From the NCBI RefSeq assembly GCF_000317065.1, contig NC_019701.1:4412001-4476000 (forward strand): DNA of 64,000 bases, written 5' to 3'. This DNA is from Pseudanabaena sp. PCC 7367. Its GTDB lineage: Bacteria > Cyanobacteriota > Cyanobacteriia > Pseudanabaenales > Pseudanabaenaceae. Every line of letters starts with the position of its first letter. The first letter of the stretch is position 1. Below the pieces are notes generated by a model, which had not been told where the DNA came from, searched no databases, and saw only the letters and a list, made by a program, of their open reading frames with translations. Position numbers and translations under genes: made by a program. Below are positions 1 through 64,000 of this stretch, piece by piece.

Positions 1-237
1 AGGTTAGATCTGCGATCAAAAAATTGATATAGCTTTGGCTGTTCAATTACCAAATTGGAAATCATTGATGAACATTGTTAATTAATCCGGTGACAGCTTT
101 TTAATTAGACTAGAATATTTAAATCTACCCAGCAATTGCTCTAAAATTTGTGTCGTTGCTGAAATAGCCAGGTTAGCTTAGATATTTCTATTCGCCACTG
201 CATTTTTTAATTTAATAACCGTTTTCAAGTAATCACA

Positions 238-1500
238 ATGACGCAAACCCCTGCTGCTCAAAACTTTAATACCCCTGTCAATCCTGCCGAGCTAGACGCT
301 GATTTCCATAATGTCGATCGCCCCGATCAGCTCGGTCGATTTGGCATCTTCGGTGGTAAGTATGTCCCAGAAACACTAATGAGTGCCCTGGCTGAGTTAG
401 AGCAGGCGTTTGCCTACTATAAGCAAGATGCTGAATTCAATCAGGAACTAAATAGTTACCTGCGCGATTATGTCGGTCGCCCTAGTCCGCTTTATTTTGC
501 GGAGCGATTGACCGCCCACTATGGTACTGCCCAAATTTATCTCAAACGTGAAGACTTAAACCACACTGGTGCCCATAAGATCAATAACGCCCTAGCCCAG
601 GCACTACTAGCAAAACGCATGGGTAAACAACGGATTATTGCGGAAACTGGCGCGGGTCAGCATGGTGTAGCCACAGCCACCGCTTGCGCTCGGTTTGGGC
701 TCGATTGCGTCATTTATATGGGCGTACATGACATGGAGCGGCAGGCACTGAATGTGTTCCGGATGCGATTGATGGGTGCAGAAGTGAAACCAGTTGAAGC
801 TGGCACAGGCACACTTAAGGATGCTACCTCCGAAGCGATCCGCGATTGGGTTACCAATGTACGAACTACCCACTACATCCTTGGCTCGGTGGCTGGCCCC
901 CATCCCTATCCGATGATGGTGCGCGACTTTCATGCGATCATTGGCCAAGAGACCCGCCGTCAGTGCATGGAAAAGTGGGGCGGATTACCGGATATCCTGT
1001 TGGCTTGTATTGGCGGTGGTTCAAATGCCATGGGTCTGTTTCATGAGTTTGTGAATGAACCCAGCATTAGGATGATTGGCGTGGAAGCGGCTGGTAAAGG
1101 CGTAGACACTGATAAACACGCAGCTACCCTAACCCAGGGTACTGTTGGTGTTTTGCATGGTGCAATGAGCTATTTGCTCCAGGATGAAGAAGGGCAAGTG
1201 CAGGAAGCTCATTCGATCAGTGCTGGCCTAGATTATCCTGGCGTGGGCCCTGAGCATAGCTATTTTAAGGATGCTGGGCGCGCAGAATATTACAGCGTTA
1301 CTGATGCTGAGGCTTTGACTGCATTTCAACAACTCTCGCGCTTAGAGGGAATCATCCCGGCGCTGGAAACTGCCCATGCGATCGCCTACCTCGAAACTCT
1401 CTGCCCCCAACTAACCGCTCAGCAAAAACTGGTGATTAATTGCTCTGGGCGTGGTGACAAGGATGTGCAGGCGGTTGCTAAGCACTTAGCAATGGAATAA
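238..1500 (+). CDS. trpB: Tryptophan synthase beta chain
   Basis: TrpB catalyses the last step of tryptophan synthesis, condensing indole with L-serine using PLP; it works as an alpha2-beta2 complex in the cytoplasm. The 420-residue protein is of normal length. The PLP lysine is about K114 in [10 protein letters not shown], the catalytic glutamate is about E136 in ETGAGQHG, and the phosphate-binding loop GGGSNAMG lies near residue 260. The N-terminal motif [15 protein letters not shown] is typical of the family. The gene stands alone; trpC is 20 kb away on the other strand, consistent with scattered trp genes in cyanobacteria. The ATG at 238 gives the usual N-terminal length. A strong hairpin follows the stop codon. 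Confidence 0.98.
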
Positions 1501-1524
1501 CAGGAATCATAAAACAAGCGAAAT

Positions 1525-1565
1525 AATAAGGGATATTTGGGTAACTAAACTAAGCATCCCTTATT
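1525..1565 (+). terminator. Hairpin after trpB, terminator-like
   Basis: A perfect 10-bp inverted repeat (AATAAGGGAT at 1525-1534, ATCCCTTATT at 1556-1565) with a 21-nt loop begins 25 nt after the trpB stop. There is no clear U-run after it, so it may act as a 3' end stabiliser rather than a classic intrinsic terminator. The dispersed repeat element begins at its right edge. Confidence 0.5.
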
Positions 1566-1681
1566 GCGTTGCATATTGCTAAGATAATTTAACAATTAAG
1601 CGATCGGTCTAACTGAGTATCAGACATATGTTTGATATTTTTGTTGATGGCATTTTTATCCTTGGGTTATGAAATGCCCCT
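1566..1681 (+). repeat. Dispersed intergenic element, copy A
   Basis: This stretch aligns without gaps to 38126-38241. The best-conserved core is around CAGACATATGTTTGATATTT. The right end, GGCATTT...AAATGCC, can form a hairpin in both copies, with a C-G pair in one and a T-G pair in the other. It lies between trpB and tRNA-Ala. Its function is unknown. Confidence 0.7.
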
Positions 1682-1736
1682 TATTAAGCACAATCCAATT
1701 TATATTGCACAACTGCTCAAATTTACTCAAATCTAA

Positions 1737-1809
1737 TGGAGGTAAGCGGACTCGAACCGCTGACTTTCACAATGCCATTGTGACACTCTACCAACTGAGT
1801 TATACCCCC
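1737..1809 (-). tRNA. tRNA-Ala(GGC)
   Basis: A complete 73-nt cloverleaf reads on the minus strand. The acceptor stem GGGGGTA pairs with TACCTCC and contains the G3:U70 wobble pair that identifies alanine tRNAs. The anticodon stem TCACA/TGTGA encloses the loop ATGGCAT, giving anticodon GGC (GCC/GCU codons). The T-arm GCGGTTCGAGTCCGC is canonical and the discriminator is A. The 3' CCA is not encoded. There is no intron. Confidence 0.97.
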
Positions 1810-2062
1810 AGGTTCATTGCGGTTTTAAATCATAACAAGGTTTAGGTAATAAGGCAATAATTCTTTTCAAGATTAGTTATTTGCATTCTGAGTAGTCAAA
1901 ATCACACCTCAACTATGCAAGATTAGGGGTTTTGACTTTTGAGTCGTAACATCCGCAGGGAGAGGCGATCGGCACTTATGCAACAAAAAAATTGCCAGCA
2001 GATATTTTAGTAAATTGGTATATGCCCCTATGTCTTAGGTTAGAATAGGGTGTAAGTAATTT

Positions 2063-2563
2063 ATGGGCTCACTGATTAGCTTGATCGAGCATCTTGAAAT
2101 AGGGAGTCAGATAAGCGTGATTGCCACATCGCTGCGTCCCGTTAGCGGACAAAAGTGGAGTACCCTCAGCTTTGCCTCAACTCTTTACCTCAAACCAATC
2201 CTGGACTTACTGTTATCAGAAGTGCCATCAATCTGGCATGCTGAGTTGCGGCTTGGACTTCAAGAGGCATTAGTAAATGCAGTTAGGCATGGTAATAAGC
2301 TAGACCCAGGCAAACAGGTCACAATCCATTTTTCGATCTCGTCGCAATACTACTGGTGGATGATCGCTGATCAGGGTGAAGAAGGTTGTCCTGAGCTTAG
2401 TGCTCATGGCTATACCGAGCATACCCCCAGTTTTGATTCTGAATGTGGTCGCGGTTTCTTTATTCTGCATCAAATTTTCGATCGTGTGGTGTGGGAGGAA
2501 GGCTCGCATCAACTTAAGCTGGGTAAGCATTTGCACCAGAATTGCTTGCCGGCAATTTGTTAA
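2063..2563 (+). CDS. RsbW-like anti-sigma regulatory ATPase
   Basis: This 166-residue protein has the GHKL/HATPase fold of anti-sigma serine/threonine kinases (RsbW/SpoIIAB type), which sequester sigma factors or phosphorylate STAS antagonists. The N box is seen at about residues 65-80 (LGLQEALVNAVRHGN). A degenerate G1 box DQGEEG lies near 120, and the G2 box is ECGRGFFIL near 145. Length fits a single-domain family member. No partner sigma factor or STAS protein is adjacent. A -10-like TTAGAATAGG lies 14 nt before the start codon, implying a very short leader. The G1 box lacks the usual DxGxG spacing, so ATP binding may be altered. The target is unknown. Confidence 0.85.
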   Translation: MGSLISLIEHLEIGSQISVIATSLRPVSGQKWSTLSFASTLYLKPILDLLLSEVPSIWHAELRLGLQEALVNAVRHGNKLDPGKQVTIHFSISSQYYWWMIADQGEEGCPELSAHGYTEHTPSFDSECGRGFFILHQIFDRVVWEEGSHQLKLGKHLHQNCLPAIC

Positions 2564-2647
2564 ATTTGTGAGCCTCTTGCTGGCCGACTAGCCAGTTTGG
2601 CTATAACAAACAAATAATCATCGCGGCGATCCTGTATGTATCCCTGT

Positions 2648-2690
2648 ATCCCTTACCAAAATGGTATCGGGATTTATTTAATTTATTTAT
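2648..2690 (+). terminator. Likely intrinsic terminator of the RsbW-like gene
   Basis: ATCCC and TTACCA pair with TGGTA and GGGAT around an A-rich loop (stem-loop 2648-2673). The hairpin is followed directly by a T-rich tract, TTATTTAATTTATTTAT. It lies 85 nt after the stop codon at 2563. Confidence 0.5.
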
Positions 2691-3518
2691 CCTAGGCTTT
2701 ATTAGACATCACCTCAAGCAAATATCAGGACTCTTGTGAAAGCTGAATTTTGCCGCGATCGAGTCAAGACATCAGCCCTTACGCAAAAATCAAGTGAGAA
2801 GCCTACTGCCAATCCACAGTCAGGGGCAATTCAGGCTAGTGGATATCTGGCTAGAGATGGTAATGGTATAGAAGCAAGATTTTTGATATCATCTCGAAAT
2901 CTCCTCGATCGGGTTGGTAAATTAACAGCAAGTTAAGTTAAGATTAGTTAATAAAAGGGACAATAGCAATTTCTAAACCGTCTAATTAGGCAAAGGTTCC
3001 GAGGATCGCTCGGATTTTGGATTGATCGCCGTGAGCGATCGGGTCGCAATTAGGCGCTTAGGCTGGCAAAAATTATTACCAAATAAGTTAATTTAAGACC
3101 CAATAAGTTAATTTAAGACCCAGTAGCATCAGGTAAGTCATGTCTACTGCAATTTAGTTTTTTCTTTTTTTGTGGATTTTAAAATCCCAACTCGTCAACC
3201 TAACCAATTGCTCTAGGTAAAGCGCCTAAATGGAGCTATTCAAAAAATTACTTTTAACCTAGACTTAATAATCCAACAGTTCAAGAATCGATCGCCAACA
3301 CTCTACATTCCCGCATCAATATTTCTGGATTCGATTTCTGTATTAGTAAAATCCTTATACATTTTCTTTAGAGACGCTCTTTGGTGTTTCCGTTAGGATT
3401 AAAAATAAGTTATGCCCAGCTTTTCCGTACATTATTTTTCCCGCATCCGTTTGTACCACTTCTTGGCTCCTTCCATTTCAAGAAATAAATACCGTTAAGC
3501 CCCAGGTAAATTTGTTCA
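2691..3518. other. Long spacer before rel/spoT
   Basis: No supported gene. A 66-codon open frame at 2736-2936 has no recognisable features and no ribosome binding site. The stretch contains one 20-bp tandem duplication (3082-3121) and a T-rich tract near 3160-3180. Any rel promoter lies here, but no convincing -35/-10 pair stood out. Confidence 0.5.
3082..3121. repeat. 20-bp perfect tandem duplication
   Basis: The unit AATAAGTTAATTTAAGACCC occurs twice head to tail in the spacer upstream of rel/spoT. Confidence 0.95.
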
Positions 3519-5759
3519 ATGACCCTAGCTATTGACTCCCACCCAAACACTGACCTCGGTTCACTTATGCCAGAGTGGCTCAAGGGCTGTTGGCAAAAAA
3601 TTGCCGCTGCTGAACCGATCGACCCTGAAGACCCAGAAGCCATAATCTGCCGCGCTTTAAAATTTGCCTGTGAATTGCATGAGGGGCAATACCGTGCTTC
3701 GGGTGAGCCCTATATATTGCACCCGATCGAGGTGGCGACCATTTTGCGCGATCTTGGTGGTGGTAGCAAGGCGATGATCGTGGCTGGCTTTTTGCACGAT
3801 GTGGTCGAGGATACTGAAGTTACGGTAGCTGATATTGAGGCCGAATTTGGCGCGGAGATCGCCGCCTTGGTGGAAGGGGTAACCAAATTATCTAAGTTTA
3901 ATTTTGAGAGTAAAACTGAGCGTGCTGCCGAAAATTTCCGCCGCATGTTTCTAGCAATGGCTCAGGATATTCGGGTGATTGTGGTCAAGCTGGCCGATCG
4001 GCTCCATAATATGCGCACCTTGGAGCATTTGCCTGCACCAAAGCAAGCCAACATTGCCCGCGAGACGATGGAGATTTTTGCACCGCTAGCTAATCGGTTG
4101 GGGATCGGCCAGATTAAATGGGAGCTGGAGGATCTGTCATTTAAATATATTGACAAAGATGCCTACCAACAAATGCGCAGCCTGGTAGTTGAAAACCGCC
4201 GCAATCGAGAAGAGCGACTGGCCAGGGTACGAGATATTCTGCGATCGCGGATTGAGCAATTGGGGCTAACCAACTTTGAGATTAGCGGTCGCCCTAAGCA
4301 TCTGTATGGGATTTACCAAAAAATGCAGGTGCGGCAGAAAAAGTATGAAGAGATTTATGATGTATCGGCGATTAGAATCATTGTCGAAAATAAGGAAGCC
4401 TGTTATCGCGTATTAGCCGTAGTTCATGATTGCTTTCGGCCGATCCCTGGCAGATTTAAAGACTACATTGGCTTACCCAAACCAAACCGCTACCAATCGC
4501 TGCATACGGTTGTAATTGGCCCTAATGGTCGCCCCTTGGAAGTACAAATTCGCACCTGGGAAATGCATCATATTGCTGAATATGGGATTGCGGCGCACTG
4601 GAAATATAAGGAAACTAATTCCAGCCATCAGGCCACTAGTCAAGAAGACGAGAAATTTACCTGGCTGCGGCAATTGGTCGAGTGGCAACGGGAACTAAAA
4701 GATGACCAGGAATACATTGATACCCTCAAAGAAAATCTGTTTGACCATGAGGTATATGTATTTTCGCCCAAAGGTGATGTATATTGCCTGCCCCGTGGTG
4801 CTACAGCCGTAGACTTTGCCTATCGCATCCATACAGAACTGGGTAACCATTGCGCGGGAGCCCTGGTAAATGAATTTATGGTACCGCTCGATCGCAAACT
4901 CCAGAATGGCGATATTGTCACGGTTCTGCGTCATAAAAATGCCCATCCCAGCCTGGATTGGATTAATTTTGTGGCCACCAGTTCGGCTCGCCATCGAATC
5001 CGGCAATGGTATAAACGATCGCGCCGAGAGGAAAACTATGGCCGAGGGCGATCGATGCTGGAGCGAGAAATGGGCAAAGGTGGCCTGGATAGCCTGCTCA
5101 AATCGGAGCGGATGCTGGAAGTGGCTCGGCGCTGCAACTACCACAGTGTCGATGATATGTTGGCAGCATTGGGCTATGGCGAAATTTCCCTCAACATGGT
5201 GGTGAACAAGCTGCGGGAAGAACAAACCACCCAGGAAGCAGCGATCGCAATTCCCCGTTTGCCATCTGCTCCTAGTGCCAATGCCGCTTCACCCACCAAA
5301 TCACCAATCCTGGGGCTAGAAGGTCTGCCCTATCGAATTGCTGGCTGTTGTCAACCGCTTCCTGGTGAACCAATTATTGGTGTGGTGCCCCGTGGTGGCA
5401 ATCGCAGCATCGCCGTACATAAACAGGAATGCGAGAATATTGCTGATTTCCCAGGCGATCGGTTGATCCCGATCAGTTGGAATAATCGGGATGATGTCGA
5501 TCGCCCCAGCATTTATACGGTTGATATCAGGGTAGAGACGATCGATCGGGTTGGTGTCCTCAAAGATATTCTGGCGCGATTGGCCGATGAAAAGGTGAAT
5601 GTGCGTCATGCCACCGTTGATACGCGCCCCGGTGATACTGCTACGATCGAACTTAGCATTGATATTAACAGCCGCAATCAATATGAAAAGCTGCACTACA
5701 AAATTTCCAATATGAGTGATATTGTGGCGGTGCGGCGGATTAATCGTAATGATAGTTAA
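3519..5759 (+). CDS. Bifunctional (p)ppGpp synthase/hydrolase (RelA/SpoT)
   Basis: This is the stringent-response enzyme that makes ppGpp from GDP/GTP and ATP and also degrades it. The 746 residues are the usual long RSH length. An N-terminal HD hydrolase domain spans about 45-200, with catalytic HD in FLHDVVEDT at about 92-99. The synthetase domain spans about 250-360 (GRPKHLYGIYQKM, then RFKDYIGLPK...YQSLHT). The RxKD signature marks bifunctional rather than RelA-only enzymes. A TGS domain lies at about 410-470 (VYVFSPKGDVYCLPRGATA), a zinc-finger-like CCQPLPG at about 610, and a C-terminal ACT domain at about 670-746. It is monocistronic and converges on dprA with a 29-nt gap. Confidence 0.97.
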   Translation: MTLAIDSHPNTDLGSLMPEWLKGCWQKIAAAEPIDPEDPEAIICRALKFACELHEGQYRASGEPYILHPIEVATILRDLGGGSKAMIVAGFLHDVVEDTEVTVADIEAEFGAEIAALVEGVTKLSKFNFESKTERAAENFRRMFLAMAQDIRVIVVKLADRLHNMRTLEHLPAPKQANIARETMEIFAPLANRLGIGQIKWELEDLSFKYIDKDAYQQMRSLVVENRRNREERLARVRDILRSRIEQLGLTNFEISGRPKHLYGIYQKMQVRQKKYEEIYDVSAIRIIVENKEACYRVLAVVHDCFRPIPGRFKDYIGLPKPNRYQSLHTVVIGPNGRPLEVQIRTWEMHHIAEYGIAAHWKYKETNSSHQATSQEDEKFTWLRQLVEWQRELKDDQEYIDTLKENLFDHEVYVFSPKGDVYCLPRGATAVDFAYRIHTELGNHCAGALVNEFMVPLDRKLQNGDIVTVLRHKNAHPSLDWINFVATSSARHRIRQWYKRSRREENYGRGRSMLEREMGKGGLDSLLKSERMLEVARRCNYHSVDDMLAALGYGEISLNMVVNKLREEQTTQEAAIAIPRLPSAPSANAASPTKSPILGLEGLPYRIAGCCQPLPGEPIIGVVPRGGNRSIAVHKQECENIADFPGDRLIPISWNNRDDVDRPSIYTVDIRVETIDRVGVLKDILARLADEKVNVRHATVDTRPGDTATIELSIDINSRNQYEKLHYKISNMSDIVAVRRINRNDS

Positions 5760-5788
5760 TTGAGCTAGTTAGTTCTTTGTGCCAACTG

Positions 5789-7180
5789 CTAAACTAACCG
5801 CTGGTAATGCATTCCCGGAGCCTGAGCCACTGCTCCATATAGTTCTAGCTCCAGCAGTGCTGCCGAAATTTCGCCCGCATCTTGATTTACCTTTTGCACG
5901 ATCGCATCAAAGCTGGTCAAATCCACTGGGTCGAGCAAATCCATTAACTGCTCCTGTAATTTGCTCAGTGGCGGCAGGTCAATTTTATTTGCTTCGCTGA
6001 TTATCTCTGCGACTGGTTCTACAATCACTTCGATTGTCTGCGGTTCAAGCGATCGCTTGTTATTTGCTGTTGATCTAGCCGCAGCTTTTGAGTTGGAGCG
6101 GGAGTTAGATTTTGCCGTCGATCGCCTAGCTGAACTACTAGCATTAGGGGAGCTCCCCGATCGAGAATTACTACTTTTACGACCATTGCCAGTTTGCGCC
6201 ATTCTCTGGGCTTCAGCCTGGGTAGCCGCCTCCACCAGGCGATTAATTCTGGCTTTGCTATCATTACTCTCACTCAGCAGCTCAAAGCCGATCGGATCTA
6301 ACCGTGGCATTGCCTCCAATGCTTCAATTAGCTGCTTCTCGCTCATAATTAATTGCGCACCACGGCTAATCAAATCCAGGCAACCCTGCCCCTGTGGAAA
6401 GTCCAAGGAATTAGGCAACGCATAGACATCGCGGTTATATTCATTGGCCTGGTGAGCGGTGATTAGGGCTCCAGATTTACGCGGTGCTTCAATAATAATT
6501 GTGGCGCGACAAAGTCCTGCAATGATCCGATTGCGGCGGGGAAAGTTGGCGCGGCCTGGCTCAGTGCCATAGGGGTATTCACTTAAAATCAAGCCCGATC
6601 GCAAGATTTGTTGATGTAATGCATAATTGGCCGAGGGAAAAACCCGATCGACTCCAGTTCCAACCACCGCAATTGTCTGTCCTTTAGCATCCAGGCAACC
6701 TCGATGCGCCTCTCCATCAATCCCATCTGCCAGGCCTGAAACCACCGTAAATCCATTTACAGCCAGTGCCCGACCAATTTTTCGCGCCCATTTTACGCCA
6801 TAGGCTGAGGGATGGCGAGTACCCACTACCGCGATCGCCCGGTTTTGATCCCAGATGGTTATTTTGCCAGCACCATAGAGCAACGCCGGCGGATCGGGAA
6901 TTTCCAACAGTAATTTGGGATATTCAGGATCACTGGGAGTCCAGAATCGTGGGTTCTGACGGAGATGATCTTGCAAGAGCTGCTCTGGTTGAATAAATTT
7001 TCGTGCCGTGGCGATCGCATTCATATTCGCAGTGCCAATCCCCTGCACCGATCGCAAATCACTATTTTGGGCACCCCAGGCCACCCGCAGCGAACCAAAC
7101 TGTTGCTGGAGCCGCCGCATCGTAATTGGGCCAACTCCTTCAACTTGTGACCAGGCCAGCCAGTAGGCTCTTTCCGTCAA
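5789..7180 (-). CDS. dprA: DNA-processing protein DprA
   Basis: DprA binds incoming single-stranded DNA during natural transformation and loads RecA. The 463-residue protein has N-terminal helix-hairpin-helix motifs (VEGVGPITMRRL, VQGIGTANM), a Rossmann-like core at about 95-300 (AIAVVGTRHPSAYG, VSGLADGIDGEAHRG, NFPRRNRIIAGL, GALITAHQANEY) and a C-terminal winged helix at about 395-463. Between them, about residues 325-385, is a low-complexity Ser/Asn/Arg/Lys-rich linker (SSNSRSGSSPNASSSARRS) that makes it longer than most DprA proteins. A double-ComFB gene lies 1.4 kb further along the same strand. Confidence 0.95.
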   Translation of the reverse strand: MTERAYWLAWSQVEGVGPITMRRLQQQFGSLRVAWGAQNSDLRSVQGIGTANMNAIATARKFIQPEQLLQDHLRQNPRFWTPSDPEYPKLLLEIPDPPALLYGAGKITIWDQNRAIAVVGTRHPSAYGVKWARKIGRALAVNGFTVVSGLADGIDGEAHRGCLDAKGQTIAVVGTGVDRVFPSANYALHQQILRSGLILSEYPYGTEPGRANFPRRNRIIAGLCRATIIIEAPRKSGALITAHQANEYNRDVYALPNSLDFPQGQGCLDLISRGAQLIMSEKQLIEALEAMPRLDPIGFELLSESNDSKARINRLVEAATQAEAQRMAQTGNGRKSSNSRSGSSPNASSSARRSTAKSNSRSNSKAAARSTANNKRSLEPQTIEVIVEPVAEIISEANKIDLPPLSKLQEQLMDLLDPVDLTSFDAIVQKVNQDAGEISAALLELELYGAVAQAPGMHYQRLV

Positions 7181-7684
7181 CTTATCTCCCTCGCTTTAAT
7201 CTTCTTTTGCTGGATTAGCAATTGTAATTTTGGGCTAATAATTGCAATAATGCCGATCGCTGACTAACATCACTGACTAATCTAAGTAGGCATGAAACAA
7301 CATACTGGATCTGCTGTCAAAGTCAAATCTTGATCGATCGATATAAATCGACATCAAACAACAAGCAAAAGTTAGCCCATGCCATAGCTAAGATTTTAAA
7401 GACCTCTTGGTTAAGATATTGTGCTTAAACCCAATCTCTAGATTAGCGATCGCTAAAAAAGCACAAACTCACATATTTTTATCACAGCCTCAATACTTAT
7501 ATAATAAACGCAAATTACTTTTGAAATCCAGTTTTAAGCCAAAAATATTTTGATACTTCCAGCGCCAGCAAAATATCAGCTAGGTGCAGTAAATTACTAG
7601 CACAGCAATAGGGCTATCAGGAAATTCCCATTAACTAGATGTCATGGGCTTCAATTCAGGAGTTGGATCAGGTTAACTCAAGCT
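7181..7684. other. Spacer between dprA and the adenylate kinase gene
   Basis: About 500 bp, AT-rich and without a plausible gene or structured RNA that I can recognise. It must contain the dprA promoter and the 3' end of the adenylate kinase transcription unit. Confidence 0.4.
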
Positions 7685-8233
7685 CTAGCCTAGTTTACTA
7701 AGAATACTCTGGGTCACATTGTCGATCGCATTAGCGCCCTCAATGATCAGCAGTTTTTGTTTGTATTCGTAATAATCCAGCAACGTCGTCGTGCGATCGC
7801 TAAATAATTCCAGTCGGCGTTTAATTACTTCCTTGGTATCGTCCACATTGCCCCGCTCTAGCGATCGCTCCACCAGAACCTCCTCTGGCAAGCGCAAATA
7901 GATCGCCCAATCCAGCGGCTTACCAAGCTCCTCTAGCAAAAAATCTAGTTCTTCTGCCTGAAACGCAGTACGGGGATATCCTTCCAAGATCCAGCCCGCT
8001 ACCGCATCATCTTGCTGAAGCCGCGATCGCATAAACTGAATCATCACCTGATCTGGTACTAGCTCACCGGCATCTAAATATTGCTTAGCCTGTGCGCCCA
8101 ATTCTGAGTCCTTGGCGATCGCTTGTCGCAGAAGCTCTCCAGTGGAAATTGGCGGCACATTAAAATGCTCAGACAGTCTTTTAGCCTGGGTACTCTTGCC
8201 AGCACCCGTTGCCCCTAAAATTACTAATCGCAT
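7685..8233 (-). CDS. adk: Adenylate kinase, short form
   Basis: The protein transfers phosphate between ATP and AMP. At 182 residues it is a short-LID form. The P-loop GATGAGKST lies at residues 7-15, the NMP-binding part begins at STGELLRQAI (about 31), and the segment ILEGYPRT (about 83) replaces the usual GFPRT. In place of the long LID there is only RGNVDDTKEVIKRR (about 127-140). A GYPRT rather than GFPRT core, and the fact that cyanobacteria usually also carry an adk in the ribosomal-protein cluster, suggest this may be a second adk-family nucleoside monophosphate kinase. The gene is monocistronic on the minus strand. Confidence 0.88.
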   Translation of the reverse strand: MRLVILGATGAGKSTQAKRLSEHFNVPPISTGELLRQAIAKDSELGAQAKQYLDAGELVPDQVMIQFMRSRLQQDDAVAGWILEGYPRTAFQAEELDFLLEELGKPLDWAIYLRLPEEVLVERSLERGNVDDTKEVIKRRLELFSDRTTTLLDYYEYKQKLLIIEGANAIDNVTQSILSKLG

Positions 8234-8286
8234 AAAAAATTCTGATTAAAAAGAACAATTGGTTATAACTCAAGCCCACCCAAATA

Positions 8287-8304
8287 ATAATAGGCATAAT
8301 AGGC
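8287..8304. repeat. 9-bp perfect tandem duplication
   Basis: ATAATAGGC is repeated twice head to tail in the spacer upstream of the adenylate kinase gene. Confidence 0.9.
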
Positions 8305-8559
8305 AGCAATCAGACTTAATATGCGATCAAAGATCAAAATAGCTAAGCACCAATAGAGAAATATTGCCTAGTTCGATCGAATATTTGTTCAACTCCAAGC
8401 CTGAATCAAGCTTTAAATGTTTTAAATATTATGATCGCAACCATTATTTAAGCTATTTAAGCATTTTATGATTTACTGCTGGCGATCTCTAGATGCACTC
8501 ATTTAAATCCTTTGATTGATACTCACTAGGATTCTTACCGATCGGCAGTTACTTCACCG
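8305..8559. other. Spacer between the adenylate kinase and ComFB genes
   Basis: AT-rich DNA with no gene that I can support. Confidence 0.4.
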
Positions 8560-9867
8560 CTAGTACATGCTTGCTGCAGGTTGATAATAGCCACCAACCA
8601 CCCTGGACTGAGGCGGAGAGCTAACCACATTAACTTGCTGAGCCTGGCTCGATCGCTCTTGCTCTGTTTGGGTAGCGGCAGACTGGCGTTTGAATTTAAT
8701 AATATCCGCAGCCAGGGTGGCTAGATTGCTCAAGGTGATATTACGACATTTCAGCAACTGCTTGATCTGGGGTAAAGCTAGTTCATATTCCTGGTTGAAC
8801 TTTTCAAATGGCAGTGGCTGGACATTTCTGGGGCTGGCTAAAACTAATTCAATGCCGCGCTTAACCAGGTCTGTAACTCGGTTGGCCAGCTCCGATTGAG
8901 CATACTGGCGTTGGCGGCGATAGTCACGATCGCTAGCAGCATACATGGGTGGCAATCGGTTCAGGGCATAGGCCATAACTTCGGTTAGATTGATCTGTGC
9001 TCGTATCTCTGGGTCAAAATTACGGACAAGATGACCTGCTACCAAAAGCACCAGTTTTTCTAAAACATTACTAAATTCTAGCTTGGCAGGGAGGGTATAA
9101 ATTTCTAGCTGTTGTGCCTCCATTGCCTTAACAGATATTTCCTGGCCGTTGGCACTTTTTACTACCTTTACGGGGTTGCGGCGTTCTGGAGCCGGTTCAA
9201 AATTCTGGGTTTGGGCATATTTTACCTGGCCATCTTTAGTTGTGCCTAGGCAAGCTCTGAGTTGATCAATTTGAGACCGCATACTGGCACTCAAGCTGTC
9301 TCGATCGTCTAAATCATAATGATCATCCTGAGTATCCTGAATATGGGTATCTTCACGAATAACTGTTTGATCTGATTTGACTGGCTCCGGATAGACATCT
9401 AAATCGGCGATCGCTCTAGTAACTTCAGAATTACTATTACTCGCGCTACTATGCCTGTTAAGATTTTGGCTATTACCCAGGGCTTTTTCAAGCGCTGCAG
9501 GCACATCGCTCCATCTTAGCTCCGGTTGTTTTAAGACCCTTCTCAAGCTAACCAGTGCTCTAGCCTGACTTTTTAGTTCAATTTCTGGTAGGGGAGTTTT
9601 GCTGGCAGGAAAGTTTTTGGTGCTAAAAGCAGCGATCGCCACGGAGACAGCTTCAATAATTTGCGATCGCATCTCTTTTACCAAACGGCGGCGTTGGAGC
9701 TGCCAACCATGATGACTAGTTGCATACAAAGGTGGCAGTCGATTGAGGGTATAGGCCACAACATCGGCTAATCGAATTGAGGTGCCGATTGCTGATTTAA
9801 GGGGCGCTAATTGCTTCTGCGCTTCCCTAATCACTATGTCTTCCAGGGCATTCCTTAAGCTACTCAT
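8560..9867 (-). CDS. Protein with two ComFB domains
   Basis: The 435-residue protein carries two copies of the late-competence ComFB domain. The first spans about residues 5-75 (IRLADVVAYTLNRLPPLYATS, then HGWQLQRRRL). The second spans about 270-350 (NLTEVMAYALNRLPPMYAASDRDYRRQRQYA). They are joined by a charged, disordered-looking linker rich in Ser, Asp and Asn. ComFB proteins are usually single-domain; cyanobacterial members have been reported to bind cyclic dinucleotides and to influence motility and competence. The C-terminal 60 residues are Gln/Ser-rich. No membrane segment is visible. dprA lies upstream on the same strand, so a link to DNA uptake is possible but inferred. Confidence 0.85.
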   Translation of the reverse strand: MSSLRNALEDIVIREAQKQLAPLKSAIGTSIRLADVVAYTLNRLPPLYATSHHGWQLQRRRLVKEMRSQIIEAVSVAIAAFSTKNFPASKTPLPEIELKSQARALVSLRRVLKQPELRWSDVPAALEKALGNSQNLNRHSSASNSNSEVTRAIADLDVYPEPVKSDQTVIREDTHIQDTQDDHYDLDDRDSLSASMRSQIDQLRACLGTTKDGQVKYAQTQNFEPAPERRNPVKVVKSANGQEISVKAMEAQQLEIYTLPAKLEFSNVLEKLVLLVAGHLVRNFDPEIRAQINLTEVMAYALNRLPPMYAASDRDYRRQRQYAQSELANRVTDLVKRGIELVLASPRNVQPLPFEKFNQEYELALPQIKQLLKCRNITLSNLATLAADIIKFKRQSAATQTEQERSSQAQQVNVVSSPPQSRVVGGYYQPAASMY

Positions 9868-10169
9868 TTTATTGTGCTACCGACCAAATTGGTTTTAATT
9901 TGTATAGCCAGATGATTGAATAGGATGTAAATAAAATATAACTGTTAGTAAGGAATTTGGCTGTAGGAAAAGTAGGTATCAAGGTATGTTATTAAAACCC
10001 ACCTTTTCAGCCAAAATACCTAACTGCTGTGGGAAAGGTGGGATCCCAAACCATCATCGGGTTAGAATAGGGCTCTTAAGACTTTTAAAACGATCGAAAT
10101 ATTGATTCTTTGTGTATTCTTAAGTAAATCTAGTTCCATTGATAAATCGGCAATAAAGACTGGTAGCGG
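9868..10169. promoter_or_regulatory. Divergent promoter region with interlocking inverted repeats
   Basis: The 302-bp space between two divergent genes holds two interlocking inverted repeats: TAGGTAT (9973-9979) with ATACCTA (10016-10022), and CCCACCTTTTC (9998-10008) with its complement at 10032-10042 (one G-T pair). The order left1-left2-right1-right2 is that of a pseudoknot. GTTAGAATAGGG follows at 10061-10072. Confidence 0.45.
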
Positions 10170-11561
10170 ATGACGGTTGATGAGGCACTTGAAATATTAG
10201 AAATAGCCCTAGAGCATAGGTCGCTTAGTCATGTCTATGAACTGGTGTTTCGTAGATCCTGGCAGGGGCAGACCTATAATGACATTGCCAGAGAAGCTGG
10301 TTATGACTATGACTACATCAAAGAGGTCGGCTCTAAGCTGTGGAACTATTTATCCGAGGCTTTAGGTGAACGTGTTAACAAAAAGAATGTGCAACTGGTC
10401 TTACGTCGCTATCACAAACACCAGCAGGAAGAACAGGCCGTAAATATAGAAACAGCCACCCTAAAGAATGTTAATGATGACAATGGTGGCGATCGCTTTG
10501 ATGAGCTGAGCTTGCCGAACCAGGATTGGCGCGGCGCACCGGATGTATCCAGGTTTTATGGTCGCACCGATGAATTAGTTAAGCTGGAGCGTTGGATAAT
10601 TCAAGATTTTTGCCGGATTGTGGCGATCGTGGGCATGGGCGGGATTGGTAAAACTGCCCTTTCGGTAACCCTGGCGGAAGAACTCCAAATCGGTTTTCAA
10701 TATATTGTGTGGCGATCGCTACGAAATGCGCCACCATTAATGGATTTATTGATTGATATCATCCACCACATTTCCGATCGGCAGGGTAATCTACCCGACA
10801 CGCCCTATGGTTGTATTTCTACCTTGATTGAATGTTTAGGTAAGCATCGTTGTTTAGTGGTGTTGGATCATGCTGATGCCTTGCTCAGTAGTGGTACGGG
10901 ACGGGAATATCGCCAGGCCGGTGAATATATCGAGGGGCGGGAAAACTATGCCGAGCTGTTTCGGGCGATCGCCGAAGCCCAACACCAGAGCTGTTTGCTT
11001 ATCACCAGCCGGGAACAACCCCGCGAGATTGCCCTACAAGAAGGAGCCAGAGCAAGATCGCTATTTTTGGGGGGCTTGCAGGTGACCGAAGCGCAGCGGA
11101 TCTTTGCGGAAAAAGGTGAGTTTGAAGGTACTGAGCAAGACTGGCAATTTTTAGTGGCGCGCTATGCTGGCAACCCGCTGGCATTAAAGGCGGTAGCCCT
11201 GGCAGTAAAGGAATTTTTTGGCGGTGATATTGCACAACTCAATGCCTTGCTAGCGGAAGATCGCTGGATTTTCTCGGATATCCGCAAGCTACTAGATCAA
11301 CAATTCGATCGCCTTTCTGAGCTGGAGAAAAAGGTAATTTATTGGGTGACGCTGCAAGAGGGAGAGGTTACCCTGGCTGATCTAAAAACAGAGCTAGCTC
11401 CCGTTGATTCAACCCAACGGCTGCTGGAAACTCTGGATTCATTGCGGCGGCGATCGCTAATTGATAAAAATGGTGCGGTGTTTAGCCAACAGCCGATCGT
11501 GCGGGAATATATCGAAGAGAAGATGAATCAGCAATCTCTCGAAGCGGCCGATCGGGGCTAG
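10170..11561 (+). CDS. vMAP-type HTH / NB-ARC STAND ATPase lacking sensor repeats
   Basis: The N-terminal 85 residues match the vWA-MoxR-associated protein helix-turn-helix domain (TVDEALEILEIAL, GQTYNDIAREAGYDYDYIKEVGSKLW). An NB-ARC nucleotide switch follows at about 125-420: FYGRTDEL (about 130), Walker A IVGMGGIGKTA (about 154-164), Walker B CLVVLDHAD (about 230-238), an RNBS-like LLITSREQPR, and GNPLALKAVAL (GxP motif). A winged-helix-like segment follows (LDSLRRRSLID). The protein stops at 463 residues; relatives usually continue into WD40 or other repeats that sense a signal. STAND proteins of this type act as signalling or defence switches. A Doc toxin pair follows on the same strand. 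Confidence 0.85.
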   Translation: MTVDEALEILEIALEHRSLSHVYELVFRRSWQGQTYNDIAREAGYDYDYIKEVGSKLWNYLSEALGERVNKKNVQLVLRRYHKHQQEEQAVNIETATLKNVNDDNGGDRFDELSLPNQDWRGAPDVSRFYGRTDELVKLERWIIQDFCRIVAIVGMGGIGKTALSVTLAEELQIGFQYIVWRSLRNAPPLMDLLIDIIHHISDRQGNLPDTPYGCISTLIECLGKHRCLVVLDHADALLSSGTGREYRQAGEYIEGRENYAELFRAIAEAQHQSCLLITSREQPREIALQEGARARSLFLGGLQVTEAQRIFAEKGEFEGTEQDWQFLVARYAGNPLALKAVALAVKEFFGGDIAQLNALLAEDRWIFSDIRKLLDQQFDRLSELEKKVIYWVTLQEGEVTLADLKTELAPVDSTQRLLETLDSLRRRSLIDKNGAVFSQQPIVREYIEEKMNQQSLEAADRG

Positions 11562-11728
11562 GTTAGCTAAGTAATTATTGATTTATTTACTGGGTGATCG
11601 CGCCAGGTAAGGATGTTTTCTGAGGATTAGAATAGGAGTGATAATGAATGCTGCGATCGGCATTTTCGTCACAACAAACCATTTTATTCATTTTTAAACT
11701 ATAATTTATTCCATGTTTGGAGGTCAAA

Positions 11729-11908
11729 ATGTCTGATCAAAATCAAGATCTGGTCAAAACTTCTCAAGATATTGCCACGCCTGAATCTGACGAAAATGGC
11801 AATGGACACGAAATCAACCTTGATAAAGGTAAAAATGAAGTTTGGCAGGCTTACCTGAAATCCAAGAAAAAGTACCGTGAGGTCTACCGTTATCTTGCCG
11901 AAAATTAG
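11729..11908 (+). CDS. Antitoxin partner of the Doc-type toxin
   Basis: This short acidic protein (59 residues from the ATG at 11729) precedes and overlaps a Doc toxin gene, the arrangement of a type II antitoxin. GGAGG at 11719-11723 sits 5 nt before this ATG, so I prefer it to the TTG at 11717, which overlaps the ribosome binding site. The N-terminal half is Asp/Glu/Asn-rich. The C-terminal half, VWQAYLKSKKKYREVYRYLAEN, resembles the toxin-binding helix of small antitoxins found next to cyanobacterial Doc genes. No ribbon-helix-helix or AbrB motif is obvious, so the DNA-binding role is not shown by the sequence. TTAGAATAGG at 11627-11636 may be part of its promoter. Confidence 0.75.
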   Translation: MSDQNQDLVKTSQDIATPESDENGNGHEINLDKGKNEVWQAYLKSKKKYREVYRYLAEN

Positions 11909-12305
11909 ATATATCACTGTAGAAGAAGCAATCATGCTTCACGAAGATCAACTTCAAAGTGATGGTGGTACTAGTGGGATAAGGGATGTAGGGCTATTAG
12001 AGTCAGCGCTTGCACAGCCTCAAGCCTCATTCTTTGGTGAACTGTTACATCCAAATATTTCCGATCAAGCTGCTGCATATGTATTTCACATTGCTAAAAA
12101 TCATCCATTTGTAGATGGTAATAAACGCACTGCATTTGCAGTTTGTAGTGCTTTCTTGCTAGTAAATGGCTATGATTTCAACATTGCCATAGATGAGCTA
12201 AAAGAAATTATTTTGAATGTGGCCAATGGGAGCTTATCAAAAGAGCAGCTCCTAGAAATTTTTAGCAAAATTGTTGTAAGCCTTGATTCCTTAGAAACGG
12301 AGTAA
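11877..12305 (+). CDS. doc: Death-on-curing (Doc) family toxin
   Basis: Doc toxins have the Fic fold and phosphorylate EF-Tu, stopping translation until the antitoxin binds. The 142-residue frame shows the hallmark HPFVDGNKRTA near residue 80. NKR rather than NGR places it with Doc-like kinases rather than AMP-transferring Fic enzymes. RYITVEEAIMLHEDQL is the usual Doc N-terminus. The start is uncertain: GTG at 11877 overlaps the antitoxin gene by 32 nt, while TTG at 11895 (MPKIRYIT) fits family length better and has GAGG 12 nt upstream. The overlap implies translational coupling with the antitoxin. The gene looks intact. Confidence 0.88.
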   Translation: MRSTVILPKIRYITVEEAIMLHEDQLQSDGGTSGIRDVGLLESALAQPQASFFGELLHPNISDQAAAYVFHIAKNHPFVDGNKRTAFAVCSAFLLVNGYDFNIAIDELKEIILNVANGSLSKEQLLEIFSKIVVSLDSLETE

Positions 12306-12313
12306 ATCCATAA

Positions 12314-14014
12314 CTAAGAACCACTACCCGACAAAAACGCCAGCGGCAAAGCCGTAGCGATCGCCCTGGGCAAAGACGAACCGATCGCACCAACTGCTGC
12401 ATCCCAGAGCTTATTGGGTTTTAATTCCGCACCCACCAGTTGCCAGATCCGCGCTACTTCATCAGTATGGAGGCGATCGTCTTCGGTCAGTGCCAGCAAA
12501 ATCCGCTTGCGCAAGAACTTCCCTTCATCGGACATTAAAAACTGAATCCCCATTCTGGCCGTCGGCACCAGGTCAAAATCATCATCAGACTTAGCAATTT
12601 TGATTAAATTCTCCAGCCGACTCCATTGGAACTTGCCATTTTTAAATAGCACTTCAATTAAGCGCTGACGCAGGCCAGGCGATTCATCGGTCAGCAAGCG
12701 GCGTGCCACATAGGGATAGGCCACCTGGACAATTTTAAATTCTGGATTCAAGCTGAGCGCCACACCTTCCTGGGTCACCACCGATCGAATAATCAAGGCA
12801 AACTTAGCCGGCATACAGAACGGATATTCATACATCAACCCAGAGAAGCGATCGGTCACCACCTTGAAGTTAAAATCACGTACCTTTTCATTCATGATGT
12901 CGCCCAGCACACTTTCTAGGGCATTGGCGATCGGTGGGATATCCACATCCGGTGTCAAAAATCCCAGATTCACATAGTCATAACCCAGCTTTTGGTAGTC
13001 CTTATTCATCAAATGCACCACCGAATCAACCAGTGCCTCTTTGGTGGTTTGTTCTAGTTGATCCATCATGCCAAAGTCAATGTAGACCATGCGGCCATCG
13101 GCGGTGGCAAACAAATTACCAGGGTGGGGATCGGCATGGAAAAAGCCAAACTCCAGCAATTGCCGTAGGCCAGACATCACGCCAATCTGTACCAGTTCAT
13201 CAATATCCAAGCCAGCCGCTTTGATCCCTTCTACATCGGTGAGCTTAATCCCATCGATCCATTCCATTGTCAGCACCCGCTTGGAACTATAGCGCCAATA
13301 GATCGAAGGAGCATCAACCCTTGGTTCATCACTAAAATAGGTCGCAAACCGTTCCGCGTTCTTGGCCTCATTCACATAGTCAACTTCTTCAAATAGCTTA
13401 GAGCCAAATTCATCAATAATGCCCCGCAAATCTGCGCCCAAATTAACTGGTAGTAGGGGTTGAGTTAGAGCAGCAAGCAATCGCAACACATAGAGATCTA
13501 GTGTGATTGTAGGGATCAAATTTGGTCGTTGCACCTTGATCGCTACTTCTTCACCAGTATGTAGCCTGCCTCTAAAGACCTGTCCTAAACTGGCAGCCGC
13601 AACTGGCAAATCGGGAATGTAGTCATAGATCTGGTCGATCGACTTGCCCAATTCCTGCTCAATAATCTCGATCGCCACCGATGTAGGGAAGGGAGGCAAT
13701 TGATCCTGTAGTTTGGTTAGCTCATCTAAAAAATCTTTGCGCACCAGATCAGGGCGAGTAGAGAGCGCCTGGCCAACTTTAATATAGGTAGGCCCCAGCT
13801 TAGTAATAATTCGGCGGAGCTGAGCAGCGCGGCGTGGTAATTTGGCATCTTCCTGCCCCGACCACTTGTCTAGCTGCAAGCCCACAAATAAGCCAACAAA
13901 CATATAAACTATCTGGATCAATCGCCAAACTGCGAGGAGGGGGCGCTGGTTATAGTGCTGGGCGATCGCCTTGGCATCGTATTTTTTCAGATATGCTAAA
14001 GGATGTTGACTCAC
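12314..14014 (-). CDS. ABC1/UbiB-family atypical kinase
   Basis: This is a member of the ABC1K (AarF/UbiB/ADCK) family, atypical kinases or ATPases connected with quinone and tocopherol metabolism in chloroplasts and cyanobacteria. The 566 residues contain the family signature KxGQ (YIKVGQALSTRPDLV, about 93-108), the Ala-rich loop VAAASLGQVFRG (about 165), the catalytic-type lysine in EVAIKVQRPN, and the HADPHPGNLF and YIDFGMMDQ motifs that replace HRD and DFG. A weak hydrophobic stretch occurs near residues 30-45. The C-terminus ends ALPLAFLSGSGS with a hydrophobic segment. It converges on the doc gene with a short gap. Cyanobacteria have several paralogues, so the exact substrate cannot be assigned. 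Confidence 0.92.
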   Translation of the reverse strand: MSQHPLAYLKKYDAKAIAQHYNQRPLLAVWRLIQIVYMFVGLFVGLQLDKWSGQEDAKLPRRAAQLRRIITKLGPTYIKVGQALSTRPDLVRKDFLDELTKLQDQLPPFPTSVAIEIIEQELGKSIDQIYDYIPDLPVAAASLGQVFRGRLHTGEEVAIKVQRPNLIPTITLDLYVLRLLAALTQPLLPVNLGADLRGIIDEFGSKLFEEVDYVNEAKNAERFATYFSDEPRVDAPSIYWRYSSKRVLTMEWIDGIKLTDVEGIKAAGLDIDELVQIGVMSGLRQLLEFGFFHADPHPGNLFATADGRMVYIDFGMMDQLEQTTKEALVDSVVHLMNKDYQKLGYDYVNLGFLTPDVDIPPIANALESVLGDIMNEKVRDFNFKVVTDRFSGLMYEYPFCMPAKFALIIRSVVTQEGVALSLNPEFKIVQVAYPYVARRLLTDESPGLRQRLIEVLFKNGKFQWSRLENLIKIAKSDDDFDLVPTARMGIQFLMSDEGKFLRKRILLALTEDDRLHTDEVARIWQLVGAELKPNKLWDAAVGAIGSSLPRAIATALPLAFLSGSGS

Positions 14015-14343
14015 TCTGTTTGATAACCTCGAATTTAATTCAGACTCTAAATTAGCTATATATAGCGCAAATATATAATCCTGGTTGGTTTCAGTGCAAT
14101 TCTAAATCTACCCACCTTAACCAGGAAGAAAAGCATTTGTTAAAAACTGTTACTCTAAGTATATAAAAATACAAACTAATTTGGCTCTATAGATAGATTG
14201 ATATCTATTTTCAAATTTGGTGCTTTTCAAAAGCTCTACTTATGTTAGTATTAGATTCGCCAATTAAGCAGTGATGATTTCGCTAAACAAGTGGTACGGT
14301 CTTCACTTAACACAAATAAGTTTAATTGAGCATCATTACTTCA
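14015..14343. other. Spacer between the ABC1K gene and tRNA-Arg
   Basis: AT-rich DNA with no gene that I can support; it contains the ABC1K promoter region and the tRNA promoter. Confidence 0.4.
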
Positions 14344-14416
14344 GGGCTTGTGGCTCAGTGGATAGAGCATCTGGCTACGGACCAGAGGGTCGGGGGTTCG
14401 AATCCCTCCAAGCCCG
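14344..14416 (+). tRNA. tRNA-Arg(ACG)
   Basis: A complete 73-nt cloverleaf. The acceptor GGGCTTG pairs with CAAGCCC. The anticodon stem TCTGG/CCAGA encloses CTACGGA, giving anticodon ACG, which is normally edited to ICG and reads CGU/CGC/CGA. The T-arm GGGGGTTCGAATCCCTC is canonical. The discriminator is G and CCA is not encoded. Confidence 0.97.
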
Positions 14417-14630
14417 TTATTTAATTAAATAAACTTGAATTAATCGTACTTCTACGGAATGTATGATCAACTTGCCGATCGCATGATTCGTTGATTTATG
14501 GGTTGCACAACCGCTAGTTGTTGCTAGTTGGTCGGCTCAGTCTCTACTGAAATGGGCACAAATTGACCAGATGCACAGAAATTAAAGGCTAAACTATTAT
14601 GAAGTAGCAATCGCCTTACTCGCAGCCATT

Positions 14631-15515
14631 ATGAGTCAAACTGTTTCAACTAAATCAACAATAGAGCTAAACAACGATCGCCCAGAGCGATCGATCGATC
14701 CGGGTTTGTTTTCCGGTGAATTTGCCCAGGAAACCCTTGCCCAAACCAAACGCTGGTTTATTCAACTCAAACGCCGCCCCACTACTTTAATTGTTGGCGT
14801 GGCTCAACCCTTGATGTGGCTGGTTTTATTTGGTGCATTGTTCCATAACATCCCGCAGGAATTTATTGGTGCTACCACCTATGCCCAGTTTCTAGCCGCT
14901 GGCATCATTGTGTTCACGGCTTTTAGTGGTGCCTTGAACTCTGGCTTGCCAATTATTTTCGATCGTGAATTTGGTTTTCTCAATCGCATGTTAGTAGCGC
15001 CGCTGGCCTCGCGGTTCTCGATCGTGCTGGCTTCTGCCATATTCATTATCTTCATGAGTATTGTGCAGACGGTGGCGATCGTGGTGGTTAGTTCTTTCAT
15101 GGGCGCAGGCATTCCCAATCTGGCGGGGATTGTGGTGATGTCTTTGGTGATTTTGCTGCTGGTGCTGGGCTTTACCATGCTCAGCCTGGGTGTTTCGTTT
15201 GCCATGCCCGGTCATCAGGAATTACTGGCATTTATCTTTTTAATTAATTTGCCATTGATTTTTTCCAGCACCGCCCTAGCACCACTAGAATTTATGCCCA
15301 GATGGTTGCAGTGGGTGGCCAGTTTGAATCCACTCTCATTTGCGATCGCGCCAATCCGCCATGTCTATAGCAATGCCAGTTGGTCTTGGCAAGATGTGGT
15401 ATTGGCTGCACCCTGGGGTGACCTGACCGTGTTGGGTTGTATGGCAGCATTGGCAGTTTTTGCGACGATCGTAGGAGTATTAATTAGAGGTGTCTTACGT
15501 CGAGGTGTGACTTAA
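14631..15515 (+). CDS. ABC-2 type transporter permease
   Basis: This is the membrane subunit of a DrrB/NodJ-type exporter. The 294 residues begin with a soluble arm of about 45 residues (FAQETLAQTKRWFIQLKRRPTTL) followed by about six hydrophobic segments. The family signature includes VAQPLMWLVLFGALF, LNSGLPIIFDREFGFLNRMLVAPLA (cytoplasmic loop contacting the ATPase) and LPLIFSSTALAPLEFMPRWLQWVASLNPLS. No ATP-binding partner is next to it, so its ATPase must be encoded elsewhere. Substrate is unknown. The ATG at 14631 fits family length. The downstream AAA-N-domain gene is on the same strand 115 nt away. Confidence 0.92.
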   Translation: MSQTVSTKSTIELNNDRPERSIDPGLFSGEFAQETLAQTKRWFIQLKRRPTTLIVGVAQPLMWLVLFGALFHNIPQEFIGATTYAQFLAAGIIVFTAFSGALNSGLPIIFDREFGFLNRMLVAPLASRFSIVLASAIFIIFMSIVQTVAIVVVSSFMGAGIPNLAGIVVMSLVILLLVLGFTMLSLGVSFAMPGHQELLAFIFLINLPLIFSSTALAPLEFMPRWLQWVASLNPLSFAIAPIRHVYSNASWSWQDVVLAAPWGDLTVLGCMAALAVFATIVGVLIRGVLRRGVT

Positions 15516-15630
15516 ATGTGGCTTGAATAACTAGTAGCAAGCCAGTCCTATAATTATCGCCTAGTGATCTTTTTATAGAAAACCTATTGACTTGGTTGCA
15601 GAGCAGCATAACCATCTAGCAGTGCAGTGC

Positions 15631-16464
15631 ATGAGTGAAACCAAAGCCGCGATCGTTCCATTTACTGATAATTGGGCTTACTTGAAAACCGAGTTAGCCT
15701 GGTTGGATCGGATCTTGCGGCGGGTCTTGGCCAAGCAACGCAAGCTCAACCATGAAGTCAATCGCGTTGCCAATTCACCTGCCGATCGCGCCACTAGTCA
15801 TTGGTGGCAAGGGTTTATTAATCTAGACCAGAACCCCGCCAATGGCGGTAGCCATCAAAAACAAGAGCGACCGATCATTGCTGTTAAACCCCATCCGATC
15901 GGTCGGTTTGGCGATCGGATTGCGGCCAGCTTCGAGCAAGATATTCAACTATCAGTGCCATTGCTGTGTCAACAGCTAGAACTAAGTGAGTTTGAGCGCA
16001 ATATAATTATTCTCTGCCTGGCTCCAGAGATTAATCGCCGCTATGAAAAGCTCTATGCCTATTTAAATAACGATGAAACTAATTCTCGCCAGCCCACGGT
16101 TGATCTAGCCCTGCGATTGTTCTGTCGCAATGATGCCGAATGGCAGATCGCTCGCCAAACTCTGCAAACAAAGGCCACCCTGCTTAAAAATAAGATCCTG
16201 GAAATTCAACCCAGCACATCCTCTGCTCGTACCTTGCTGGCTCGACATTTACTGCTCACCGATAAGGCAGTGGATTATTGCCTGAGCGATCGGCTATCCC
16301 TAATCGATGTTTTGCCGAAGAAACGGGGACGGAAACGACGCAAAACCCTTAAAATCACCCCTAAGCAGGTTTTGAACGTGGCCAAAGAAGAAGGCGGCAA
16401 GAAAAAAACTAGCCCTACCACCTCTAAATCCAAGAAGGCTAGTAAATCGAATAAATCTGAATAA
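15631..16464 (+). CDS. Stand-alone N domain of the cyanobacterial AAA ATPase family
   Basis: The N-terminal two thirds (about 1-220 from ATG 15631) match the N domain that precedes the AAA module in a family of cyanobacterial ATPases: NWAYLKTELAWLDRILRRVLAKQR, ADRATSHWWQGFINLD, and LCQQLELSEFERNIIILCLAPEINRRYEKLYAYLN. The protein then ends in a Lys/Arg/Ser-rich tail (KKRGRKRRKTLKI and KSKKASKSNKSE) with no Walker motifs. It is therefore a free-standing regulator or adaptor rather than an ATPase. ATG 15631 (MSETKAAIVPF) is preferred to an upstream in-frame TTG at 15592. The basic tail suggests binding to nucleic acid or acidic partners, which is inference. Confidence 0.7.
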   Translation: MSETKAAIVPFTDNWAYLKTELAWLDRILRRVLAKQRKLNHEVNRVANSPADRATSHWWQGFINLDQNPANGGSHQKQERPIIAVKPHPIGRFGDRIAASFEQDIQLSVPLLCQQLELSEFERNIIILCLAPEINRRYEKLYAYLNNDETNSRQPTVDLALRLFCRNDAEWQIARQTLQTKATLLKNKILEIQPSTSSARTLLARHLLLTDKAVDYCLSDRLSLIDVLPKKRGRKRRKTLKITPKQVLNVAKEEGGKKKTSPTTSKSKKASKSNKSE

Positions 16465-16655
16465 CTCTGGGTAACTACGCTTGCGTTGTCTATTTTGGCG
16501 GATATTTAACCAGATTCGATCTTAAATACCTAAATGGCATTATGTTAAATTAGTAACGATCGGTGTTAATATGTTAAAGCTTTATTCGGCCTAGGGTTAA
16601 AGCAACAGACAAATTAGCGCCTGGGCGATCGTAAATGAGCGATAACGAAGCATAT

Positions 16656-16729
16656 GGCAGCATAGCTCAGCAGGTTAGAGCGGCGGTCTCATAATCCGCA
16701 GGTCGTGAGTTCAAGTCTCACTGCTGCTA
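16656..16729 (+). tRNA. tRNA-Met(CAT), elongator type
   Basis: A 74-nt cloverleaf with acceptor GGCAGCA pairing with TGCTGCT (G1-U72 wobble) and anticodon loop CTCATAA (CAT). The anticodon stem GCGGT/TCCGC has a U-U mismatch at its base next to the loop and lacks the three G-C pairs of initiator tRNA, so elongator Met is the best call. A C34-modified tRNA-Ile(CAT) cannot be excluded by eye. The T-arm is GTGAGTTCAAGTCTCAC. CCA is not encoded. Confidence 0.9.
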
Positions 16730-17070
16730 TTTGAAATTATGTGAATTCATAGCAATTTTCAACTTGTTGCTAATTCAAGCCTTGCTGGGGAACGTATTTA
16801 TCAGGGGCTAATCCTGGCTCTATTTGATCTACTTAACCTGGGGTATTTAGTTAGTAGCTAGTTGTTAACGAGTTATTACCTGTGAACCATTAGCTTTTAC
16901 TGGTTGGTGTTGCCTCACAGATTTAGATTATCTGTTTGTTATGAGCCAGTCCCTGGGGTTTAGTTATGGATCTGGTTAGCTTTTGTAGCTACTAACCATT
17001 ATTTACTCAGCCTTGGTTGAGCATTTTTGAGACGAACACGATCGCTACTTTTTTTAAGGTATTGGCGGCC
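16730..17070. other. Spacer after tRNA-Met
   Basis: No gene that I can support. An in-frame TTG at 17017 extends the next open frame into this spacer but has no ribosome binding site. Confidence 0.4.
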
Positions 17071-17724
17071 ATGTTCGATTACAAACAGTCCAAACAGTTA
17101 AAGCAATTCAAGCAATTTCCCCTCAAATCCACGTTTACCAGATTCAAAGCTAAACATCAACGCTGGCGCTGCCTTGTGACCGCGATCGGCCTAGTGATCT
17201 TTAGCAACCTGCTCAGTCCTGCCACAATCATGGCCAGGGGGCTACAAATTGTTGGCGGTAGCTTCACTGATACCAGTAGCTTTGGTGGTTTTATTACCCT
17301 CCACCCCACCACTAATCAACTTTCCTATTGGTATATTCACACCCAAACCAACCAGGGCATGGCGGGGGCTTTTTATGCACCTGGGGCTGGTGATACGGCC
17401 AGGATTGAAAAGATTATAAATAGTGAAACTGGCGATCGGCTCAAGTTAGTTTTCTACGACAGCAAGACTAAGCAAGTTTTAGAATTAGTGCTTGATCAAG
17501 CCAATCTAGAAAATCTGGATAATGCCATTGTGGTTGGCACAATTGGAATTCAAAATAGCAGCCATCCTGCGTTATCAAGTGATGGCAATCAAGATGCTCA
17601 AGATATGCATGGGCTCAATCAGCCAAATTTCAGTCCGATAGATAGTCCTGTGACCAGGGAAATCTCCGCCGATCGGGATCGTCGCGCCTTTCGAGGGGCA
17701 AAATTAGTGGAAGTAGACTATTAG
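17071..17724 (+). CDS. Exported hypothetical protein
   Basis: I do not recognise the family. From ATG 17071 the protein has 217 residues. A basic N-terminus (FDYKQSKQLKQFKQF...KAKHQRWR) is followed by a hydrophobic segment (CLVTAIGLVIFSNLLSPATIMA) that looks like a signal peptide with an AxA-like end. The mature part starts GLQIVGGSFTDTSSFGG and contains beta-rich sequence (FITLHPTTNQLSYWYIHTQ, KLVFYDSKTKQVLELVL). The C-terminus is hydrophilic. It is probably periplasmic or surface-exposed. The upstream TTG at 17017 would add 18 residues with no supporting ribosome binding site. Confidence 0.6.
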   Translation: MFDYKQSKQLKQFKQFPLKSTFTRFKAKHQRWRCLVTAIGLVIFSNLLSPATIMARGLQIVGGSFTDTSSFGGFITLHPTTNQLSYWYIHTQTNQGMAGAFYAPGAGDTARIEKIINSETGDRLKLVFYDSKTKQVLELVLDQANLENLDNAIVVGTIGIQNSSHPALSSDGNQDAQDMHGLNQPNFSPIDSPVTREISADRDRRAFRGAKLVEVDY

Positions 17725-18150
17725 ACTGCTTGCATAATGCAAATATATTTCAAACTAAATATCACAATGTCGTAAATTAGCCGATTCTGTCTGCTATGTT
17801 TAAGCTCAGCGAGTGGCACGATCGCTCACATATATTGATATAGCCTAATTATGTTTAGGCAAAAATCACTAAGGATTACAACCATTGCCACTTGAGGCTA
17901 GATTAATGCCTGATTTAGTCGTCAAAATATTAAATATTTAACAATATTTAGCAGGGAAAGCCATTAATATCTATAGAGCAATTTGGATCGAGTTGTGGCT
18001 GTAATCAAGTTTTGTACTCTTTTGCCGCAAGCGATCGTCATTCCTCCATTTAATCGCTGCATCATAGAGCTAGGTATGTAAGCATACTTGCTTAAATTGA
18101 GAGTTTCGATTCAACCAATTCCCCTAACCAATATTTACTGATATTTTTTG
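17725..18150. other. Spacer upstream of the beta-lactamase-fold gene
   Basis: AT-rich spacer with no gene that I can support. Confidence 0.4.
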
Positions 18151-19509
18151 ATGCAATCTGCTAGGACTGGAGATCAAGGCAAGGTAAAAATAGCGCAGCC
18201 TTCCCTAAGTTCAAACCACTCAGCACCAGCAAGTAAACTGACCAGGGTGGGACTAGCTGCTACGGTTTTTTTAGGTGTTTTGGGCTTGCTGCCAGTTCGG
18301 ACAGCACCTAATCCACTGGTCAGTGCAAGCGATCGATCGATCATGATTGGGCAGCCTACCTATGCGATCGCCCCTCCCCGTCAGCCTCAAAAAAACAAAA
18401 ATCAAGTTAAAAGTAAAAGTCCTGATTCAAGCCCTGTCATCAGCAAGACAGACCAGGTCGCTACTACTGCTGAGCATAATCCTGTCCCCAATGAAAATGA
18501 AGCAGGGCAATTGCTGATTAGCATGGGGCTGAGTCTGGTTACCGAAGATACGATCCCTAACCATTATCAAGATTTAATTTCCAGTCAATTACAAATATTC
18601 TGGCAGCGATCGCTTTTGGCCATATCCAGCCTGACCCAGCCTGCCAAGCCAAAATTAGTAATCAATACCACGATCCCAGTGGTTCACAATAGCGTTTTTC
18701 TTAACCAAGCAGTCTATGACTGGGAAATAGGCCGATCGGGTTTTTTGATCCCGATTGCTCAACAAAGCGGCTTATCTGCCAATGCCACAATTACAGTATG
18801 TCGAGTTTATGGCAGTTGTCGCCGTATGAATGGCGATCGGCTGATGCCAGATCCAGCCAGCCTGATCAAAGTACCAGTGGCTGTAGCCCTGATGCAAAAG
18901 CTAAATGAGCAGAATATTGGCCTGAGCACCAAAATCAAGGTTGATGCTGGCAACTTCACCGAAGATCGCCTGGGTACAATTTCTTATGGGCAGGAATATA
19001 CCCTGCATACCCTGCTAACCGAAATGATCGCCAGCAGTAGTAATATTGCCACCAATCAATTAATTGACTATCTCGGCAGTGATTATATTAACCAGGTGTT
19101 GCAGCAGCGGGGGTTTGCTGATTCGGAAGTTAACTTCAAACTGATGGGCGATCAGATTATGCCAGCCAATCCTGGCAAAAGTCGCAATCAGCTAACCAGC
19201 GATGAACTAACCCAGATGATGGTGCAAATCTATCGCCAAGAACATGCTGGCGATCGGGTGTTGGCTAAGTCATTACGGCTGCAACGCGATCGTGCCTTGG
19301 GCTTTGATGGCGTAAAAAAAGCAAAGGCGGCGCGTTGGGTGGGTGAAAAAACTGGCCAAACCTCAAAGGCACTGGGCACTACGGTGGCATTGGAGGTAAA
19401 GGGTAGGCCCTATGTAATCACGGTGGTGGACAGTACTGGTAGTGATGCGGCAATTAGCCAATGTGTGACGTTGATTGCTAATCACATCGCCGATCGGGGG
19501 CATTTATAG
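18151..19509 (+). CDS. Class A beta-lactamase-fold serine hydrolase
   Basis: The protein has the fold of class A beta-lactamases. The nucleophile motif SxxK is SLIK in DPASLIKVPVAVALMQKL (about residue 240), SSSN is the SDN-like motif near 300, and KTG appears in GEKTGQTSKALGT near 408. An N-terminal hydrophobic segment (LAATVFLGVLGLLPV) anchors or exports it. A Pro/Ser/Lys-rich linker covers about 65-115. At 452 residues it is longer than true beta-lactamases (about 290), with an extra N-terminal region. SSSN in place of SDN and the linker suggest a cell-wall-related hydrolase at least as much as an antibiotic-degrading enzyme. ATG 18151 is chosen over TTG 18148. Confidence 0.85.
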   Translation: MQSARTGDQGKVKIAQPSLSSNHSAPASKLTRVGLAATVFLGVLGLLPVRTAPNPLVSASDRSIMIGQPTYAIAPPRQPQKNKNQVKSKSPDSSPVISKTDQVATTAEHNPVPNENEAGQLLISMGLSLVTEDTIPNHYQDLISSQLQIFWQRSLLAISSLTQPAKPKLVINTTIPVVHNSVFLNQAVYDWEIGRSGFLIPIAQQSGLSANATITVCRVYGSCRRMNGDRLMPDPASLIKVPVAVALMQKLNEQNIGLSTKIKVDAGNFTEDRLGTISYGQEYTLHTLLTEMIASSSNIATNQLIDYLGSDYINQVLQQRGFADSEVNFKLMGDQIMPANPGKSRNQLTSDELTQMMVQIYRQEHAGDRVLAKSLRLQRDRALGFDGVKKAKAARWVGEKTGQTSKALGTTVALEVKGRPYVITVVDSTGSDAAISQCVTLIANHIADRGHL

Positions 19510-19546
19510 TTTAGCTAAATTGAATTAAATAATAAACAAGCTCAAG

Positions 19547-20332
19547 CTATTCATTCTTTCGCTGCCATGTGCTTACGTCCATCCCATCTGGCGCAATATG
19601 ACTAAAGCCCTTTCTCCAGATTTCATCTAAAGCTTGAGCATAAAGTTCACTGACGGTTTTACCTGGTTGAGGAATATCATGTGACTCTATACAAGAAAAA
19701 GTCAACATATTTGGAGACATAATTACTGGGAACAACCCATCTCTTCCGTCCCATGAAGTATACAAACCAATTCCGAAATGTCGACTACCTTTTGGAGATC
19801 TTGCCATAGAAGGATATATTTCAAAAGAGCATGACTCTGTACTATAGGAAGAATTACCTAAAAATATTGTGCGATCATTATAGATTACTCCTTGCATCAA
19901 ATATTCTCCAGGTTCATTATTTTTGTCATAAGTTTGAAGTTTGGAATGAAGTTTACCAGGTGTTAAGGTATTGGAAAAATCTACAGTTCCATACTTCCAA
20001 ACTATTTCTCCATCTATCTTTGTAACCCAGTAACAGTGCCATTTCCTTCTAAGGATCTGAATATTCTTTTCATTGGTATCAGATAAAAGCCTGGATTCCA
20101 CGCTGTTTTTGATAAGCTCTAAAATTGATTCATAAGTTTCGTTGGCATCAGTTCTCGCTACTATCCCACCAATCGAAGCTCCAAACACAGCGCCACCAAT
20201 TGCAGAATAGATCTGATTGCCCGTATTTTGGCCAGCTAGAATAAAAGCAATTCCAGCACCTGAAGATATGGCTAAAGCAAGGTTCTTTTTAAACCATTTA
20301 TTAAAACTATGTATTGAGCTTTCGCTAATCAT
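19547..20332 (-). CDS. AT-rich hypothetical membrane-associated protein coupled to trpC
   Basis: I do not recognise this 261-residue protein. Residues about 17-60 hold two glycine-rich hydrophobic segments (LALAISSGAGIAFILAG and IYSAIGGAVFGASIGGIVA) like a glycine zipper. The rest is soluble and beta-rich, with several aromatic-Gly motifs (KWHCYWVTKIDGEIVWKYG, FGIGLYTSWDGRDGLFPV). Its start codon overlaps the trpC stop in an ATGA (20329-20332), so the two should be cotranscribed and translationally coupled. It is clearly more AT-rich than trpC and contains no GCGATCGC, suggesting acquisition by transfer. It converges on the beta-lactamase-fold gene. No link to tryptophan synthesis can be seen. 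Confidence 0.7.
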   Translation of the reverse strand: MISESSIHSFNKWFKKNLALAISSGAGIAFILAGQNTGNQIYSAIGGAVFGASIGGIVARTDANETYESILELIKNSVESRLLSDTNEKNIQILRRKWHCYWVTKIDGEIVWKYGTVDFSNTLTPGKLHSKLQTYDKNNEPGEYLMQGVIYNDRTIFLGNSSYSTESCSFEIYPSMARSPKGSRHFGIGLYTSWDGRDGLFPVIMSPNMLTFSCIESHDIPQPGKTVSELYAQALDEIWRKGFSHIAPDGMDVSTWQRKNE

Positions 20333-21213
20333 TTATTGATCAAATCTTTAACTGCCTGCTCTAAATCTGATTGCTTAATCAACGACTCACCCACCAACAC
20401 TGCACCAGCACCACAATCGCGCACATACTTTAAATCCGCGTTGGTATAAATCCCCGACTCGCTCACCCACAGGATCTGGGATTTAACTGCGGACTCTACT
20501 TCGGCTAGTAGTAATTCTGTTTGTTTGATGTCTACCGTAAAGGTTTGCAGATCGCGGTTATTGATTCCCACCAATGCCAGATCGGGCAACTTTAAAACCC
20601 GCTGTAGTTCCGCTGAGTTATGGACTTCGATCAGGGCGATCATCCCCAGCGATCGAATCAGTGTTTGGAAATCAGCCAGATCACGATCGCTCAAAATTGC
20701 GGCGATCAACAACACCGCATCCGCCCCATTCAAACGCGCCAGATAAATTTGATAGGGGTCGATAATAAATTCTTTGCAAAGCAATGGCAGATCAACCGCA
20801 TTCCGAATCAGGCGCAAATTATTAAAGCTACCCTGAAAAAACTCCGCATCGGTGAGCACTGACATGCAACTAGCACCACCAGCGGCATAGCCCTGGGCGA
20901 TCGCAGCGGGATCAAAATTAGGGCGCAACAGGCCACGACTAGGTGAAGCTTTTTTGGCCTCTGCAATCAGGGCTGGCTTAGTGGGGCTCTGGCGTAGTGC
21001 TGCTACAAAATCCCTGGTCGGCAATTCATTTTGATGAGCAATTAGCTTAGCTTTAATTTGGGCGATCGGCAATTGCGCATACATTTGCGCCACTTCTCGC
21101 TCTTTATGCCAAACTATTTTCTCTAGGATGTTGGCTGGCGTAGAATCAGCGCTAGCGATCTCATAAGCGTTTTGATTACAGGCTTGATTGGGGTTGAGGC
21201 GGCGGACACGCAT
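20329..21213 (-). CDS. trpC: Indole-3-glycerol phosphate synthase
   Basis: TrpC closes the indole ring in tryptophan synthesis, converting CdRP to indole-3-glycerol phosphate. The TIM-barrel enzyme has 294 residues, normal for cyanobacterial forms with a short N-terminal extension. Visible motifs are IVWHKEREV, LIAEAKKASPSRGLL (catalytic lysine), SVLTDAEFFQGS, LLCKEFIIDPYQIYLAR (catalytic Lys), ALVGINNRDLQTF and VSESGIYTNADL with the phosphate-binding GAVLVGESL near the end. It is followed by an overlapping AT-rich gene on the same strand. Confidence 0.97.
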   Translation of the reverse strand: MRVRRLNPNQACNQNAYEIASADSTPANILEKIVWHKEREVAQMYAQLPIAQIKAKLIAHQNELPTRDFVAALRQSPTKPALIAEAKKASPSRGLLRPNFDPAAIAQGYAAGGASCMSVLTDAEFFQGSFNNLRLIRNAVDLPLLCKEFIIDPYQIYLARLNGADAVLLIAAILSDRDLADFQTLIRSLGMIALIEVHNSAELQRVLKLPDLALVGINNRDLQTFTVDIKQTELLLAEVESAVKSQILWVSESGIYTNADLKYVRDCGAGAVLVGESLIKQSDLEQAVKDLINK

Positions 21214-21384
21214 GATTTAATTAATAATTAGATTTAATCTAAGATTACTAAACAAAATAACAAAATCAATCAAGCCCTTGCTAAAACCAAATTTGGGTAA
21301 AGTAAACCACAAACTCAACCGTTATTTTAAACACTTAATAAGCACTTAAATTTTAAGCATTTGGGCATGAAGTCTAATATTTAG

Positions 21385-21675
21385 TTAGTTATAGCTCAGC
21401 ATCGTTAGCAAGCCCTGTTGCCCCAGCAAAATTTCGCGCAGCAAGCTGAATATCCCCACCCAGATCACCGGGGTAATATCCACGCCACCGATCGGCGGCA
21501 CCAGTTTCCGTAGCAGCGCTAAAAATGGTTCCGTGGGGATCGCCACGATGTTATAGGGAAATTGCTCCATTTGCGCTTGGGGATACCAGGTCAATACGAT
21601 CCGCACCACAAACAAGAAGATTGCTAGACCGAGGAAAATATTTAAACCCAAACTGCCGATCGCCAGACTATCCAA
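21385..21675 (-). CDS. YggT family membrane protein
   Basis: A 96-residue protein with two hydrophobic helices, LGLNIFLGLAIFLFVVRIVLTWY and the region around ITPVIWVGIFSLLREILLG. Between them are the family features RxxLTWYPQ and PTEPFLALLRKLVPPIGGVDITPV. YggT proteins are linked to osmotic tolerance, cell division and, in cyanobacteria and plastids (YCF19/CCB3), to nucleoid or cytochrome b6f biogenesis. The length is normal. It appears monocistronic. Confidence 0.92.
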   Translation of the reverse strand: MDSLAIGSLGLNIFLGLAIFLFVVRIVLTWYPQAQMEQFPYNIVAIPTEPFLALLRKLVPPIGGVDITPVIWVGIFSLLREILLGQQGLLTMLSYN

Positions 21676-21988
21676 AATAATTAACCGTATCTAATTTGCA
21701 AACTTTAAATTAAAACCTCGATCGCTCTTCGCTAACTTGTCGGGTTTGTTGTCAAGAACGAGTCTTTTGGTGAAGATGAACAAAAACGTCTTAGAGAGCT
21801 GAAATAAAGAACTAAAAGGCTAGAAGTAGCCGCTTAAAATTACTAATGGATTAAGGCCAATCCCCCCAGAGAATTCTCAACCATTTCGATCTAAAGCATT
21901 TCTAATTTCTATACTTAAGCATTCACAGCATTCATATTTAAATGTTATGGCTATTAGTTGTACTTGTGTACTTAGACGCTCTAGACAA
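21676..21988. other. Spacer downstream of the small hypothetical gene
   Basis: No supported gene. Short open frames in this stretch have no recognisable features. Confidence 0.35.
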
Positions 21989-22177
21989 TTAGTCCGAATT
22001 TTTGAAGATCGTAAGAACCGGCAGGCAAGCACCAATGCAGGATGCGATCGCTGCAACTCCACCAAAAATGTGGGGTGCTTGAAAGTAGTTGACGATCTCG
22101 TCGGATGCCAACGGCAACGTTAGCAACAGGACACATGATACGCCGACACGAGGCAGAAGTGATTTAATCATAGTCAT
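21989..22177 (-). CDS. Possible small membrane protein
   Basis: A 62-codon frame encodes two hydrophobic stretches (VGVSCVLLLTLPLA and IFGGVAAIASCIGACLPVLTIF) separated by a polar segment. It starts ATGACTATGATT with no evident Shine-Dalgarno sequence. It could be a genuine small inner-membrane or exported protein, or a chance frame. No homologue is known to me. Confidence 0.3.
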   Translation of the reverse strand: MTMIKSLLPRVGVSCVLLLTLPLASDEIVNYFQAPHIFGGVAAIASCIGACLPVLTIFKNSD

Positions 22178-22282
22178 AGCTAAAATGAATCAAACCCAAC
22201 AAGGGATATTTGACCATATCTCAAGCATTTAGGTTAATGCTGGCAAAGCCAATCTGTCCTCAGGGTGATTTTCCCCGTTGCT

Positions 22283-22304
22283 ATTTACTAATTATTTACT
22301 AATT
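22283..22304. repeat. 11-bp perfect tandem duplication
   Basis: ATTTACTAATT occurs twice head to tail. Confidence 0.9.
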
Positions 22305-22339
22305 AAGTATTTGTCAGTGGTCTTTAATGCAGGCTCTGT

Positions 22340-22361
22340 AAGGCATAAATAAGGCATAAAT
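22340..22361. repeat. 11-bp perfect tandem duplication
   Basis: AAGGCATAAAT occurs twice head to tail, 36 bp after another 11-bp duplication. Confidence 0.9.
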
Positions 22362-23562
22362 ACTTACACTAGTGCCGATTTTGTATTCTAATCTGCTAAT
22401 CAGGTCACGAGCAAGTGGAGCTACCTATCTCTTAATATTGTTTTTATACCTATTTGTGTGGTTATAGCGTGCAAAAGCAGTCTTTTGAATGAATAAGTTG
22501 TGATCGCTAAGCCAAACCCTGAAAAACGCCATCGATCGGCTCAGATATTTAACCTTAAAATTTAACATCTCCAACTTCTTGTAAACACCGCTTTGCTGAA
22601 ATTATTGGATGTCCAAAATCTTGACTAGACTCTATATGTGTCATTGATTACAGCAATGGGCAATCTTAAATGTATGACTTGAGAAGTAAGTTAACCCTGA
22701 ATTTAGGATCTAAATCAAAAGCAACTAGCCCTGTCAATTTATTTCTAAATTTGCGCATGAAGTGAAATTATTGGTGGCAAAAAAAAATAAGCAGCTTATC
22801 GATCGGCTCAAACTTAATATTTCGCAGTGAAAAGTTATATTCCTGTAATTTAAGCCAAAGCAACTCCTTCCAAAAAAAATAAAATATTCATTATTTAAAC
22901 GGTTTTGGACTAAAAAAAAAGAATTAAACTTAGTCTCGTTGCTATCAACTCTATCTTTTGCCCGATCGACCTGTGGTTCCTACTCTCCCTCTGGACTATG
23001 CACAAAGAGGTATTTTACCTGGTGTGGCTTTGCACTACGGTACTGTTTGATGGTGATTAGCGTCTTGATTTAGCTCTGGAAGATTGCTAATTCATTCAGC
23101 AACGCAATCAGGATTGTCGGTGATTGACCTTTAAATTGACCGATTGAATATGAGGGATTGTCATCTAGATGTCTATCCGCTCTGATCCGATCGGTATCTA
23201 TCATAATTTCCTAGTGGACTAGTAGATAGATGATTAGAATTGATCTTAGGGGTTCAGCTTACAAAGCCAAATTCTCGATCGGGTAATAAGGTAATAATTG
23301 GTCAAAATTAAATCGACTGATTACTGGGATCATAAAAGATTACCATCAGAACTTTTTGGACTAGCTTAATCCGGTAGTCCTGCGCATGTAATACTTTTTA
23401 GCCATATGATCGAAAATAGCGCAAACGTCCTATGTCGAAGCTCTTTCCTTCTATAGCACTATCCTTAAATCCTTCACAATTAACTTGACCAAGCGCAGTG
23501 ATAGTAATCTCAAAAAGCAATTAGCATATTTTTAGTATTAAGAGCAAAACCGCGAATAAATA

Positions 23563-26217
23563 ATGCAGCCGTCCGATCCAAACAAATTTACAGAAAAAGC
23601 CTGGGAAGCGATCGTTAAATCGCAAGATGTGGCCAGACGTGCCCAGCATCAGCAGCTAGAGTCGGAGCACATGTTGATCTCGCTGCTAGAGCAAAGAGGC
23701 TTGGCCACAGAAATATTAACTGCTCTATCGGTGCCGATCGCCCGGCTGATTAAGCAAGCTGAAGATTTTTTGCGCCAACAACCCCGTGTAGCCAACATCG
23801 AGCAATTATATTTGGGGCGGAGTATTGAAACCTGGCTCGATCGTGCCGATCAATCCCGTCAACAATTTGGTGATGAATTTATTTCGGTTGAGCATTTGCT
23901 GCTTGCCTGGCTCGATGACGATCGCTTTGGTCGCCGCCTCAGTCGTAGTTTGAATCTAGATCAAGAGACCGTCGAAGCAGTAATCAAGCAGATGCGGGGT
24001 AATCAAACCGTCTCTGACCAAAACCCCGAAGCCAAATATGCCGCGCTCGAAAAATTTGGCCGCGATCTCACTGCCCAAGCCGAAGAAGGCAAGCTCGACC
24101 CGGTAATTGGCCGTGATGATGAGATCAGGCGGGTGATTCAGGTGCTTTCTCGCCGGACTAAAAATAATCCGGTTTTAATTGGTGAGCCAGGAGTCGGTAA
24201 AACGGCGATCGCCGAAGGTCTGGCACAGCGGATCATTCGTGGTGATGTACCCGAATCGCTCAAAAACCGTACCCTGTTTAGCCTGGATATGGGCGCATTG
24301 ATCGCTGGCGCTAAGTATCGCGGTGAGTTTGAAGATCGGCTCAAGGCGGTGCTCAAGGAAGTTATTACCTCTGAGGGGCAGATTGTGCTGTTCATCGACG
24401 AATTACATACAGTGGTGGGGGCAGGAGCTACCCAGGGATCGATGGATGCGGGTAATTTGCTCAAGCCTTTGCTAGCCAGAGGTGAACTGCGTTGTATTGG
24501 TGCAACCACCCTGGATGAATATCGCAAGCACATTGAAAAAGATCCGGCTCTGGAGCGGAGATTCCAGCAAATTGTGGTCGATCAACCCACCGTTGAAGAT
24601 ACGATCTCGATTTTACGGGGTTTAAATGAGCGCTATGAAGTGCATCATGGCGTTAATATTTCCGACTCCGCCCTGGTGGCAGCGGCAGTGTTATCCAATC
24701 GCTATATTAGCGATCGCTTTCTGCCAGACAAAGCGATTGATCTGGTGGATGAAGCGGCAGCCAAGCTCAAAATGGAAATTACCTCCAAACCGATCGAACT
24801 GGATGAAATCGATCGCCGTCTGATGCAATTGCAAATGGAGCGCTTGTCGCTCAAAAAAGAAGAAACCGATGCGATCGCCTCCCTCGATCGGGTCGAAGAA
24901 GGGGGCAAGATATCTTATAAAAATAAAAGTGCCCAGGCCACCCTGGAGCGCTTGGAGCGGATTAATGAAGAGATTACTAGTTTACAAGTTAAGCAAACGG
25001 AATTAAGTAAGCGTTGGCAGGGCGAAAAGGAAACGATCGACAATTTGCAAAACCTGAAGGAGCAGATCGATCATATTAAGCTGCAAATTGAGCAGGCCGA
25101 ACGCGATTATGACCTCAGTTCAGCGGCAGAACTGAAATATGGCAAGTTAACCGATCTCGAAAAGCAACTGGACGAAGCGGAGCTAGAGCTAAGCAAGGCG
25201 AGATCCGATGGCTATAGCCTTTTCCGCGAACAGGTCAGCGAAGATGATATTGCTGAGATCGTGGCCAAATGGACGGGGATTCCGGTTAAGAGCCTATTAG
25301 AATCAGAACGCCAGAAATTGCTCAAGCTAGAATCACACCTCCATGAACGGGTGATTGGCCAAGAGGAGGCAGTGGAATCAGTCTCAGCGGCGATCCGCCG
25401 TGCCAGAGCAGGCATGAAAGATCCCAATCGACCGATCGGCTCGTTTTTGTTTCTGGGCCCGACTGGAGTTGGTAAAACTGAGCTGGCCAGAGCCCTGGCG
25501 CAATTTCTGTTTGATACCGAAGATGCGATCGTGCGACTGGACATGTCTGAATATATGGAGAAGCACTCGGTATCTCGTTTAATTGGTGCGCCACCAGGTT
25601 ATGTGGGCTATGAAGAAGGGGGGCAATTTTCTGAGGCCGTCCGCCGCCATCCCTATTGTGTGGTGCTGTTTGATGAGGTGGAAAAAGCCCATCCCGATGT
25701 GTTTAATATTTTGCTGCAAGTGCTGGATGATGGCCGGATCACCGATAGCCAGGGCAGGCTGATCGATTGCAAAAATACTGTGATCATTATGACCAGTAAT
25801 ATTGGCAGCGATCATATTTTAGAAGTTGCTGGCGACGACGATCGCTATGAGGAAATGCAAACCCTGGTGATGACAGCGTTGCGCAAGCGGTTTCGCCCCG
25901 AATTCCTGAATCGGATCGATGACACAATTATTTTCCATGCCTTGCTCAAGTCAGAAATCAGGTCGATCGCTGATCTGCAAATCCAGCGTCTGGAGTCGCG
26001 TTTAGCCGATCAAAAAATCAGTTTTGTAATCACACCAGAAGCCCTGGATTATATTGCCCTAGCTGGCTATGATCCTGTGTTTGGTGCCAGGCCGTTGCGT
26101 CGAGCAATTCAGCGCGAAATCGAAAACCCGATCGCCACTAAAATCCTGGAGGGTGCTTTTCCACCAGGACACCAGATCAAGATCGCAGTTGAAGACGATT
26201 GTTTAACTTTTAAATAG
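23563..26217 (+). CDS. clpB: ATP-dependent disaggregase ClpB
   Basis: ClpB is a hexameric AAA+ chaperone that threads aggregated proteins through its pore, working with DnaK. The 884 residues contain an N domain ([30 protein letters not shown]), NBD1 with Walker [10 protein letters not shown] (about 208) and pore motif [11 protein letters not shown], the coiled-coil M domain (about 410-540, with [12 protein letters not shown]) that separates ClpB from ClpA/C, and NBD2 with Walker [10 protein letters not shown] (about 635) and pore motif GYVGYEEGG. No ClpP-binding IGF loop is evident, fitting a disaggregase. Cyanobacteria usually have two clpB genes; which one this is cannot be told from the window. 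It is preceded by an unusually long spacer. Confidence 0.97.
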
Positions 26218-26440
26218 CCTACTGTGCATATACATCAAAATGAGGACAACCAGGTGCTTCGCCTGATTTTCTTGGATATTATTAATGTGATTTAAGTTAG
26301 CGAACTTAAATTTTGTTTTGGCCATAAGCTCAAGAGCAGAGTCTCGCAATTGCCATCAATAACTGCTAAGTCTGGCATTTACCAAATAAGCTCAAAATCG
26401 AGTAGACTGGCGATTGATTGTATTCCTCCATATTTCCACA

Positions 26441-26450
26441 AGGGGAGGTG
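26441..26450 (+). promoter_or_regulatory. Strong ribosome binding site for a TTG start
   Basis: AGGGGAGGTG lies 7 nt before the TTG at 26458. Its strength supports the rare start codon of the DUF389 gene. Confidence 0.7.
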
Positions 26451-26457
26451 AAAGGGC

Positions 26458-28191
26458 TTGTACAAAAAACCACGTCGCTATCGGGTACGCCGGGTACGCC
26501 CCAAGAAGACTCCAGGCAGCCGCGTTCCCAAAGATATGGTCGAGCAACTGGTCAATGACTTATTAGCCGAGTCAACCCTAGACCAGGGTTATATTGCTTT
26601 GATCTTTGGTTCCTGTGCGCTGGCCACCTTTGGCCTGCTTTCCAACAGTGCCGCCGTAATTATTGGTGCAATGATCGTTGCCCCGTTGATGTTGCCAATC
26701 CGTGGCATTGCCTTTGGTGCTCTAGAAGGCGAAGGTAAGCTCTTGCGTGAGGGATTAAAAGCACTGATCGTTGGTATTGTTGTGGCGATCGCCCTGGCTT
26801 GCTTGATTAGTTTATCGGTCGGTTTGCCCACCTATGGTAGTGAGGTTTGGGCAAGATCCAGCCCTACTTTGTTAGATCTAGGTGTAGCGGTGGTGGCTGG
26901 TGGGATTAGTGGCTATGCCAAAGTACAACCTAAAATTTCCAGTGCTGTTGCTGGTACTGCGATCGCCGTTGCCCTGATGCCACCTGTATGTGTGATTGGG
27001 CTAGGTTTGGCTCAGGGTGATTGGGAACTCAGCCAAGGCGCAACCTTGCTGTTTTGCACCAATTTATTTGGGATTACTTTGTCCTGTATGCTCACTTTTT
27101 TGGCGGCTGGCTACACCCCACTGTCACGGGCAAGACGGGCGATCGCCTTTGCCACTGCTTCTACTGCCGTATTGTTGTTCCCCCTGCTGGGTAGCCTGTT
27201 GCAATTGATTACCCAATCGCGGCTGGAAAAAAGTGTGCAAAATGCTCTGCAAAACCGCACGATCACCTTTGAACGCGCGCAAATTATTGAAAGTGATGTT
27301 AACTGGCTGGCTAATCCACCGGAGGTACTATTAATCGTTAGCAGCGCCGTTGAAATCACACCAAAACAGGTAAGGCTCTTGGAAACTTTCATTGAGCAGG
27401 AAATGGGTAGACCATTCCGCTTGGTCTTAGAGCTTAGCCAGGTGCGACGGGTGGAACGGGAACCAGTGGCACGCTTGATTAGCATCCCAACCTATCATTT
27501 CTGGGAGGCAATTAGTGGCAATCAACTCAGCAACTATGCCTCTGAGCTCCCCCGTTTTGTGTCGTCTAATTTTGAACTGGAGCGATCGCAAGTTCTGGCA
27601 ACAGAAGTTGATTGGCAAGCGGAGCCACCTCAACTTAAATTGATTATTAATGCTAGTAAACCTGTTACCGCAGCGGAGCGATCGGAACTTGAACAAATCT
27701 ATACCCAGGCCATGGACGAGCTATTTGAACTGAGCTTTGAGGTGCAAAGGCCAGAATTATCTAGCTCAGGCTCTAATCGATCTATTCTGGTGCGAGGCTT
27801 TAATTTTGATCAGGTTAGACAAAAAGCAGATCTGGAAGCAAAACTATATACCAGTTTTAGAGAGTTAGAACTACTGCTATCACAGGGGCAATTAATTAAC
27901 AGTCAAATTGATTGGTCGGAACTCAGGCCAAGGGTTTTACTAACTGTTGATCTAGCTGAGCCAATTACAGAGCGGCAATCTCGACTCTATCAGGATTTTA
28001 TTTTCCGCAAAGCTAAACGCCCTATTAATCTAGAAATAGAAAATGTAGCCAGGCCTGTCGATGGCGATCGCCCTGGTGATAATAATAATGATGTGGGCGA
28101 GACTGTGGGTGATTTTTTGCCCCCCAATGATAACTTGGTCAACCCTGCCCCAGATTCCGTGCCTACCGATCCCGCTGTTCCAGATAACTAA
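26458..28191 (+). CDS. DUF389 membrane protein with extended C-terminal repeats
   Basis: The DUF389 hydrophobic domain occupies about residues 30-260: LLAESTLDQGYIALIFGSCALATFGLLSNSAAVIIGAMIVAPLMLPIRGIAFG, then several more membrane helices up to LLFPLLGSLLQLI. The function of DUF389 is not established. The C-terminal half (about 270-540) is soluble and contains three repeats of a pattern that ends in W followed by P and a hydrophobic strand (SDVNWLANPPEVLLIV, TEVDWQAEPPQLKLII, SQIDWSELRPRVLLTV), each followed by a helix with Q/ER. The last 35 residues are Asp/Asn/Pro-rich. The start is TTG with a strong Shine-Dalgarno sequence. tsaE follows after 25 nt and may be cotranscribed. Confidence 0.9.
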   Translation: MYKKPRRYRVRRVRPKKTPGSRVPKDMVEQLVNDLLAESTLDQGYIALIFGSCALATFGLLSNSAAVIIGAMIVAPLMLPIRGIAFGALEGEGKLLREGLKALIVGIVVAIALACLISLSVGLPTYGSEVWARSSPTLLDLGVAVVAGGISGYAKVQPKISSAVAGTAIAVALMPPVCVIGLGLAQGDWELSQGATLLFCTNLFGITLSCMLTFLAAGYTPLSRARRAIAFATASTAVLLFPLLGSLLQLITQSRLEKSVQNALQNRTITFERAQIIESDVNWLANPPEVLLIVSSAVEITPKQVRLLETFIEQEMGRPFRLVLELSQVRRVEREPVARLISIPTYHFWEAISGNQLSNYASELPRFVSSNFELERSQVLATEVDWQAEPPQLKLIINASKPVTAAERSELEQIYTQAMDELFELSFEVQRPELSSSGSNRSILVRGFNFDQVRQKADLEAKLYTSFRELELLLSQGQLINSQIDWSELRPRVLLTVDLAEPITERQSRLYQDFIFRKAKRPINLEIENVARPVDGDRPGDNNNDVGETVGDFLPPNDNLVNPAPDSVPTDPAVPDN

Positions 28192-28216
28192 ACTAATCTT
28201 AGCGTCAACTTGAGTT

Positions 28217-28759
28217 ATGTCAGATTCAGCCTTAGATTCCCACTCACCTCAGTCTGATCCGCAACTTACTCTAATTGCCCCAGACCTAGACGGCACTATG
28301 GCGATCGCTAAAACCCTGGCTACCCTGATTGAGCCGGGTACAGTTTTGTTGTTGGAGGGCAATCTGGGCAGCGGCAAAACGGCTTTTGTAAAAGGTTTGG
28401 GTCAAGGATTGGGGATTGTTGAAACTATTACCAGCCCAACTTTTACCTTGATCGATGAATATTGTGTAGATGCGCTCAATCCCGCCAGGATGCCACTCTA
28501 TCATATGGATCTCTATCGATTAGAGCCAGAGCAGGTGTCGGGTCTTTATGTGCAAGAATATTGGCGCGGCATTGATTTTCCTTTGGGGGTGGTGGCGATC
28601 GAATGGGCTGAGCGTTTAGATCCTAAGCCAACCGATTATTTAAGGATTATGCTGCAAAGTGATCCCATTAATCCAGACCAGCGCCAGATTGAATTTGTGA
28701 CCAAGGGCGATCGCCACCGTCACTTACTCAAGGCTCTAGCTCAGGCAGTCGTCAATTAG
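28217..28759 (+). CDS. tsaE: tRNA threonylcarbamoyladenosine biosynthesis ATPase TsaE
   Basis: TsaE is the P-loop ATPase that supports TsaB-TsaD in making t6A37 on ANN-decoding tRNAs. The 180-residue protein shows Walker A GNLGSGKTAFVKGLGQGL (about 49-65), the family motif ITSPTFTLIDEY (about 73-85), YHMDLYRL (about 95) and the Walker B-like VVAIEWAERL. Length is slightly above average because of a short polar N-terminus. It follows the DUF389 gene by 25 nt and converges on the sensor kinase gene with only 3 nt between stops. Confidence 0.96.
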   Translation: MSDSALDSHSPQSDPQLTLIAPDLDGTMAIAKTLATLIEPGTVLLLEGNLGSGKTAFVKGLGQGLGIVETITSPTFTLIDEYCVDALNPARMPLYHMDLYRLEPEQVSGLYVQEYWRGIDFPLGVVAIEWAERLDPKPTDYLRIMLQSDPINPDQRQIEFVTKGDRHRHLLKALAQAVVN

Positions 28760-28762
28760 TAG

Positions 28763-31240
28763 TCAATCACTAGGTTTACTAGGTTTCGAGATTTTGGCCA
28801 CCGGCAGCGAGAATGAAAAGGTGCTGCCCTGTCCTAACTGGCTTTCAACCCATATCTTGCCGCCGTGATGATTAATGATTTGCTTGGAGATCGATAGCCC
28901 TAATCCAGTCCCCTGGGGTTTATTAGTGAGTACATCACCCACCTGTTTAAACTTCAAGAACAAATGATTCCGATCGCTAGAACTTATCCCCACACCCGTA
29001 TCAATTATACTCACCACCACATTTTGCCCCACCGCATCGGTTGTTACTTTGATAATAATCCTGCCATCCTCAGTAAATTTAATTGCATTGGCAAGCAAGT
29101 TATTCATGACCTGGATGAGGCGGCCACGATCGCCATGCACCAAGGGCAAATCTGGTGCAAACTCTTGAGTTAGTTCTAAACCCTTGGCTTGAATTTGCTC
29201 TAGCTTGGTGGCAATAATTTGCTCAATTAGCGCCTCAATTGCAAGTGGTTGCATCTGCCAATCTAATTTACCTGCCTCCATTTGGGCAATATCCAATACA
29301 TCGGTAATAATTGCCATTAAATGTTGGCTCTGGCCGCTAATAATGCCCAGGTTGTCCCGCACCTGCTGCACCGATCGATTTAGCTTTCGTTGTTCCTTAC
29401 TTTCGGGCTGATCTGGAGCAGTCACGGCAGGGGTGGCTATAACCTTGGGAAAAACATGATCCTCCAGCTTTTTGTTGATTAGTTTGATAAACCCTAGGAT
29501 CTTGGTGAGCGGGGTACGCAATTCATGGGAAACATTAGTGATGAAGTCGGTTTTCATCTGATCAACTTCTTTCTCGGCGGTAATATCACGCACCAAAATA
29601 ACAGAACCAATGCAGGTTTCCTGATGCCCACTCTTTGCAGCCTGACAAATCGCCGTGGCCACGGCCTTAATTATCTTGCCATCGGGTCGTTGAATCTCGG
29701 CTGTAAATATTTCCGTAATCGCGGTTCTGGTCTTTGTTACCAGGTTATTGATTTCCATTCCGAAAACAATACAGCTATCCTTGCCCGCAATTTGCTCACG
29801 GCGTAAATCAAAAATTTCCAACAAGGCCGGGTTAGTCCGCCCCACATTCCCTTGCGCATCGGCAACCAGCAAACCATCGCCGAGGTTATCAATTACCGCA
29901 TTCAAATAGGCATTGGCATGTTGCAGTTCTAGTTCTGCCCGCTTGCGATCGCTAATATCTCTGATCGCTAATACCCGCGCATATTCGCCCTGATAGGGGA
30001 TCGCCCTACTGCGTACCTCGGCGGTAAATCTGGTGCCGTCTTTTCTAAAAACATCTACCTCATGCAATTTTTCGAGATCCCAAATAATTCCTTGCCAAAA
30101 GACACCACGGTATTCTGGGGCAATCAGACTCAGGGTGTTCATGCCGACAATTTCATCGGTTTGGTAGCCCAGCATTTCCAGCAGCGCCCCATTGACACAT
30201 AAAACGCGACATTTATTTTGAATTAATATTCCTTCAAACGCTGATTCAGACAGGATTCTGCCCCGTTGTTCACTTTCCCGCAGCGCCAGCTCAGCTTTGG
30301 TGCGTTCCGTAATATCTTCAGAGGTACCCACTACCCCAATAATTTCTCCGTCTGGATTGCGCAGGGGTAGTTTGTTCGTATCGATCCAGGATTCGCGCTG
30401 ATTAGCTGTCACAACATAATGAATCACGTGATATTCAGGCTGTCCCGATGCGATGATCTTTTGATCCAACTCCCGGAAATTTTCGGCTGCATCCTCTGCC
30501 CAGGGTAAGTCATAGTCAGTTTTATCAATGATTTCCTGCGGATCAGCCAAGCCAGCCAAAACCGCAAAAGTTTTGTTGCAACCGCGATAGACTGAATTTA
30601 GATCTTTCCAAAAAATCCCCTGGGGCACATTATCTAGCAAAATCTGCAAGAAAGCTTCCCGATCCCAGAGTGCTCGCTCCGCTTTGCGACGTTTAGAAAT
30701 ATCATGAGCCACTACTACCAGGCATTCCACCTCACCACTTTCCGCCTGGAGGGTAATCCCTGTAGATTCAAAGCAAATAAAATGCCCATCTTTATGCTGC
30801 ATCCGGTATTCAAGCACCTCACCAGCACCACTAGCAAAAGATTGATCTAGAATCTGTTGCACCTTGTGGCGATCGTCAGGGTGAATTTGGGTATAGGAAT
30901 CTGTGCCAATTAGCTCCTCTGGCGCATATCCCAGTACGCTTTGATACGACGGGCTGTTATAGATGCGCTTGCCCTCGCCATCAACGACTGCAATTAAATC
31001 GGCCGTATGTTGGGAAATAAGTTTAAATAACTGCTCAGAGCGGTGCAATTGCTTGTCTTTCTGCTCGATCGAGGCCAGAAGCTGGTTAAAAGATCCTGCC
31101 AACTCTTGTACTACGTTAGAGTCACCTAACTCAGATAAATCAAGTCGATCGCTAAACTGCTGCGCCTCTAGAATATGGCTAACTTGCTGATTTAATTCTG
31201 CTAGAAGGGAGTTAACAGGCTTTTCCATGTTCATTGCCAT
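28763..31240 (-). CDS. Four-PAS cytoplasmic sensor histidine kinase
   Basis: The 825-residue kinase has no membrane segment, so it should sense an internal signal. An N-terminal helical region (about 1-60) is followed by PAS-1 (about 65-185, VVDGEGKRIYNSPSYQSVLGY), PAS-2 (about 190-312, FWKDLNSVYRGCN), PAS-3 (about 315-435, LCVNGALLEMLGYQ) and PAS-4 (about 440-565, VADAQGNVGRTNPALLEIF). The HisKA box is FITNVSHELRTPLTKILGF. The HATPase shows NLLANAIKFTEDG (N box), DTGVGIS (G1) and GTGLGLSISKQII (G2). The phosphorylated histidine is in SHELRTP. No response regulator is adjacent, so it is an orphan kinase. Confidence 0.95.
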   Translation of the reverse strand: MAMNMEKPVNSLLAELNQQVSHILEAQQFSDRLDLSELGDSNVVQELAGSFNQLLASIEQKDKQLHRSEQLFKLISQHTADLIAVVDGEGKRIYNSPSYQSVLGYAPEELIGTDSYTQIHPDDRHKVQQILDQSFASGAGEVLEYRMQHKDGHFICFESTGITLQAESGEVECLVVVAHDISKRRKAERALWDREAFLQILLDNVPQGIFWKDLNSVYRGCNKTFAVLAGLADPQEIIDKTDYDLPWAEDAAENFRELDQKIIASGQPEYHVIHYVVTANQRESWIDTNKLPLRNPDGEIIGVVGTSEDITERTKAELALRESEQRGRILSESAFEGILIQNKCRVLCVNGALLEMLGYQTDEIVGMNTLSLIAPEYRGVFWQGIIWDLEKLHEVDVFRKDGTRFTAEVRSRAIPYQGEYARVLAIRDISDRKRAELELQHANAYLNAVIDNLGDGLLVADAQGNVGRTNPALLEIFDLRREQIAGKDSCIVFGMEINNLVTKTRTAITEIFTAEIQRPDGKIIKAVATAICQAAKSGHQETCIGSVILVRDITAEKEVDQMKTDFITNVSHELRTPLTKILGFIKLINKKLEDHVFPKVIATPAVTAPDQPESKEQRKLNRSVQQVRDNLGIISGQSQHLMAIITDVLDIAQMEAGKLDWQMQPLAIEALIEQIIATKLEQIQAKGLELTQEFAPDLPLVHGDRGRLIQVMNNLLANAIKFTEDGRIIIKVTTDAVGQNVVVSIIDTGVGISSSDRNHLFLKFKQVGDVLTNKPQGTGLGLSISKQIINHHGGKIWVESQLGQGSTFSFSLPVAKISKPSKPSD

Positions 31241-31956
31241 GATTTAGGATTGGGGCAGCTTAGAAACAAGCAATTCGTTAAAGCCACACAATTGGATCAG
31301 ATCGGCCAAATTCATAACCCCTGGTTAATTTGCCGATCGTAATTTGAGACAGCAAGTCATTACTTTCTAAATCAATTAGATCCATTAATCCACTAATTTA
31401 GTGACTAATTACAGGCTACACCGGAAAAGCATCAGCCTGCCGATCAATTCAATGAAGCAGGGCGATCGTAAGCTGAGGCTGATTTTACTGGTTCAATCCC
31501 ATATCCACTACGCGTGATGATTGAATGATGCTGATTATGAATCTAAGCTAGCTACTGTTAATTAGTTAATTATGTCAATTTTAAACTGCATCAGGGGATC
31601 TTGCTAAATGTGGCGCTGGCAAGATCAGATATAGATTATAAATAAAACAATTAACCCAATTGATTACGATTGGGCATTACTTAACTTAAGACTGAAGTTC
31701 TGGAGTTCTGGAATATTTTGTAAACGCTGATTTTTTGTTACTAACAAATTGTGATCAACAATCGATCGCCTAAAGAGCCAATTGCTTAATTAGCGATCGT
31801 TCTGCCTCAAGCTGGCAATTACGCTGGGGTTGAATCTGCTCAGGTGCAAGTAAAAATTAACCATGTTGCTAAACAGCTCAACCATACCTGGCTGTACTTA
31901 GCTGTACTTAAGCTTAGATCTTATATTCAGATCTTAGATTCAGATCGCAGCTTGAA
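31241..31956. other. Spacer upstream of the PAS kinase gene
   Basis: About 700 bp without a plausible gene. It has one 10-bp tandem duplication (31891-31910) and AT-rich sequence throughout. Confidence 0.4.
31891..31910. repeat. 10-bp perfect tandem duplication
   Basis: GCTGTACTTA occurs twice head to tail. Confidence 0.9.
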
Positions 31957-32502
31957 TTAAATCACGTGGTTACTAAAGGCTAGACCTTCAACTTGGTCGA
32001 TCGGAATCATCCACAGCTTATTTTGATAGGGTCGCCATACTGCACTCATTACATAGCAGTTGCGGATACAAATCACATGCACATGGGGTACACCAGAATA
32101 TTTAGAGCAAACCCGCAAAAAGTCCAGGGTGCGGATCAGGCGGTTATGCAAAAACAGTGCCATTTCCTCAGAGCAGTTTTGCCGGTACATTGGTACTTCC
32201 TGAGGTGGGCTAGAGCCACGCAATTCATAGAGCAAGTGGGTTTTGCCCTTAAAGTCTATTTTGCGCGCTTTGATGCTCCAATTGCATAATACGGCAAATC
32301 CCAAGACAGCCATACCCAAGTCAATGTGGAAATCACGCATCTGGAATCTGGTGTTGCTACTCATATCGTCATGAGTGTTATAGCCTGTCCACCGATGAAA
32401 CTGTTCCAGCGCCTCATCACTAATATCTATGGTTGTGCGGTAGGGTGATGTCATTTTCGCGGCTCTAATTTGGCTAACATCAGCCTGTGTATCGGCAGTC
32501 AT
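31957..32502 (-). CDS. Conserved-looking hypothetical protein
   Basis: I do not recognise this 181-residue protein. It has a polar N-terminus, a central stretch that could be amphipathic (FHIDLGMAVLGFAVLCNW), and several aromatic and cysteine residues (YRQNCSEEMALFLHNRLIRTLDFLRVC, HVICIRNCYVMSAVW). No signal peptide or known motif is visible. Coding style matches neighbours and the frame is long for chance, so it is probably real. It is monocistronic. Confidence 0.6.
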   Translation of the reverse strand: MTADTQADVSQIRAAKMTSPYRTTIDISDEALEQFHRWTGYNTHDDMSSNTRFQMRDFHIDLGMAVLGFAVLCNWSIKARKIDFKGKTHLLYELRGSSPPQEVPMYRQNCSEEMALFLHNRLIRTLDFLRVCSKYSGVPHVHVICIRNCYVMSAVWRPYQNKLWMIPIDQVEGLAFSNHVI

Positions 32503-32671
32503 CTACGATCTCCTAAAAATTCGCAAAAGAGTAGCACTTCATGATCGCGTTTGCGACTATATAGTTATATGCTTAGTTCAGCGTAAAGTGCATCCCATTA
32601 TCTAGTTTTGCTTAAGTTATTCAAGTAAATTAGTATAGCAGCCCATCACAGGTAAGGATATTTGGGTATAT

Positions 32672-32735
32672 AAGACCAACTGCGACGCAGAAGCCCCAAG
32701 CTAGGAATTCCTAAGTTCACTGTAGTCCTATCGGT
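32672..32735 (+). repeat. Possible relic of an IS605/TnpB right end
   Basis: GACCAACTGCGACGCAGAAG is followed by CCCC and the palindrome AGGAATTCCT, then TTCACTGTAGTC. The order GACGCAGAAGCCCC, hairpin, then a TAGTCAC-like end is reminiscent of the transcribed right end of cyanobacterial TnpB elements. No tnpB coding remnant is recognisable beside it. This is pattern memory, not an alignment. Confidence 0.3.
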
Positions 32736-32967
32736 CACAATGGTTCGTGAATTGGGTGCCAGCCCTAAATCAGTCTTAACCAAAGGCGAATCGGGGGAAT
32801 GCCCTTTGAGCAAATCAGCAACCATTAGATTCTAAGGTACACATCCTAAATAAGCTAGTCTAATACTGCTAACCATAAGGTAATCCAGATTACGATCTAA
32901 CTTAAAGCTAATGTTACCTTGACTAAAACTATTGATCTCGATTGATTCGAGGTCACCAGCGATCGGC

Positions 32968-32989
32968 ATTAAGCATAAATTAAGCATAA
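32968..32989. repeat. 11-bp perfect tandem duplication
   Basis: ATTAAGCATAA occurs twice head to tail. Confidence 0.9.
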
Positions 32990-33565
32990 GTATTAATAAA
33001 CAATAGAAGTAATAGCCCTATGCCAAAATCCCCTTGAACGTAAGTTGTTTAGGGGCAGTCAAAATGGCTATTATCGTGCTTATCACTAGCTAATATTATG
33101 TAAGCCTACATGATTCGATTGCTATACCTAGTTTAGCTTACCCATGTAGAGCCTTGTTTTTTCATCTGGAGCAGATTAAGCCCAAGGCAATATTTTTATC
33201 AGACTTTATTTGTGAAACAGAGCCAATCAGGGCAACAGCGGTTGGGGCAAGGAGCCAATGAAGGCTTCAAATCAACGATCGCTGAACGCCCTAGAATGAA
33301 CCGCAGACAGAAGAAGTGGGGCGATTTTCACGCTCCTGTGCTAGATTCAGTAGCCGCAGATTCACTGATCAAGGCTAATTCATCGAGAGCAATTCGATCA
33401 TTGCTTGCTCGTGTTAATTTCAGGATCATTAAGTATAAATTTGGTTTGTTAAATTACACTCAATCCCTAGCGACAATCCTTAAAGATAAGGAGAAAAAGA
33501 GTAAATAGCGATACCCAAATTTTCTTTGTCTGCTCATCTATTGTAACTAGCTAAGTATATTTTCT

Positions 33566-34453
33566 ATGACAGCAGCAGCAGCGATCGGTGTAATTGGTGG
33601 CAGTGGTTTGTATAGTATGTCTGCCCTGACCGATGTACAAGAAGTTTCGATCGATACGCCCTTTGGCCAGCCTTCCGATGCTTTGATTGTGGGTAGTTTG
33701 GGTGATGCAAGGGTTGCCTTTTTAGCAAGGCATGGGCGATCGCATCGTTTTTTACCTTCTGAAATCCCCTACCAAGCCAATCTTTATGCCCTCAAAAGCT
33801 TGGGGGTAAAATATATTATTTCGGCTTCAGCAGTGGGATCACTCCAAGAAGCGGCCAAACCATTAGATATGGTAATTCCTGACCAATTTATCGATCGCAC
33901 CAAAAATCGAGCTGCTACCTATTTTGGCAATGGCGTGGTTGCCCATGTTGGCTTTGCTGATCCGGTTTGCAATGCACTGGCGGCGGAATTGGCCACGGCG
34001 GCGGAAAGCTTAGCACTGGAAAAGGTGAATGTGCATCGTGGTGGTACATATGTGTGCATGGAAGGGCCAGCATTTTCCACCAAGGCGGAATCCCACTTAT
34101 ATCGCAGTTGGGGCGCAACGGTGATCGGCATGACTAATTTAACCGAAGCGAAGCTAGCCCGTGAAGCAGAGATCGCCTATGCCACATTGGCCTTAGTCAC
34201 CGATTATGATTGCTGGCGCGAGGAGGAAGAAAGCGTTAATGTCAGCATGGTAATTGAAAATTTACATCGTAATTCGGCCAATGCCCAGGAAGTAATTAAA
34301 GCCGTAGTGAAGCGGATCGCTGCTAATCCGCCTGTATCCGAGGCTCATTCAGCCTTGAAATTTAGCATTTTTACCGATCTAAGCCAAGCCCCTGCCGAAA
34401 CTTTGGCACGGTTGGGACTAATTGTTAAAAAATACGCTAATCCAGATGCCTAA
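33566..34453 (+). CDS. mtnP: S-methyl-5'-thioadenosine phosphorylase
   Basis: MtnP cleaves methylthioadenosine with phosphate to adenine and 5-methylthioribose-1-phosphate in methionine salvage. The 295-residue protein starts [12 protein letters not shown], with phosphate-binding residues in [22 protein letters not shown] and the substrate-binding motif [54 protein letters not shown] (about 165-220, where MTN marks the MTAP group). Length and motifs are normal. It is alone on the plus strand ahead of the malic enzyme gene. Confidence 0.96.
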
Positions 34454-34468
34454 GCCTTGCATAATTAA

Positions 34469-34496
34469 TTTATTAGGCCATATTTATTAGGCCATA
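34469..34496. repeat. 14-bp perfect tandem duplication
   Basis: TTTATTAGGCCATA occurs twice head to tail, 15 bp after the mtnP stop codon. Confidence 0.95.
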
Positions 34497-34656
34497 ATTT
34501 GCGAGGCAACCTGCAAACGAAACCGATCGCCCCTGAATTATTTGGGCACAAGGCGATCGCTGTGGCACATTTAGTTCCGATCGGCTATTTATGCGTAGCC
34601 TTAGTTACTGGCACACCCAATCAAACAAACAAGCCACAATATTATTGAATTAATCT

Positions 34657-36048
34657 ATGTCAAAACTTACCCCCAACCCCAGTTACAGCGTATCGATGTT
34701 AATCGAACTACCGAATACGGCTGGCAAACTTGCCGCTGTAATTAATGCCTTAGCTGCGGAGGGTGGCAACCTCAGCCATATCGATCTGATCGAACAAAAT
34801 CGTAAGTTCACCGTACGTGAAATTACGGTCAATGCCTCTAGTAATGAGCATGTGGAGAATTTGATCGTAGTAGTTAAAGATCTGCCCGATATTAAGTTAC
34901 TGCAGGTGCAAGATCGCACATTTGAAATTCACAAGGGTGGCAAAATCCACATTCAATCGACCCTGCCACTCAAGGGGCAAGACGACCTGGCGATGGCCTA
35001 TACACCTGGAGTGGGTCGAGTTTGCATGGCGATCGCCGACGACAAAAGTAAAGTATTTGAATTTACGATCAAAAGCAACACAATTGCGATCGTTTCTGAT
35101 GGTAGCGCTGTGCTGGGTTTGGGTAACATTGGTCCTGAAGCAGCAATGCCAGTAATGGAAGGTAAGGCGATGCTATTTAAGGAGTTTGCCGGCCTAGATG
35201 CCTTTCCAGTCTGTTTGGCAACCCAGAATGTAGATGAGATTGTGGAAACCGTTAAGCGCATTTCGCCTGTGTTTGGTGGCGTAAACCTGGAAGATATTAG
35301 TGCGCCTCGTTGCTTTGAGATCGAATCCAGGCTGCAAAAGGAATTGGATATTCCGGTTTTCCACGATGATCAACATGGCACGGCGATCGTGGTGTTGGCG
35401 GCAATGCTGAATGCGCTGAAAATTGTCGATAAGCCGATCGAAACGGTGCGGATTGTGGTCAATGGCGCTGGGGCGGCTGGGGTAGCGGTGGCGAGATTGC
35501 TCAAGAAAGCGGGGGCGACCAGAATCTTGATGTGTGACTCACGCGGCATCATTTGCAAGGATCGCAGCGGTCTCAACGCCGAAAAAATGGAGTTTGCCTG
35601 CATCGAGACGGGGAACTTGGCTGATGCACTCAGGGGAGCAGATGTATTCCTGGGGCTGAGCATTGGTAACATTGTTAGCTCGGAAATGGTGCGATCGATG
35701 GCAGACAAGCGGATCGTGTTTGCCATGGCTAATCCGATCCCAGAAATTCAACCGGAGTTGGTGGCCGATGATGTGGCGGTGATGGCCACGGGGCGGAGTG
35801 ATTATGCCAATCAAATTAATAATGTGCTGGCATTTCCCGGCGTGCTGCGTGGTGCGCTTGATGCCAGGGTGCAACATATCACCACTGATATGCATGTGGA
35901 GGCGGCCAAGGCGATCGCGGCTCTGGTTACTGCTGATGAGTTAGCCCCAGATTTTATTATCCCTTCTGTGTTTGACCATCGCGTGGCTCCAGCGGTATCC
36001 ACGGCAATTAAGTATATTGCCAATCAATTGGGGCTCTCGCGGGTTTAA
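34657..36048 (+). CDS. NAD(P)-dependent malic enzyme with ACT domain
   Basis: The enzyme oxidatively decarboxylates malate to pyruvate. The 463 residues comprise an N-terminal ACT domain (about 10-85, SVSMLIELPNTAGKLAAVINALAAEGGNLSHIDLI), which in related enzymes binds small effectors, and a malic enzyme core: LAMAYTPGVGRVCMAI (catalytic Tyr), SDGSAVLGLGNIGPEAAMPVMEGKAMLFKEFAG (catalytic Lys), FHDDQHGTAIVVLAAMLNAL (metal-binding Asp) and the Rossmann segment IVVNGAGAAGVAVARLLKKAG. The core is the short bacterial form. The effector of the ACT domain is unknown. Confidence 0.95.
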   Translation: MSKLTPNPSYSVSMLIELPNTAGKLAAVINALAAEGGNLSHIDLIEQNRKFTVREITVNASSNEHVENLIVVVKDLPDIKLLQVQDRTFEIHKGGKIHIQSTLPLKGQDDLAMAYTPGVGRVCMAIADDKSKVFEFTIKSNTIAIVSDGSAVLGLGNIGPEAAMPVMEGKAMLFKEFAGLDAFPVCLATQNVDEIVETVKRISPVFGGVNLEDISAPRCFEIESRLQKELDIPVFHDDQHGTAIVVLAAMLNALKIVDKPIETVRIVVNGAGAAGVAVARLLKKAGATRILMCDSRGIICKDRSGLNAEKMEFACIETGNLADALRGADVFLGLSIGNIVSSEMVRSMADKRIVFAMANPIPEIQPELVADDVAVMATGRSDYANQINNVLAFPGVLRGALDARVQHITTDMHVEAAKAIAALVTADELAPDFIIPSVFDHRVAPAVSTAIKYIANQLGLSRV

Positions 36049-36084
36049 TGGCCAAAGCTAATTCAATTAATTAATTTAGTCGAT

Positions 36085-36104
36085 CGCAAAGTTTCGCAAA
36101 GTTT
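36085..36104. repeat. 10-bp perfect tandem duplication
   Basis: CGCAAAGTTT occurs twice head to tail between two convergent genes. Confidence 0.9.
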
Positions 36105-36114
36105 AAAGTTGAGC

Positions 36115-36306
36115 TTAGCGATCGCTGGTTTGCGCATCACTCCGCGTAACCACCGCCTCCACCTGGGCGGTTTGTTTTTCTTTGTCTACGCTGGTGACTG
36201 CCCACCGCAGTGGATCGCCATGTTGTTCTAGTTCTTGGTTGATTTTTTCAACGGTGAGCGGTTGCTCGTTGATGTCGATCTCGGCGGTGATGAAATGGGT
36301 GGTCAT
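36115..36306 (-). CDS. Small conserved-looking hypothetical protein
   Basis: A 63-residue protein without hydrophobic segments: THFITAEIDINEQPLTVEKINQELEQHGDPLRWAVTSVDKEK. The pattern of strand, helix, strand, strand suggests a compact alpha/beta fold. Codon use and GC content match coding genes of the window. I do not know its function. It converges on the malic enzyme gene. Confidence 0.6.
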   Translation of the reverse strand: MTTHFITAEIDINEQPLTVEKINQELEQHGDPLRWAVTSVDKEKQTAQVEAVVTRSDAQTSDR

Positions 36307-36566
36307 TTTTAATTAACCTAAATTATTAAAATCTTCAAATTGCTTACATTTTGCCTGTTTGGGCTCAGTCAACTTCTTGCCTTAGCACTAAAATTGGACT
36401 CAAAATCTCGAATTTCTGGCAATATTTTGGATTCTGGCAAGAGATAAAAGCTATGGCTAAAACTATAGCAGGCGAGGCGATCGCAAAAACATATATAGAT
36501 TGCTTGTCTTGAGGATATTCAAGCTTAATGATCAAAAAATATCCAGTCTCCCCCAATTTCCCTAGC

Positions 36567-37367
36567 TCAATTAATTGGCTTGAACTTTAAATAAGCCCGA
36601 TACACAGGTTTAGCCTGAGAGATCGTCCATTCCTCCCGCTCCGTCATTACGTGCTCAGGATAGAGCGAGGCACTGGCAAAATTATCGATTCCGGCTTGAT
36701 TCACAAAATTAGGATTTGCCTCAAACACTTCGCGCATCGAAGTCGCCACCTCTTCAATATCCGATTGCAACAAGATCTCGGCATCGGGAACCAGCAAGTT
36801 AGTTAGGGATGTGACTAGTTCTGGCTGCACCACACGGCGTTTTTTGTGGCGACGCTTGAACCAGGGATCGGGGAACAGAATCGAAACCTGGTGGATTTTG
36901 CCAGCGGGTAACAGGCTCGGTAATGTCACGTTTACATTACAAAATAGGTAATGCAAATTGCTGAGATCGCACTCGTCCATGAGACTATTCTTTAAGGCGA
37001 TCGCCCGATGCACCAACGGTTCGCGGATCTCTAAACCCAACCAGTTGCGATCGGGGTATAGCTTCGCCATCTCCAGCACATAGCCACCCTTACCACAGCC
37101 AATATCCAGGCTGAGGGGTTTTGACCAATCGCCATAAACTTGCTCCCAATCGGGTGCTGGGGTTGGTTCTCGATACTTATCACTAAGCGGGTTTACATGC
37201 TCACGTACCCGCTTGACCAGGGCTTTGTTAATGGTTTGGGTTGAGCGATCGGTGTAATCATGGCGATCGCCTCGATCGTTGTGATTAGGATGCTCAAGGC
37301 TCAAACGATCGGAATCATCGGCATAATCCGAGTAATTAGAATAATCAGCGCAATTTTTGCTTAGCAA
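36567..37367 (-). CDS. trmB: tRNA (guanine-N7)-methyltransferase
   Basis: TrmB methylates G46 in the variable loop of tRNAs using SAM. The core (about 60-266) has SAM motif I LSLDIGCGKGGYVLEMAKL, the motif WLGLEIREPLVHRA, and the family signature ILFPDPWFKRRHKKRRVVQPELV. The C-terminus ends in MTEREEWTISQAKPVYRAYLKF. The N-terminal 50 residues are a low-complexity Asp/Tyr/Ser/Arg/His-rich extension absent from most TrmB proteins. The DNA there has repeated GAT/AAT triplets, so either it is a species-specific tail or the true start lies later. Confidence 0.95.
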   Translation of the reverse strand: MLSKNCADYSNYSDYADDSDRLSLEHPNHNDRGDRHDYTDRSTQTINKALVKRVREHVNPLSDKYREPTPAPDWEQVYGDWSKPLSLDIGCGKGGYVLEMAKLYPDRNWLGLEIREPLVHRAIALKNSLMDECDLSNLHYLFCNVNVTLPSLLPAGKIHQVSILFPDPWFKRRHKKRRVVQPELVTSLTNLLVPDAEILLQSDIEEVATSMREVFEANPNFVNQAGIDNFASASLYPEHVMTEREEWTISQAKPVYRAYLKFKPIN

Positions 37368-37568
37368 TGGTTTAACTTAATTTAATCCTTTAATCCAGCA
37401 ATAACTTGACGAGGAATCCTTTGCAAAACTAGCATGATGCTTGCGATCTAAACAAAGCACCTCAGCCATATCAGTACCTTTAGCACCTGAGTCAGCATAG
37501 ATTCACATTCAACCATATCAAATCTTTACGGCCGAATAGGGCAATCTTGATCCACACTTGATCCAAAT

Positions 37569-38075
37569 ATGCGCACCATTGATTCTATTAGTATTAAGGC
37601 CTATAAACTTTCCGAAACCGTTGCCGATGATGTCTGGCGGATGGTGAATGAGTGGGAACCGCTGGCGCAGAATAGTATAGGCAAAGAGGCGATCGTGGCG
37701 GCTGATAATATTGGCGCAAATATTTCCCAGGCTGTAGGCTGTCAATATGTGGCGGGTTATCAACATGGCTTGCGCATGGCCAGGGCAGCGGTATTTGCCA
37801 CCAGACATTGGCTACGGCGCGCCTATTACCGCAATCTAGCCACAGAGCGTCAGGCCGATCGAATTAAGCGCAATTTGGAAGAGATCTTGCGGCATCTAGA
37901 AAGTGGCCTGGAAACCTACAAGCATCACCCCACAAATTCTTTACTTGTGTCACCTTGGCAGGTCGATCGCTCGATCGCTCAAGAAATTAATGGCTTTCAA
38001 CCTAAAACCAATCGCAACGGCTATGACCATGCTGGGGCGATCGAGGTTGAATACCGCCATCCCTTTAATGACTAA
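37569..38075 (+). CDS. Four-helix-bundle protein (S23/IVS-type family)
   Basis: The 168-residue protein resembles the four-helix-bundle family first noticed as proteins encoded in 23S rRNA intervening sequences. Visible features are the N-terminal KAYKLSETVADDVWRMVNEW, then NSIGKEAIVAADNIGANISQAVGC (the usual family motif is S.P.NIAEG), ARAAVFATRHWLRRAYYRN, and a C-terminal helix NLEEILRHLESGLETYK. It has a longer C-terminal tail than usual. The function of the family is unknown. It begins 201 nt from the divergent trmB start. Confidence 0.75.
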   Translation: MRTIDSISIKAYKLSETVADDVWRMVNEWEPLAQNSIGKEAIVAADNIGANISQAVGCQYVAGYQHGLRMARAAVFATRHWLRRAYYRNLATERQADRIKRNLEEILRHLESGLETYKHHPTNSLLVSPWQVDRSIAQEINGFQPKTNRNGYDHAGAIEVEYRHPFND

Positions 38076-38125
38076 TCCAATCATTGACTCCGCGCTCAAA
38101 TGTTCAAATAAATGCTCAAATAATG

Positions 38126-38241
38126 GCATTGCAAATGTTTAAAATGATTTGATAATCAAGCAATCGGTTAAATTAAGATTCAGACATGTGCTTGATATTT
38201 TTGGTAGCGGTATTTTCATCCATGGATGATGAAATGCCCAG
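38126..38241 (+). repeat. Dispersed intergenic element, copy B
   Basis: This copy aligns without gaps to 1566-1681 with roughly three quarters of positions identical. Core matches include TCAGACAT, TTGATATTTTTG and ATGAAATGCCC. The right end can fold as GGTATTT(T)CATC with GATGAAATGCC around CATG. It lies in the spacer between the four-helix-bundle gene and transaldolase. Confidence 0.7.
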
Positions 38242-38501
38242 ATCTTAGCTGCGATCGTAATGCTTTTGTCTTGATCATTAACGTTCACAAGAGTTCTAAT
38301 GATCAGCGAAATAATCACAGAGGTGAAACTAATGCTTTGCTGGCTGGTTATTCAATCAACATTAATTGGCTATTCATACTAAATTCAAAATTACACCTTA
38401 AGCTGAACAACAAAGACTATGTGAAACAGAGCTAGTTATTCAAAACCAGCGTTTAACATAGGGACATAAGCAGTTATTAACGCAAAGCAGGTAGAGTAAT
38501 C
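38242..38501. other. Spacer upstream of transaldolase
   Basis: No gene that I can support; a 69-codon frame begins inside the repeat element but has no recognisable features. Confidence 0.4.
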
Positions 38502-39638
38502 ATGACAACTAATCATCTCCTCGAACTACGCGACCACGGCCAGAGCGTATGGCTGGATAACCTGAGCCGATCGATTATTCAATCGGGCGAGCTAGCCGAA
38601 ATGATCGAGAATCAAGGCATAAGAGGCATTACCTCGAATCCAGCAATTTTTCAAAAAGCGATCGCTGGTAATGAAGTCTACGACGAAGCGATTTTAGCTG
38701 GAATTAAAGCTGGCAAATCTGCTAACGAAATCTATGAATCTCTGGCATTTAAAGACATTCAAGATGCCGCCGACTTACTAAAGCCAATTTATGAAGCCTC
38801 CGGTGGCCAAGATGGCTATGTATCGATCGAAGTTTCGCCTAAGCTAGCCCGTGATACCACTGGCACGATCGCCGAGGCGCTGCGATTTTCGGAGGCAGTC
38901 GATCGCCCCAATGTCATGATTAAGATCCCTGGCACGGCGGAAGGCTTCCCAGCGATCGAGCGGGTTACGGCTGAGGGTATTCCGGTTAATGTGACCCTGC
39001 TATTTGCGGTCGAAGATTATGAAAAATCCGCCTGGGCATACATCAAGGGCTTGGAATCGAGAGTGGCTCAAGGCAAGGACATCAGCAAGGTGACTTCGGT
39101 GGCCAGCTTTTTCCTCAGCCGGATTGATGTTTTAGTAGACCAAAAACTAGAGGACTTGCTAGCACAAACTAGTGATGAAGCCGAGAAAACCACGATCAAT
39201 TCCTTGATGGGCAAGGTGGCGATCGCCAATGCCAAAATTGCTTATCAGACGTATAAGGACATCTATGCCAGCGATCGTTGGCAGGCTCTGCTAGCCAAGG
39301 GTGCTAATGAGCAGCGCTTGCTGTGGGCTAGTACCAGCACCAAGAACCCCACCTACAGCGATGTGATGTATGTGGATAATCTGGTCGGAGATCATACTGT
39401 CAACACCATGCCCCCGGAAACGATCGCCGCCTGTATTGATCACTGTGACATTGAAGATCGAATTGAAATTAATGTCGAGCAAGCCGAAGAAGTAGTTGCC
39501 ACTGTGCAAAAACTGGGCATCGATCTAAATCAAGTAATGAAGCAGCTTGAGGACGAAGGGATCGAAAAGTTTATTAAACCCTTTGATTCACTGATGGGCT
39601 CCCTCGAAGAAAAGATGCAGCAACTCACCCCAGCATAG
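38502..39638 (+). CDS. tal: Transaldolase
   Basis: Transaldolase moves a dihydroxyacetone unit between sugar phosphates in the pentose phosphate pathway. The 378-residue form is the longer bacterial type. The Schiff-base lysine is in PNVMIKIPGTAEG (about residue 145). Other family motifs are IRGITSNPAIFQKAIAG near the N-terminus, VTSVASFFLSRIDVLVD near 200-215, and LLWASTSTKNPTYSDVMYVDNLVG near 270-295. An insertion sequence lies 117 bp after its stop codon and may alter its 3' end. Confidence 0.97.
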   Translation: MTTNHLLELRDHGQSVWLDNLSRSIIQSGELAEMIENQGIRGITSNPAIFQKAIAGNEVYDEAILAGIKAGKSANEIYESLAFKDIQDAADLLKPIYEASGGQDGYVSIEVSPKLARDTTGTIAEALRFSEAVDRPNVMIKIPGTAEGFPAIERVTAEGIPVNVTLLFAVEDYEKSAWAYIKGLESRVAQGKDISKVTSVASFFLSRIDVLVDQKLEDLLAQTSDEAEKTTINSLMGKVAIANAKIAYQTYKDIYASDRWQALLAKGANEQRLLWASTSTKNPTYSDVMYVDNLVGDHTVNTMPPETIAACIDHCDIEDRIEINVEQAEEVVATVQKLGIDLNQVMKQLEDEGIEKFIKPFDSLMGSLEEKMQQLTPA

Positions 39639-39746
39639 TCTGTGTGCAGTTGGAGTTGGCACTGGGACAGGTTAATGATTGAGTGAAGAACTGATACGGA
39701 ACTGATACCATGTATATGCTTGAGAATTTTGTTAGCTGTTTTTATA

Positions 39747-39755
39747 CCTGGAACG
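39747..39755. repeat. Target-site duplication, left of the IS
   Basis: CCTGGAACG directly abuts the left end of the insertion sequence and is repeated exactly at 40807-40815. Confidence 0.9.
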
Positions 39756-40806
39756 GGCTTTGTTGCATGAATCGAAGAAAGGGACAATACTCCTGCCAAG
39801 ATTCTCCAATTTAGTCTTCAACCAGGTAAGAATCAGGCTTGCATAGCATCATCATACGATTAAGAGCCACGCACTGTAAAAACAGCTCCACCGCTTGATT
39901 ATCAAAATTTCGTGAGCGTAACTTACCGCCAAAAATAGTCTTCAATCTAAACATAGTAGTCTCTGCCAGTGAGCGCCGATGATAGCCAGTCTCTCGTTTC
40001 CACTTGGCACGACCAACCTTACGGATGCGCCGTAAATTTTGGTCACGCGGATGCGGTGGTGCTTTACAATTGCCATGTTGCCAAATTTTGGCATTTTTGC
40101 GTGGTGGAATTACTGACTGGGCTTGTCTAGCAGAGATTGCATCATAACAGTCACGATGGTCATACGCACCATCCCCAGATACTTGCTTAATTTCATCCTC
40201 AATCTGATTAAGCAGTTCAGGTAGAATTTGGCCATCATGATATTGGTTGCTGGTAACCGCTGCCGCAAGAATTTCACCGCTTGACTCATCTACGCCCAGA
40301 TGAATTTTACGCCAGGTGCGACGCTTACCTATGCCATGCTGACGCGTTTTCCACTCTCCCTCTCCGTAAACTTTCACGCCGGTGCTATCAACCACCACAT
40401 GTCTCGCTGCCTGAGTCTTTTGATGGGGTAACTCGATCGCTAATTTGCCCATCCGTCTTGAAACTGTGCTGTGGTCTGGCACCGGTAAGTCTATGTTCAT
40501 CAGGGTAAATAATGATTCGACCAAACCGGTGACTTGTCTGCCTGCCAATCCATATATGCTCTTGAGCATCGCAATCGTCGCAATCGCTTGGTCACTGTAT
40601 CTGTTTGATGCGCCTCTGTTGCCGGATCGCTCTGGCTCTAGCCACATCTCTATTGCCTCCTTGCTAATCCAGAAAATTAGACTTCCTCTCTGTTTGAGGC
40701 TTTTGTTATACTCTTGCCAGTTGCGGACGCGGTATTGTGGGGGTTTTTTCATGGTAGTTAAAACGTACCATAACCTACCGCTCCGTTTCTTTTATGCAAC
40801 AACGCC
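39756..40806 (-). mobile_element. Complete IS5-family (IS903 group) insertion sequence
   Basis: A 1051-bp element. The left end GGCTTTGTTGCATGAATC and the right end (reverse complement GGCGTTGTTGCATAAAAG) are imperfect terminal inverted repeats, closely resembling those of IS903 (GGCTTTGTTGAATAAATC). It is flanked by the 9-bp direct repeat CCTGGAACG, the duplication length known for the IS903 group. One intact transposase gene fills it on the minus strand. The perfect target duplication suggests a fairly recent insertion. Confidence 0.93.
39811..40752 (-). CDS. IS5/IS903-type DDE transposase
   Basis: The 313-residue transposase cuts and joins IS ends. The DDE residues appear as D in HVVVDSTGVKVYGEGEW (about 143), D in GDGAYDHRDCYDAI (about 195), and E in RRSLAETTMFRLKTIFGGKL (about 265), where the E-helix carries R and K in the family pattern. 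The N-terminus has YNKSLKQRGSLIFWISKEAIEMW, usual for the group. The frame is intact with no frameshift. Confidence 0.95.
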   Translation of the reverse strand: MKKPPQYRVRNWQEYNKSLKQRGSLIFWISKEAIEMWLEPERSGNRGASNRYSDQAIATIAMLKSIYGLAGRQVTGLVESLFTLMNIDLPVPDHSTVSRRMGKLAIELPHQKTQAARHVVVDSTGVKVYGEGEWKTRQHGIGKRRTWRKIHLGVDESSGEILAAAVTSNQYHDGQILPELLNQIEDEIKQVSGDGAYDHRDCYDAISARQAQSVIPPRKNAKIWQHGNCKAPPHPRDQNLRRIRKVGRAKWKRETGYHRRSLAETTMFRLKTIFGGKLRSRNFDNQAVELFLQCVALNRMMMLCKPDSYLVED

Positions 40807-40815
40807 CCTGGAACG
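40807..40815. repeat. Target-site duplication, right of the IS
   Basis: CCTGGAACG is an exact copy of the left flank at 39747-39755. Confidence 0.9.
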
Positions 40816-41078
40816 TAATTCTTGAACTGCAATGATTTCTGACCAAGACTTTATTGTTAGCTCTATTCAACCAGTTAAATTATTATTTTGATGATGGGTT
40901 CTAGTTTGCATAGATTGCCCATCTTTGTTTAGGGCTATTTCTCTGCGATCTCCTCTCGCCATTGTCTTTGTGACCATTATCTTGTCCTTTGGCTTCAAGC
41001 TCAGATTCGAGCAACTGTCAGGGGAAAACACCAACTTATCCAGCTAAATCCATTTAGAGCGTCCTAGAATACGGATAG

Positions 41079-41100
41079 GATTAGCACTAATCGCTATAAT
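41079..41100 (+). promoter_or_regulatory. Promoter with overlapping palindrome ahead of remA-gmk
   Basis: The perfect palindrome GATTAGCACTAATC (41079-41092) is followed 2 nt later by a consensus -10 box TATAAT (41095-41100). The palindrome occupies the -35/-10 spacer, a usual place for a repressor operator. It is 70-90 nt upstream of the remA start. Confidence 0.5.
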
Positions 41101-41169
41101 AGAGGGCAAATTTGCGCCAAAATCGTTTGAATCCGCCATTGTTTGCCTCTTATTGAGGAGGATTTAGTC

Positions 41170-41430
41170 ATGGATATTAAGCTCATTAACATTGGCTTTG
41201 GCAACATCGTGGCAGCTAGTCGGGTGGTGGCGATCGTTAGCCCTGAATCTGCACCGATTAAGCGCATCATTTCCGATGCCCGTGAGCGGGGGCAACTGGT
41301 AGACGCTACCTATGGCCGTCGTACCAGAGCAGTGATAATTATGGACTCTAGTCATGTTATCCTGTCGGCAATCCAGCCGGAGACAGTTGCTAATCGTTTT
41401 GTAGTTGCCAAGGATGCAGTCGCCGAATAA
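41170..41430 (+). CDS. remA: RemA/DUF370 DNA-binding regulator
   Basis: The 86-residue protein (from ATG 41170) matches the DUF370 family, whose Bacillus member RemA is an arc- or ring-forming DNA-binding activator of matrix and osmoprotection genes. It shows [32 protein letters not shown] and [31 protein letters not shown] at 41155-41161 lies 8 nt before the ATG, excluding an upstream in-frame start at 41143. It overlaps gmk by 17 bp; remA-gmk linkage is conserved also in Firmicutes. The role in cyanobacteria is not established. Confidence 0.92.
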
Positions 41431-41992
41431 CTTGTTAAAAAATCGGGGTAAATTAGTAGTCATTTCTGGCCCCAGTGGCGTGGGCAAGGGGACTTTGCTG
41501 AAAATGCTCAGCGATCGCTACCCCGGTCAGATCCTATTTTCAATCTCAGCCACCACCCGTCGTCCTCGCCCTGGTGAAGTTGATGGACGTGATTATTTCT
41601 TCTGGACGCGTAAAAAATTTGAGGCGGCGATCGAAGCAGGAGATTTTCTAGAATGGGCAGAATATGCTGGCAATCTCTATGGCACACCCCGCGATACGGT
41701 CGAGGAATGGATTAACCTGGGGCAGACCGTGATTCTGGAAATTGAGCTAGTGGGGGCAAGACAAATAGCTAAAAACTATGCCGATGCGCTGCGGGTGTTT
41801 GTGGCACCGCCATCAATGGAAATTTTGGAGCAACGATTGCGGGGGCGGGAGCAGGATGCAGAAGCAGCGATCGCTAAGCGCTTGGCCAGAGCCAGGGAAG
41901 AAGTTGAAGCGGCGGATGAGTTTGATTTTACGGTAATTAATAATGAATTAGAAGTGGCCTTACGTCAGTTGGAAAAGGCGATCTTCAGCTAG
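41414..41992 (+). CDS. gmk: Guanylate kinase
   Basis: Gmk phosphorylates GMP to GDP. From ATG 41414 it has 192 residues. The P-loop is [18 protein letters not shown] (about 14-31), the GMP-binding region is [20 protein letters not shown], and [17 protein letters not shown] follows, with [12 protein letters not shown] as the Walker B segment. Start ATG 41414 lies inside the end of remA, implying translational coupling. Its stop region overlaps the convergent 2Fe-2S gene by 8 bp. Confidence 0.96.
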
Positions 41993-42593
41993 GAGCTGCC
42001 ACATCTTTGCCGGAGGGGGACTTTGTTGACGAGGTTTCTGTTTCTGATGTTGAGGTTGCTAATGGCAAAATCGCCTTGTCGCTATTAGTGATCACAAAGG
42101 CCAAATCTTGCACTACCTGGCCACCAATCACATGTTCTTGCAAAATCCGCTCGATCGCTGCTTCCGTAACGGAGTGATACCAAACGCCATCGGGATAAAT
42201 CACCATAATCGGACCACGATCGCACACCCGCAGGCAATTGGCCTTGGTGCGAAATACCTTAACACCCAGTTTTAATTCATTGATTCGCCGCTTCAGGTAA
42301 TCCCACGACTGCAAACCTACTTCCTTCTGGCAGCACTTGGGCTTGGTTTGGTCGGCGCAAAGAAAAATATGTCTTTGAATCGTGTCAATGTGCAGCTTTT
42401 GGGCACAGGTGGCTAGGGCTCGATTGACTCCCTTAACGCCAAGGGCATGATCTTGCTCAGAAATATGGCAGTCAATTTCTACCGCCTCAGCACCTTGATC
42501 TTGCTGATCTGGGGGTAAGATCGTCTCGATCGCATCATTTGCCTGACGATCATGATCATTTACTTTATCTTCGCTTCCAGGATCACTTTGCAT
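41985..42593 (-). CDS. Thioredoxin-like [2Fe-2S] ferredoxin protein
   Basis: A 202-residue protein with a thioredoxin-fold 2Fe-2S domain at about 65-165. Cluster ligands are likely the Cys in HIFLCADQTKPKCCQKE and NCLRVCDRGPIMVIYPDGVWY, the pattern C-x8-12-C...C-x3-C of NuoE/HoxE-like and (2Fe-2S) ferredoxin-like proteins. It is probably an electron carrier. The N-terminal 50 residues are acidic and Gln-rich and the C-terminus is Ser/Thr-rich, both likely disordered. It is not next to hox or nuo genes, so its partner is unknown. Confidence 0.85.
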   Translation of the reverse strand: MQSDPGSEDKVNDHDRQANDAIETILPPDQQDQGAEAVEIDCHISEQDHALGVKGVNRALATCAQKLHIDTIQRHIFLCADQTKPKCCQKEVGLQSWDYLKRRINELKLGVKVFRTKANCLRVCDRGPIMVIYPDGVWYHSVTEAAIERILQEHVIGGQVVQDLAFVITNSDKAILPLATSTSETETSSTKSPSGKDVAAPS

Positions 42594-42800
42594 AGCTGAC
42601 TATGATTAATCTACACATCGTCAAACGAAAGAACAGACCAGCAGTAATCTTAAAATCAAATTTCAGGTAGAGCTAATCAAGCTAGCTAAAAGTTGCTAAC
42701 CCGATCGCCTAGTTCCTAACCCAAAACCCCTAACTTAGATTGTGGGTGATGATGGCTTGACTCACAGCCCTAGCCTTAAGCCCAAAGCCAACCAAAAAAA

Positions 42801-43346
42801 TTAAGGATTAAACTCATTGATCTGAGTTTCATAGGGATTACGGAATTGCGGATCATCAGGAGATGGTGCTGGCAGATCAAAATACTGGCGCAGAGGTTGG
42901 TCGATCGCATCGTAGGCTAAAATCCCCGCTTGATCTAACAACACATCGCCATTACCAGCAATCAAAACAGTCTGCGGCACCAGCCCACGATAGTAGTTTG
43001 CCTCATCGGTAGGCGCATAGTTATCACGATCTAAGTTCAAGCTATCTACTGCCACCGGAATAATCGTGATCGCCCGACCATAGAAAGCCTGCACCTGATT
43101 AATAACCGGGGTATAGAGCTTACAATCAGAGCTGTCATCAAGATAGAAAACCAGCATCGCAGGGCGATCGATCCGCAATGATTGAGCTAAATTCGATCGG
43201 GGTGGCACTAACGAACCATTACCGCCATAGAGAGCAAATATGTTGCCATCATAATGGTCGTCTTGCAAACTAGCGCTAGCAGGACCGGCAATGGCGATCG
43301 TCAGGGTCAAAACTGCACAGAGCAGTAAGGTGAGCCATTTATTCAT
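42801..43346 (-). CDS. Thylakoid thioredoxin-fold protein, PSI accumulation factor-like
   Basis: A 181-residue exported protein. An N-terminal signal sequence (NKWLTLLLCAVLTLTIAIAGPASA) ends in an ASA cleavage motif. The mature part resembles cyanobacterial thioredoxin-like proteins annotated as photosystem I accumulation factors: IFALYGGNGSLVPPRSNLAQSLRIDRPAMLVFYLDDSSDCKLYTPVINQVQ. The CxxC of thioredoxin is reduced to one cysteine (SSDCKLY), so it is not a classic disulphide reductase. ALY...PPR is a recurring N-terminal motif of the group. The location is probably the thylakoid lumen. The assignment rests on memory of the family. Confidence 0.75.
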   Translation of the reverse strand: MNKWLTLLLCAVLTLTIAIAGPASASLQDDHYDGNIFALYGGNGSLVPPRSNLAQSLRIDRPAMLVFYLDDSSDCKLYTPVINQVQAFYGRAITIIPVAVDSLNLDRDNYAPTDEANYYRGLVPQTVLIAGNGDVLLDQAGILAYDAIDQPLRQYFDLPAPSPDDPQFRNPYETQINEFNP

Positions 43347-43417
43347 ACAAAATATTCAGAATATCCAGGATCTCTGGGCAAGTTAATTAGTTGCAGGAAA
43401 TTGCCAACCACTAACCA

Positions 43418-44188
43418 TTAAAAGCCATGACCGCGAATAAGATCAAAGAATTCCTTCTTAGCAGTTGGGTCTTCGCGGAAGGTGCCGCGCACGATCGAGT
43501 TGGTCATCTGGGTTTCCGGCTCTTTTACGCCGCGCCAGCTCATGCACATATGTTGTGCCTTGATTACAAAGGCCAAACCACGGGGCTGAATCAATCTTTC
43601 GATCGTATCGGCCACCATCACCGCCGCTTCTTCTTGAATGTGGGGACGGCTGAGCACCCAATCCACAATCCGATTGAACTTGGAAATACCTATTACCCGA
43701 TCGCTAGGCACAATCCCCAACCAGGCATGGCCAATAATTGGCACAAAGTGATGGGAGCAAGCGGAACGCACTGAGATCGGGCCTAATACATAAATCTCGT
43801 CGAGTGCTTTGGCATTGGGGAAATCCGTTACCTTCGGCATCGGGTGATAGCGACCCTTGAATACCTCATCCACGTACATTTTTGCCATCCGAAAGGCAGT
43901 CTCATGGGTATTGTGATCGTTATCAGTGTCAATTACTAGCGCATCAAACAACCCTTGCAGCTTATCCTCGATCTCCAGCTTTAACTCTTCTCTTTCACCA
44001 TCGCTAATATATTCAGCAATGCTGTCATTGGCAAAATACTTCACGCCAAGGGACTTGAGCCGTTCCCGGATTACTTTGGAAATTGGCTTACCAACACTTC
44101 CATTCTCTTTAGCCGTAAAGCTGGTTAGATCACGATTGGGATCTTGGTCTGGGTTGATGAACTTAGATTGACGATAACTAGTGGTCAT
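43418..44188 (-). CDS. folE: GTP cyclohydrolase I
   Basis: FolE converts GTP to dihydroneopterin triphosphate, the first step of folate and pterin synthesis. From ATG 44188 (MTTSYRQSKF) it has 256 residues. The zinc ligands are in RSACSHHFVPIIGHAWLGI and AQHMCMSWRGVKEP, and the family motif ISKFNRIVDWVLSRPHIQE lies between them. An upstream in-frame ATG at 44278 would add 30 unlike residues, so I prefer 44188. The C-terminus ends EFFDLIRGHGF. Confidence 0.96.
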   Translation of the reverse strand: MTTSYRQSKFINPDQDPNRDLTSFTAKENGSVGKPISKVIRERLKSLGVKYFANDSIAEYISDGEREELKLEIEDKLQGLFDALVIDTDNDHNTHETAFRMAKMYVDEVFKGRYHPMPKVTDFPNAKALDEIYVLGPISVRSACSHHFVPIIGHAWLGIVPSDRVIGISKFNRIVDWVLSRPHIQEEAAVMVADTIERLIQPRGLAFVIKAQHMCMSWRGVKEPETQMTNSIVRGTFREDPTAKKEFFDLIRGHGF

Positions 44189-45049
44189 TTTTAGGTTCTT
44201 AGATTTAATTATTAACGTAATACAATATTTATACTTATTCTCATTCTGAAACGCCTCAGGAACGCGCACCTGAGACATGGGATCGAATCCTGGCAGCTCA
44301 ACACACCTTTTTGATAGTCACTCAGATTTTAGATCATGTCTTCTGTCTGTGGAGCTAAGTTAGCTAGCCAAAGGACATAGCCAGTGGTCATATGCTGGGA
44401 TATTTGGTCATTTTTTGGCCTAATTGCAATTACATGTAAATCCTTAATCAGCCTGCTGTCAAATGCTTATCTTTAACCTGGTTATCATTAGTTTAAGCCT
44501 ATATTTACCATCACTCTTTGCTATCACAGTGATGAACAGATCAGAATTTATGCTGTAAATCGATCGAACCAGTGTTTTTTGGTGTTTTTCCCTTTCGCAC
44601 TATGTTTTTAAATCGTTGTTTTACAATCGCTCGTAAATCTCTGTTCCAGCTTGTTTTGACATTAACCAAATTTAAATGCAACAGACATAAATTCGGCTTC
44701 TTCACTTATTTTTCGCCTAAACTGCAATCCAGTAAGCTTGAGAATCAAGGGAATCCCGTTTAACAAATGGTTAAGAGCAGACCTTAATCGGCCTAACTTT
44801 TAGCGCAATGGGAGCTAGGAGTGAAGTTTTGTTTCAAGCTTGTTCCTGCCCGTTTACCCACCTTAACAATTTTAAGCTATTAAATTTAAAGTTGTTCAGA
44901 AAATTTGTAATTAACTGTGAGTTGTTTTTACAGATAAATATAAGAGTGCCATAGCATTCAATAATTTACCCGATTGTTTTTTGTGCCAGTATATTCACAC
45001 AACAAAGCATAGATATACATTCTAGCCATTGTTAATCGGGAATTGCGTC
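44189..45049. other. Spacer between folE and the FHA kinase gene
   Basis: About 860 bp. The folE leader has a small hairpin CTCAGG(44255-44260)/CCTGAG(44269-44274). A 63-codon frame at 44572-44763 has no ribosome binding site or recognisable features. No other gene is supported. Confidence 0.4.
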
Positions 45050-45071
45050 CATGATTTAGACATGATTTAGA
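45050..45071. repeat. 11-bp tandem duplication spanning a stop codon
   Basis: CATGATTTAGA occurs twice head to tail. The TAA stop of the minus-strand kinase gene (45067-45069) lies inside the second copy. Confidence 0.9.
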
Positions 45072-46350
45072 ACTGCCGATCGAAACTTAAACATACCTTC
45101 AACGCCTCTGCTACCTGTTTTGCATTTTGATAGCGATCGCCAGGGATCGGCGCACTCAACTTGGCTACCAAGTCAGCCAGTCCCAGCGGTAGGTTGAGTA
45201 GGTGATCAATATACATGCGACTACCATCGCCGCGATCTTCCAGATAAAAGGCTGGATCATCGCCCGTGAGCAAATAAACCAGGGTAGGCGCGATCGCATA
45301 CAAATCCGATTGGATCACTGGTCTACCTCTGGCCTGTTCGGGCGCTGTGTAACTGGGTGCACCAATCATCGTGCCAGTATGAACGCTAATCTCTTTCACT
45401 GCGCCAAAGTCCACCAGCACCAAAGATTGATCCACACTGCGCACAATTAAATTTGCAGGCTTCACATCGCGGTGAATAATTGGTGGTACTTGATTATGCA
45501 AGTAGCTCAAAATATCGCAGAGCTGAATCATCCAGGTAATCGCCTGAGTGGGTGAAACTGAGTCATTAACTTTGATCAATTGTTCCAAATCTTGGCCATG
45601 AATTACGGACATGACTAAATACTTCTTATTGTCGATCGCAAAGAAGTCATAGAAGCGCGGAATCCCCCGATGTCGCAATCGTTTGAGTATATTTGCTTCC
45701 CGCTCAAACAGTTCGATCGCCTTAGTATTACGAATCAAATCGGCGTTCATTTCCTTGAGTACCTGCAAGCCACGATCTGGACTCCATACTTGATAGGTGG
45801 TTCCCATCCCCCCTTGTCCCAGGGTTTGTAGCACTTGATATTGATTAATCTCACGTAGCATCTGCAACGGTGTACCGCAATGCTTACAAAACAAGTCCTG
45901 TGGCTCATTGTTCTCATGCAGGCAGATTTCTGGTCGCTCTGGTGCAGATTCCACCTGAAACTCAAGCATTGGTCCATTGTGAGCTAGGCGCAGCTCGATG
46001 TGATCGCTTACCACCAGACGATCGACTTTTTGATCTTGCCAGTAGGTATGATTTACGCCCAGGTTCCGATAACGCCAACCATTGGCCTCATTGTCGTGGC
46101 TGAGCTCAGCATGATATCGAGATACGGCCGGATGAGCCAGAATCACATCGTTGTCGGCGGCACGACCAATTTTGATCACGTTACGATCGGCGAAATTCCA
46201 ACTCTTCACAATTTGGCGTGTTTTTTGTAGCTGGCCACTTCGTCGCCCTACTTTTAGTGAGGGTGTTTTTGCCGATCGCCAGAGATGAACAGAGAGCATA
46301 GGTTGAAAATAGGCGGTGAGACTTAATTTGTGATCGATCCAACTCTGCAT
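45067..46350 (-). CDS. FHA-domain serine/threonine protein kinase
   Basis: The 427-residue protein joins an FHA phosphothreonine-binding domain (about 50-145, IKIGRAADNDVILAHPAVSRYHAEL), a zinc-ribbon-like pair CLHENNEPQDLFCKHCGTPL (about 153-172), and a Hanks-type kinase domain (about 178-425). Kinase motifs are LGQGGMGTTYQV (Gly loop), VLKEM (lysine), IIHRDVKPANLIV (catalytic loop), LVLVDFGAVKE (DFG) and GAPSYTAPEQARG (activation segment). There is no membrane segment. MLSVHLW (ATG 46299) is an alternative start that would remove the 28-bp overlap with the phosphatase gene. The kinase and the upstream PP2C are probably an antagonistic pair. Confidence 0.93.
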   Translation of the reverse strand: MQSWIDHKLSLTAYFQPMLSVHLWRSAKTPSLKVGRRSGQLQKTRQIVKSWNFADRNVIKIGRAADNDVILAHPAVSRYHAELSHDNEANGWRYRNLGVNHTYWQDQKVDRLVVSDHIELRLAHNGPMLEFQVESAPERPEICLHENNEPQDLFCKHCGTPLQMLREINQYQVLQTLGQGGMGTTYQVWSPDRGLQVLKEMNADLIRNTKAIELFEREANILKRLRHRGIPRFYDFFAIDNKKYLVMSVIHGQDLEQLIKVNDSVSPTQAITWMIQLCDILSYLHNQVPPIIHRDVKPANLIVRSVDQSLVLVDFGAVKEISVHTGTMIGAPSYTAPEQARGRPVIQSDLYAIAPTLVYLLTGDDPAFYLEDRGDGSRMYIDHLLNLPLGLADLVAKLSAPIPGDRYQNAKQVAEALKVCLSFDRQF

Positions 46351-48290
46351 CTAACTACGATCGCGCTCAAATTATCATGACCATTCAGCTTATTACCCAG
46401 GTTAATCAAATTGGTAACACCATTTTTGAGGTCAGCCCCAGGCTCAAGCAGCGGCAACAAATGCGATCGCCAATATTGTTCAACTACTTCATTATCGCTC
46501 AACCCATCGGAACAAAGCAGAAACAAGGTATCTTGCTCTAGCTCTAAAAATTGCACGGTTGGATTAATCTGGGCATTCGCTCTGGGACCCAGGGCTTGGG
46601 TAAGTTGATGGGCATCAGGTCTGGCCTTGGCCATATCCTCTGCTACCCCCTGGGCGATCAATTGATTAGCCACTTCATGATCTTGAGTAATTTGATTTAG
46701 TTCACTGGCCGTAATTTTGTAGATGCGACTGTCTCCCACATGGGCGATCGCCACGGTCGTATCATAGACCGCTAATACCACCACAGTTGTTCCCATTCTG
46801 GCGGCCGAGCGTCTTTGCTCCAGCTCATTCAGGCTAAAAATAGCTTGATTGGCGGCAGTAATAATATCAGCAAGGGTTTGCTCACCGGGGATGCTATCTT
46901 CCTGCCAGAAAGGCGTAAATCCTTCGGCAATGCTATCAATTGCAGTACGACTAGCCACTTCGCCGGATTCATGCCCACCCATACCATCACAGAGGATAAA
47001 TACCCCCTGGATCGCTTGAATTAAGCCCTTGTGATCACTCTCGGTGGCGATCGCTTGGCTTTTTGCCCAGAATGCATCTTCGTTATGCTCTCGCTGAGCC
47101 CCCACATCACTCAACCCAGCGGATTGAAGTTCACTCAGGCAGTAGTCTGGAGTGAGTTTATCTGGCTGATCTGAGGTATCTGGTTCTGTGGAAACAAGCC
47201 CAGTTATGGTGGGGACTTGATTTTCATCCAAATTGTCGATCTGATCAGCTTCTTCAGACTGATCTAGAGCTTGCTCATGGATAGAGGGCTCAATCTGGCG
47301 ATCGGGATGGGTGGGTGGCAATGGATCGATCGGGTTTTCTAGTTCCGCTTGTGCCATAAGATCAGCTTCTGGATCGAGGCTAAGCTCTTGATTGCTTGGT
47401 TGATCTTGATTCTCTAGATTTAGATTTTCCGGTTCTGGTCGATCGCCTTCGATCGCTGCCGCTGGTGACAAATTCTCAATTTCCAGGGTTGGCACTTGAT
47501 CAGGATCGAGCATTTGATCGGGTGTTTGATCCGAAGATGGAGCTAACTCCGACCGAGCCTCTTGATCTGGTTCGGTAGGTATCTCTATATTTGGTATCTC
47601 TATATCTGGATCAATATCTAGGTCAGCATCAGCTTGCTCCAGATTGATATTTTTTGCCTGAACCGGCTCTGCTTGCTCTACAACATCACCTGAATCACCT
47701 GTCAACTCAAGTTCACTATCAAGATCTGGCGCGATCGGTGCGGGGCTAGATTGCTGCGTTGGTTGAGCATCCACGTTACCAGAAACTTCAGAGCGATCGC
47801 CTTCTTCGTCTGTTTTGGGTTGGCGCAGAATTTGCACCGTAGTAGCGATCGCATTAGGCTTTAGTTCACTGTCTGGTTGATCCTCTGATTCTGCTTGAGC
47901 CTTTTGCTCTAGATCAACATCTCTATTTTGATTTTGATCAGAACCAGCATCATGATCTAATTCAATCGATTGGCTCAGTGCTGGCAAATTCGCCTCTGCC
48001 TGTTGATTTAGCTCGGCTTGGCTTGTGGATATGCCTTCACTACTATCGTTGGAGTCATCATCACTAACTCCCTTTATATTTTTACCAATAGTTTTATTGC
48101 CAACAGTTTCATTAGGGCTCACCGTTGGCGGAGGATCAATCTTCGCCGCAACTTCTGCCAGCCTACTGCCGCAATTCTGACAAAAATTATGCCCCGCCGG
48201 ATTTGCATAGCCACAACTACTACAGCTAATCATTGCCTTAACCAGATAACCAGAACGATCGCCCCATCTTGAATCCAAAACCTGTATCAA
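46323..48290 (-). CDS. PP2C-type Ser/Thr phosphatase with zinc ribbon and acidic linker
   Basis: The 655-residue frame has a zinc ribbon near its start (MISCSSCGYANPAGHNFCQNCGSRL, with ATG 48233 the more likely start), then about 320 residues of strongly acidic, repetitive Asp/Glu/Gln/Pro/Asn-rich linker, and a C-terminal PPM phosphatase at about 400-650. Phosphatase motifs are GLSDVGAQREHNEDAFW, VFILCDGMGGHESGEVAS (metal-binding Asp), TTVVVLAVYDTTVAIAHVGDSRIYKI, FLLCSDGLSDNEVV and GHDNLSAIVV. The linker length is unusual. The kinase gene follows and overlaps by up to 28 bp. Together they suggest a reversible phosphorylation module. Confidence 0.93.
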   Translation of the reverse strand: MIQVLDSRWGDRSGYLVKAMISCSSCGYANPAGHNFCQNCGSRLAEVAAKIDPPPTVSPNETVGNKTIGKNIKGVSDDDSNDSSEGISTSQAELNQQAEANLPALSQSIELDHDAGSDQNQNRDVDLEQKAQAESEDQPDSELKPNAIATTVQILRQPKTDEEGDRSEVSGNVDAQPTQQSSPAPIAPDLDSELELTGDSGDVVEQAEPVQAKNINLEQADADLDIDPDIEIPNIEIPTEPDQEARSELAPSSDQTPDQMLDPDQVPTLEIENLSPAAAIEGDRPEPENLNLENQDQPSNQELSLDPEADLMAQAELENPIDPLPPTHPDRQIEPSIHEQALDQSEEADQIDNLDENQVPTITGLVSTEPDTSDQPDKLTPDYCLSELQSAGLSDVGAQREHNEDAFWAKSQAIATESDHKGLIQAIQGVFILCDGMGGHESGEVASRTAIDSIAEGFTPFWQEDSIPGEQTLADIITAANQAIFSLNELEQRRSAARMGTTVVVLAVYDTTVAIAHVGDSRIYKITASELNQITQDHEVANQLIAQGVAEDMAKARPDAHQLTQALGPRANAQINPTVQFLELEQDTLFLLCSDGLSDNEVVEQYWRSHLLPLLEPGADLKNGVTNLINLGNKLNGHDNLSAIVVRCRVGSITN

Positions 48291-48305
48291 AACTGAGGCA
48301 AAAAT

Positions 48306-49538
48306 TTACCGTTTCAGCTTATCACTTAATTTTATGGCTAGCCTATAGGTTGGCACTTCGATCCTGTGGAGCAACGCTAAGCTGATTAAATATATTGGGA
48401 TAAACAACAACAAGCCAATTAGAGTGCAGGATAAAAATGGATTTTGGAGATAGTTGAACTGGAGCTTTGGTAACTTGGAAATCCAGTTTGGAAAATGAAT
48501 TAAGAGCGGCTGATGCACCAAATAAAATGAATAAGAAACCACACCAATGTTGGCCAAAACTATTTCAATTTGGTTGATTTTTCTTTTGATCAATGTGTAG
48601 TTTTGAATCCAGATAATTGATAACAATACAAATACAAATATATGGAAGACATACGCTGGATTGTATTGCGAACTAATCAGCGACGTAATCATAATTAGAC
48701 CGATTTGTCTAGCATTAGGCTCAAATATGGTTTTGCCCTTAAACATACTTTCAGCCAGAAATGCCCCCGCCGCCCATTGAATCCACCAAAAAATAAATGG
48801 CATCTTAGAAAAAATAGTCAAACCACCGATTACATAGCTGTGGGGGGCGATCGATTGGATTTGCAAATCCGCCGCATAGGCAATTTGACCATAGGAAAGA
48901 CTAAAAAAAGTGATTAGAAAAATAGTTTTGCCAATTCCAAATTTGGAACGAAAATACAGCAAAATAGGATAGATTAAATAGAGTTGAAATTCAACGGCGA
49001 TCGACCAGAATGAAGGATTTACACCATAGAAAGTATCCTGATGAAAATTATGCACCATGAATATGTGTAGCCACAGTTGCAGAGACCTTTGGGCTGGTTC
49101 CAATGGCGCGATCGGGATTACAAATATAAATAATAGTAATGCGATCAAATAGATCGGATAAATACGGATCAAGCGTTTGACTAAAAATTGCTTAGTATAG
49201 GTAGCTAGATTGATTTTGCCACCCTTTTCATGGCTATATTTTTCTTTCTTTAAAAAAGATAAATGAATACAAAAACCAGATAATATAAAAAAAAGTGGCA
49301 CCCCTAAAAAGCCAAAGTGATAGGGATAAAAGACGGCAAACCACTTGCTGGGAATTGCGCCGTAGTCCTTAAAATCCCCCGCCCACTGAAAATTATCGAT
49401 GCCAAACACTGCCCCATAGAGGTGATAGAGAAATACACCAATGATGGCGATCCCTCTAATTACATCTATTTGCGGTATTTTTCCTTGCGCTTGAATCAAA
49501 CTTTTGGCAGAACCAACCTCAAAGTCTTCTCTGGTCAT
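48306..49538 (-). CDS. Acyltransferase family 3 membrane protein
   Basis: A 410-residue integral membrane O-acyltransferase with about ten hydrophobic segments. The family hallmark is IDVIRGIAIIGVFLYHL near the N-terminus, followed by GVPLFFILSGFCIHLS with its FILSGF motif and YPIYLIALLL. Such enzymes acetylate or succinylate polysaccharides, lipids or wall sugars. It is more AT-rich than most of the window. It stops 16 bp upstream of the phosphatase frame start on the same strand, but cotranscription is uncertain. Substrate unknown. Confidence 0.93.
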   Translation of the reverse strand: MTREDFEVGSAKSLIQAQGKIPQIDVIRGIAIIGVFLYHLYGAVFGIDNFQWAGDFKDYGAIPSKWFAVFYPYHFGFLGVPLFFILSGFCIHLSFLKKEKYSHEKGGKINLATYTKQFLVKRLIRIYPIYLIALLLFIFVIPIAPLEPAQRSLQLWLHIFMVHNFHQDTFYGVNPSFWSIAVEFQLYLIYPILLYFRSKFGIGKTIFLITFFSLSYGQIAYAADLQIQSIAPHSYVIGGLTIFSKMPFIFWWIQWAAGAFLAESMFKGKTIFEPNARQIGLIMITSLISSQYNPAYVFHIFVFVLLSIIWIQNYTLIKRKINQIEIVLANIGVVSYSFYLVHQPLLIHFPNWISKLPKLQFNYLQNPFLSCTLIGLLLFIPIYLISLALLHRIEVPTYRLAIKLSDKLKR

Positions 49539-49931
49539 TAATTCTATTTAATTGGCTTAGGTGTTGTTGTGCTTACTCGTTGAGCGGACTGTTACCAAAC
49601 ATTGGTGTAACCATAATTGATCACCCATGTTGAAAATATTGGGAAGTAATCTACCAGTTTAGACTACAAGGCAATGATTTAGCCTGGACAAACCATTCCA
49701 CTGGATAAAGGTTTTACTGTATCAGCTCAGCAACGATCCTAAAAATCTTTACGGCTGCATAATCCTCCGTCAAATTTAATCTGTCAGGTTTAAACCGATC
49801 GGCCTTGCTTTAATAAAACAATAAAAATAAAACAATAAAACCGTCACCATCCTAAATAAAACTAAATAGACCAATATGCAGTTATCGATCGTAACCAAAG
49901 TAACGAATTATGGCGATCAGGCATTATTCAA
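49539..49931. other. Spacer upstream of the acyltransferase gene
   Basis: About 390 bp with no gene; it contains a 14-bp tandem duplication (49812-49839). Confidence 0.4.
49812..49839. repeat. 14-bp perfect tandem duplication
   Basis: AATAAAACAATAAA occurs twice head to tail. Confidence 0.9.
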
Positions 49932-49967
49932 AGTGTGATTTAAGGCGTGATTTAAAGCGTGATTTTG
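49932..49967. repeat. Three 12-bp tandem units spanning a stop codon
   Basis: AGTGTGATTTAA, GGCGTGATTTAA and AGCGTGATTTTG follow one another. The TAA stop of the GH19 gene (49952-49954, minus strand) is in the array, so the tail of the coding sequence with its stop has been copied. Confidence 0.85.
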
Positions 49968-51127
49968 GCATAGTGGAGATAATCTAGGCGATCGTTAATT
50001 CCATTTAAGCCACCATTGATCCGGCGCGTCACCGCATAGGCATCATCAATATCAGCCAGGGCATTGATGTTATTGCGATCCCAGAACCAGCCCGCTGCCA
50101 GCACCGCATAGGGTGGTTGCGCCACCAGGTCGGGATTGCTGACAAAGTCCACGCCAATATCATTGGAAAAAAGACGATAGTTATACCGCCCAGTGAGTTG
50201 GATCAAGCCGCGACCACGGAACCGAAATCCATCACCGGACTGAGTATTGCCCAAGTCCGATCGCCCCTCATAACCAGCTTGAGCCGCCGTTGGCCCCCAG
50301 AGTTCTTTTAAGTAACGAAACCCACCACTTTCATGCATTACCTGAGCCAGAAAATGGGTAATCCGCAGATAGGTAGTAATGTTGTAGCGCTCCAGGGTGG
50401 CATTAACACCGGGGGTAAGTGCCTCGAAGCGATCGACTAAATCCCTGGTGCCAGCGATCGTAAGTAATTGTGCGGTTGTGACATATTCACTACCGGGAGT
50501 AATCACCACGCCAGGGTCGGGATCGAGCGGATCAGGCTCAGCAGTTTTCAGCTCAAACAAACGTACATAGGGATCATGCTCGGCAGCTTTGGGTGGCAAA
50601 TTCGACAACTTGCGAATCTGGGCATCCACCTCCACATCAACTTCTTCATATTTGAGCAATTCTAGAATTAATTGCTTCAGCCGAGACACCGCCGCATTGC
50701 GATAGTCATCCATGCTGGCATTAGTACCATACAAACCGCGATAGGGCAGAGCATCTTCAGGGCGATCGGGCAGGCCAGAATAAATCCGCAAATATTTATC
50801 CACAAAATAATCCGCTTCCTGGGATTCCTGCGGCAAGGCTAGCATTAGTTGTTCAAGCCGATCGAGCGCTAAATCTCGATAAGCCTTAATGGTTTCAGAT
50901 ACCGTAATTTCCACATGCCCCACATAGGCATACCAGGTGTTAAACCCTTTGAATTCAATATCCTTGAGCGCCACCTTAACATGGGCATTGTCTGGTTCAG
51001 CGTAGGAGTGCAAGACAAAGGAATTACCAGCCGACACAAATTGTTTTTGATTCTCCGGTAGCTGGGCAGCCTGTTGCCGATCGCTACGCTTTAGATAGGT
51101 GTCGTGAATAACCTTCAGTTGTGCCAT
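49952..51127 (-). CDS. GH19 chitinase/endolysin-like protein
   Basis: The C-terminal domain (about 215-391) is a GH19-like lysozyme fold as in chitinases and phage endolysins: ITHFLAQVMHESGGFRYLKEL (catalytic Glu), GRGLIQLTGRYNYRLFSND and NPDLVAQPPYAVLAAGWFWDRNNINALAD. The N-terminal part (about 1-80) resembles an SH3-like beta domain (VIHDTYLKRSDRQ, SYAEPDNAHVKVAL). Between them are two short helical repeats with the pattern YRDLALDRLEQLML / YRNAAVSRLKQLILEL. There is no signal peptide, so export would need a holin-like or non-classical route. It may remodel peptidoglycan. Confidence 0.85.
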   Translation of the reverse strand: MAQLKVIHDTYLKRSDRQQAAQLPENQKQFVSAGNSFVLHSYAEPDNAHVKVALKDIEFKGFNTWYAYVGHVEITVSETIKAYRDLALDRLEQLMLALPQESQEADYFVDKYLRIYSGLPDRPEDALPYRGLYGTNASMDDYRNAAVSRLKQLILELLKYEEVDVEVDAQIRKLSNLPPKAAEHDPYVRLFELKTAEPDPLDPDPGVVITPGSEYVTTAQLLTIAGTRDLVDRFEALTPGVNATLERYNITTYLRITHFLAQVMHESGGFRYLKELWGPTAAQAGYEGRSDLGNTQSGDGFRFRGRGLIQLTGRYNYRLFSNDIGVDFVSNPDLVAQPPYAVLAAGWFWDRNNINALADIDDAYAVTRRINGGLNGINDRLDYLHYAKITL

Positions 51128-51384
51128 GATGATTTAGCTATCTCAGGTTGATATGGAATTAACGGGTTTCAAGCTGCTATCTGCTATGGCCAGGTTGATT
51201 TAACGCCAAGCTAAATTTACCCGGTCACAGGCAACAATTTAAGCTTTAAGCAATTATGCTGGCAACTGCAACTCATGTATTATGCCGATATTTTGGCGAT
51301 CGCGGTAATTTTGCCTTAATTATTTAAATTTAGGTTATTTTAGCTAAATTGACTTGCGCGGCAATATTAGCAGGCCGATCGGTT

Positions 51385-52128
51385 ATGCTCAAGCAAATTA
51401 ACACTATTTGGCTAATGTTTCTCCTGTTCAAACGATCGCCACATTTACTAAAAGTCACTGCGATCGCTTGCCTAGTAATCATGATCGCACCGATCGCCGT
51501 TACCAGGCCAAAATCCGCCTTCGCTCAAAAATATAACTGTGATGCTGGCGAGGGCAGGGTTAGATGCACTTCTGAAAACGTCAAGCTCTCCCCCAATGGA
51601 GTACCGCCCAGGGCTGAGCCAGGCTGGAGCCTATGGTTTGATGATTCCCGCCGTGATGCAGCCGACTTTGATGCGGGATTTTCTAATCTGGAGCTAGGCG
51701 GCTACATGGAATTTGAGGCCATTTGTCAACGCGATACTGGCCTGGAGTCGGGGGAAGTAGATTATTGGTTTCGGTTAGATAATTCCCTGCAAGAAATTGG
51801 CACCGGGCGGGTGGAATTTGGTTGCTGGCAAAATCAACGGTTTGTGCATCGCTTTAGTAGTACCGCAGTGCGGCGCAGTCTGAATATTGTTACCTGTTTG
51901 CTGGTTGATTCGCCAGTAGGCAATGGCTTGGTGGTGCGATCGGAGCCGGGTTTTAATTCGCGTCGCCTGGGCGTGGTGGCAAATCAAACCGAAGTCGAAC
52001 CAGTTGGTTATCCTGCCCTGATTATTACCGCCAATGACCGCGATTGGCTGAAAATCACCGCGCCGATCGAGGGTTGGGTTTCCAATGGCAGCCCAATCAG
52101 TAAAGGAAATTTACGTTTATGTGGGTAA
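51385..52128 (+). CDS. Exported SH3-domain-like protein
   Basis: From ATG 51385 this is a 247-residue protein with a signal peptide (VTAIACLVIMIAPIAV then AFAQ). The C-terminal 75 residues look like a bacterial SH3 domain (LVVRSEPGFNSRRLGVVANQTEVEPVG, RDWLKITAPIEGWVSNGSPI), which binds cell-wall material. The middle part has paired cysteines (CDAGEGRVRC, CQRD, FGCWQN) suggesting disulphides outside the cytoplasm. An upstream TTG at 51349 gives a longer, less likely form. It is close to the GH19 gene on the opposite strand. Confidence 0.8.
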   Translation: MLKQINTIWLMFLLFKRSPHLLKVTAIACLVIMIAPIAVTRPKSAFAQKYNCDAGEGRVRCTSENVKLSPNGVPPRAEPGWSLWFDDSRRDAADFDAGFSNLELGGYMEFEAICQRDTGLESGEVDYWFRLDNSLQEIGTGRVEFGCWQNQRFVHRFSSTAVRRSLNIVTCLLVDSPVGNGLVVRSEPGFNSRRLGVVANQTEVEPVGYPALIITANDRDWLKITAPIEGWVSNGSPISKGNLRLCG

Positions 52129-52151
52129 TTATGGGTAATTATGGGTAATTA
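52122..52151. repeat. Three 10-bp tandem units spanning a stop codon
   Basis: TGGGTAATTA is repeated three times head to tail. The TAA stop of the SH3-like gene (52126-52128) lies in the first unit. Confidence 0.95.
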
Positions 52152-52233
52152 GGTAAGCAGTGGGCAGAATCAGCTACCCTAAACATAAATGCTCTCTTAA
52201 TCGAGATGCCAAACTAACCCACACCAAAAACAT

Positions 52234-52944
52234 ATGAGTGAAGCCAAACGTGTTGCCGTGATTACTGGTTCCTATAAGGGGCTAGGACTAGAAACAGGAA
52301 TTCAATTAGTAGAAAAGGGCTTGCAGGTGATTCTGACCAGCCGCGATCGCCTCAAGGGAGAACCAGTAGCTGCCAAGTTAAAAGAAGATGGTATTCCAGT
52401 TGATTATCATCAGCTTGATGTAACCAATCCGTTGAGCATTAGTGAATTAACTGGCTATGTGCGTGATACTTATGGGCATTGGGATGTCTTGGTCAATAAT
52501 GCAGGTATTTTCCCCGATGCCGACAGTGGCACTATTTTTAATGCCGATCTAGATATCATTCGCCATACCCTCAATACCAATACCCTGGGCGCTTTGAATA
52601 TGGCGCAGGTGGCAGTGCCATTCATGAAGGCGAATAATTATGGCCGGATTGTGAATGTGTCGTCGGGGATGGGACAGCTAGACGACATGGGCGGACAATA
52701 TGCCTCCTATCGAATTTCCAAAACTGCGCTTAATGCGGTGACCAGGATTCTTAACGCCGAGCTAGTTGGCACTAATATTTTGGTAAATTCAGTTTGTCCT
52801 GGTTGGGTACGCACGGATATGGGCGGTTCTAGTGCGGCGCGATCGGTGCAGGAAGGAGCAGATACGATCGTTTGGTTGGCAACCCTGGCCGATGGCAGCC
52901 CCAGTGGTGGGTTCTTCCGCGATCGCCAGTCGATTCCCTGGTAA
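52234..52944 (+). CDS. Short-chain dehydrogenase/reductase
   Basis: A 236-residue classical SDR. The NAD(P)-binding motif is VITGSYKGLGLETG (TGxxxGxG, about 10-22), the structural motif is NNAGIF (about 88), and the catalytic residues are Ser in VNVSSGMGQ, then YASYRISK (YxxxK, about 151-158). The C-terminal part has NSVCPGWVRTDMGG. R or S residues after the first strand (TSRDR) suggest NADP(H). Substrate unknown. It is preceded by a 10-bp triplicated repeat and lies alone on its strand. Confidence 0.93.
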   Translation: MSEAKRVAVITGSYKGLGLETGIQLVEKGLQVILTSRDRLKGEPVAAKLKEDGIPVDYHQLDVTNPLSISELTGYVRDTYGHWDVLVNNAGIFPDADSGTIFNADLDIIRHTLNTNTLGALNMAQVAVPFMKANNYGRIVNVSSGMGQLDDMGGQYASYRISKTALNAVTRILNAELVGTNILVNSVCPGWVRTDMGGSSAARSVQEGADTIVWLATLADGSPSGGFFRDRQSIPW

Positions 52945-52978
52945 TGCCGCTTCTATGTTTATTTTAGTTATTCAAGCA

Positions 52979-53611
52979 CTAACGTTGATTGCGCCACCGC
53001 CGTGCAAACCCATCGAGCACACTAGGGTCTAATTGCCGCTCCAGCCATTGGATCGCATTGGTCTGGTGGGGGAAACGAATCGGATCATAATATCTACACA
53101 CATTCACCAGATCGATCGGCCTGGTTTGGTTACCAATATTCGATCGCAACGCTGACCAGGTGTTGGCATCAACAATGCCATTGTTAGTCAAATCCCGCCG
53201 CGAGCTTTGAAACCGCATCACCGAAGCTTCGGTACCAAAGCCAAACTCACCATCGATCGTGCTGCGATAGAATCCCCGCGCCAGCAATAATCTTTGCAGT
53301 TCTGTGACCGCTGGCCCCGATGCCCCCCGCGACAGGATTGGCTCAAAACCAGGAACAGGAGAAGGTTGCGGCCTGGGCGTGGGTGTGGGCGTAGCAGTGT
53401 TACCAGTTCGCAATGCTGACCAGGTACTTGGGCCAACTACCCCATCTCCTCGCATCCCCCGCGATTGTTGGAACAGGGTCACCGATTCCAGGGTGGATTG
53501 GTCAAAAATGCCATTGATCGAGCTGAGGAAAAAACGGCGATTGCGCAGTAGTTCTTGCAGGGTTCTGACTGCGGGGCCGGTTGCGCCTTGGAATAGGGTC
53601 GGATCTGCCAT
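52979..53611 (-). CDS. Protein with two peptidoglycan-binding (PG_binding_1) domains
   Basis: The 210 residues hold two PG_binding_1 domains, at about 8-68 (GPAVRTLQELLRNRRFFLSS, TLESVTLFQQSRGMRGDGVVGPSTWSAL) and about 95-155 (GPAVTELQRLLLARGFYRSTIDG, FQSSRRDLTNNGIVDANTWSAL). They are joined by a Thr/Pro-rich linker (TPTPTPRPQPSPVPG). No catalytic domain or clear signal peptide is seen. The C-terminus is basic (RRWRNQR). Such proteins anchor to the cell wall. Confidence 0.92.
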   Translation of the reverse strand: MADPTLFQGATGPAVRTLQELLRNRRFFLSSINGIFDQSTLESVTLFQQSRGMRGDGVVGPSTWSALRTGNTATPTPTPRPQPSPVPGFEPILSRGASGPAVTELQRLLLARGFYRSTIDGEFGFGTEASVMRFQSSRRDLTNNGIVDANTWSALRSNIGNQTRPIDLVNVCRYYDPIRFPHQTNAIQWLERQLDPSVLDGFARRWRNQR

Positions 53612-53691
53612 AGCTAATCACTAAAACTAGGTGGGGTTAAGCATTACTTGTGATCCTTATACCATAGCGATACATACCTAATGGTAAAACC

Positions 53692-54486
53692 TCATATTAC
53701 TTGGACTTGGGAGTACAATTTTTCAAACCGAGATTGCCTAAATCGAAATTTTGTCCCATGGTTATGACCAGTTCTAGCATCAAAATCAACTAAAGTATCA
53801 CCTTCTTCAATGGATTGGATAAACCGATCTAAAGAAAAATTAGAAAGCATTAATATTTTGTCATATTTAAAAAATTCGAGAGTTTTTTCTTTTTTTCGTA
53901 ACGCACCCACAAAAAAACAGTTATGTAGTTTTGTCCCTGCTTTATGAAATAGGTCATCAAAACCCCAATAGGGTTGTGGTGAAAGCTGCCCAAGGCCAAT
54001 TTTTTGCTCTACAGAGTCTAGCCATAAAGAATGCTTTTCTGAAACAAATTTAGAGTCAAATGAAATTAATACTTTTCTATCCACTTTATCAATTACAACT
54101 TTAAAACCTCTATCTGTTGGATTGACAGCATTTATAGTTTGTCTGAAACTCATTTCTGTACTGGGGTATTTGCCTCCAGCTTGCTTGTGGGGCCAACCAT
54201 ATTTTGGCAGGAAAATAGAAGGGACAAATTTTAAAGCCCTTGGTGATGGTTCCATGTGGAATAGAGTAGTCAGAGAAGAAGTAACAGAGTTATTGTTAAT
54301 TCTTTGACACTTTAATTCCCACTCAGCTGCATTTGGTATCGGAAGGTTATTTTCTGGGATACCCAGGAGATCCTCAAGAGTATTGCCTATACCACCTACG
54401 TTGCCCTGTCTATGAGACTGAATCCATCCCATAGACCTTATTTCTTTTAACTTTTCAATTAAAGAAGCTTTTGTGTATATTTCCAT
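53692..54486 (-). CDS. MvaI/BcnI-family type II restriction endonuclease
   Basis: From ATG 54486 (MEIYTKASLIEKLKEI) the protein has 264 residues. The family pattern is clear: GWIQSHRQGNVGGIGNTLEDLLGIPENNLPIPNAAEWELKCQR, where E in TLEDLLGI and ExK in WELK form the PD-(D/E)xK-like active site. MvaI cuts CC^WGG and BcnI CC^SGG as monomers, so the site is likely CCWGG or CCSGG. It follows the methyltransferase gene by 14 nt. Both are AT-rich and have no GCGATCGC, as expected of a mobile cassette. Confidence 0.9.
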   Translation of the reverse strand: MEIYTKASLIEKLKEIRSMGWIQSHRQGNVGGIGNTLEDLLGIPENNLPIPNAAEWELKCQRINNNSVTSSLTTLFHMEPSPRALKFVPSIFLPKYGWPHKQAGGKYPSTEMSFRQTINAVNPTDRGFKVVIDKVDRKVLISFDSKFVSEKHSLWLDSVEQKIGLGQLSPQPYWGFDDLFHKAGTKLHNCFFVGALRKKEKTLEFFKYDKILMLSNFSLDRFIQSIEEGDTLVDFDARTGHNHGTKFRFRQSRFEKLYSQVQVI

Positions 54487-54500
54487 AAGGCAGCTTAGTA

Positions 54501-55331
54501 TCAAAAGAGAGAAATCTGTCCATCATCAAAATTTGAGCCTTTACTTAAATCTATGGATGAATCAGATATACCCATGAGTGCCAATCTCTCTCTTGCAGAA
54601 TCACAGTAATCAGGAGATATATCAATCCCAATATAGTCTCTACCTAAATTTTTAGCTGCAACTGCAGTAGTACCAGAACCAATAAATGGGTCTAGAATAA
54701 TCTGAGCTGTTGTAGAGGAAATAATCCTAGTAACCAATGCAACAGGGAATGGGGCAGGGTGGCTATTTTTTGTCTCTTGAGAGAACTCCCACACATCTCC
54801 GAAAGCATTTGCTTTAGGGGCTAGTTTGAATTTTTTCTTAGCAATTAAATATATAACCTCATAAGTAGGCAAGAAATAACCAGGATTAAAGTTAATTCCA
54901 CCTGACCTTTTCCATATAATAATTTGTCTTACTGGAAACCCAGAAACTATATCATTGCGGTCTTGTAAGAGCCCACCCTGAACTCTCCACTTATGATTAT
55001 AGAAAAAGGCTCCATTATCAGATAAAACTCTCATGGCTTCTGAAAGAACTTCTCTTTGCCAGCTAACATATTGATCATGGGGCATACAATCGTTGTGGTG
55101 AGAATAACCATTTAAGAGCGCAGCAGACGACCATTTACCTCCTCTGCCATCCTTCATCCCATTGCCTGTAGAGTTTTTTAAATTATATGGTGGCGACGTA
55201 ACCATTAAGTCAATAGAACTATCAGGCAAATGCTTCATTACAGATACAGCATTTCCACAAATTATCTGATTCAAAAAATCTTTTGGATAGCAAAGATTTT
55301 CCTGAGTTTTTTTTGCGCTATTCTGAGACAC
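54501..55331 (-). CDS. Type II DNA methyltransferase (beta class, likely N4-cytosine)
   Basis: A 276-residue methyltransferase whose motif order (IV before I) is the beta class: LMVTSPPYNLKN (motif IV, SPPY favouring N4-cytosine), then DPFIGSGTTAVAAKNLGRDYIGIDI (motif I with FxGxG). A target-recognition region lies between. It starts upstream of and just before the endonuclease, so it should be made first and protect the DNA. It is AT-rich. Methylation base is inferred from the motif and from relatives of MvaI. Confidence 0.92.
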   Translation of the reverse strand: MSQNSAKKTQENLCYPKDFLNQIICGNAVSVMKHLPDSSIDLMVTSPPYNLKNSTGNGMKDGRGGKWSSAALLNGYSHHNDCMPHDQYVSWQREVLSEAMRVLSDNGAFFYNHKWRVQGGLLQDRNDIVSGFPVRQIIIWKRSGGINFNPGYFLPTYEVIYLIAKKKFKLAPKANAFGDVWEFSQETKNSHPAPFPVALVTRIISSTTAQIILDPFIGSGTTAVAAKNLGRDYIGIDISPDYCDSARERLALMGISDSSIDLSKGSNFDDGQISLF

Positions 55332-55388
55332 GGAGCAATTTAACCTTTTGCAGCTTTAAAAATATAAGCATCCATAGTATATGCTTTA

Positions 55389-55460
55389 AGACTACGATAA
55401 ACCAGGATGAATACCTAGTCCGGCAAGAGTTAAAATTTCAATAAAGTATCAGAAATTAAA
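55389..55460 (+). repeat. 72-bp direct repeat, copy A (non-initiating leader)
   Basis: This stretch aligns without gaps to 55523-55594 at 54 of 72 positions by hand count. Here the start codon is changed (CAATAAAG against CAATGCAG in copy B). Confidence 0.8.
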
Positions 55461-55522
55461 ATGAGTGGCCAATTCCTCATCCTCGCCAAGATTGACAACC
55501 CGTCAAACCAACCAGCCGCCTG

Positions 55523-55594
55523 AGACTGCGATAGACTAGGACAAATACCTATTCCCGCAAGAAATAGAACCTCAATGCAGCGCCAGAAAATAAA
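55523..55594 (+). repeat. 72-bp direct repeat, copy B (includes nikL-like start)
   Basis: This copy contains the leader and the ATG (55575) of the NikL-like gene. Copy A lies 134 bp upstream, next to the methyltransferase gene. Confidence 0.8.
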
Positions 55595-56195
55595 CCTACC
55601 GATCGCTTTTATCCTGATCTGGTTGGGTTTAAGCTTAATTATCTTTCAACCCGGCAAGGCGATCGCCCATGCCCTGAATATTCAATATGAATCCACCAGC
55701 GCGATCATGATCAACGTTGATGATGGTGGGGTGGCGTTGACTGATGCCCAGGTAAATGTGTTTGCGCCAAATGATCAAACCGAACCCTGGCTGCAAGGTA
55801 AAACCGATTCAAAGGGTGATTTTTTATTTATTCCCGATGCCATGATCCCTGGCGATTGGCAAGTGCAAGTGCGACAAGTAGGACATGCGGGGGAAGTAAT
55901 CATCCCGATTGCTAGTATTGCAAATGCTCCTGAGCCAGTTGTTGATCCAGCTAAAGATAGTAATTCAGATCTTGAAGAATCGCCTAAAGTTACACAGGAT
56001 CCAGTTAATGCAAACGATGCAGAGGTAGAGACTAGTCCAGCGATCGCCATTGATCCAGTTGCCACTGAAACCAGTAATGTTGCTACTACCTCCGGTGGAA
56101 CCGCCACCTACTCGCCCATGCAAAAAGGAGTGATGATCGCCTCGGTGCTGTGGGGTTGCGTCGGCACAGCCTTATTTTTCTGGCGGAGGAAATAA
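55575..56195 (+). CDS. NikL/CbiL-like component of a nickel/cobalt ECF transporter
   Basis: The 206-residue protein has an N-terminal signal segment (IAFILIWLGLSLIIFQPGKAIAHA) with His after it, an extracellular beta domain of carboxypeptidase-regulatory type (AQVNVFAPNDQTEPWLQGKTDSKGDFLFIPDAMIPGDWQVQVRQVGHAGEV), a Ser/Asp/Val-rich linker, and a C-terminal membrane helix (GVMIASVLWGCVGTALFFW) ending RRK. This matches NikL, an auxiliary subunit of NikKLMQO nickel transporters. It directly precedes two cbiM/nikM genes, which supports the call. The repeats upstream (55389-55594) indicate its leader has been duplicated. Confidence 0.75.
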   Translation: MQRQKINLPIAFILIWLGLSLIIFQPGKAIAHALNIQYESTSAIMINVDDGGVALTDAQVNVFAPNDQTEPWLQGKTDSKGDFLFIPDAMIPGDWQVQVRQVGHAGEVIIPIASIANAPEPVVDPAKDSNSDLEESPKVTQDPVNANDAEVETSPAIAIDPVATETSNVATTSGGTATYSPMQKGVMIASVLWGCVGTALFFWRRK

Positions 56196-56201
56196 GCAAC
56201 T

Positions 56202-56885
56202 ATGCACATCAGCGATGGTTATTTACCCGCTCAAGCCTGGGCTGGAGGCTATGCCCTAACCGGATTGCTTACCTGGCATTCTTTGCGCCAAATCGAAAAG
56301 GAACCCGATCCCACCGCAAATATTCCCAAGGCGGCTTTATTGGCAGCGGTATTTTTTCTGGCCTCTTCATTCAAACTGCCCCTGCCCCCCACCAGTGTTA
56401 ATCCTCTGCTCAATGGCCTGCTGGGGATCATGCTGGGTTATTATGCTTTCCCAGCGATCTTAGTTGGTTTGTTTTTCCAGGCGGCCATGTTTCAGCATGG
56501 TGGATTAACTACCCTGGGCTTAAATGCCCTGACTGCCGGGATTCCCGCTTTATTGGTCTATCATTTGTTTCAGCTTAAATATGTATTGCGGCTCAAAAAT
56601 CAAATTTGGGATGGGCTGTTTGGCTTTGCGGCTGGATTTCTGGGCGTTGCACTCACAACTATTTTTATATTTGGCCTGTTGTTGGGGGCTGTGGCCGTGG
56701 GCGATCGCTCTGCGTTGGACATAAACGGCTTATTATCTAGTCTGGTAATTGCCCATATTCCACTGATGCTGGCAGAAGGGGTTTTCACCGCGCTGGTGGC
56801 GATCTTCCTGGGCAAAGTAAAACCAGATTTATTAATGCGATTGCCTAAGCGTAGATTTACCACCGAAGAACAGAGCTTAAAATAA
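56202..56885 (+). CDS. cbiM: CbiM/NikM-type ECF substrate-binding protein (first copy)
   Basis: The 227-residue membrane protein is the S component that binds Ni2+ or Co2+ for uptake. It starts MHISDGYLPAQAW; in the family the N-terminal amine and His2 bind the metal, so the ATG at 56202 is clear. Other motifs are LPLPPTSVNPLLNGLLGIMLGYYAFPAILVGLFFQAAMFQHGGLTTLGLNAL, with the second His ligand in QHGG, and IPLMLAEGVFTALV. It starts 6 nt after the NikL-like gene, so they are cotranscribed. No CbiQ or CbiO follows, so energy-coupling subunits lie elsewhere. Metal choice between Ni and Co cannot be read. Confidence 0.92.
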   Translation: MHISDGYLPAQAWAGGYALTGLLTWHSLRQIEKEPDPTANIPKAALLAAVFFLASSFKLPLPPTSVNPLLNGLLGIMLGYYAFPAILVGLFFQAAMFQHGGLTTLGLNALTAGIPALLVYHLFQLKYVLRLKNQIWDGLFGFAAGFLGVALTTIFIFGLLLGAVAVGDRSALDINGLLSSLVIAHIPLMLAEGVFTALVAIFLGKVKPDLLMRLPKRRFTTEEQSLK

Positions 56886-56954
56886 TCAGTGGGTTCCCGA
56901 TCGCCCGATCACAATGCTTAATAATTGAGTTCTGCCCATTATTCAAGCTTAACT

Positions 56955-57647
56955 ATGCACATCTCTGAAGGCTATTTGCCCACAGCAGCTTGGATGGGTA
57001 GCTATGCGGTTACTGGGCTTACCACCTGGTTTTCACTGCGACAGATCCACAAATTACCCGATCCTTCGGCGGGAGTGCCCAAAGCTGCCCTCCTAACCGC
57101 TGCTTTCTTTATTGCTTCGTCGATCAAAATTCCGCTACCCCCCAGTAGTGTGCATTTATTGCTATATGGGCTGCTGGGAATCACGTTGGGCTATTATGCT
57201 TTTCCGGCGCTCCTGGTGGGGTTATTTTTGCAAGCGGTGATCTTTCAGCATGGCGGTTTGACTACGCTGGGCATAAATGCGGCGATCGCGGGTCTGCCTA
57301 CCTTGCTGTTCTATCATGTGTTTCAATTGCGCCATGCCCGATTCTGGCGGCATCTATTCCCCCGATCGATCGTGACCAGCGGGTTTGGTTTTTTGGCTGG
57401 ATTCGGTAGCATTGCCCTGGCGGTGGCGCTGATGTATGTGGTGTTAATTGCCACGATGCCCGCCGGTGCGAATACCACTACGGAGCGGGCTAATATTATG
57501 TCGGTGCTGGTGGCGGCGCATATGCCATTGATGTTGTTGGAAGGGGTATTTACAGCAATGGTGGCTAGTTTTTTGGAGCGGGTTTATCCTAGCCTGTTGC
57601 AGCCTGGCAGATGGGGCAACATTGGCGATCGGCAACCCAGCCGCTAA
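56955..57647 (+). CDS. CbiM/NikM-type ECF substrate-binding protein (second copy)
   Basis: A paralogue of the preceding gene. From ATG 56955 it has 230 residues starting MHISEGYLPTAAW, so His2 is placed correctly; an upstream start at 56925 would bury it. Shared motifs include LPPSSVHLLLYGLLGITLGYYAFPALLVGLFLQAVIFQHGGLTTLGINAAIAG and MPLMLLEGVFTAMVASFLERVYP. Tandem paralogues with similar ligands suggest different metal specificity or dosage. It ends 4 bp into the convergent oppB-type permease gene. Confidence 0.9.
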   Translation: MHISEGYLPTAAWMGSYAVTGLTTWFSLRQIHKLPDPSAGVPKAALLTAAFFIASSIKIPLPPSSVHLLLYGLLGITLGYYAFPALLVGLFLQAVIFQHGGLTTLGINAAIAGLPTLLFYHVFQLRHARFWRHLFPRSIVTSGFGFLAGFGSIALAVALMYVVLIATMPAGANTTTERANIMSVLVAAHMPLMLLEGVFTAMVASFLERVYPSLLQPGRWGNIGDRQPSR

Positions 57648-58672
57648 TAACGAATGCGTGGATCGATCCAGGCGTTAATAATATCGATCGCAATGCTGAT
57701 TGTGACCACGATCGCCGCAAAAAACACCACAATCCCCTGCACCACTGGGTAATCACGGCCGACCAGGGCTCGAAACAGGCGATTAGCCAAACCAGGCCAG
57801 GAAAAGGTAACCTCGGTTAGCACTGCGCCACCAAGAACCGCCGCAAAGGTTAAGCCCAGAATTGTCACCACCGGAATCATGGCATTCTTGAGGGCATGGT
57901 TAATTAAAACCGATCGACTATTTATGCCCCTGGCGATCGCTGCTTCCACATAGTCCGATCGCAATGTTTCTTGCAAACTAACCCGCACAATCCGTTCAAA
58001 AATGCCGCTGAGGACAATTCCCAGACTAAAGGCAGGCAAAATCAAATAATGACAACTGGTGATAAATTGGTGCCAGTTCCCCTGTAGCAGCGCATCAAGG
58101 GTATATAAGCCAGTGATTGCATCTGGTGGCGGCAGGGTGGCTGGGAAGCGCGTACCGATCGGGAACCAGCCCAGTTGCACCGACAAAGTAAGCTGCAACA
58201 ACATACCAATCCAGAACAGTGGCAAGGAATAAGTAATAATGCCAAACAAGCGACCGCCCAAGTCCCAGCCTGTATCTGCTTTAACTGCGGCCAGAATACC
58301 CACCCCCAGACCGATCGAAGCCGCCACCACCATGCTGTAGATCGCTAGCTCTGCGGTAGCTGGGAAAAAAGATTGAATGATCTCCCAGGTGGCTTGGCCA
58401 CGGGTAGTCAGGGAGGTGCCCAGGTCAAAGTGAATTAAATTATTGAGGTAGTGGAGATATTGATCCCACAGGCTACCGGAAAGCCCCAATTGTTCGCGCA
58501 ATGCATCCTTAACTGCCGTAGGGGCGCGAGGCCCCAGGATCGCATCGACGGGATCACCTGGGGTAGCCCGCATTAATAAAAACACCAGGCTGGCGATCGT
58601 CCACAACATCAATGGTGCAAGGAGCAATCGGGTTAAAACGTAATATAAAAGGGCTTTGAGCCGATTAGACAT
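57644..58672 (-). CDS. DppB/OppB-type ABC transporter permease
   Basis: A peptide/nickel-family permease. From ATG 58672 (MSNRLKALLYY) it has 342 residues and six hydrophobic segments. Motifs are LRQLG-like AVKDALREQLGLSG, DLGTSLTTRGQATWEIIQSFFPATAELAIYSMVVA, and the EAA loop region DYVEAAIARGINSRSVLINHALKNAMIPVVTILG, followed by VLTEVTFSWPGLANRLFRALVGRDYPVVQGIVVF. The frame can be extended to 58729, but that overlaps argC. No partner permease or ATPase is adjacent. It follows argC by 11 nt on the same strand. The substrate (peptide, nickel or other) is not decided; its position next to cbiM is suggestive only. Confidence 0.92.
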   Translation of the reverse strand: MSNRLKALLYYVLTRLLLAPLMLWTIASLVFLLMRATPGDPVDAILGPRAPTAVKDALREQLGLSGSLWDQYLHYLNNLIHFDLGTSLTTRGQATWEIIQSFFPATAELAIYSMVVAASIGLGVGILAAVKADTGWDLGGRLFGIITYSLPLFWIGMLLQLTLSVQLGWFPIGTRFPATLPPPDAITGLYTLDALLQGNWHQFITSCHYLILPAFSLGIVLSGIFERIVRVSLQETLRSDYVEAAIARGINSRSVLINHALKNAMIPVVTILGLTFAAVLGGAVLTEVTFSWPGLANRLFRALVGRDYPVVQGIVVFFAAIVVTISIAIDIINAWIDPRIRY

Positions 58673-58683
58673 AGATCGAGAGA

Positions 58684-59742
58684 CTAAGGATAAAAAGCCA
58701 GTTTTGGTAAACCAGTAGTTTCCGGCCAACCCATCATAATATTCATTGATTGCACCGCTTGCGCTGCCTGACCTTTCATCAGATTATCGATCGCCGAAGT
58801 GACAATTACCCGCCCGGTGCGCGAATCTACTTCTAGGCCGATGTAACAAAGATTAGTGCCACAAGCCCACTTGGTTTGGGGATAAATACCGCTGGGCAAG
58901 ACCTTCACCCATTCCGAGGAGCGGTAGAAGGATTTATAGATCGTCAGCACATCATCCTTAGTCAGACCAGGATCACGCATATTTGCATAGACCGTAGACA
59001 GAATGCCGCGCACCATTGGCATCAGGTGGGGAGTGAATTGCACCAATACTTCCTGGCCAGCCAGATCGGAGCAAATTTGTTCGATTTCTGGGGTGTGGCG
59101 GTGTTTGCCAATTCCATAGGCACAAACCGAAGCCGATGCTTCCGCCAGCAGCATATTAGTTTTGGGTTGTCTGCCGCCACCAGAAGTGCCCGACTTGGCA
59201 TCAATCACGATCGATCGCAAGTCAATTAAGCCCTGTTTTAATAATGGTTGCAAGGCCAGCAAGGTAGCGGTGGGATAGCAGCCAGGACAACCAACTAGAT
59301 TTGTTTCAGCGATCCGATCGCGGTAAATTTCTGGTAGGCCATACACAGCACTGGCAGCCACATCCAGATCATCCCGCTCGGTTTTGTACCAATCGGTGTA
59401 GGTTTGCAAATCCCGAAACCGATAGTCGGCAGATAGATCCAAGACTTTGCAGCCCTTGGCCAACAATTTGGGGGCAAGTTTACAAGCCAGGCCATTGGGT
59501 AATGATAGAAATACAATCTTGGCGCGATCGGCGATCGCTTCGGGTTCAGCATTTTCGATCGTGATGTCAATGCTATGAGCCAAATGGGGATAGAGATCGC
59601 CAAACCCACTGCCTGCGCTGCCACTACCACCCATATAGGCAATTTCCACCAATGGGTGCTCCACCAGCAATCGGGCTAGCTGCACGCCACCATAACCAGA
59701 TGCGCCAATAATCGCTACTGGCAATTGCTCAGTTGACCCCAT
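58684..59742 (-). CDS. argC: N-acetyl-gamma-glutamyl-phosphate reductase
   Basis: ArgC reduces N-acetyl-glutamyl-phosphate in arginine synthesis. The 352-residue protein starts [22 protein letters not shown] (NADP-binding) and has the catalytic cysteine in [20 protein letters not shown] (about residue 155). [14 protein letters not shown] and [17 protein letters not shown] are other family motifs. Length is normal. The gene is followed by the permease gene at an 11-nt gap. Confidence 0.97.
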
Positions 59743-60296
59743 ACCTTAATCACCTCAACATATACGACCGAAGCTTGATATCGTTTTTAAGTTTTGACCA
59801 GGCTTAAGCAATATCTACTTTTTTACTAAAGACTATTTGCGCAAAATTCCCATAAGAGGGCAAACAAATACGGTTAAAATCGCAACCCTTCAGTCCCACG
59901 ATCAGGCGTTTGCAACAGCTCTAGTAATTAATTCAACTAAAATAAATAATCTAGTCAAATAAGTCTATCTAGCCTACCTTGATTAGGGACAATTACTACC
60001 ACATCTGGCCTACTTTTTTATGTCTGTTGTAAACACTAGGCTGGGCTAAGCTTTCATTCTAGCGATCGAAGAGCAGCCACAAAGCGCACAAGCGCAATAT
60101 TCTAGAATTAAGATTAAGCTTAAGATAGTTTTTTCTAGCTCTACCTGGTTTCTTTCGATCGCATCTTTGTCGTCTTTGTCGTCTCTAACTCTTTTGCTAC
60201 TGGCGATTGTCTGAGAACCCTATTACAACCTCAGCGATTTGCTTTGTTGGCCCGTTTGTCCCCTTCATTTTTAAACTCTTCATTCTTAATAATTCA
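59743..60296. other. Spacer between argC and the sugar dehydrogenase gene
   Basis: About 550 bp with divergent promoters. No gene is supported. A 9-bp tandem duplication lies at 60164-60181. Confidence 0.4.
60164..60181. repeat. 9-bp perfect tandem duplication
   Basis: TCTTTGTCG occurs twice head to tail. Confidence 0.9.
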
Positions 60297-61592
60297 ATGA
60301 TCGCAACCTTGAAAAAAATGAACGCTTATCTGGCCGCTATGGTGGGGGGCACGATCGTGCTTGTGGGTGCAGCAAGCTGTGCCAGCAATCAGGCAGAGTC
60401 CAATCCAGTGAATTCAGTTAGTTCTGCTCCAACGGAAGAAACTCAAACCGCAGTGGATACCGCCGAATCAACAGTCTCAACTGACCCAGCTAATCCAACT
60501 ACGGCGGGAGTCAAGAGTGAAGCTAGCAGTAATGGTTTTGAGATCAACTCGATCGTCTCTGGTTTGGAGCATCCCTGGGGTATGGCCTGGTTGCCAAATG
60601 GTGAAATTTTAGTTACAGAGCGGCCAGGACGATTGCGAATTATTCGGAATGGGGTGCTAGAACCAACGCCGATCGCGGGGGTGCCCGATTTGCTGGCTGC
60701 TAATCAAGGTGGCCTGATGGATGTGGCAGTGCATCCCAACTTTGCGACCAATCGCCTGGTTTATCTGACCTATTCCCACGGCACGATCAATGCTAATCGT
60801 ACCCGCATTGCCCGCGCCACTCTTGATGGTAATGCACTCCAGAATGTGGAAGTGATTTTTGAGGTCTCGCAAGCCAAGCCCAGAGGACAGCATTTTGGCT
60901 CCCGTCTCACCTGGCTCCCCGATGGCACATTGCTGGCCTCGATCGGTGATGGTGGTAACCCGCCGATTCGTTTGGGTGGTGAACTGATCCGCCAGCAAGC
61001 TCAGAATGTGGGTAGCCATTTTGGCAAGGTGGTGCGAATCAATGACGATGGCTCGATTCCGGCTGATAATCCCTTTGCTAACGATCCTGCCGCCGAACCA
61101 GCGGTTTGGAGTTATGGCCACCGTAATATCCAGGGCATGACTATCGATCCGCTGACTAATCAGGTCTGGGCAACTGAGCATGGTTCCCGTGGTGGCGATG
61201 AACTGAATCTAATTACTGGTGGCGAGAATCATGGTTGGCCAGTGGCTACCCACAGCCGGGAATATTCAGGGGGGCTAATTTCCCCAGAAACTTCGTTACC
61301 TGGAATGATTGATCCGGTGGTGATCTGGACTCCATCGATCGCTCCATCTGGCTTGGCTTTCTATCGTGGCGATCGCTTTCCCCAGTGGGACGGCCAATTA
61401 TTTGCTGGTGGGCTGGTTTCTCAGGACATTCGCCGAATTGAGCTAGATGAATCTGGCAAGGCAATTAATCAAGAATCAATCCCGATCGGCCAGCGGGTAA
61501 GGGATGTACGTCAAGGAGCCGATGGATTGCTATATGTGCTCACTGATGCTGATAATGGGCAATTGCTGCGGATTGAGCCAGCGGGTAGTTAA
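60297..61592 (+). CDS. Lipoprotein-type PQQ-dependent sugar dehydrogenase (YliI/Asd family)
   Basis: From ATG 60297 the 431-residue protein has a signal peptide with a lipobox-like VGAASC (about residues 21-26), then a Ser/Thr/Ala-rich linker, then a beta-propeller of the glucose/sorbosone dehydrogenase family (about 80-430). Motifs are GLEHPWGMAWLPNGEILVTERPGRLRII, GGLMDVAVHPNFATNRLVYLTYS, KPRGQHFGSRLTWLPDGTLLASIGDG, WSYGHRNIQGMTIDP and EHGSRGGDELNLITGGENHGWP. The conserved His, Arg and Asp residues suggest an intact active site. It probably oxidises aldose sugars at the outer membrane or periplasm. Whether the cell makes PQQ is unknown. Confidence 0.93.
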   Translation: MIATLKKMNAYLAAMVGGTIVLVGAASCASNQAESNPVNSVSSAPTEETQTAVDTAESTVSTDPANPTTAGVKSEASSNGFEINSIVSGLEHPWGMAWLPNGEILVTERPGRLRIIRNGVLEPTPIAGVPDLLAANQGGLMDVAVHPNFATNRLVYLTYSHGTINANRTRIARATLDGNALQNVEVIFEVSQAKPRGQHFGSRLTWLPDGTLLASIGDGGNPPIRLGGELIRQQAQNVGSHFGKVVRINDDGSIPADNPFANDPAAEPAVWSYGHRNIQGMTIDPLTNQVWATEHGSRGGDELNLITGGENHGWPVATHSREYSGGLISPETSLPGMIDPVVIWTPSIAPSGLAFYRGDRFPQWDGQLFAGGLVSQDIRRIELDESGKAINQESIPIGQRVRDVRQGADGLLYVLTDADNGQLLRIEPAGS

Positions 61593-61867
61593 TGATTGGC
61601 TTTATGGAATGACGGGATGAGGCGGCGATCCAGCGATTGGTTAAATTGGAATCCGTTATGTATTTATTTGTATTCTTTCTTGCCAGCATTTTGCCCTTTG
61701 GATCTGGCAATACCTGATTTATGGCAGGATATTTAAGCTTTAGCCAAAGTTTAATTTCTTCACTCACCCAACTGGATGAGGCAAACGGATGAGGCAAGCT
61801 GCCAAATCTTTTGGTTATGCTCATCAATGGCCTAGAAAGAAACCCAAAAAAAGGGGAGGATTGAACC

Positions 61868-62068
61868 ATGATGTTTATTAATACTAATCGCTGTAAGTTC
61901 GGAATGATGATTGGCTCCGAGGCCAACCTGGGCGCGATCGCCTCTGATCGCCCAACTTCTCTACATTCACCATCATCACCACTTCAATTAGAAGCTAAAC
62001 ATCATGTCACTCTTCAGCACATTCCTGGGGTTTGTATGCGCCCCGCGCAGGTCGTCCGAAAATGTTAG
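61868..62068 (+). CDS. Possible small protein with strong ribosome binding site
   Basis: GGGGAGG ends 8 nt before an ATG at 61868, an ideal Shine-Dalgarno spacing. The 66-residue product (MMFINTNRCKFGMMIG...) resembles nothing I know. It overlaps another open frame (62004-62252) in a different phase, so the identity of the translated frame is uncertain. Confidence 0.3.
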   Translation: MMFINTNRCKFGMMIGSEANLGAIASDRPTSLHSPSSPLQLEAKHHVTLQHIPGVCMRPAQVVRKC

Positions 62069-62296
62069 CGATCGCTCTGATTTTAATTCCCATCAGAGTT
62101 TTGAGCCCAATCGACATTTTGGCGATCGTGACCCTGCCTCTAACAGCAATTGCATTGACCAAAACGATCTTAGCGATCGCGCCAGCCAAACAGCAATCAG
62201 AAATATCGATCGCGCTAGAGCTAACTATCATCTAGAACGACGTTATCTTTAACTGCTGGCCTAATAGTTGCTTGATCAAGCATTGAGACAATTATA

Positions 62297-62782
62297 TTAA
62301 TCATGTTTAAGGTGGTGTAAGAGCTGGATTCCGGCTTCATGCACCGCTTTTTGTATTTCTAGCAGTGTTACTTGGTTGGCTTGAGCTAATTCAGCACAAT
62401 CGGCATATTCTGGTTGCACAGTGATCGCGCGATCGCGCCAGGCAATCTTTACTCGCGCCTTGCCATATTTAGTCTCAACCCAGTGAATTTCCCTGGCCAG
62501 GATTACCCGCTCTTGCAAACGGCGGCGAATACCGAGGGTGGTGGTTTCCGCAAACAAAATATCTTCACAGGCTGGCACATCTTTAAGCTGACAAAGCACC
62601 GTTAGCAACAGACCAGAACGGGACTTTTTCATGCCGATCGATTGGGTGAAAACATCCAACGCCCCAACCGCTAATAATCGCTCCATCACATAGGCGATCA
62701 CCTGGGGGCTGAGATCATCGATCTGGGTTTCCAGGATTGTAATTAATTCGGTTTGTCTGTTTCTGCTGGTGGTGGAATCAAG
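62297..62782 (-). CDS. larC: LarC C-terminal part (LarC2), read in the -1 frame
   Basis: The LarC2 part of the nickel-pincer cofactor enzyme. The open frame runs from the slippery site to a stop at 62297 and reads LDSTTSRNRQTELITILETQIDDLSPQVIAYVMERLLAVGALDVF. ILETQIDDLSP and YVMERL are the start of the conserved C-terminal domain. A GTG at 62701 exists, but it lies after ILETQIDDLSP, so it cannot be the start of a complete domain. This region can therefore be reached as a full domain only by a -1 frameshift from the larC1 frame, giving a fusion of about 441 residues. Conserved segments IQMKKSRSG-like IGMKKSRSGLLLTVLC and TTLGIRRRLQERVIL are intact. Confidence 0.85.
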   Translation of the reverse strand, partial: LDSTTSRNRQTELITILETQIDDLSPQVIAYVMERLLAVGALDVFTQSIGMKKSRSGLLLTVLCQLKDVPACEDILFAETTTLGIRRRLQERVILAREIHWVETKYGKARVKIAWRDRAITVQPEYADCAELAQANQVTLLEIQKAVHEAGIQLLHHLKHD

Positions 62783-63621
62783 TTTTTTTTTGCTTGTTCT
62801 AGTGAAGTATTTGGATTTATAGGATTAGAATCAGGATTAGTTTCCCCTAACCAGAGCCGCACAATATTGGGAATATCCAGATCGCGGGAACCAGCACCAA
62901 TCCCAACCCTGGTGAGTTGCATTGCTGGTGGTTGGCCAAATCGATCGCACAGGGTCACGGCGATCGCTGCCCCAGTGGGGGTTACTAATTCTTTATTAAT
63001 GCCATTACTGAACACAGGCACTTGATGCATTTCCCATAATTTCAGCGTAGCGGGGGCGGGAACAGGCATCCGGCCATGATCGCAATTCACATAACCACCG
63101 CCAGTGGGCAGGGCAGAACAATAAATCTGGTTAACTCCTAGCCAATCGATCGCGGCACAGGTACAGACAATATCACCGATCGCATCCAGTGCGCCGACTT
63201 CGTGGAAATGGACTTGTTCTGGAGTAACGCCATGCACAGCAGCTTCGGCATTAGCTAAATTGCGGAATACGGACAGACTCCATTGGGCGGTGCGATCGCT
63301 CAGGTTGGCGGCTTTAATAATTTTTTCAATGTCAGCCAGGTGGCGATGTTTATGGTTAACCTGCGCTGCTGCTTGATCCTGCCCATGCCTGAAAGTACCC
63401 GGATCATCATGGCCATGCCCAGTAATTTCTACATAGACTTTGGTGGCTTCCTGACCACACTTTAAGACTTTCTCGCCCCAGATCTTAACTTCGGCGGCTA
63501 AGCCTAAGCGCTGGACAATTTCGTTTAAATAATCGATCGGTACGCCTGCACTAACTAATGCCCCTAAACACATGTCTCCGGCGATCCCGGCTGCACAATC
63601 GAAGTATGCGATCTTGGCCAT
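62743..63621 (-). CDS. larC: LarC N-terminal part (LarC1), nickel-pincer cofactor biosynthesis
   Basis: LarC inserts nickel into the pyridinium bis-thiocarboxylate mononucleotide to form the nickel-pincer cofactor (known for lactate racemase). The first frame has 292 residues: start MAKIAYFDCAAGIAGDMCLGALVSAG, a His-rich loop (GHGHDDPGTFRHGQDQAAAQVNHKHRHL), then VHFHEVGALDAIGDIVCTCAAI, LPTGGGYVNCDHGRMPVPAPATL and ELVTPTGAAIAVTL. It ends with a stop 39 nt beyond an A AAA AAC slippery heptamer. Termination without a frameshift would give LarC1 alone; -1 slippage yields LarC1-LarC2. In Lactobacillus plantarum the two halves are joined by programmed ribosomal frameshifting. Confidence 0.92.
   Translation of the reverse strand: MAKIAYFDCAAGIAGDMCLGALVSAGVPIDYLNEIVQRLGLAAEVKIWGEKVLKCGQEATKVYVEITGHGHDDPGTFRHGQDQAAAQVNHKHRHLADIEKIIKAANLSDRTAQWSLSVFRNLANAEAAVHGVTPEQVHFHEVGALDAIGDIVCTCAAIDWLGVNQIYCSALPTGGGYVNCDHGRMPVPAPATLKLWEMHQVPVFSNGINKELVTPTGAAIAVTLCDRFGQPPAMQLTRVGIGAGSRDLDIPNIVRLWLGETNPDSNPINPNTSLEQAKKNLIPPPAETDKPN
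62782..62788 (-). promoter_or_regulatory. A AAA AAC slippery site for -1 frameshifting in larC
   Basis: On the mRNA strand nine A residues (plus-strand T at 62783-62791) are followed by C. The heptamer A AAA AAC, read in the larC1 frame as AAA AAC, is a classic -1 slippery sequence. The -1 frame is open from upstream of this point to the larC2 stop. A hairpin pairing AGATC with GATCT inside CCTGG/CCAGG lies downstream but more than 40 nt away, so a stimulatory role is doubtful. Confidence 0.65.
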
Positions 63622-63804
63622 TGACTTTTTGCTAGCTAATCTTTTGTTACTTTCTCAAGGTTATAACTATTTGGATTGTAATTTAGGTGCTCGCACCGTG
63701 GTTTCTCAATGGGAGCGAAGTTTGATAGTCATTTAAACCAGAGATTGAGCAAGGAATTACTGTACAATTAAAATAAATATAAAATGCATAAGCGTTGGTG
63801 AGAC

Positions 63805-64000
63805 ATGGTAAAACCGATCGCCGCAGAAAAAATTACCCTCTACGACTTGCAGGAGCAATTCAATCTTAATTTGGTTGAGGATCCGGCCTTTTTCTCCGAG
63901 TGGCAGCAAGACTTACCAATCCTCTCCAATGATGAGAAAGAACGATTGCAGCGCGTGCAAGCAGTTATGGCTAATTTAGAGCAGCGATCGGTCTTAGAAA
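63805..64000 (+). CDS. Cyanobacterial hypothetical protein, 5' part only
   Basis: The frame starts ATG 63805 and runs off the window: MVKPIAAEKITLYDLQEQFN, then a segment with VEDPAFFSEWQQDLPILSND. It resembles the N-terminus of uncharacterised cyanobacterial proteins (similar to ITLYDLE-type starts with FFxEWQxxLP), sometimes called restriction-endonuclease-like. The end of the gene is not visible. I know no function. Confidence 0.7.
   Translation, partial: MVKPIAAEKITLYDLQEQFNLNLVEDPAFFSEWQQDLPILSNDEKERLQRVQAVMANLEQRSVLE

Follow-up and report, generated by a model that had tools for sequence, protein, structure and literature searches.

The window analysed here, a 64,000-nucleotide stretch of the Pseudanabaena sp. 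PCC 7367 genome, carries a 116-bp intergenic element at 1566-1681 and again at 38126-38241, which raises the question of what kind of element it is. An earlier note on this DNA had offered three readings: a small RNA family, a terminator-like element or a MITE-type relic. We aligned the two copies and found that the gap-free match is real, with 86/116 identical positions (BLASTN E about 1e-17); on either strand, no other ungapped match of copy 1 within the window exceeded 54/116 (mean 29.8, sd 4.9). Gene and domain calls placed both copies in spacers, as claimed. Copy 1 has trpB (PF00291) on one side and tRNA-Ala (1736-1810, minus strand) on the other, and copy 2 is flanked by a four-helix-bundle gene (PF05635/TIGR02436) and by tal (PF00923). 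The gene upstream of copy 2 (37569-38075) is a free-standing gene for a PF05635 four-helix-bundle protein of the 23S rRNA intervening-sequence family.

We searched the whole genome, comprising the chromosome (C2, 4,557,046 bases) and a second contig (C1, 328,634 bases), with the 116-bp query and obtained 31 places at E<=1. The weakest 6 were left out and the other 25 were aligned. A covariance model, R1, was built from alignment A2 of the 19 fuller copies, all of which are also part of the sequence searched. R1 gave 60 rows at E<=1 and at least 46 at E<=1e-3, with rough E-values; the figure of 46 may be low, because scoring covered 150 of the 3883 first-look candidates. All 46 copies are on the chromosome (21 on the plus and 25 on the minus strand) and none on C1. 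The two copies first noticed are thus a real pair, but they represent just the local share of a roughly 46-copy family. An immobile two-copy segmental duplication had been named as the outcome that would leave the element without function, and the presence of just two strong copies in the window would fit it; the genome search and the covariance model gave many further copies, with unrelated flanks and fixed ends, which refutes this reading and leaves it with virtually no chance of being correct.

The family consensus is 113 bp long and begins with GGCGTTGCACATTGGTGGGATGAT, its reverse complement with GGCATTGCATAATCCAGGGATGAA. Its terminal inverted repeats are imperfect (GGCRTTGCA...), with consensus ends GGCGTTGCACATTGGTGGGATGA and GGCATTGCATAATCCAGGGATGA. 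The median copy length is 113 bp, and 31/46 copies fall within 109-115 bp. Mean pairwise identity is 72% among the best 23 copies and 64% among all 46. The element has no coding capacity: none of the 46 copies lies within an open stretch of at least 150 codons, compared with 755/1000 random window sites used as a control. At C2:3461729-3461839 and C2:3284292-3284402 we observed a further, small MITE subfamily, which shares the ends but has a different core. Its two copies are 97% identical and have target duplications of 7/8 and 8/8, so this subfamily is probably younger. On C1, which holds no full MITE at E<=1e-3, there is a solo left-type MITE/IS1 end at C1:242539-242550 (L042).

We compared the 8-mers immediately left and right of each copy. 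The results showed agreement of at least 7/8 in 15/46 copies, compared with 4/2070 mismatched pairings; the duplication was perfect in six copies (C2:4554232, 419264, 4359806, 2021685, 3064995 and 3284292), and in 31/46 no duplication of at least 7/8 was present. For duplication lengths of 6, 7, 9 and 10, agreement was found in 0 or 1 of 46 copies. An earlier 28-copy set, from which L024 had been left out and to which L036, L039, L044 and L077 had been added, gave z 9.3 at 8 bp and at most 2.0 for all other lengths from 3 to 12. The GC content was 17% in the duplications and 40% in the flanks. No empty orthologous site was seen in the genomes searched, which included no other of the genus.

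Both window copies are full length at 114 bp on the plus strand, and R1 places copy 1 at 1565-1678 (119.5 bits; also in alignment A2) and copy 2 at 38125-38238 (106.4 bits). The element is therefore where it was first noted, but the noted span is off by one base on the left and 3 bases too long on the right. At the model borders the target duplication agrees at 2/8 positions for copy 1 and 5/8 for copy 2, neither of them clean. Read directly in the sequence, copy 1 has a direct repeat CCCTTATT at 1558-1565 (plus strand), overlapping the element border by one base, and at 1678-1685 (plus strand), so that its presence on both flanks requires sharing one border base per end; it is probably a decayed target duplication. 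The window copies are old insertions whose target duplications are worn. A third, decayed MITE copy was found at 61598-61714 on the plus strand (R1 35.6 bits; E 1.2e-5 in the window and 9.5e-4 in the genome).

Just after tal, on the plus strand at 39653-39764, R1 also marked a tentative fourth copy (30.6 bits; E 1.7e-4 in the window and 0.013 in the genome), which we regard as a probable decayed member of the family. A 1051-bp insertion sequence on the minus strand (39756-40806) is nested in it and has ends GGCTTTGTTGCAT and GGCGTTGTTGCAT, a PF13737/PF01609 transposase and a 9-bp target duplication, CCTGGAACG. When the flanks of this insertion sequence were joined, the MITE right end was not clearly restored.

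To locate the source of the ends, we searched for the MITE-end pattern in the own genome and found 108 matches with at most 1 mismatch (reversed control 13). One of them lies at C2:625968 and forms the left end of a broken IS1; it closely matches the MITE right end and contains the insA start codon. This relic is frameshifted and truncated, and it is the sole IS1 found in the own genome with a MITE end; an intact autonomous element with MITE ends was not found there. Such a parent in the own genome would help the assignment to IS1 but does not strictly define it. The own genome also has 13 intact IS1 copies on C2 (L061-L073; about 783 bp, in two groups), 8 of which have exact 8/8 duplications. 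We considered these as parents and rejected them, as their ends, GGTAGT..., differ.

Among 38 family genomes, the MITE end was present in the own genome only. Among 388 class genomes, GGCRTTGCATAATNNAGGGATGAAATG with at most 2 mismatches was present in 23, and the reversed control had 0 among the matches listed; IS1 frames are present at a number of these loci. In another cyanobacterium, genome G169, intact 756-bp IS1-family elements match both MITE ends, with the MITE left end corresponding to the IS1 right end (24/29) and the MITE right end to the IS1 left end (83% over 24 bp). The G169 transposase scored 254 bits for NF033558, the IS1 family (cut-off 100), and 4/10 examined IS1 copies of this genome have exact 8/8 duplications. 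In copy 1, the left terminal repeat (1565-1593, plus strand; consensus 1-29, 24/29) is the counterpart of the parent-group IS1 right end. Its right terminal region (1649-1678, plus strand) corresponds to the parent-group left end, including the insA start codon, and contains the noted hairpin of copy 1; this assignment draws on the match of family consensus 90-113 and 84-113 to IS1 left ends and on the hairpin pair counts. Cyanobacterial IS1 elements such as the G169 element and the MITE are thus alike in their terminal regions (24-30 bp) and their 8-bp duplications, whereas the MITE is 113 bp long, lacks insA and insB and has an unrelated core of about 55 bp, which matched none of the IS1 elements tested.

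Since both ends match G169 IS1 ends that come with 8-bp duplications, and the right end matches the relic in the own genome, we assign the family to IS1-type MITEs. Very probably the element is a non-coding, non-autonomous 113-bp MITE made of two IS1-family ends around a core of about 55 bp that resembles none of the IS1 elements tested. The 'MITE-type relic' of the earlier note is strongly supported, by the terminal inverted repeats, the exact 8-bp duplications, the roughly 46 scattered intergenic copies and the IS1-family ends. The MITE could alternatively have been moved by a non-IS1 transposase that also gives 8-bp duplications, with its IS1-like ends arising by convergence. Other families with 8-bp duplications exist (ISL3, IS1595 and IS6), and an intact IS1 with MITE ends was not found in the own genome, as this alternative would have it; however, a correctly oriented IS1 match of 24-30 bp exists at both ends and takes in the bases around the insA start codon, and the occurrence of GGCRTTGCATAATNNAGGGATGAAATG across the class, in several cases at loci with IS1 frames, also speaks against it. 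We consider such convergence very improbable.

For the IS1-type MITE, a mechanism can be proposed from these comparisons. The IS1 transposase of a full-length element, acting in trans, would bind the terminal repeats of about 24 bp and would excise or copy the element. Joining to AT-rich intergenic DNA by an 8-bp staggered cut would then leave the 8-bp target duplications. In this way IS1 transposase would most likely have spread the MITE about fifty-fold through the chromosome. The family is probably now immobile in the own genome, given an average difference of about 28% among the best 23 copies and a frameshifted, truncated relic as the sole matching IS1 found there. The family thus provides an example of an IS1-type MITE with a decayed parent, and its ends together with the 8-bp signature offer an easy handle for testing IS1 transposase in trans.

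The noted hairpin is GG[C/T]ATTT paired with AAATGCC. The 7-bp pairing is present in both window copies (in copy 2 as GGTATTT...AAATGCC within the right terminal region, 38209-38238, plus strand), but the family as a whole does not conserve it as a hairpin. On A2, whose 19 fuller copies rather than all 46 supply the pair counts, the seven noted pairs form in 76.3% of cells; shuffles gave 75.2%, and 128/500 were as high. The seventh pair forms in 3/19 aligned copies, and AAATGCC, as in the window copies, is exceptional, most copies in A2 having CAATGCC. The C-to-T change that had looked compensatory does keep a G-U pair, but there is no covariation above shuffles. The hairpin follows from the make-up of the element, since its arm GGCATTT, beside the insA start codon, forms the inner margin of the left IS1 end. 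Pairing between the element ends is stronger, found in 86.4% of cells (16 end pairs, 19 copies), and 4/500 shuffles were as high. Inverted ends would be expected to pair in this way; as the copies are related, such pairing is no proof of RNA.

A small RNA family, that is, a conserved non-coding RNA gene of about 100 nt present in many spacers, would account for an intergenic element conserved over its whole length, many copies of which are detected by one model, and which can fold through its terminal repeats with pairing slightly above shuffles. However, the 8-bp duplications at 15/46 copies are the mark of insertion and not of an RNA gene, and the hairpin covaries no better than shuffles. 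Rfam gathering and permissive searches gave no relevant match, and no family reached its gathering score. No promoter-like site was present in 1400-1760; 38050-38520 has one weak site, in copy 2 (9/12 matches), where shuffles average 2.1. We give the small RNA reading very little credence. A terminator-like element, the remaining reading, found no backing either: no intrinsic terminator (a GC stem followed by a T run) was detected inside 1565-1678 or 38125-38238, and the single terminator-like site, at 38431-38450, lies outside the element. The possible 'small RNA' is thereby replaced by a transposon relic, and about 46 spacers across the genome can be annotated accordingly.

A regulatory or RNA-processing role has been proposed for some MITEs, and the copies could be transposed MITEs that now serve as such a signal beside genes and are kept there by selection. 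The absence of all 46 copies from long frames, the well-conserved core GATCGGTCAAACTGA and the position of some copies within 10-60 bases of a long open reading frame would agree with this. However, the loss of insertions in genes yields an intergenic bias as well. Neighbouring genes show no favoured orientation: of the first 30 copies, 26 had both neighbours called, and these pairs were convergent in 9 cases, divergent in 8 and co-directional in 9. The lack of a terminator-like site in both window copies also counts against such a role. A regulatory role for these MITE copies therefore appears unlikely.

We found no MITE copies outside the own genome among 388 class genomes, which held no second genome of the genus. 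A search of the 388 class genomes with the consensus DNA, which scores 2 candidates per genome and so lists just 2 copies for the own genome, returned two 20-21-bp hits elsewhere, at E about 1e-3. These two hits were taken as chance. A wide pattern for the MITE core had 0 matches in a wider contig collection from which records near the own genome were possibly excluded. In the literature searched, the cyanobacterial MITEs listed were of other types, and no IS1-type one was among them. The IS1-type MITE family, first recognised in the own genome, is new, and the kind of element is already known. According to PMC11448079, Microcystis aeruginosa PCC 7806 has a 187-nt MITE with ISL3-type ends in 31-33 identical copies. 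Both it and the 113-bp MITE are cyanobacterial, non-autonomous, dispersed and mostly intergenic, with small inverted ends; the PCC 7806 element is ISL3-type with identical copies, whereas the 113-bp MITE is IS1-type, diverged and probably dead. PMC11448079 also mentions ISMae3-like IS1 elements; the 8-bp duplications were established here for the G169 element, not for ISMae3. Nezha, cited in PMC10969869, is also a MITE of cyanobacteria, and it is likened to the 113-bp MITE by description, not by sequence.

On the second contig we observed two genes that encode a C5-cytosine methyltransferase with an in-frame fusion to the DNA-binding domain of IS1 InsA, at C1:44239-45477 (L128:505-1746) and C1:112748-113980 (L127:1501-2730). 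The first copy matched TIGR00675 at 1e-68 and NF033558 at 4e-25. The two genes share 92% identity, and dN/dS is low, about 0.1, in the methyltransferase and InsA parts alike. The InsA domain belongs to the group of the MITE parent and shares 63% identity with the IS1 relic and 59% with the G169 IS1. A methyltransferase match at E<=1e-40 was present in 66/388 class genomes, the own genome included. Among the matches listed, those outside the own genome all end by residue 343, and the fusion is therefore seen in the own genome only. The InsA domain was absent from the C-terminus of nine class methyltransferases inspected, short patterns found no relatives of the fusion in the wider contig collection, and no report of a methyltransferase-InsA fusion was found in the literature. 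A domesticated InsA domain might still recognise MITE/IS1 ends, with the roughly 46 copies offering sites at which a targeted methyltransferase docks or brings about silencing; we regard this as quite unlikely. If it were true that the domain still reads MITE ends, the fusion would be the more surprising part of the present analysis. Just downstream of one fusion gene, L128:1944-3218 on the minus strand holds a 424-aa frame, which we take to be a putative group II intron reverse transcriptase-like protein with an HNH-like end.
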